From: Desulfuromonas sp. SDB
GTDB lineage: Bacteria; SDB-A
Assembly: GCA_001412365.1 (NCBI GenBank)
Contig: LKUE01000205.1
Span: forward strand, 1-12,551
Direction of reading: 5' to 3'
Length of the DNA: 12,551 bases
The translations under genes and the position numbers were made by a program. Shown here one piece after another: positions 1 through 12,551 of the stretch (position 1 is its first letter; the number at the start of each line of letters is the position of its first letter). The notes below the pieces were generated by a model. It was not told the origin of the DNA and made no database searches. It worked only from the letters and a program-made list of their open reading frames with translations.

Positions 1-227
1 TATCGAAAAAAAAGAAATTCTAAACTTAATCCACATAAAAATAAGGATGGCAAAACGTGTTATGGTCAAGTTGGAATTCTTATAGATTAAATATATTATT
101 TAATTTTGAAAAAGCATCTTCTTTAATTGAAGTGAATTTTCTATAATAATGAGATATTTTGTTACTTTCTCAATATATCAATTATGTAAATATCATTATA
201 ATATAAGTTATAAAAAATATTGAAATT
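1..227. other. Intergenic, no supported gene
   Basis: This very AT-rich stretch lies downstream of the minus-strand operon. Reading frames 1 and 2 on the plus strand are open from the window edge to stops at about 88-90 and 83-85. One of them could be the tail of a gene entering from the left, but neither shows a recognisable motif and they contradict each other. I see no RNA gene or clear promoter. On the minus strand, a run of T lies about 25 bases beyond the end of the protease gene, which could help end that transcript. Confidence 0.4.
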
Positions 228-297
228 ATCAGTTATATTTTAATCCTGTTCAATATCGGTTAGGAATCTAAACCAGATATAACTGATAACCAGGATT
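228..297 (-). terminator. Interlocked inverted repeats at operon 3' end (possible terminator or pseudoknot)
   Basis: Two perfect inverted repeats overlap in A-B-A'-B' order around the last stop codon of the minus-strand operon. They are 228-238 with 277-287 (11 bp, ATCAGTTATAT/ATATAACTGAT) and 242-248 with 291-297 (7 bp, AATCCTG/CAGGATT). The two gaps A-B and A'-B' are both 3 nt. In the minus-strand RNA the 11-bp stem is followed about 13 nt later by a short U run, so it could act as a weak terminator. The interlocked order also allows a pseudoknot or two alternative hairpins. The stems are AT-rich and the loops long, so chance is possible. Confidence 0.3.
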
Positions 298-3200
298 ATA
301 AAGGTGGAAATTGCCCAGCCCGTAAACATCAATATCTGGGGAAGCATTATTGCTTTTATCAATCCCGCCAGAATTATCAACACCCCAAAAGAAAATATTA
401 CCAGTGAAGTTTGATAGCGATAAATTAAAAAGTAAAGCAGGAAAAAGACTAATCCGTAAACACTTCCCAGTGTAAGCCAATTAGTTAGGCCAGTTACGTT
501 TTGAATACCGGTATAAGTTAAACCAAAAACTAAAAATAAAATAAAGGTTAAAATTCTCCTGATTTTCCAGCCCCTGGTCAGGTAATTTGCATATTTTACT
601 ATAAACAAGGCAATAGTTGATCCCAGTATAAACTTGAATAACGGTTCAATTATCAATGTTATTATAGGGATGTAGTGGGAAAGAAATGAATAATCAACAT
701 AATTGGGCAATTCACTGGGGAATCTGGATTTTATTACCGCTTCTATGCCTGCGATTATTAAACCCCCACCTAATCCCATTAGAACAGTTGAAAATTTAGT
801 AATTTGCTTTTGAGTAGAAGTACAAAATGGGATGTAACCGTTAATTAATCCAAATACCAGAGATACAATTATCAGTCCTGCCAGGGAAAAGGCAACCGAC
901 ATGATCACTTGGGTGGTTAAGGGTTGGGCAGTGCTGAAATCAAATTCAGTACTGGGCCAGTTATTTACAATTTGCAGTAAGGATATGGAGGCTAATAAAA
1001 TTGAGAATAGCAAGAATAATGAAAGTGAAAATTTATTCTTGCTGACAGATATAAGCGCTAGCATTACGGCGAAAATTATAATTGCCGAAAAAAGAACGGT
1101 GGAAATGGTTTTAATTAACTGAATAATGTTTTGACGGGCTTTTTGATCCCGGATCCACTGTTCAGGAACATGGATGAACCGGTAACAATCGGTAATCTGC
1201 TCTCCGGAAATTTCAACTTTTATACGGGGAGCACCTTGATCTAATGGATAATTGTGTAAATCCTGAAAGGTAAAACTCCAGTCTAATCGGTTAGGCAATT
1301 CAGTGGGAACTGCAGATATCTCCTCTAAATTTTCCGGATTTAAACTATAATTTTCAAAAATCACCCCGGTGGCCAGTTCTCTTGCTTCATTGAGATCCAG
1401 TTTTCCTCCGCGGGCAGATTCAGGAAGCAGGTAGCGGTAACGGTAAACGGCGCTGTGAGAAGAAATGAATACTTGAAATTCTTCTGCTCTGGCGGCAAGA
1501 TCACCTTTGAATTTTGCAAACCTGATTGACCAGTGAGAAGGAGTTAGGTAGTTTCCTATATATTGCTGATAAACTTCTGGTCCTCCTTCCTGCCAGATAA
1601 ATTCATCATCCTGATCTACCGACATTTCGATTTTTTGCAGTATTTTCCACTGTTGATAATGATCCAGTCCGTATTGGTTTAGAATATTTACTGCTAATTC
1701 ATTGGCTTTTTGAGGATGGGTGTCCATGAAAGATATATAATTTTTAAAATTATTAAAATTCCACCATAAAATTAAACAGATCACACTGATGATTAAGATT
1801 AATATCATTCTGGTTTTAGAAAATTTATGGGCTTGAATATAGGGTTGATCAGTTAAAGTTTGTTTTAATTTGGTTTTGGCTTTCCAATATTTGTTATAAT
1901 CAAATTGTTTCGGAGAATAACCTTTTCGGTTGATTATTCGAAAATATAATACAATCCATATAGGCAGAAAAGCAAAGGTCAGTAAAATCAGCTTATTTAT
2001 CCAAGACCAGGGTGAGCTGGATATCATCACCGGAACTGAAATATAAACCACATCAACGAAAAAGTGCATTAAAATTACGGGCAGCAAGCCGAATCTCAAA
2101 TACAGCAAACCAAAGGCCAGGGATGGTATTAAAAGCTCAACCACCCGGGCATAAGCTGGCTGCTGAGGGTAGTTGGCGTGAGCAGCGCCAAATATAAAAG
2201 CCTGTATTACCAAGACAGCTCCAATCCATAATTTTGGCTTGCCCAGACGTTTTCCAATAATTGCCGCTCCTGCTAAAGGAATTGCTCTGAACAGACATTC
2301 TTCAAAAAAACCAGCCTGTAAAGATATGGCCAGGGAATTGAGCCAGGGGAAATAGGTGGATAGAATATTGGGATCTACCAGGGGGGAGGAAGGGCTCCAC
2401 CACCCCAGATATTTGGTGGTCACAAAATACAACAGGATATCGTAGAGGATAAAACTGGCTACTAAGAAATAGCCCCCAAGGGTTCGACCAATTACCTCTG
2501 AACTGCTGGCTAATTTCGGTTTCCAGAGTTTCCAAAACTGAAGATGAGAGGGAAATGCAATCCTGGTAAGTGATTCCGCCACCGCTATTACCAATGAAAA
2601 AGCCAAACCCATAACCATGAAGTTAATTAAACCTGTAGTTATCTGCCTGATTAAAAAACCGGATATGGGAATTGAAGTATCATAACTCATCCATAACAGG
2701 GGAAATTCGTTTAATCTCAGTAAAATTAACAAAAAAGAAATTAAATAGCCCCATATTAACGGCATTTTCCAGACCAGGTATTTTTTTCTGAACAGGTAAA
2801 TTAAACCCCCCAGAACTCCCATTAACAATAAGATTAAAACCATAGCCAAAGTGGATAAACCGGAAATAGTCTGATTTGCTGATCTCATCTGCTGGTATTT
2901 GCGGGTAAAACTTTCCGGTATCTTAACCCAATGAGTGATTTCAGATAGATGATCTCCACTAATGGTTAATCTCAGCCTGATTCGCCCTGCTCCCAGTTCA
3001 ACCTCTCTGTTTTCGAACACAAAACTATGGTCAACTCTTCCTCCTGGAAGAAGTTCAGAAGATTTTTCCACTAGATTGTAATTATCAAAAGTGATTGCCC
3101 AATGCTGTTGGGCTTGTTGAACCGCCAGTTTGTATGCGGAATCAGAAGTAATCGAAGCTCCAGGTTGTTGTTCGGAAAGTTTTTCTAAAAAGCCGTAAGG

Positions 3201-3572
3201 TTTTCCATCCGGAGTAAACCTCACCAATAATTCATGAGGATCATCTTCCCTGAAATATCTGACTTCCCAAAAATAGGGATAATAGTATTTATTTTCCAGC
3301 AAATTGCGGAAGGCACCTACTCCTCCCAACTCCAGTTCCACAAAATTTTGGACCTGCTGATCTACTCTGAACATAGCTGTTTTATTAAATTTGCCAAGGT
3401 CTATATCTATCAATTGAACCATTGAATCAGCCCGGTACAAGGCTTGTGATCTATCCATGGTGATATGGATGTCAACAATAGGATTGGCCAGAGGAAATAA
3501 TTTTAAGGAAATTAATCCCAAACCAATGGTGATTAAGGTAAAACTAATCCAGAACGCAGGTTTTTTAAACAT
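240..3572 (-). CDS. Giant CPBP (Rce1-like) intramembrane protease, internally duplicated
   Basis: This 1110-residue membrane protein belongs to the CPBP/CAAX-protease family, glutamate-dependent intramembrane metalloproteases. Copy 1 has a TM helix (about 9-27), an extracytoplasmic domain (about 30-235), a TM helix (243-263) and a CPBP membrane domain. The family motifs are E424-E425-x-x-x-R429, H465 in FGAAHA, and H503-x3-D507. Copy 2 repeats this order: TM from M589, extracytoplasmic domain to about 815, TM 823-845, then a CPBP-like membrane region. Matching landmarks are RVDHSF 179 and RLDWSF 762, VKIPE 216 and IHVPE 800, and ECLFRAI 425 and EPLFKFI 976. Copy 2 has lost the first Glu (I975) and both His (Y1020 and about F1062), so it is probably inactive. 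It is the last gene of the operon, 17 bp after the DUF3298 gene, with no clear SD. The substrate is unknown. The extracytoplasmic domain vaguely resembles PepSY-type repeats. Confidence 0.88.
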   Translation of the reverse strand: MFKKPAFWISFTLITIGLGLISLKLFPLANPIVDIHITMDRSQALYRADSMVQLIDIDLGKFNKTAMFRVDQQVQNFVELELGGVGAFRNLLENKYYYPYFWEVRYFREDDPHELLVRFTPDGKPYGFLEKLSEQQPGASITSDSAYKLAVQQAQQHWAITFDNYNLVEKSSELLPGGRVDHSFVFENREVELGAGRIRLRLTISGDHLSEITHWVKIPESFTRKYQQMRSANQTISGLSTLAMVLILLLMGVLGGLIYLFRKKYLVWKMPLIWGYLISFLLILLRLNEFPLLWMSYDTSIPISGFLIRQITTGLINFMVMGLAFSLVIAVAESLTRIAFPSHLQFWKLWKPKLASSSEVIGRTLGGYFLVASFILYDILLYFVTTKYLGWWSPSSPLVDPNILSTYFPWLNSLAISLQAGFFEECLFRAIPLAGAAIIGKRLGKPKLWIGAVLVIQAFIFGAAHANYPQQPAYARVVELLIPSLAFGLLYLRFGLLPVILMHFFVDVVYISVPVMISSSPWSWINKLILLTFAFLPIWIVLYFRIINRKGYSPKQFDYNKYWKAKTKLKQTLTDQPYIQAHKFSKTRMILILIISVICLILWWNFNNFKNYISFMDTHPQKANELAVNILNQYGLDHYQQWKILQKIEMSVDQDDEFIWQEGGPEVYQQYIGNYLTPSHWSIRFAKFKGDLAARAEEFQVFISSHSAVYRYRYLLPESARGGKLDLNEARELATGVIFENYSLNPENLEEISAVPTELPNRLDWSFTFQDLHNYPLDQGAPRIKVEISGEQITDCYRFIHVPEQWIRDQKARQNIIQLIKTISTVLFSAIIIFAVMLALISVSKNKFSLSLFLLFSILLASISLLQIVNNWPSTEFDFSTAQPLTTQVIMSVAFSLAGLIIVSLVFGLINGYIPFCTSTQKQITKFSTVLMGLGGGLIIAGIEAVIKSRFPSELPNYVDYSFLSHYIPIITLIIEPLFKFILGSTIALFIVKYANYLTRGWKIRRILTFILFLVFGLTYTGIQNVTGLTNWLTLGSVYGLVFFLLYFLIYRYQTSLVIFSFGVLIILAGLIKAIMLPQILMFTGWAISTFIILVISYIWFRFLTDIEQD

Positions 3573-3589
3573 TAATTTTTTATTGTTAA

Positions 3590-4441
3590 TTAATTTTGTT
3601 TAATAATTGAATAAATAATACTGGTGGGATCAGTTAATTCCTTTAACTCCTGCCAGCTAAAATCAAGTTGAGTGTAACCGGCGGCATAGCAGGCAATTTC
3701 ATAGGGATTGTACAGGAAATGCATGCCGGTTGAATCAAAGTAAAAATTATGGTTTAGGTAAAAACTATCCTGATCAAACCAGAATCCGAAATCATTTATA
3801 TTGGTATCCGGAGGTATACTGTGCAGTTCCCGGAATTTTTTCTCCCCTAATTCATTTAATTCAGCTAAGCCCTGATTATTGAAAATATTCTGCAAAATCA
3901 AGCTATCCCCGGATTCCAGGTTGAAATTTAAATAACGGGTGCCGTGGGAAGGATGAGCTCCTCCTAGAAATGAAAAATAATGTATGCCCAAGGAGAGCAG
4001 ATAATCAGCATTGTAGGTTACAGTCAAAGTTCTTTGGTCAAACCATCCGGATTGCAACTTCATTTCCGGATTTTGCTCTATGGTTTCATTGTACTGCTGG
4101 ACAAAGTATTCAAAATAATCGTCAAAACTTATACTGTCTGAAAATACTGCTTTAGCCACCAATGCATCAATGTCTCCAGCACTGCCCAAATTGGGTGCCT
4201 CGGTTATATTCAACAATTCAAATCTCACATTAATAACAGTGTCAGTTATTCTGCTTAAATAAATATTACTATCTGCATCAAAACTATCACTGCTGATTAT
4301 TTGATCTTCGGTTCGGATAACAAAATCCTGATAAACTTCAATATTGTAAATAGCTGAATCACCGTACTGTTCGCCAGAAATTACAGTGGGGAATGCGGTC
4401 AAAGCCAATCCCAAGATTACCGTAAATAAATATATTTTCAT
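3590..4441 (-). CDS. Exported DUF3298 (RsiV-type) domain protein
   Basis: This 283-residue protein has a signal peptide (residues 1-23, likely cut near IS-G/EQ) and no lipobox cysteine, so it is probably periplasmic. The C-terminal half is a DUF3298 domain: SFLGGAHP (G160-P164), then TRYLNFNLESGD, and near the end a LYNPYEIACYAAG segment. The region before it matches the usual N-terminal partner of this domain (DUF4163-like). DUF3298 is known from the lysozyme-binding anti-sigma factor RsiV and from peptidoglycan deacetylase PdaC. No sigma factor or deacetylase is present here, so the role is open. It is clearly paralogous to the protein at 5181-6017 and sits third in the four-gene operon. 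The SD is weak. Confidence 0.85.
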   Translation of the reverse strand: MKIYLFTVILGLALTAFPTVISGEQYGDSAIYNIEVYQDFVIRTEDQIISSDSFDADSNIYLSRITDTVINVRFELLNITEAPNLGSAGDIDALVAKAVFSDSISFDDYFEYFVQQYNETIEQNPEMKLQSGWFDQRTLTVTYNADYLLSLGIHYFSFLGGAHPSHGTRYLNFNLESGDSLILQNIFNNQGLAELNELGEKKFRELHSIPPDTNINDFGFWFDQDSFYLNHNFYFDSTGMHFLYNPYEIACYAAGYTQLDFSWQELKELTDPTSIIYSIIKQN

Positions 4442-4459
4442 TTAAACCAGCCTGTTATC

Positions 4460-5170
4460 TTAATCTAATTTTTCCAAAATTCCGGTCAAACTTAAATTTT
4501 TTACAATTACCGGATTTCCCCGGTAATCAATTTTACCTACTCCACTGATATTGGCATACAGGGAATCACTAACCTGGACCAGACAATGTCCGGATCCTTT
4601 AATATCACAGTGAGTTATACTGGTAACCAGATCCACTGAATTCACCTCTGCTGATCCCTGGATAGTGATGTGCTGAAGATTTGCCTGACCAGTATAAGTT
4701 ACCGAGGCTGATCCGGAGATATCTGTGGATATCTGCTGGACATTGACATCAACTTTAACATTGGCGGAGCCACATATATTGAATGTGATTTGGGGAAATG
4801 AAAGTTGATTTTCACTGGATACTTCTGCTGAACCGATAATTTCACAATATTCCAGGTTATCTGAACTGATGTAAACAGTGGGTTCGGTGGAAAAATTCAC
4901 TGTTCCCCCCGCATCTATGTACAGAGTATCATTTTCTACCCGGGTTTTAACTTGTTCTAAGAGGTTATCATCGGTTTCCACACTTAAATACTGATTTATA
5001 TCATGTTTTAAAATTAAATTAATTCCGCCCTGGATAATGATGTATTTAAAAGAAGGCAGTCCCCTTTCATCAACTACAATATTTCCAGAACCAATTAACG
5101 TCTCTGCCCAGATGTTTAAGGTCAAACCTATCAATATGATTATCACCCCGATGCATTTAATCTTATTCAT
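4460..5170 (-). CDS. Exported GIN-domain (DUF2807) protein
   Basis: This 236-residue protein has a signal peptide (1-22, cut near IWA/ET). The mature part starts with GSGN (27-30) and shows the GIN/DUF2807 pattern: an early VETDDNLLEQV segment, then evenly spaced GSAEV, GSANV, GSASV, GSAEV and GSG turns. These suggest a right-handed beta-solenoid. GIN-domain proteins are common envelope proteins in Bacteroidetes and relatives; the family was named a putative autotransporter adhesin head, but function is poorly known. It is the second gene of the operon. The SD AGGAGG (5177-5182) lies 6 nt before the ATG and shares two bases with the stop codon of the preceding gene, so translation is probably coupled. 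Confidence 0.87.
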   Translation of the reverse strand: MNKIKCIGVIIILIGLTLNIWAETLIGSGNIVVDERGLPSFKYIIIQGGINLILKHDINQYLSVETDDNLLEQVKTRVENDTLYIDAGGTVNFSTEPTVYISSDNLEYCEIIGSAEVSSENQLSFPQITFNICGSANVKVDVNVQQISTDISGSASVTYTGQANLQHITIQGSAEVNSVDLVTSITHCDIKGSGHCLVQVSDSLYANISGVGKIDYRGNPVIVKNLSLTGILEKLD

Positions 5171-5180
5171 AGAAAACCTC

Positions 5181-6017
5181 CTAGTTAGTTATTGGATATA
5201 AAATATTATCTTGATCAATTAAATCAACAATCAGTTCGTAGGGGATATGAAGTTCGGTTGGACCGCTGGAATAAGGAGCAATTTCATAGGAATTGTAATA
5301 AAAAGTTAATCCTTGATCATCAATGAAAAAATTTTCAGTTAGATAAAATTCATCATCGGGAAACCAGAAATCATAATCGGAAAAATTTTCATCGGGTCTT
5401 ATTCCGTACATATCCCTGAATAGATTTTCACCAGTGGTTTGCAGTTTTTTTGTTTCCCGGTAGGAGAATAAATACTGTAGATCAATAACCTCTCCAGTTT
5501 GTATGTCGAAGTTATAGTAGTCTGTCCATCCATTGGGATGAGCTCCTCCGGTGAAAGAGTAAAAGTTGCAGCCCACCGAAAAAATATTATGGTAGTTGTA
5601 GATCACTTCCACCGTTCTTTGATCCTCCCATCCAATATTTAAAGGATCGTCTGCATTTGATTCATAATATAGGCGATATTCAGTGATAAAACTGTCCATG
5701 AGCTGCTGATAACTTTCAAAACCCTGGCTGTAAATCATAATATCTTCCAGCTGTTCGTTTATTGCATCCCTGATCCGGGGGGATGGTGCTTTGGTTATTT
5801 CTATATAAGTGATTTCAATTACCGCCCCTGGATCATTTTCTGAATAAGCATAACTCTGGTTAATGTATTCAGATTGAAATTCCAATGAACTAATTTGATC
5901 GGATTCAAGCCGGGATTTGCTGTTTTGATTATCAACAGGCCAGCAGCTTAACAGGACCGAAATAGTAATGAAAACCGGAAGAACCAGTTTCAAGGACGGA
6001 GTATGTATTTTTATCAT
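5181..6017 (-). CDS. DUF3298 (RsiV-type) lipoprotein
   Basis: This 278-residue protein is the first gene of the operon. The N-terminus is a signal sequence ending in VLLSC, a lipobox with Cys25 as the probable lipidated residue, so the product should be membrane anchored. The DUF3298 domain shows FTGGAHP (G157-P161), DYYNFDIQTGE and, near the end, FYYNSYEIAPYSSGPTEL. It is paralogous to the 283-residue protein two genes downstream; both keep the same domain order and GGAHP motif but differ in export signal. The start is supported by GGAGG at 6022-6026, 4 nt before ATG. Known DUF3298 proteins bind or act on cell-wall ligands such as lysozyme or peptidoglycan. A ligand-binding role here is inference. 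Confidence 0.85.
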   Translation of the reverse strand: MIKIHTPSLKLVLPVFITISVLLSCWPVDNQNSKSRLESDQISSLEFQSEYINQSYAYSENDPGAVIEITYIEITKAPSPRIRDAINEQLEDIMIYSQGFESYQQLMDSFITEYRLYYESNADDPLNIGWEDQRTVEVIYNYHNIFSVGCNFYSFTGGAHPNGWTDYYNFDIQTGEVIDLQYLFSYRETKKLQTTGENLFRDMYGIRPDENFSDYDFWFPDDEFYLTENFFIDDQGLTFYYNSYEIAPYSSGPTELHIPYELIVDLIDQDNILYPITN

Positions 6018-6043
6018 ATAACCTCCAAAAAATTGTAAACATT

Positions 6044-6072
6044 AGTTTATTACAAATAAGTTAATTTTACAA
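6044..6072 (-). promoter_or_regulatory. Candidate promoter of the envelope operon
   Basis: On the minus strand, TTGTAA (6067-6072) and TAAACT (6044-6049) are separated by 17 bp, a reasonable sigma-70-like pair ahead of the first gene of the operon. A perfect 9-bp inverted repeat, AATTGTAAA (6031-6039) and TTTACAATT (6066-6074), brackets both elements, so a dimeric regulator could bind here. The region is AT-rich and the elements are imperfect, so confidence is low. Confidence 0.35.
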
Positions 6073-6098
6073 TTGATGTTGTTTACCGGTTGAATAAG

Positions 6099-6127
6099 TT
6101 GAATATTGACGTAAGCTAACTTATACT
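6099..6127 (+). promoter_or_regulatory. Candidate promoter for the two-TM protein
   Basis: TTGAAT (6099-6104), 17 bp, then TATACT (6122-6127) fits a sigma-70-type promoter. Transcription would begin near 6134, only about 8 nt before the ATG at 6142. No SD fits in that space, so the message would be leaderless or nearly so. The -35 lies in a direct repeat of GTTGAATA (6089-6096 and 6098-6105). Confidence 0.45.
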
Positions 6128-6141
6128 GTAAAAATTATCAA

Positions 6142-7050
6142 ATGATGGATTCAAATACATATTCATTTAATGATCTCGTAGAAATTTCGCTTTCTCCCAC
6201 CCTGGAAGAAGAAATAAAAAAAGCTTCGGTAATTATTTCTGAGATGAATTTATCAAAAACAACCCGTCCGGTTTATGATAGAAACATTCGGCCAATAAAA
6301 AGATTATTTAAAACTTATTATGAAAACAGGGAGGAGTTGAAGAGAAAGGCAGCTAAACTCCCCATCCATACTTTCATTATTCTGAAGTTTTTGAAAACAA
6401 AAATAAATGAATATAAAATAAAGCCGGAAATGTTCATTGATCAAATTGACCGGGAAGTTGCTGAAAAGACATTGTCTCATCTGGAAGATTTATTGAGTCA
6501 TCCTCCTATTCCTTTAAATCCCAATGATCTAAAAAAAGCCGGTTTGGTGGTAAAATTCATTAATGAAATTCCCATGCTTCAATATGCGATTAAATTTAAA
6601 GAGGTACAGCGCTTTTTAATCAACACTCAATCTGAGGCTATCAGTTTAAATGAAAAATTTAAATATTATCTGATCCCCGGGATAGTCCTGTGCTTGTTAA
6701 CCCCTTTTTTTACTCCCTTCATTGTCATGCCTTTTGCTGAAAACAAGTCAGGATTGGGCATTCTGATGATTTTATTATTTCTGTTAGCTTTAGCTGCAGA
6801 TGTTTTTTTAGTTTTCACCGGGTTGAAAATTAACAATGAATATGTGGTTTTATCAGATAACCGCGATGACAAAGCCAGATTCATCAGATACAAAGAACAG
6901 TGGAATGAAGTGGTAAGTATATTTGGGAACCATGGATTAGATCGTTATAAATTTTTGTTGGAGGAAAGAACCAACCTTGTTGAAAAAATGCTGGTGGACA
7001 TAGGAGGCAAAGGTTTGTATCAACGGGTGTTTCAGTTTGAAAAAACTTGA
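6142..7050 (+). CDS. Two-TM membrane protein of unknown function
   Basis: This 302-residue protein is not recognised as any family. It has no signal peptide. Residues 1-170 are charged and mostly helical-looking, rich in Lys and Glu. Two hydrophobic segments follow at about 176-198 and 206-229, joined by a very short loop (about AENKSG), which makes a helical hairpin. Residues 230-302 are again charged. The simplest topology is both ends in the cytoplasm with a small external turn. ATG codons stand at 6142 and 6145, with no SD before either. It is divergent from the envelope operon and shares a 124-bp control region with it. The next promoter overlaps its stop codon, so it appears to be monocistronic. 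Confidence 0.75.
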   Translation: MMDSNTYSFNDLVEISLSPTLEEEIKKASVIISEMNLSKTTRPVYDRNIRPIKRLFKTYYENREELKRKAAKLPIHTFIILKFLKTKINEYKIKPEMFIDQIDREVAEKTLSHLEDLLSHPPIPLNPNDLKKAGLVVKFINEIPMLQYAIKFKEVQRFLINTQSEAISLNEKFKYYLIPGIVLCLLTPFFTPFIVMPFAENKSGLGILMILLFLLALAADVFLVFTGLKINNEYVVLSDNRDDKARFIRYKEQWNEVVSIFGNHGLDRYKFLLEERTNLVEKMLVDIGGKGLYQRVFQFEKT

Positions 7051-7075
7051 CCTTGATTGAAGTTGAAATTATAAA
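7047..7075 (+). promoter_or_regulatory. Promoter of the rsgA leader transcript
   Basis: TTGACC (7047-7052), 17 bp, TATAAA (7070-7075) is one of the best sigma-70-like matches in the window. It overlaps the stop codon of the preceding gene. The start site would be near 7082, about 20 nt before the first small ORF of the leader. Confidence 0.55.
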
Positions 7076-7103
7076 ATAGTATTGCATTTCAAGGAGGTAA
7101 CCT

Positions 7104-7148
7104 ATGAGTAAAATAAACAGAACAGTACAGGAGTTAAACCAGCTCTAA
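7104..7148 (+). CDS. Candidate 14-residue leader peptide 1
   Basis: The short ORF encodes MSKINRTVQELNQL. It has the strongest SD in the window: AAGGAGGT at 7091-7098, with 6 nt from AGGAGG to ATG, and a promoter just upstream. Its stop codon (7146-7148) lies inside segment 1 of the alternating hairpins at 7143-7222, the usual geometry of a translated attenuator. The peptide has no run of one amino acid that would point to a sensed amino acid. A free-standing micro-protein or a decayed gene start is also possible. Confidence 0.45.
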   Translation: MSKINRTVQELNQL

Positions 7149-7222
7149 AGGGTTGCCTTTTCTTTAATTCTCCAAAAATCTAAAAAATCCCGCATTCCTT
7201 TAGAGTAGTAAAAAAACTCTAA
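7143..7222 (+). promoter_or_regulatory. Mutually exclusive hairpins between leader ORFs (possible attenuator)
   Basis: Four segments can pair in competing ways. Segment 1 is CTCTAAAGG (7143-7151), segment 2 CCTTT (7156-7160), segment 3 CCTTTAGAG extending to T7206 (7197-7206), and segment 4 ACTCTAA (7216-7222). Segments 1 and 2 make a short 5-bp hairpin followed by TCTTT, a weak terminator shape. Segments 1 and 3 make a perfect 9-bp stem. Segments 3 and 4 make a perfect 7-bp hairpin (7200-7206 with 7216-7222) ending 2 nt before the SD of the second small ORF. A ribosome finishing leader peptide 1 would cover segment 1 and favour the 3-4 stem. I recognise no known riboswitch class. Confidence 0.4.
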
Positions 7223-7235
7223 CCGGAGGTGCGCT

Positions 7236-7283
7236 ATGATTGTGTTTATTATTCTGAAGCAATTTGAAATTTTAGAAAACTAG
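7236..7283 (+). CDS. Candidate 15-residue leader peptide 2
   Basis: The short ORF encodes MIVFIILKQFEILEN, a hydrophobic N-terminus with a charged end. The SD GGAGG at 7225-7229 is 6 nt from the ATG, an ideal distance. The ORF ends 26 nt before the rsgA start, so it is on the same transcript. It could couple translation to rsgA, act as a second leader, or be a small membrane peptide. Only the SD and position support it. Confidence 0.4.
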   Translation: MIVFIILKQFEILEN

Positions 7284-7309
7284 AACAAATTAATTTTTGG
7301 AGTTTATAA

Positions 7310-8440
7310 ATGGATTTAAGCAATTTAAATAGTTACGGATTGACTGCTGATTTTCTGCAGGAATATGAAAACAGTTTAAAACAGATCCCTGATTGTTCAC
7401 CAGATGAATATCACTTGGCTAGAGTGACTTCAGTGCATAGAGGACTTTGTAAAATTGTAGAACCGGGAGGTGAAAAATCTGCTTATTTCAGCGCCAAAGG
7501 TCAGATAGAAAATGATAAGTCGGTTCAATTTCCGGCAGTAGGCGACTGGGTGGTTGTTGAATGTAACTACAATCATGCTACCGGAACCATTAGGAAAATA
7601 TTGCCCAGGACCAGTAAATTTTCCCGCAATATTTTTGATCGTAAACGACTCAAATGCAAAGCTGAAGAACAGGTAATTGCTGCAAATATTGATAAAACCT
7701 TTGTAGTTAATGCTTTAAATCATGATTTTAATACCAGCCGAATGGAAAGATATCTAACCATAGTATGGGATAGTGGATCGGTGCCCTATTTAATTTTAAA
7801 TAAAGCTGATCTATGTGGAGATGTTGAAGAAAAATTAGAGCAGGTAAAGGAAATCAGCTTTGGCTTGGAGGTGATTGTAACCAGTGCAACTGAGGACAGG
7901 GGGATTGAGCAGTTGAACAGTTGCATAAAACTTGGGGAAACCTGTATATTTTTGGGTTCTTCGGGGGTGGGAAAATCAAGCTTGATAAATCTCTTACTGA
8001 GTAAACCCCGGATCAAAGTAGAGGAAACCTCTGCCTACAGGGACAGAGGAAAACATACCACTACTTCCAGGTCAATGTATTTATTGCCCAGTGGAGGTTT
8101 GGTAATTGACACCCCCGGACTGAGAGGAATTCAATTGTGGACAGGTAATGCTGATTTAGGCGAAATATTTGCCGACATTGAGGAATTGCAGTCAAGGTGC
8201 AAATTTTCCAATTGTACCCATCAATCTGAGTCCGGTTGTGCAGTTCTTCAAGCTATTGAAACAGGGGATTTAACTTATAAGAGACTGCAGAACTACTTCA
8301 AAATGCAGCGGGAATTAAACTACATCCAGAGAAGAGCTGCTAAAAAAGCAGATCGAAAGCCTAGAATCAGCTATAAGCAGAAAATGAAGAATAAAACCAA
8401 GCACAAACATTATTTAAGATCTTATTACCCTGAATCCTGA
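7310..8440 (+). CDS. rsgA: Ribosome small-subunit-dependent GTPase A (RsgA/YjeQ family)
   Basis: RsgA is a circularly permuted GTPase that acts in late 30S subunit assembly, releasing assembly factors from the maturing particle. The 376-residue protein has an OB-fold region (about 36-100, with PAVGDWV at 75-81). The GTPase motifs follow in permuted order: NKAD (164-167), TSA (about 189-191), P-loop GSSGVGKS (216-223), RGKHTTT and DTPG (267-270). A zinc knuckle follows with C297, C302, H304 and C310. The C-terminus is very basic, as suits rRNA binding. It is somewhat longer than the usual 300-350 residues and starts with an L-x-x-YGL segment typical of the longer RsgA branch also found in Firmicutes and Bacteroidetes. 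The start is supported by GGAG at 7299-7302, 7 nt before ATG. It follows the leader region with two small ORFs. Confidence 0.95.
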   Translation: MDLSNLNSYGLTADFLQEYENSLKQIPDCSPDEYHLARVTSVHRGLCKIVEPGGEKSAYFSAKGQIENDKSVQFPAVGDWVVVECNYNHATGTIRKILPRTSKFSRNIFDRKRLKCKAEEQVIAANIDKTFVVNALNHDFNTSRMERYLTIVWDSGSVPYLILNKADLCGDVEEKLEQVKEISFGLEVIVTSATEDRGIEQLNSCIKLGETCIFLGSSGVGKSSLINLLLSKPRIKVEETSAYRDRGKHTTTSRSMYLLPSGGLVIDTPGLRGIQLWTGNADLGEIFADIEELQSRCKFSNCTHQSESGCAVLQAIETGDLTYKRLQNYFKMQRELNYIQRRAAKKADRKPRISYKQKMKNKTKHKHYLRSYYPES

Positions 8441-8448
8441 AAAAGGCT

Positions 8449-8482
8449 GGTTCCTGACCTGATTTAAGTCAGGTCAGGAACC
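8449..8482. terminator. Strong hairpin between convergent genes, terminator for both strands
   Basis: A perfect 14-bp stem (8449-8462 with 8469-8482) has a 6-nt loop. On the minus strand it is followed by AGCCTTTTT, so it is a good intrinsic terminator for the gene ending at 8489. On the plus strand it starts 9 nt after the rsgA stop but lacks a T run, so termination there would be less efficient. Confidence 0.8.
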
Positions 8483-8488
8483 GGATGA

Positions 8489-9052
8489 TTAAACACTAAA
8501 TCCCAGAATTAGTTGACCGCCTCTCACTGAGTGATATCCACCTCCTAAGATTACCTGGATAAAACGGTTAACTGGTAAATTAATATGCATTCCTCCGGAA
8601 TATGCTTTTTCCACCTGATAAGTTAAATTTCCTCCCTGGGGATAATAACTGCCATACCATTGATTGAAATACATTTCTCCATATCGTTGAAAGTAAAGCC
8701 CTCCTCCTGTGTATAGGGAAATGTAGGGGGAAGGATTTGCAAAAATCAAAAAATCAAAGCCCCATTGAGGTCCTACATATTTCTTGCCCACCCAGTCAAA
8801 GTCATAAGGATTATGGTAATAACCGTAGTTGAAAACATCCTGGGGATCTATATCCTGATTATCAATTATGCCGAATTCCATGCCTATTCCAGCATATTTA
8901 AATAATCTTTCTCTAAACCCGAAGCTAATGCTTAAGCCGGTACCGTTCCTTCTCTGATCTTCATAAAATCCCGGAGCTGTCCACAGCCCGAATTGAGCGG
9001 AAAGGCTTGTATATACAAGTAAAATAAGTAAGGTTAATTTAAACTTCATCAT
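8489..9052 (-). CDS. Small outer-membrane beta-barrel-like protein, unknown function
   Basis: This 187-residue protein has a clear signal peptide (1-19, cut at SLSA/QF). The mature part is rich in Gly, Tyr and Phe, with alternating hydrophobic and polar residues and repeated GGG turns (YTGGGLYF, ILGGGYH). It ends in GGQLILGFSV. This pattern suits an eight-strand-type barrel in the outer membrane, but I do not recognise the family. The two Met codons at 9052 and 9049 are both possible starts; no strong SD is seen. It has its own good promoter and terminator, so it is monocistronic. It converges on rsgA and diverges from the cyclase gene. Confidence 0.72.
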   Translation of the reverse strand: MMKFKLTLLILLVYTSLSAQFGLWTAPGFYEDQRRNGTGLSISFGFRERLFKYAGIGMEFGIIDNQDIDPQDVFNYGYYHNPYDFDWVGKKYVGPQWGFDFLIFANPSPYISLYTGGGLYFQRYGEMYFNQWYGSYYPQGGNLTYQVEKAYSGGMHINLPVNRFIQVILGGGYHSVRGGQLILGFSV

Positions 9053-9073
9053 GGTTGTATTGAATATAGTTTA

Positions 9074-9102
9074 ATTATATCAGGTTATATTTATTTCACC
9101 AA
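9074..9102 (-). promoter_or_regulatory. Promoter of the barrel-like protein gene
   Basis: On the minus strand, TTGGTG (9097-9102), 17 bp, then a perfect TATAAT (9074-9079). The start site would be near 9067, leaving a short leader of about 15 nt before the ATG at 9052. I see no comparably good plus-strand promoter in this gap for the cyclase gene. The best guess there is TTGAAT at 9107-9112 with a poorly spaced -10. Confidence 0.55.
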
Positions 9103-9159
9103 TGGCTTGAATGAAAAATATCTGTGAAAAAATATTAAAACTGTTTATTATTAAAATTG

Positions 9160-12100
9160 ATGGTCAGGTCATTAGTTCCAAAATTTATATTAGAAAAAAG
9201 TTCAATCCCTGTATATCAAGGTAGTTTTGAGGGGTTAGTTGTAGTTATTGATCTTAAGGGGTTTACTTCTCTGAGTGAAAAAATGATGACGGTGGGTAAA
9301 CAGGGAGTTGAGATACTATCTCAAATTATCAATCAGTTATTTGCTCCCTCCATTGAAATTATTTACCAGCATCAAGGATTTGTATCTTCTTTTGCCGGAG
9401 ATGCTTTCACTGCAATATTCCCTGTCCGCCAGGAAGGAATAACTCCTACTATTAATGGAGTTTTTGCAGTGAAAGAAGCATTCCAAAAACTATCTTCAGT
9501 GGATACGGAAGCTGGTCAATTTGATATTTCCATGAGGATGGGGTTGAGTAGAGGATTAGTGGATTGGCAGATTATTAAGGGCAATAAGTATCAGACCCAC
9601 CTGTTTTCCGGTGATGTTTTTAAAAGAAGCAATTATAACTGCGGACAGGCACAGGAAAATCAGGTAATTGCTGATTACAATTTATTGGAAGATATGCATG
9701 ATTTTGATACTTCGGTAATTGATGATCATGCAATTTCCATAAACAATTCAACAATTAAGATTTCAACTCATGATTATATTCATCAACCTGAACATGATGT
9801 TGATAAGTTAATTGATTTTTTTCCGTTAAGGCTTGTTACTTCTTCAATTACTGGAGAATACAGAGAAGTGACCAGTTGTTTTGTGGGGCTTAGGGAAAAT
9901 GAGGATGTTAAATCGAAAATTGAATTTATTCTGGAACTTTCTCTTTTTTACCAGGGTTATTTTAACAAAGTGGACTTCGGGGACAAAGGATATATAGCAC
10001 TGGTTCTATTTGGCGCTCCCTGGGGAGTGGAAAAGTCTGCAAGGAGAGCAGGTAATTTTAGCTTGGAATTAATTAGGAAATTTCCCGGAGAAGTTAAAAT
10101 TGGCATAACCTGGGGAAGAGCATTCACCGGATTTGTCGGTTGTGAAATTAGAGAAGAATACACCGGCATTGGAGTTTCTTTAAATTTAGCAGCTAGATTG
10201 TCGCAAATTGCCCAGTGGGGGCAAATATTAACTGATCAGGAATTCAATCAAAATATCAGCTCGGACTTCAACATTGAATTAGTAAAAGAAGCTCAAATTA
10301 AAGGATTTGAAAATTTAAAAAAAGTATATCAGTTAACTAAACTATCCAAAACAAAAATGCACAGTTTAAGAAAAGCACCCCGATTATTTGTGGGCAGAAC
10401 TTTGTCCCTGAACAAATTGACTGGACAGCTTAAAATTCTCCAAAACAGAAAATTTGCAGGGATAACCTTTGTAGTGGGAAGAGCGGGGATTGGGAAGACC
10501 GCCTTGATTGAACAGTTGCAAAGTAAAATAGAACCTGGAGGGGACGAAACAATTTTACAATGGATTGAACTTAAATGTGATGAGCTTTTGTCCAAAAGCT
10601 TTAATCCAATAATTTCTTATCTTAAAACCAGTTTGGATATTGATGAAGGATATTCAGCTGAACAAAACAAAAAGAATTTTAAAAAAAATTTTGAAGATTT
10701 ACTTTTAAATTTATCTAATAATCAGATTAAACAGGAATTAGCCAAAAATTCCTGGATTGTTGCCCGGTTTTTAGATATAGAAATTGAACCATGCAGTCCA
10801 GTCAGTGATCCTAAAATTTTGTACGATAATTTTATATTTTCAGTAAAAGATTTATTTAAAGGATTAGCTCTACACAAACCTCTGATTTTAGTAGTTGACG
10901 ATGGTCAGTGGATGGATGGAGATACCCAGAAACTTATAAATAATCTAATAAGAAATATTGTTGAAATTCCCCTGTGGATTATTATTTGTACTCGTGAAAA
11001 AAATTTATCGGCTAGATTAAATCTTGATCAGTCAGTTTCATCAGTTCAGGAAATATTTCTTGATGAACTGGACCAGACTAATTCAAAAATATTGATTAAT
11101 AATCTTTTATCAGAACAGGCAAATCAGGAAAATGCGGTTATTCCTGAGCAGAGTTTAAGTAAGATTTTTCAGACAACCCAGGGAAATCCCTTTTTCATTG
11201 AACAGCTGGTGTATTATTTATTTGAAAATAAAATTATCGATCGCAATTTTAATCTAATTCACTTTGACCAGATTGACATTCCCTCCAATATACATGAAAT
11301 CATTATAACCAGAATTGACCGGTTATCCGAAGATCTTAAGCAAGCTATACAAGTCGCTTCAGTTCTGGGGCGGGAATTTGCAGTGGAGATATTAACCGAA
11401 ATGTTGAAGGGATTGCCGGTGAGAAAATATCTAATTCAGGGAGAGCAGCAGCTTGTCTGGGAAGCGGTATCTGAAATTAAGTATATATTTAAACATGCCT
11501 TGATCAGAGAAGTAGCTTATCAGATGCAGTTAAAACAGAGAATAATAGAGTTGTATCTTTTAGCGGCAAAAATAATTGAAAATAGATTTCCTGGATATTC
11601 AGATGAGAGTGTGGGCAAACTTGCCTATCATTATTATAATGCTGAAATTGTGGAAAAAGCGGAGTTCTACCTGAATCAAGCAGCCCAGCGATCACTGGAA
11701 AAATTTAGAAATAGTGAGGGATTGAATTACCTGAACAAACTGAAAAATTATTATCATCGGGAAGGATTATTAGCTGATCCTCAAAATTATTTTAAGATCC
11801 TGCTTAAACTTAAAAGTGTTTATTTTAATATCGGTCAGATTGATAAATATAACCAGACAGTGAAAGAGATAATTGAAATTGCGGATGAATCAGATCTGGT
11901 TGAATGGAAAATTCGTGCGGGAATAGAGAATTTTAAATTGGTAATTGAATCGGGCATTTATGAACAAGCTTATGAAATTTTGCAAAATATTGAAAAACAC
12001 TTCGAAAATTTTACAGATAAAGTTTTATATGCCGAATACATTCATTGCCTGGCCTACTATTACGATATGATTTGTGATTATCCCCAAGCCCTAAACTATT

Positions 12101-12551
12101 ATCATCAGGAGTCTAAATTAGCTGAAAAATGTGGAAACTTCAAAAGCCAAGCCAGGGTTTTAGGAAATATTGGGGCAATATATATGGTTAGGGGTGATTT
12201 GAAAAAGGCTATAAACTACCTGCAAAAACAATTAGAAATAGCTGAACAACACAACTTGATTACCATAAAGATATCAGCGTTGAATAATATCGGCATCACC
12301 AATAAGGAAATGGGTGATTTTGAACGAGCTCTCCAATGCTATCAACAAAATTTAAACTACTCCTTGGAAAATGGCTATAAAAACGGGGCAAGTATGAGTT
12401 ATGGAAATATTGGTGAAATATACTTTTACCAGGATAAAAAAGAACTGGCTTTAGAGTACTTCCAAAAAAATCTTTATTTAGCCAGAGAATTAGGGGATGA
12501 GAAAACAGAAGGCAATATTTTATATAATATTTCCATAATTTATAATTTTAA
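9160..12551 (+). CDS. Soluble-adenylyl-cyclase-like protein: two class III cyclase domains, STAND/AAA NTPase, TPR repeats (partial)
   Basis: The frame stays open from ATG 9160 to the window end: 1130 codons, C-terminus missing. The layout matches mammalian soluble adenylyl cyclase (ADCY10). C1 (about 20-190) keeps both metal-binding aspartates, D31 in IDLKGFT and D81 in FAGDAF. C2 (about 225-380) keeps K270 (FNKV), T335 (EYT), N342 and R346 (NLAAR), the residues that hold ATP in ADCY10. An NTPase follows with Walker A G440-T447 (GRAGIGKT), Walker B LVVDD (577-581) then QWMD, and GNPFF at 675-679. TPR repeats run from about 830, with clear 40-residue units after 998. No TM or signal peptide, so it is cytosolic; it probably makes cAMP. 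In C1, S77 stands where human K95 lies, and N158 near human R176. No SD is seen. An upstream in-frame stop at 9136 limits the start, and the N-terminus fits the family. Confidence 0.9.
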   Translation, partial: MVRSLVPKFILEKSSIPVYQGSFEGLVVVIDLKGFTSLSEKMMTVGKQGVEILSQIINQLFAPSIEIIYQHQGFVSSFAGDAFTAIFPVRQEGITPTINGVFAVKEAFQKLSSVDTEAGQFDISMRMGLSRGLVDWQIIKGNKYQTHLFSGDVFKRSNYNCGQAQENQVIADYNLLEDMHDFDTSVIDDHAISINNSTIKISTHDYIHQPEHDVDKLIDFFPLRLVTSSITGEYREVTSCFVGLRENEDVKSKIEFILELSLFYQGYFNKVDFGDKGYIALVLFGAPWGVEKSARRAGNFSLELIRKFPGEVKIGITWGRAFTGFVGCEIREEYTGIGVSLNLAARLSQIAQWGQILTDQEFNQNISSDFNIELVKEAQIKGFENLKKVYQLTKLSKTKMHSLRKAPRLFVGRTLSLNKLTGQLKILQNRKFAGITFVVGRAGIGKTALIEQLQSKIEPGGDETILQWIELKCDELLSKSFNPIISYLKTSLDIDEGYSAEQNKKNFKKNFEDLLLNLSNNQIKQELAKNSWIVARFLDIEIEPCSPVSDPKILYDNFIFSVKDLFKGLALHKPLILVVDDGQWMDGDTQKLINNLIRNIVEIPLWIIICTREKNLSARLNLDQSVSSVQEIFLDELDQTNSKILINNLLSEQANQENAVIPEQSLSKIFQTTQGNPFFIEQLVYYLFENKIIDRNFNLIHFDQIDIPSNIHEIIITRIDRLSEDLKQAIQVASVLGREFAVEILTEMLKGLPVRKYLIQGEQQLVWEAVSEIKYIFKHALIREVAYQMQLKQRIIELYLLAAKIIENRFPGYSDESVGKLAYHYYNAEIVEKAEFYLNQAAQRSLEKFRNSEGLNYLNKLKNYYHREGLLADPQNYFKILLKLKSVYFNIGQIDKYNQTVKEIIEIADESDLVEWKIRAGIENFKLVIESGIYEQAYEILQNIEKHFENFTDKVLYAEYIHCLAYYYDMICDYPQALNYYHQESKLAEKCGNFKSQARVLGNIGAIYMVRGDLKKAINYLQKQLEIAEQHNLITIKISALNNIGITNKEMGDFERALQCYQQNLNYSLENGYKNGASMSYGNIGEIYFYQDKKELALEYFQKNLYLARELGDEKTEGNILYNISIIYNF

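Follow-up and report, generated by a model that had tools for sequence, protein, structure and literature searches.

A candidate two-peptide translational attenuator ahead of a long-type rsgA gene, with leader ORFs of similar layout in many bacterial lineages

Introduction

Attenuators built on leader ORFs are typically found on genes that respond to stalled ribosomes, and in the ermA type of translational attenuator two leader peptides take part. The GTPase RsgA acts in 30S maturation. Among the described systems closest to the one presented here, the Listeria gene hflXr (lmo0762) has a leader, rli80, with a 14-codon leader ORF, alternative RNA folds, a terminator and an RLR motif, and is drug-induced (PMC6310831). 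In Bacilli, the leaders of vmlR and other ARE-ABCF genes, which encode ribosome-protecting factors, act by uORF-mediated attenuation of transcription and translation (PMC9226507, PMC10201436). In Streptomyces coelicolor the RsgA paralog SCO6149 is activated by WblC and tetracycline, whereas SCO5211 is not, and WblC, the inducer of SCO6149, is itself under uORF attenuation (PMC7157823). Our search of open-licence papers found no description of rsgA joined with a leader ORF of its own, and an rsgA gene with such a switch seems to be previously undescribed.

Here we analyse the gap ahead of rsgA in a 12,551-nt contig of Desulfuromonas sp. SDB (LKUE01000205.1; hereafter the window), where a first-pass annotation had proposed a leader-peptide attenuator. 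From sequence analysis we favour, with a probability of roughly 0.7, a ribosome-mediated, erm-like translational attenuator with two leader ORFs that would be switched on when a ribosome stalls early in the first of them.

Results

Two short ORFs with strong Shine-Dalgarno sequences precede rsgA

The features of the gap are collected in Table 1. The near-consensus promoter claimed by the first-pass annotation is present, with its -35 box overlapping the stop codon of the upstream gene (7048-7050). Our promoter scan gave no match for the TTGACC box because it requires a T at position 6; since the window holds six sites of the 10/12 type, both strands counted, this promoter by itself is weak evidence.

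Table 1. Features of the rsgA leader region (positions in the window).
Feature	Position	Strand	Basis and details
Putative promoter, sigma-70-like, TTGACC-17-TATAAA	7047..7075	+	sequence, 10/12 matches; -35 TTGACC 7047-7052, spacer 17 nt, -10 TATAAA 7070-7075
Shine-Dalgarno (SD) of ORF1, AAGGAGGT	7091..7098	+	8-nt match, the window's best
Segment 1 (SD1)	7092-7103	+	pairs with 7150-7161
Candidate leader ORF1, MSKINRTVQELNQL, 14 codons + stop	7104..7148	+	sequence, SD, architecture common to relatives; ATG 7104, stop codon 7146-7148
Segment 2, across the ORF1 stop	7142..7161	+	shuffle tests, duplex energies, swapped-leader ranking; 7150-7161 partners SD1, 7142-7151 partners segment 3
Anti-SD segment CTCCAAAAAT	7170..7179	+	inverted repeat of 7293-7302, perfect over 10 bp, p=0.01
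Segment 3, predicted partner of segment 2 (ON) or segment 4 (OFF)	7191..7206	+	folding
Segment 4, holds SD2	7216..7233	+	hairpin 7191-7233, -13.9 kcal/mol; SD2 GGAGGTG 7225-7231
Candidate leader ORF2, MIVFIILKQFEILEN, 15 codons + stop	7236..7283	+	sequence, 7-nt SD; ATG 7236, stop codon 7281-7283
rsgA ribosome binding site	7293..7309	+	sequence, folding; GGAG 7299-7302 within stem 7293-7302
rsgA, long type, 376 aa	7310..8440	+	PF03193, TIGR00157, tree

The two short ORFs that had been described are also borne out, the first behind the best SD of the window and the second behind an ideal one, with its end 26 nt before the rsgA ATG. Theirs are the only + strand ATGs in the window with an SD match of at least 7 nt, and a single gene start on the - strand has a match of 7. 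In the whole 3.14-Mb genome (in which the 16S rRNA match ends at position 902, short of the 16S 3' end), AAGGAGGT stands 4-8 nt ahead of an ATG at 32 sites. Among the 30 of these sites that were retrieved, four open ORFs of at most 30 codons, ORF1 being one, and the majority start genes of ordinary length. Because so few of the retrieved sites open short ORFs, this SD appears to mark real starts, and from its genome-wide behaviour the start of ORF1 is very likely real.

On inspection both peptides lack an amino-acid run, as the first-pass annotation had noted. With no such codon run, and no Rfam match at the gathering threshold in the window, we dropped the idea of an amino-acid-sensing leader or T-box; we likewise abandoned the possibility that ORF2, whose peptide is hydrophobic, encodes a type I toxin, finding no feature to support it. 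The leader gap has no close DNA relatives elsewhere in its own genome or in plasmids. Elsewhere in the window, two neighbouring - strand ORFs (3590-4441 and 5181-6017) share a GGAHP-containing pattern and look like paralogs by eye, with a secreted-looking ORF (4460-5170) between them.

The leader can form mutually exclusive stems

Four competing pairing segments lie where they had been proposed, forming the mutually exclusive stems 1-2, 2-3 and 3-4; to the earlier pairings we add the SD1 stem (1-2) and a stem over the rsgA SD. Helices were judged against dinucleotide shuffles, in which both the SD1 helix (7092-7103 : 7150-7161; 12 bp with G-U; 0/500 shuffles) and the 2-3 helix (7143-7151 : 7197-7205; 9 bp, all Watson-Crick; p=0.0065) are rare. 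The latter contains the ORF1 stop codon, in agreement with the claim that this codon lies inside a switching segment, and its extended form of 10 bp, including one G-U, reaches -15.5 kcal/mol. A third helix, of 10 bp (7170-7179 : 7293-7302), covers the GGAG of rsgA, and it should be noted that a p of about 0.01 for such single-sequence stems follows post-hoc choice. The hairpin 7191-7233 buries SD2, with stem 3-4 and the SD2 pairing individually not unusual. The fold of 7085-7312 as a whole has a z of -2.5, and alternative folds of nearly equal stability exist.

The first-pass annotation held that ribosome position would decide between the stems it had numbered 1-3 and 3-4 (2-3 and 3-4 here), and constrained folding, the figures of which vary with transcript length, agrees. 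The 2-3 stem accounts for a share of 0.30-0.99 (37 C, just after SD2 has been made) when the ribosome occupies codons 1-7 of ORF1; when it occupies codons 8-15, the hairpin over SD2 is essentially always present, and the choice flips at codon 7-8. In the modelled ‘on’ state SD2 is freed incompletely and takes other partners, its opening costing 3-10 kcal/mol with no clean fall, while the opening cost of the rsgA SD drops when a ribosome sits at the ORF2 stop. The folding model thus supports the choice of stems, not the output.

The downstream gene encodes a long type of RsgA

The product of the window gene matches PF03193 (1.5e-48, 165 bits, cut-off 30) and TIGR00157 (180 bits, cut-off 100), and in our tree it groups with long RsgA proteins, which are split from canonical RsgA at 100/100 support. 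Proteins of this long type have about 350-375 aa, many with an LGW-like N-terminal motif, and in the 151 Bacilli genomes sampled RsgA scores are bimodal, at least 366 bits for the long type and at most 201 bits for the canonical one.

The source genome has two long-type rsgA genes, the window copy with a leader and a second copy (L030) without one. This second gene is seemingly split over two contig ends, L030 (G000:C53:30-734) and L051 (G000:C179:6-281), and the end of the L030 gene probably lies on C179. The nearest RsgA relatives by tree (99/97) belong to the phylum of genome G282, in which a conserved upstream ORF of 43 codons takes the place of the short leader. Given this difference and the 13 changes of leader label on the RsgA tree, leader and RsgA protein appear not to have been inherited together in a simple way. 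At five loci of that phylum (L158, L181, L183, L187, L188) the 43-codon ORF (MLKILEQCLKSDPEL...) has a GGGAGGA SD and stands directly upstream of long-type rsgA, and some of these ORFs are preceded by AAACCTGTGGCTTTTTT elements.

Long-type rsgA also occurs on the Lysinibacillus fusiformis plasmid pMGMM7 (L225), directly ahead of the fosfomycin-resistance gene fosM. Three further loci (L220, L221, L222), deposited as Listeria phage contigs or a 2.9-Mb Listeria plasmid, resemble the Listeria chromosome, and the rsgA carried there appears chromosomal.

Leader ORFs recur ahead of long-type rsgA

A scan of the genome collection returned relatives mainly from Bacillota, none above 46% identity; the source phylum was represented in it by four genomes, with no relative at genus level. 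An ORF of 7-30 codons was counted as a leader if its SD was 5 nt or longer, or 6 nt or longer in a stricter version. Among Bacilli, whose sequences are related so that the counts are not independent, 58 of 65 long-type rsgA genes have such a leader, against 13.7 expected from shuffles and 7 on the reverse strand, and 35 of 65 (3.5 expected) have one by the stricter count. Several of the seven genes below the 5-nt threshold have, by eye, leaders with a weaker AAAGGGG-type SD. In other phyla the stricter count gave 12/30 (0.6 expected), and a fresh sample gave 7/28 (0.7 expected). Canonical rsgA of Bacilli, in contrast, has a leader in 4/25 cases at the 5-nt threshold and in 0/25 at the 6-nt one. 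It is an imperfect control because it often lies inside an operon, an objection met by the gaps ahead of neighbouring genes, where leaders were found in 0/29. The layout recurs ahead of long-type rsgA across many lineages.

The leaders themselves are diverse. In each of the three same-family genomes the leader ORF has 16 codons, its SD contains AGGAGGTG, and its peptide is a related one. The leader of Listeria rsgA is 18 codons long, with a GCUCC...GGAGC hairpin over the gene's SD; that of a cyanobacterial (Leptolyngbya) plasmid rsgA has 28 codons, with CCTCC right after the leader stop. Peptides differ between clades, with no single shared motif or amino-acid run, and two leader ORFs are peculiar to the window among the leaders compared, a second pair at L065 looking spurious. 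The only known RNA that Rfam found near the loci of relatives is a purine riboswitch downstream of one of them.

In one Bacilli family (L106, L109-L112, L114, L115) a GGAGG...CCTCC leader end adjoins the GAGGAGG SD of the gene, a layout that amounts to a compact three-segment switch, and the peptide is constant in length at 22 codons with a variable N-terminal half. Outside Bacilli, 5 of 18 leaders (L152, L174, L175, L179, L235), from five different families, begin with Met-Ile-Ala (ATGATTGCN), a coincidence with a chance of about 8e-7 given leader composition; Met-Ile-Ala is possibly a shared stalling motif. ORF2 of the window starts with the similar Met-Ile-Val.

Leaders pair better with their own sequences than with swapped ones

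In 64 dereplicated leaders we compared own with swapped pairings. Pairing of the leader SD to the end of the leader averages -13.6 kcal/mol within the same leader, against -11.8 when swapped (z -5.9; 0/20000 permutations), and the rsgA SD likewise favours its own leader over others (z -5.8; 0/5000 permutations). The window ranks 0.03 and 0.08 in the two tests, among the better cases. Plain alignment and RNAalifold covariation performed poorly because the leaders cannot be aligned across genera, but one Bacilli group has compensatory changes in a helix (CTGAAAGGAG : CTCCTTTCAG versus CTTAAAGGAG : CTCCTTTAAG). With strong-SD leaders far above chance, own-sequence pairings, and canonical rsgA and neighbouring gaps largely free of such leaders, the proposal of a leader-peptide attenuator ahead of rsgA is well supported, and the data support in kind the view of rsgA as a recurrent target of ribosome-mediated attenuation.

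Discussion

Our analysis allows a proposal for how the window leader may work. At rest, stems 1-2 and 3-4 would be paired, burying SD1 and SD2, and the stem 7170-7179 : 7293-7302 would bury the rsgA SD, so that little or no rsgA would be expressed. If ORF1 is translated unhindered, the ribosome would reach the stop codon inside segment 2, leaving 3-4 paired and the gene off. A ribosome stalled in the first half of ORF1 would instead occupy segment 1, leaving segment 2 free to pair with segment 3, which would release SD2 and permit translation of ORF2. The ribosome finishing ORF2, 26 nt before rsgA, could then open the rsgA SD and turn the gene on. Since the 2-3 pairing crosses the rsgA-SD stem, both locks would open. 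Translation of the two ORFs, stalling as the signal and the relay through ORF2 are what we infer from this arrangement.

The inducer would be a translation inhibitor or general ribosome distress, and probably the former, because the closest parallels, HflXr and SCO6149, are drug-induced. As the other rsgA of the genome lacks a leader, the product of the window gene may be a stress-inducible second RsgA. The main rival is housekeeping feedback, in which the leader senses general translation capacity or 30S supply and slow initiation or elongation raises rsgA. The first-pass annotation had taken this line, speaking of translation-capacity feedback and of a leader that senses ribosome activity; these were interpretations, and by analogy with HflXr (PMC6310831) and SCO6149 (PMC7157823) induction by an inhibitor is at least as likely. 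Feedback would suit a protein with a role in 30S maturation and leaders that differ between clades without a common peptide motif, and it fits better than a spare stress copy with the three same-family genomes (G001-G003), in each of which the leader-bearing rsgA is the only one. Against it, Bacilli have, like the source genome, a second rsgA without a leader, as is seen with drug-inducible paralogs, and the Streptomyces RsgA paralog is induced by tetracycline (PMC7157823). We regard housekeeping feedback as the less likely reading, though it has more in its favour than any other alternative.

Control of termination rather than of ribosome access is a good deal less probable for the window. 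Of 58 Bacilli leaders, 26 do have an intrinsic terminator downstream of the leader ORF and ahead of rsgA, which together with the SD hairpin of Listeria suggests that the switch of long-type rsgA exists in a transcriptional and a translational version. Between ORF1 and rsgA of the window, however, the only call is a weak 6-bp hairpin (7140-7155) over the end of ORF1, and the SDs of ORF2 and rsgA themselves lie within stems; by its sequence, the window leader belongs to the translational version. Still less probable is a reading without regulation, in which the two short ORFs simply encode small proteins and share an ordinary operon with rsgA. Both have gene-like SDs, and the conserved 43-codon upstream ORF of the G282 group could be such a gene, but the window ORFs have only 14 and 15 codons, their SDs pair with downstream segments, and elsewhere pairings are kept while leader peptides vary. 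Least probable of all is a chance set of fortuitous SDs and inverted repeats in an AT-rich gap, a reading to which the post-hoc choice of stems and the nearly as stable folds lend something, and against which stands the finding that many lineages have such leaders ahead of this one gene type, with controls that lack them.

The preferred reading, an erm-like attenuator answering an early stall on ORF1, may have a wider meaning. We put forward tentatively, at a little under even odds, that long-type RsgA is a widespread ribosome factor, encoded in many phyla and on some plasmids, which is controlled by leader ORFs and inducible by translation inhibitors, with a two-peptide relay driving it in the window. 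If so, it would form an unrecognised antibiotic-response branch comparable with HflXr and the ARE-ABCF proteins. The presence of leaders on one RsgA type and not on canonical RsgA suggests a second, inducible 30S-maturation GTPase for times of blocked translation, and leaders of this kind may offer a rule for spotting stress-inducible copies of ribosome factors.

Compared with known systems, the window most resembles the ermA type, with which it shares a pair of short leader ORFs behind strong SDs, segments that compete for pairing, burial of the SDs of ORF2 and of the gene, and a predicted switch of fold upon an early stall. It differs from erm in that the downstream gene encodes a 30S-assembly GTPase and not an rRNA methyltransferase, and its peptides are without known macrolide motifs. 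Listeria hflXr likewise places a ribosome-acting GTPase homolog under a short leader ORF with alternative folds, but hflXr relies on a terminator together with an RLR motif, and its product acts on the 70S ribosome, whereas the window has rsgA, predicted translational control and no RLR. The terminator-bearing leaders of long-type rsgA in Bacilli look similar to those of vmlR and other ARE-ABCF genes, with a different gene family and different leader sequences. Finally, SCO6149 is induced through a transcription factor and not by a leader of its own, yet in this case too a translation inhibitor induces a second RsgA and leaves the other copy uninduced.
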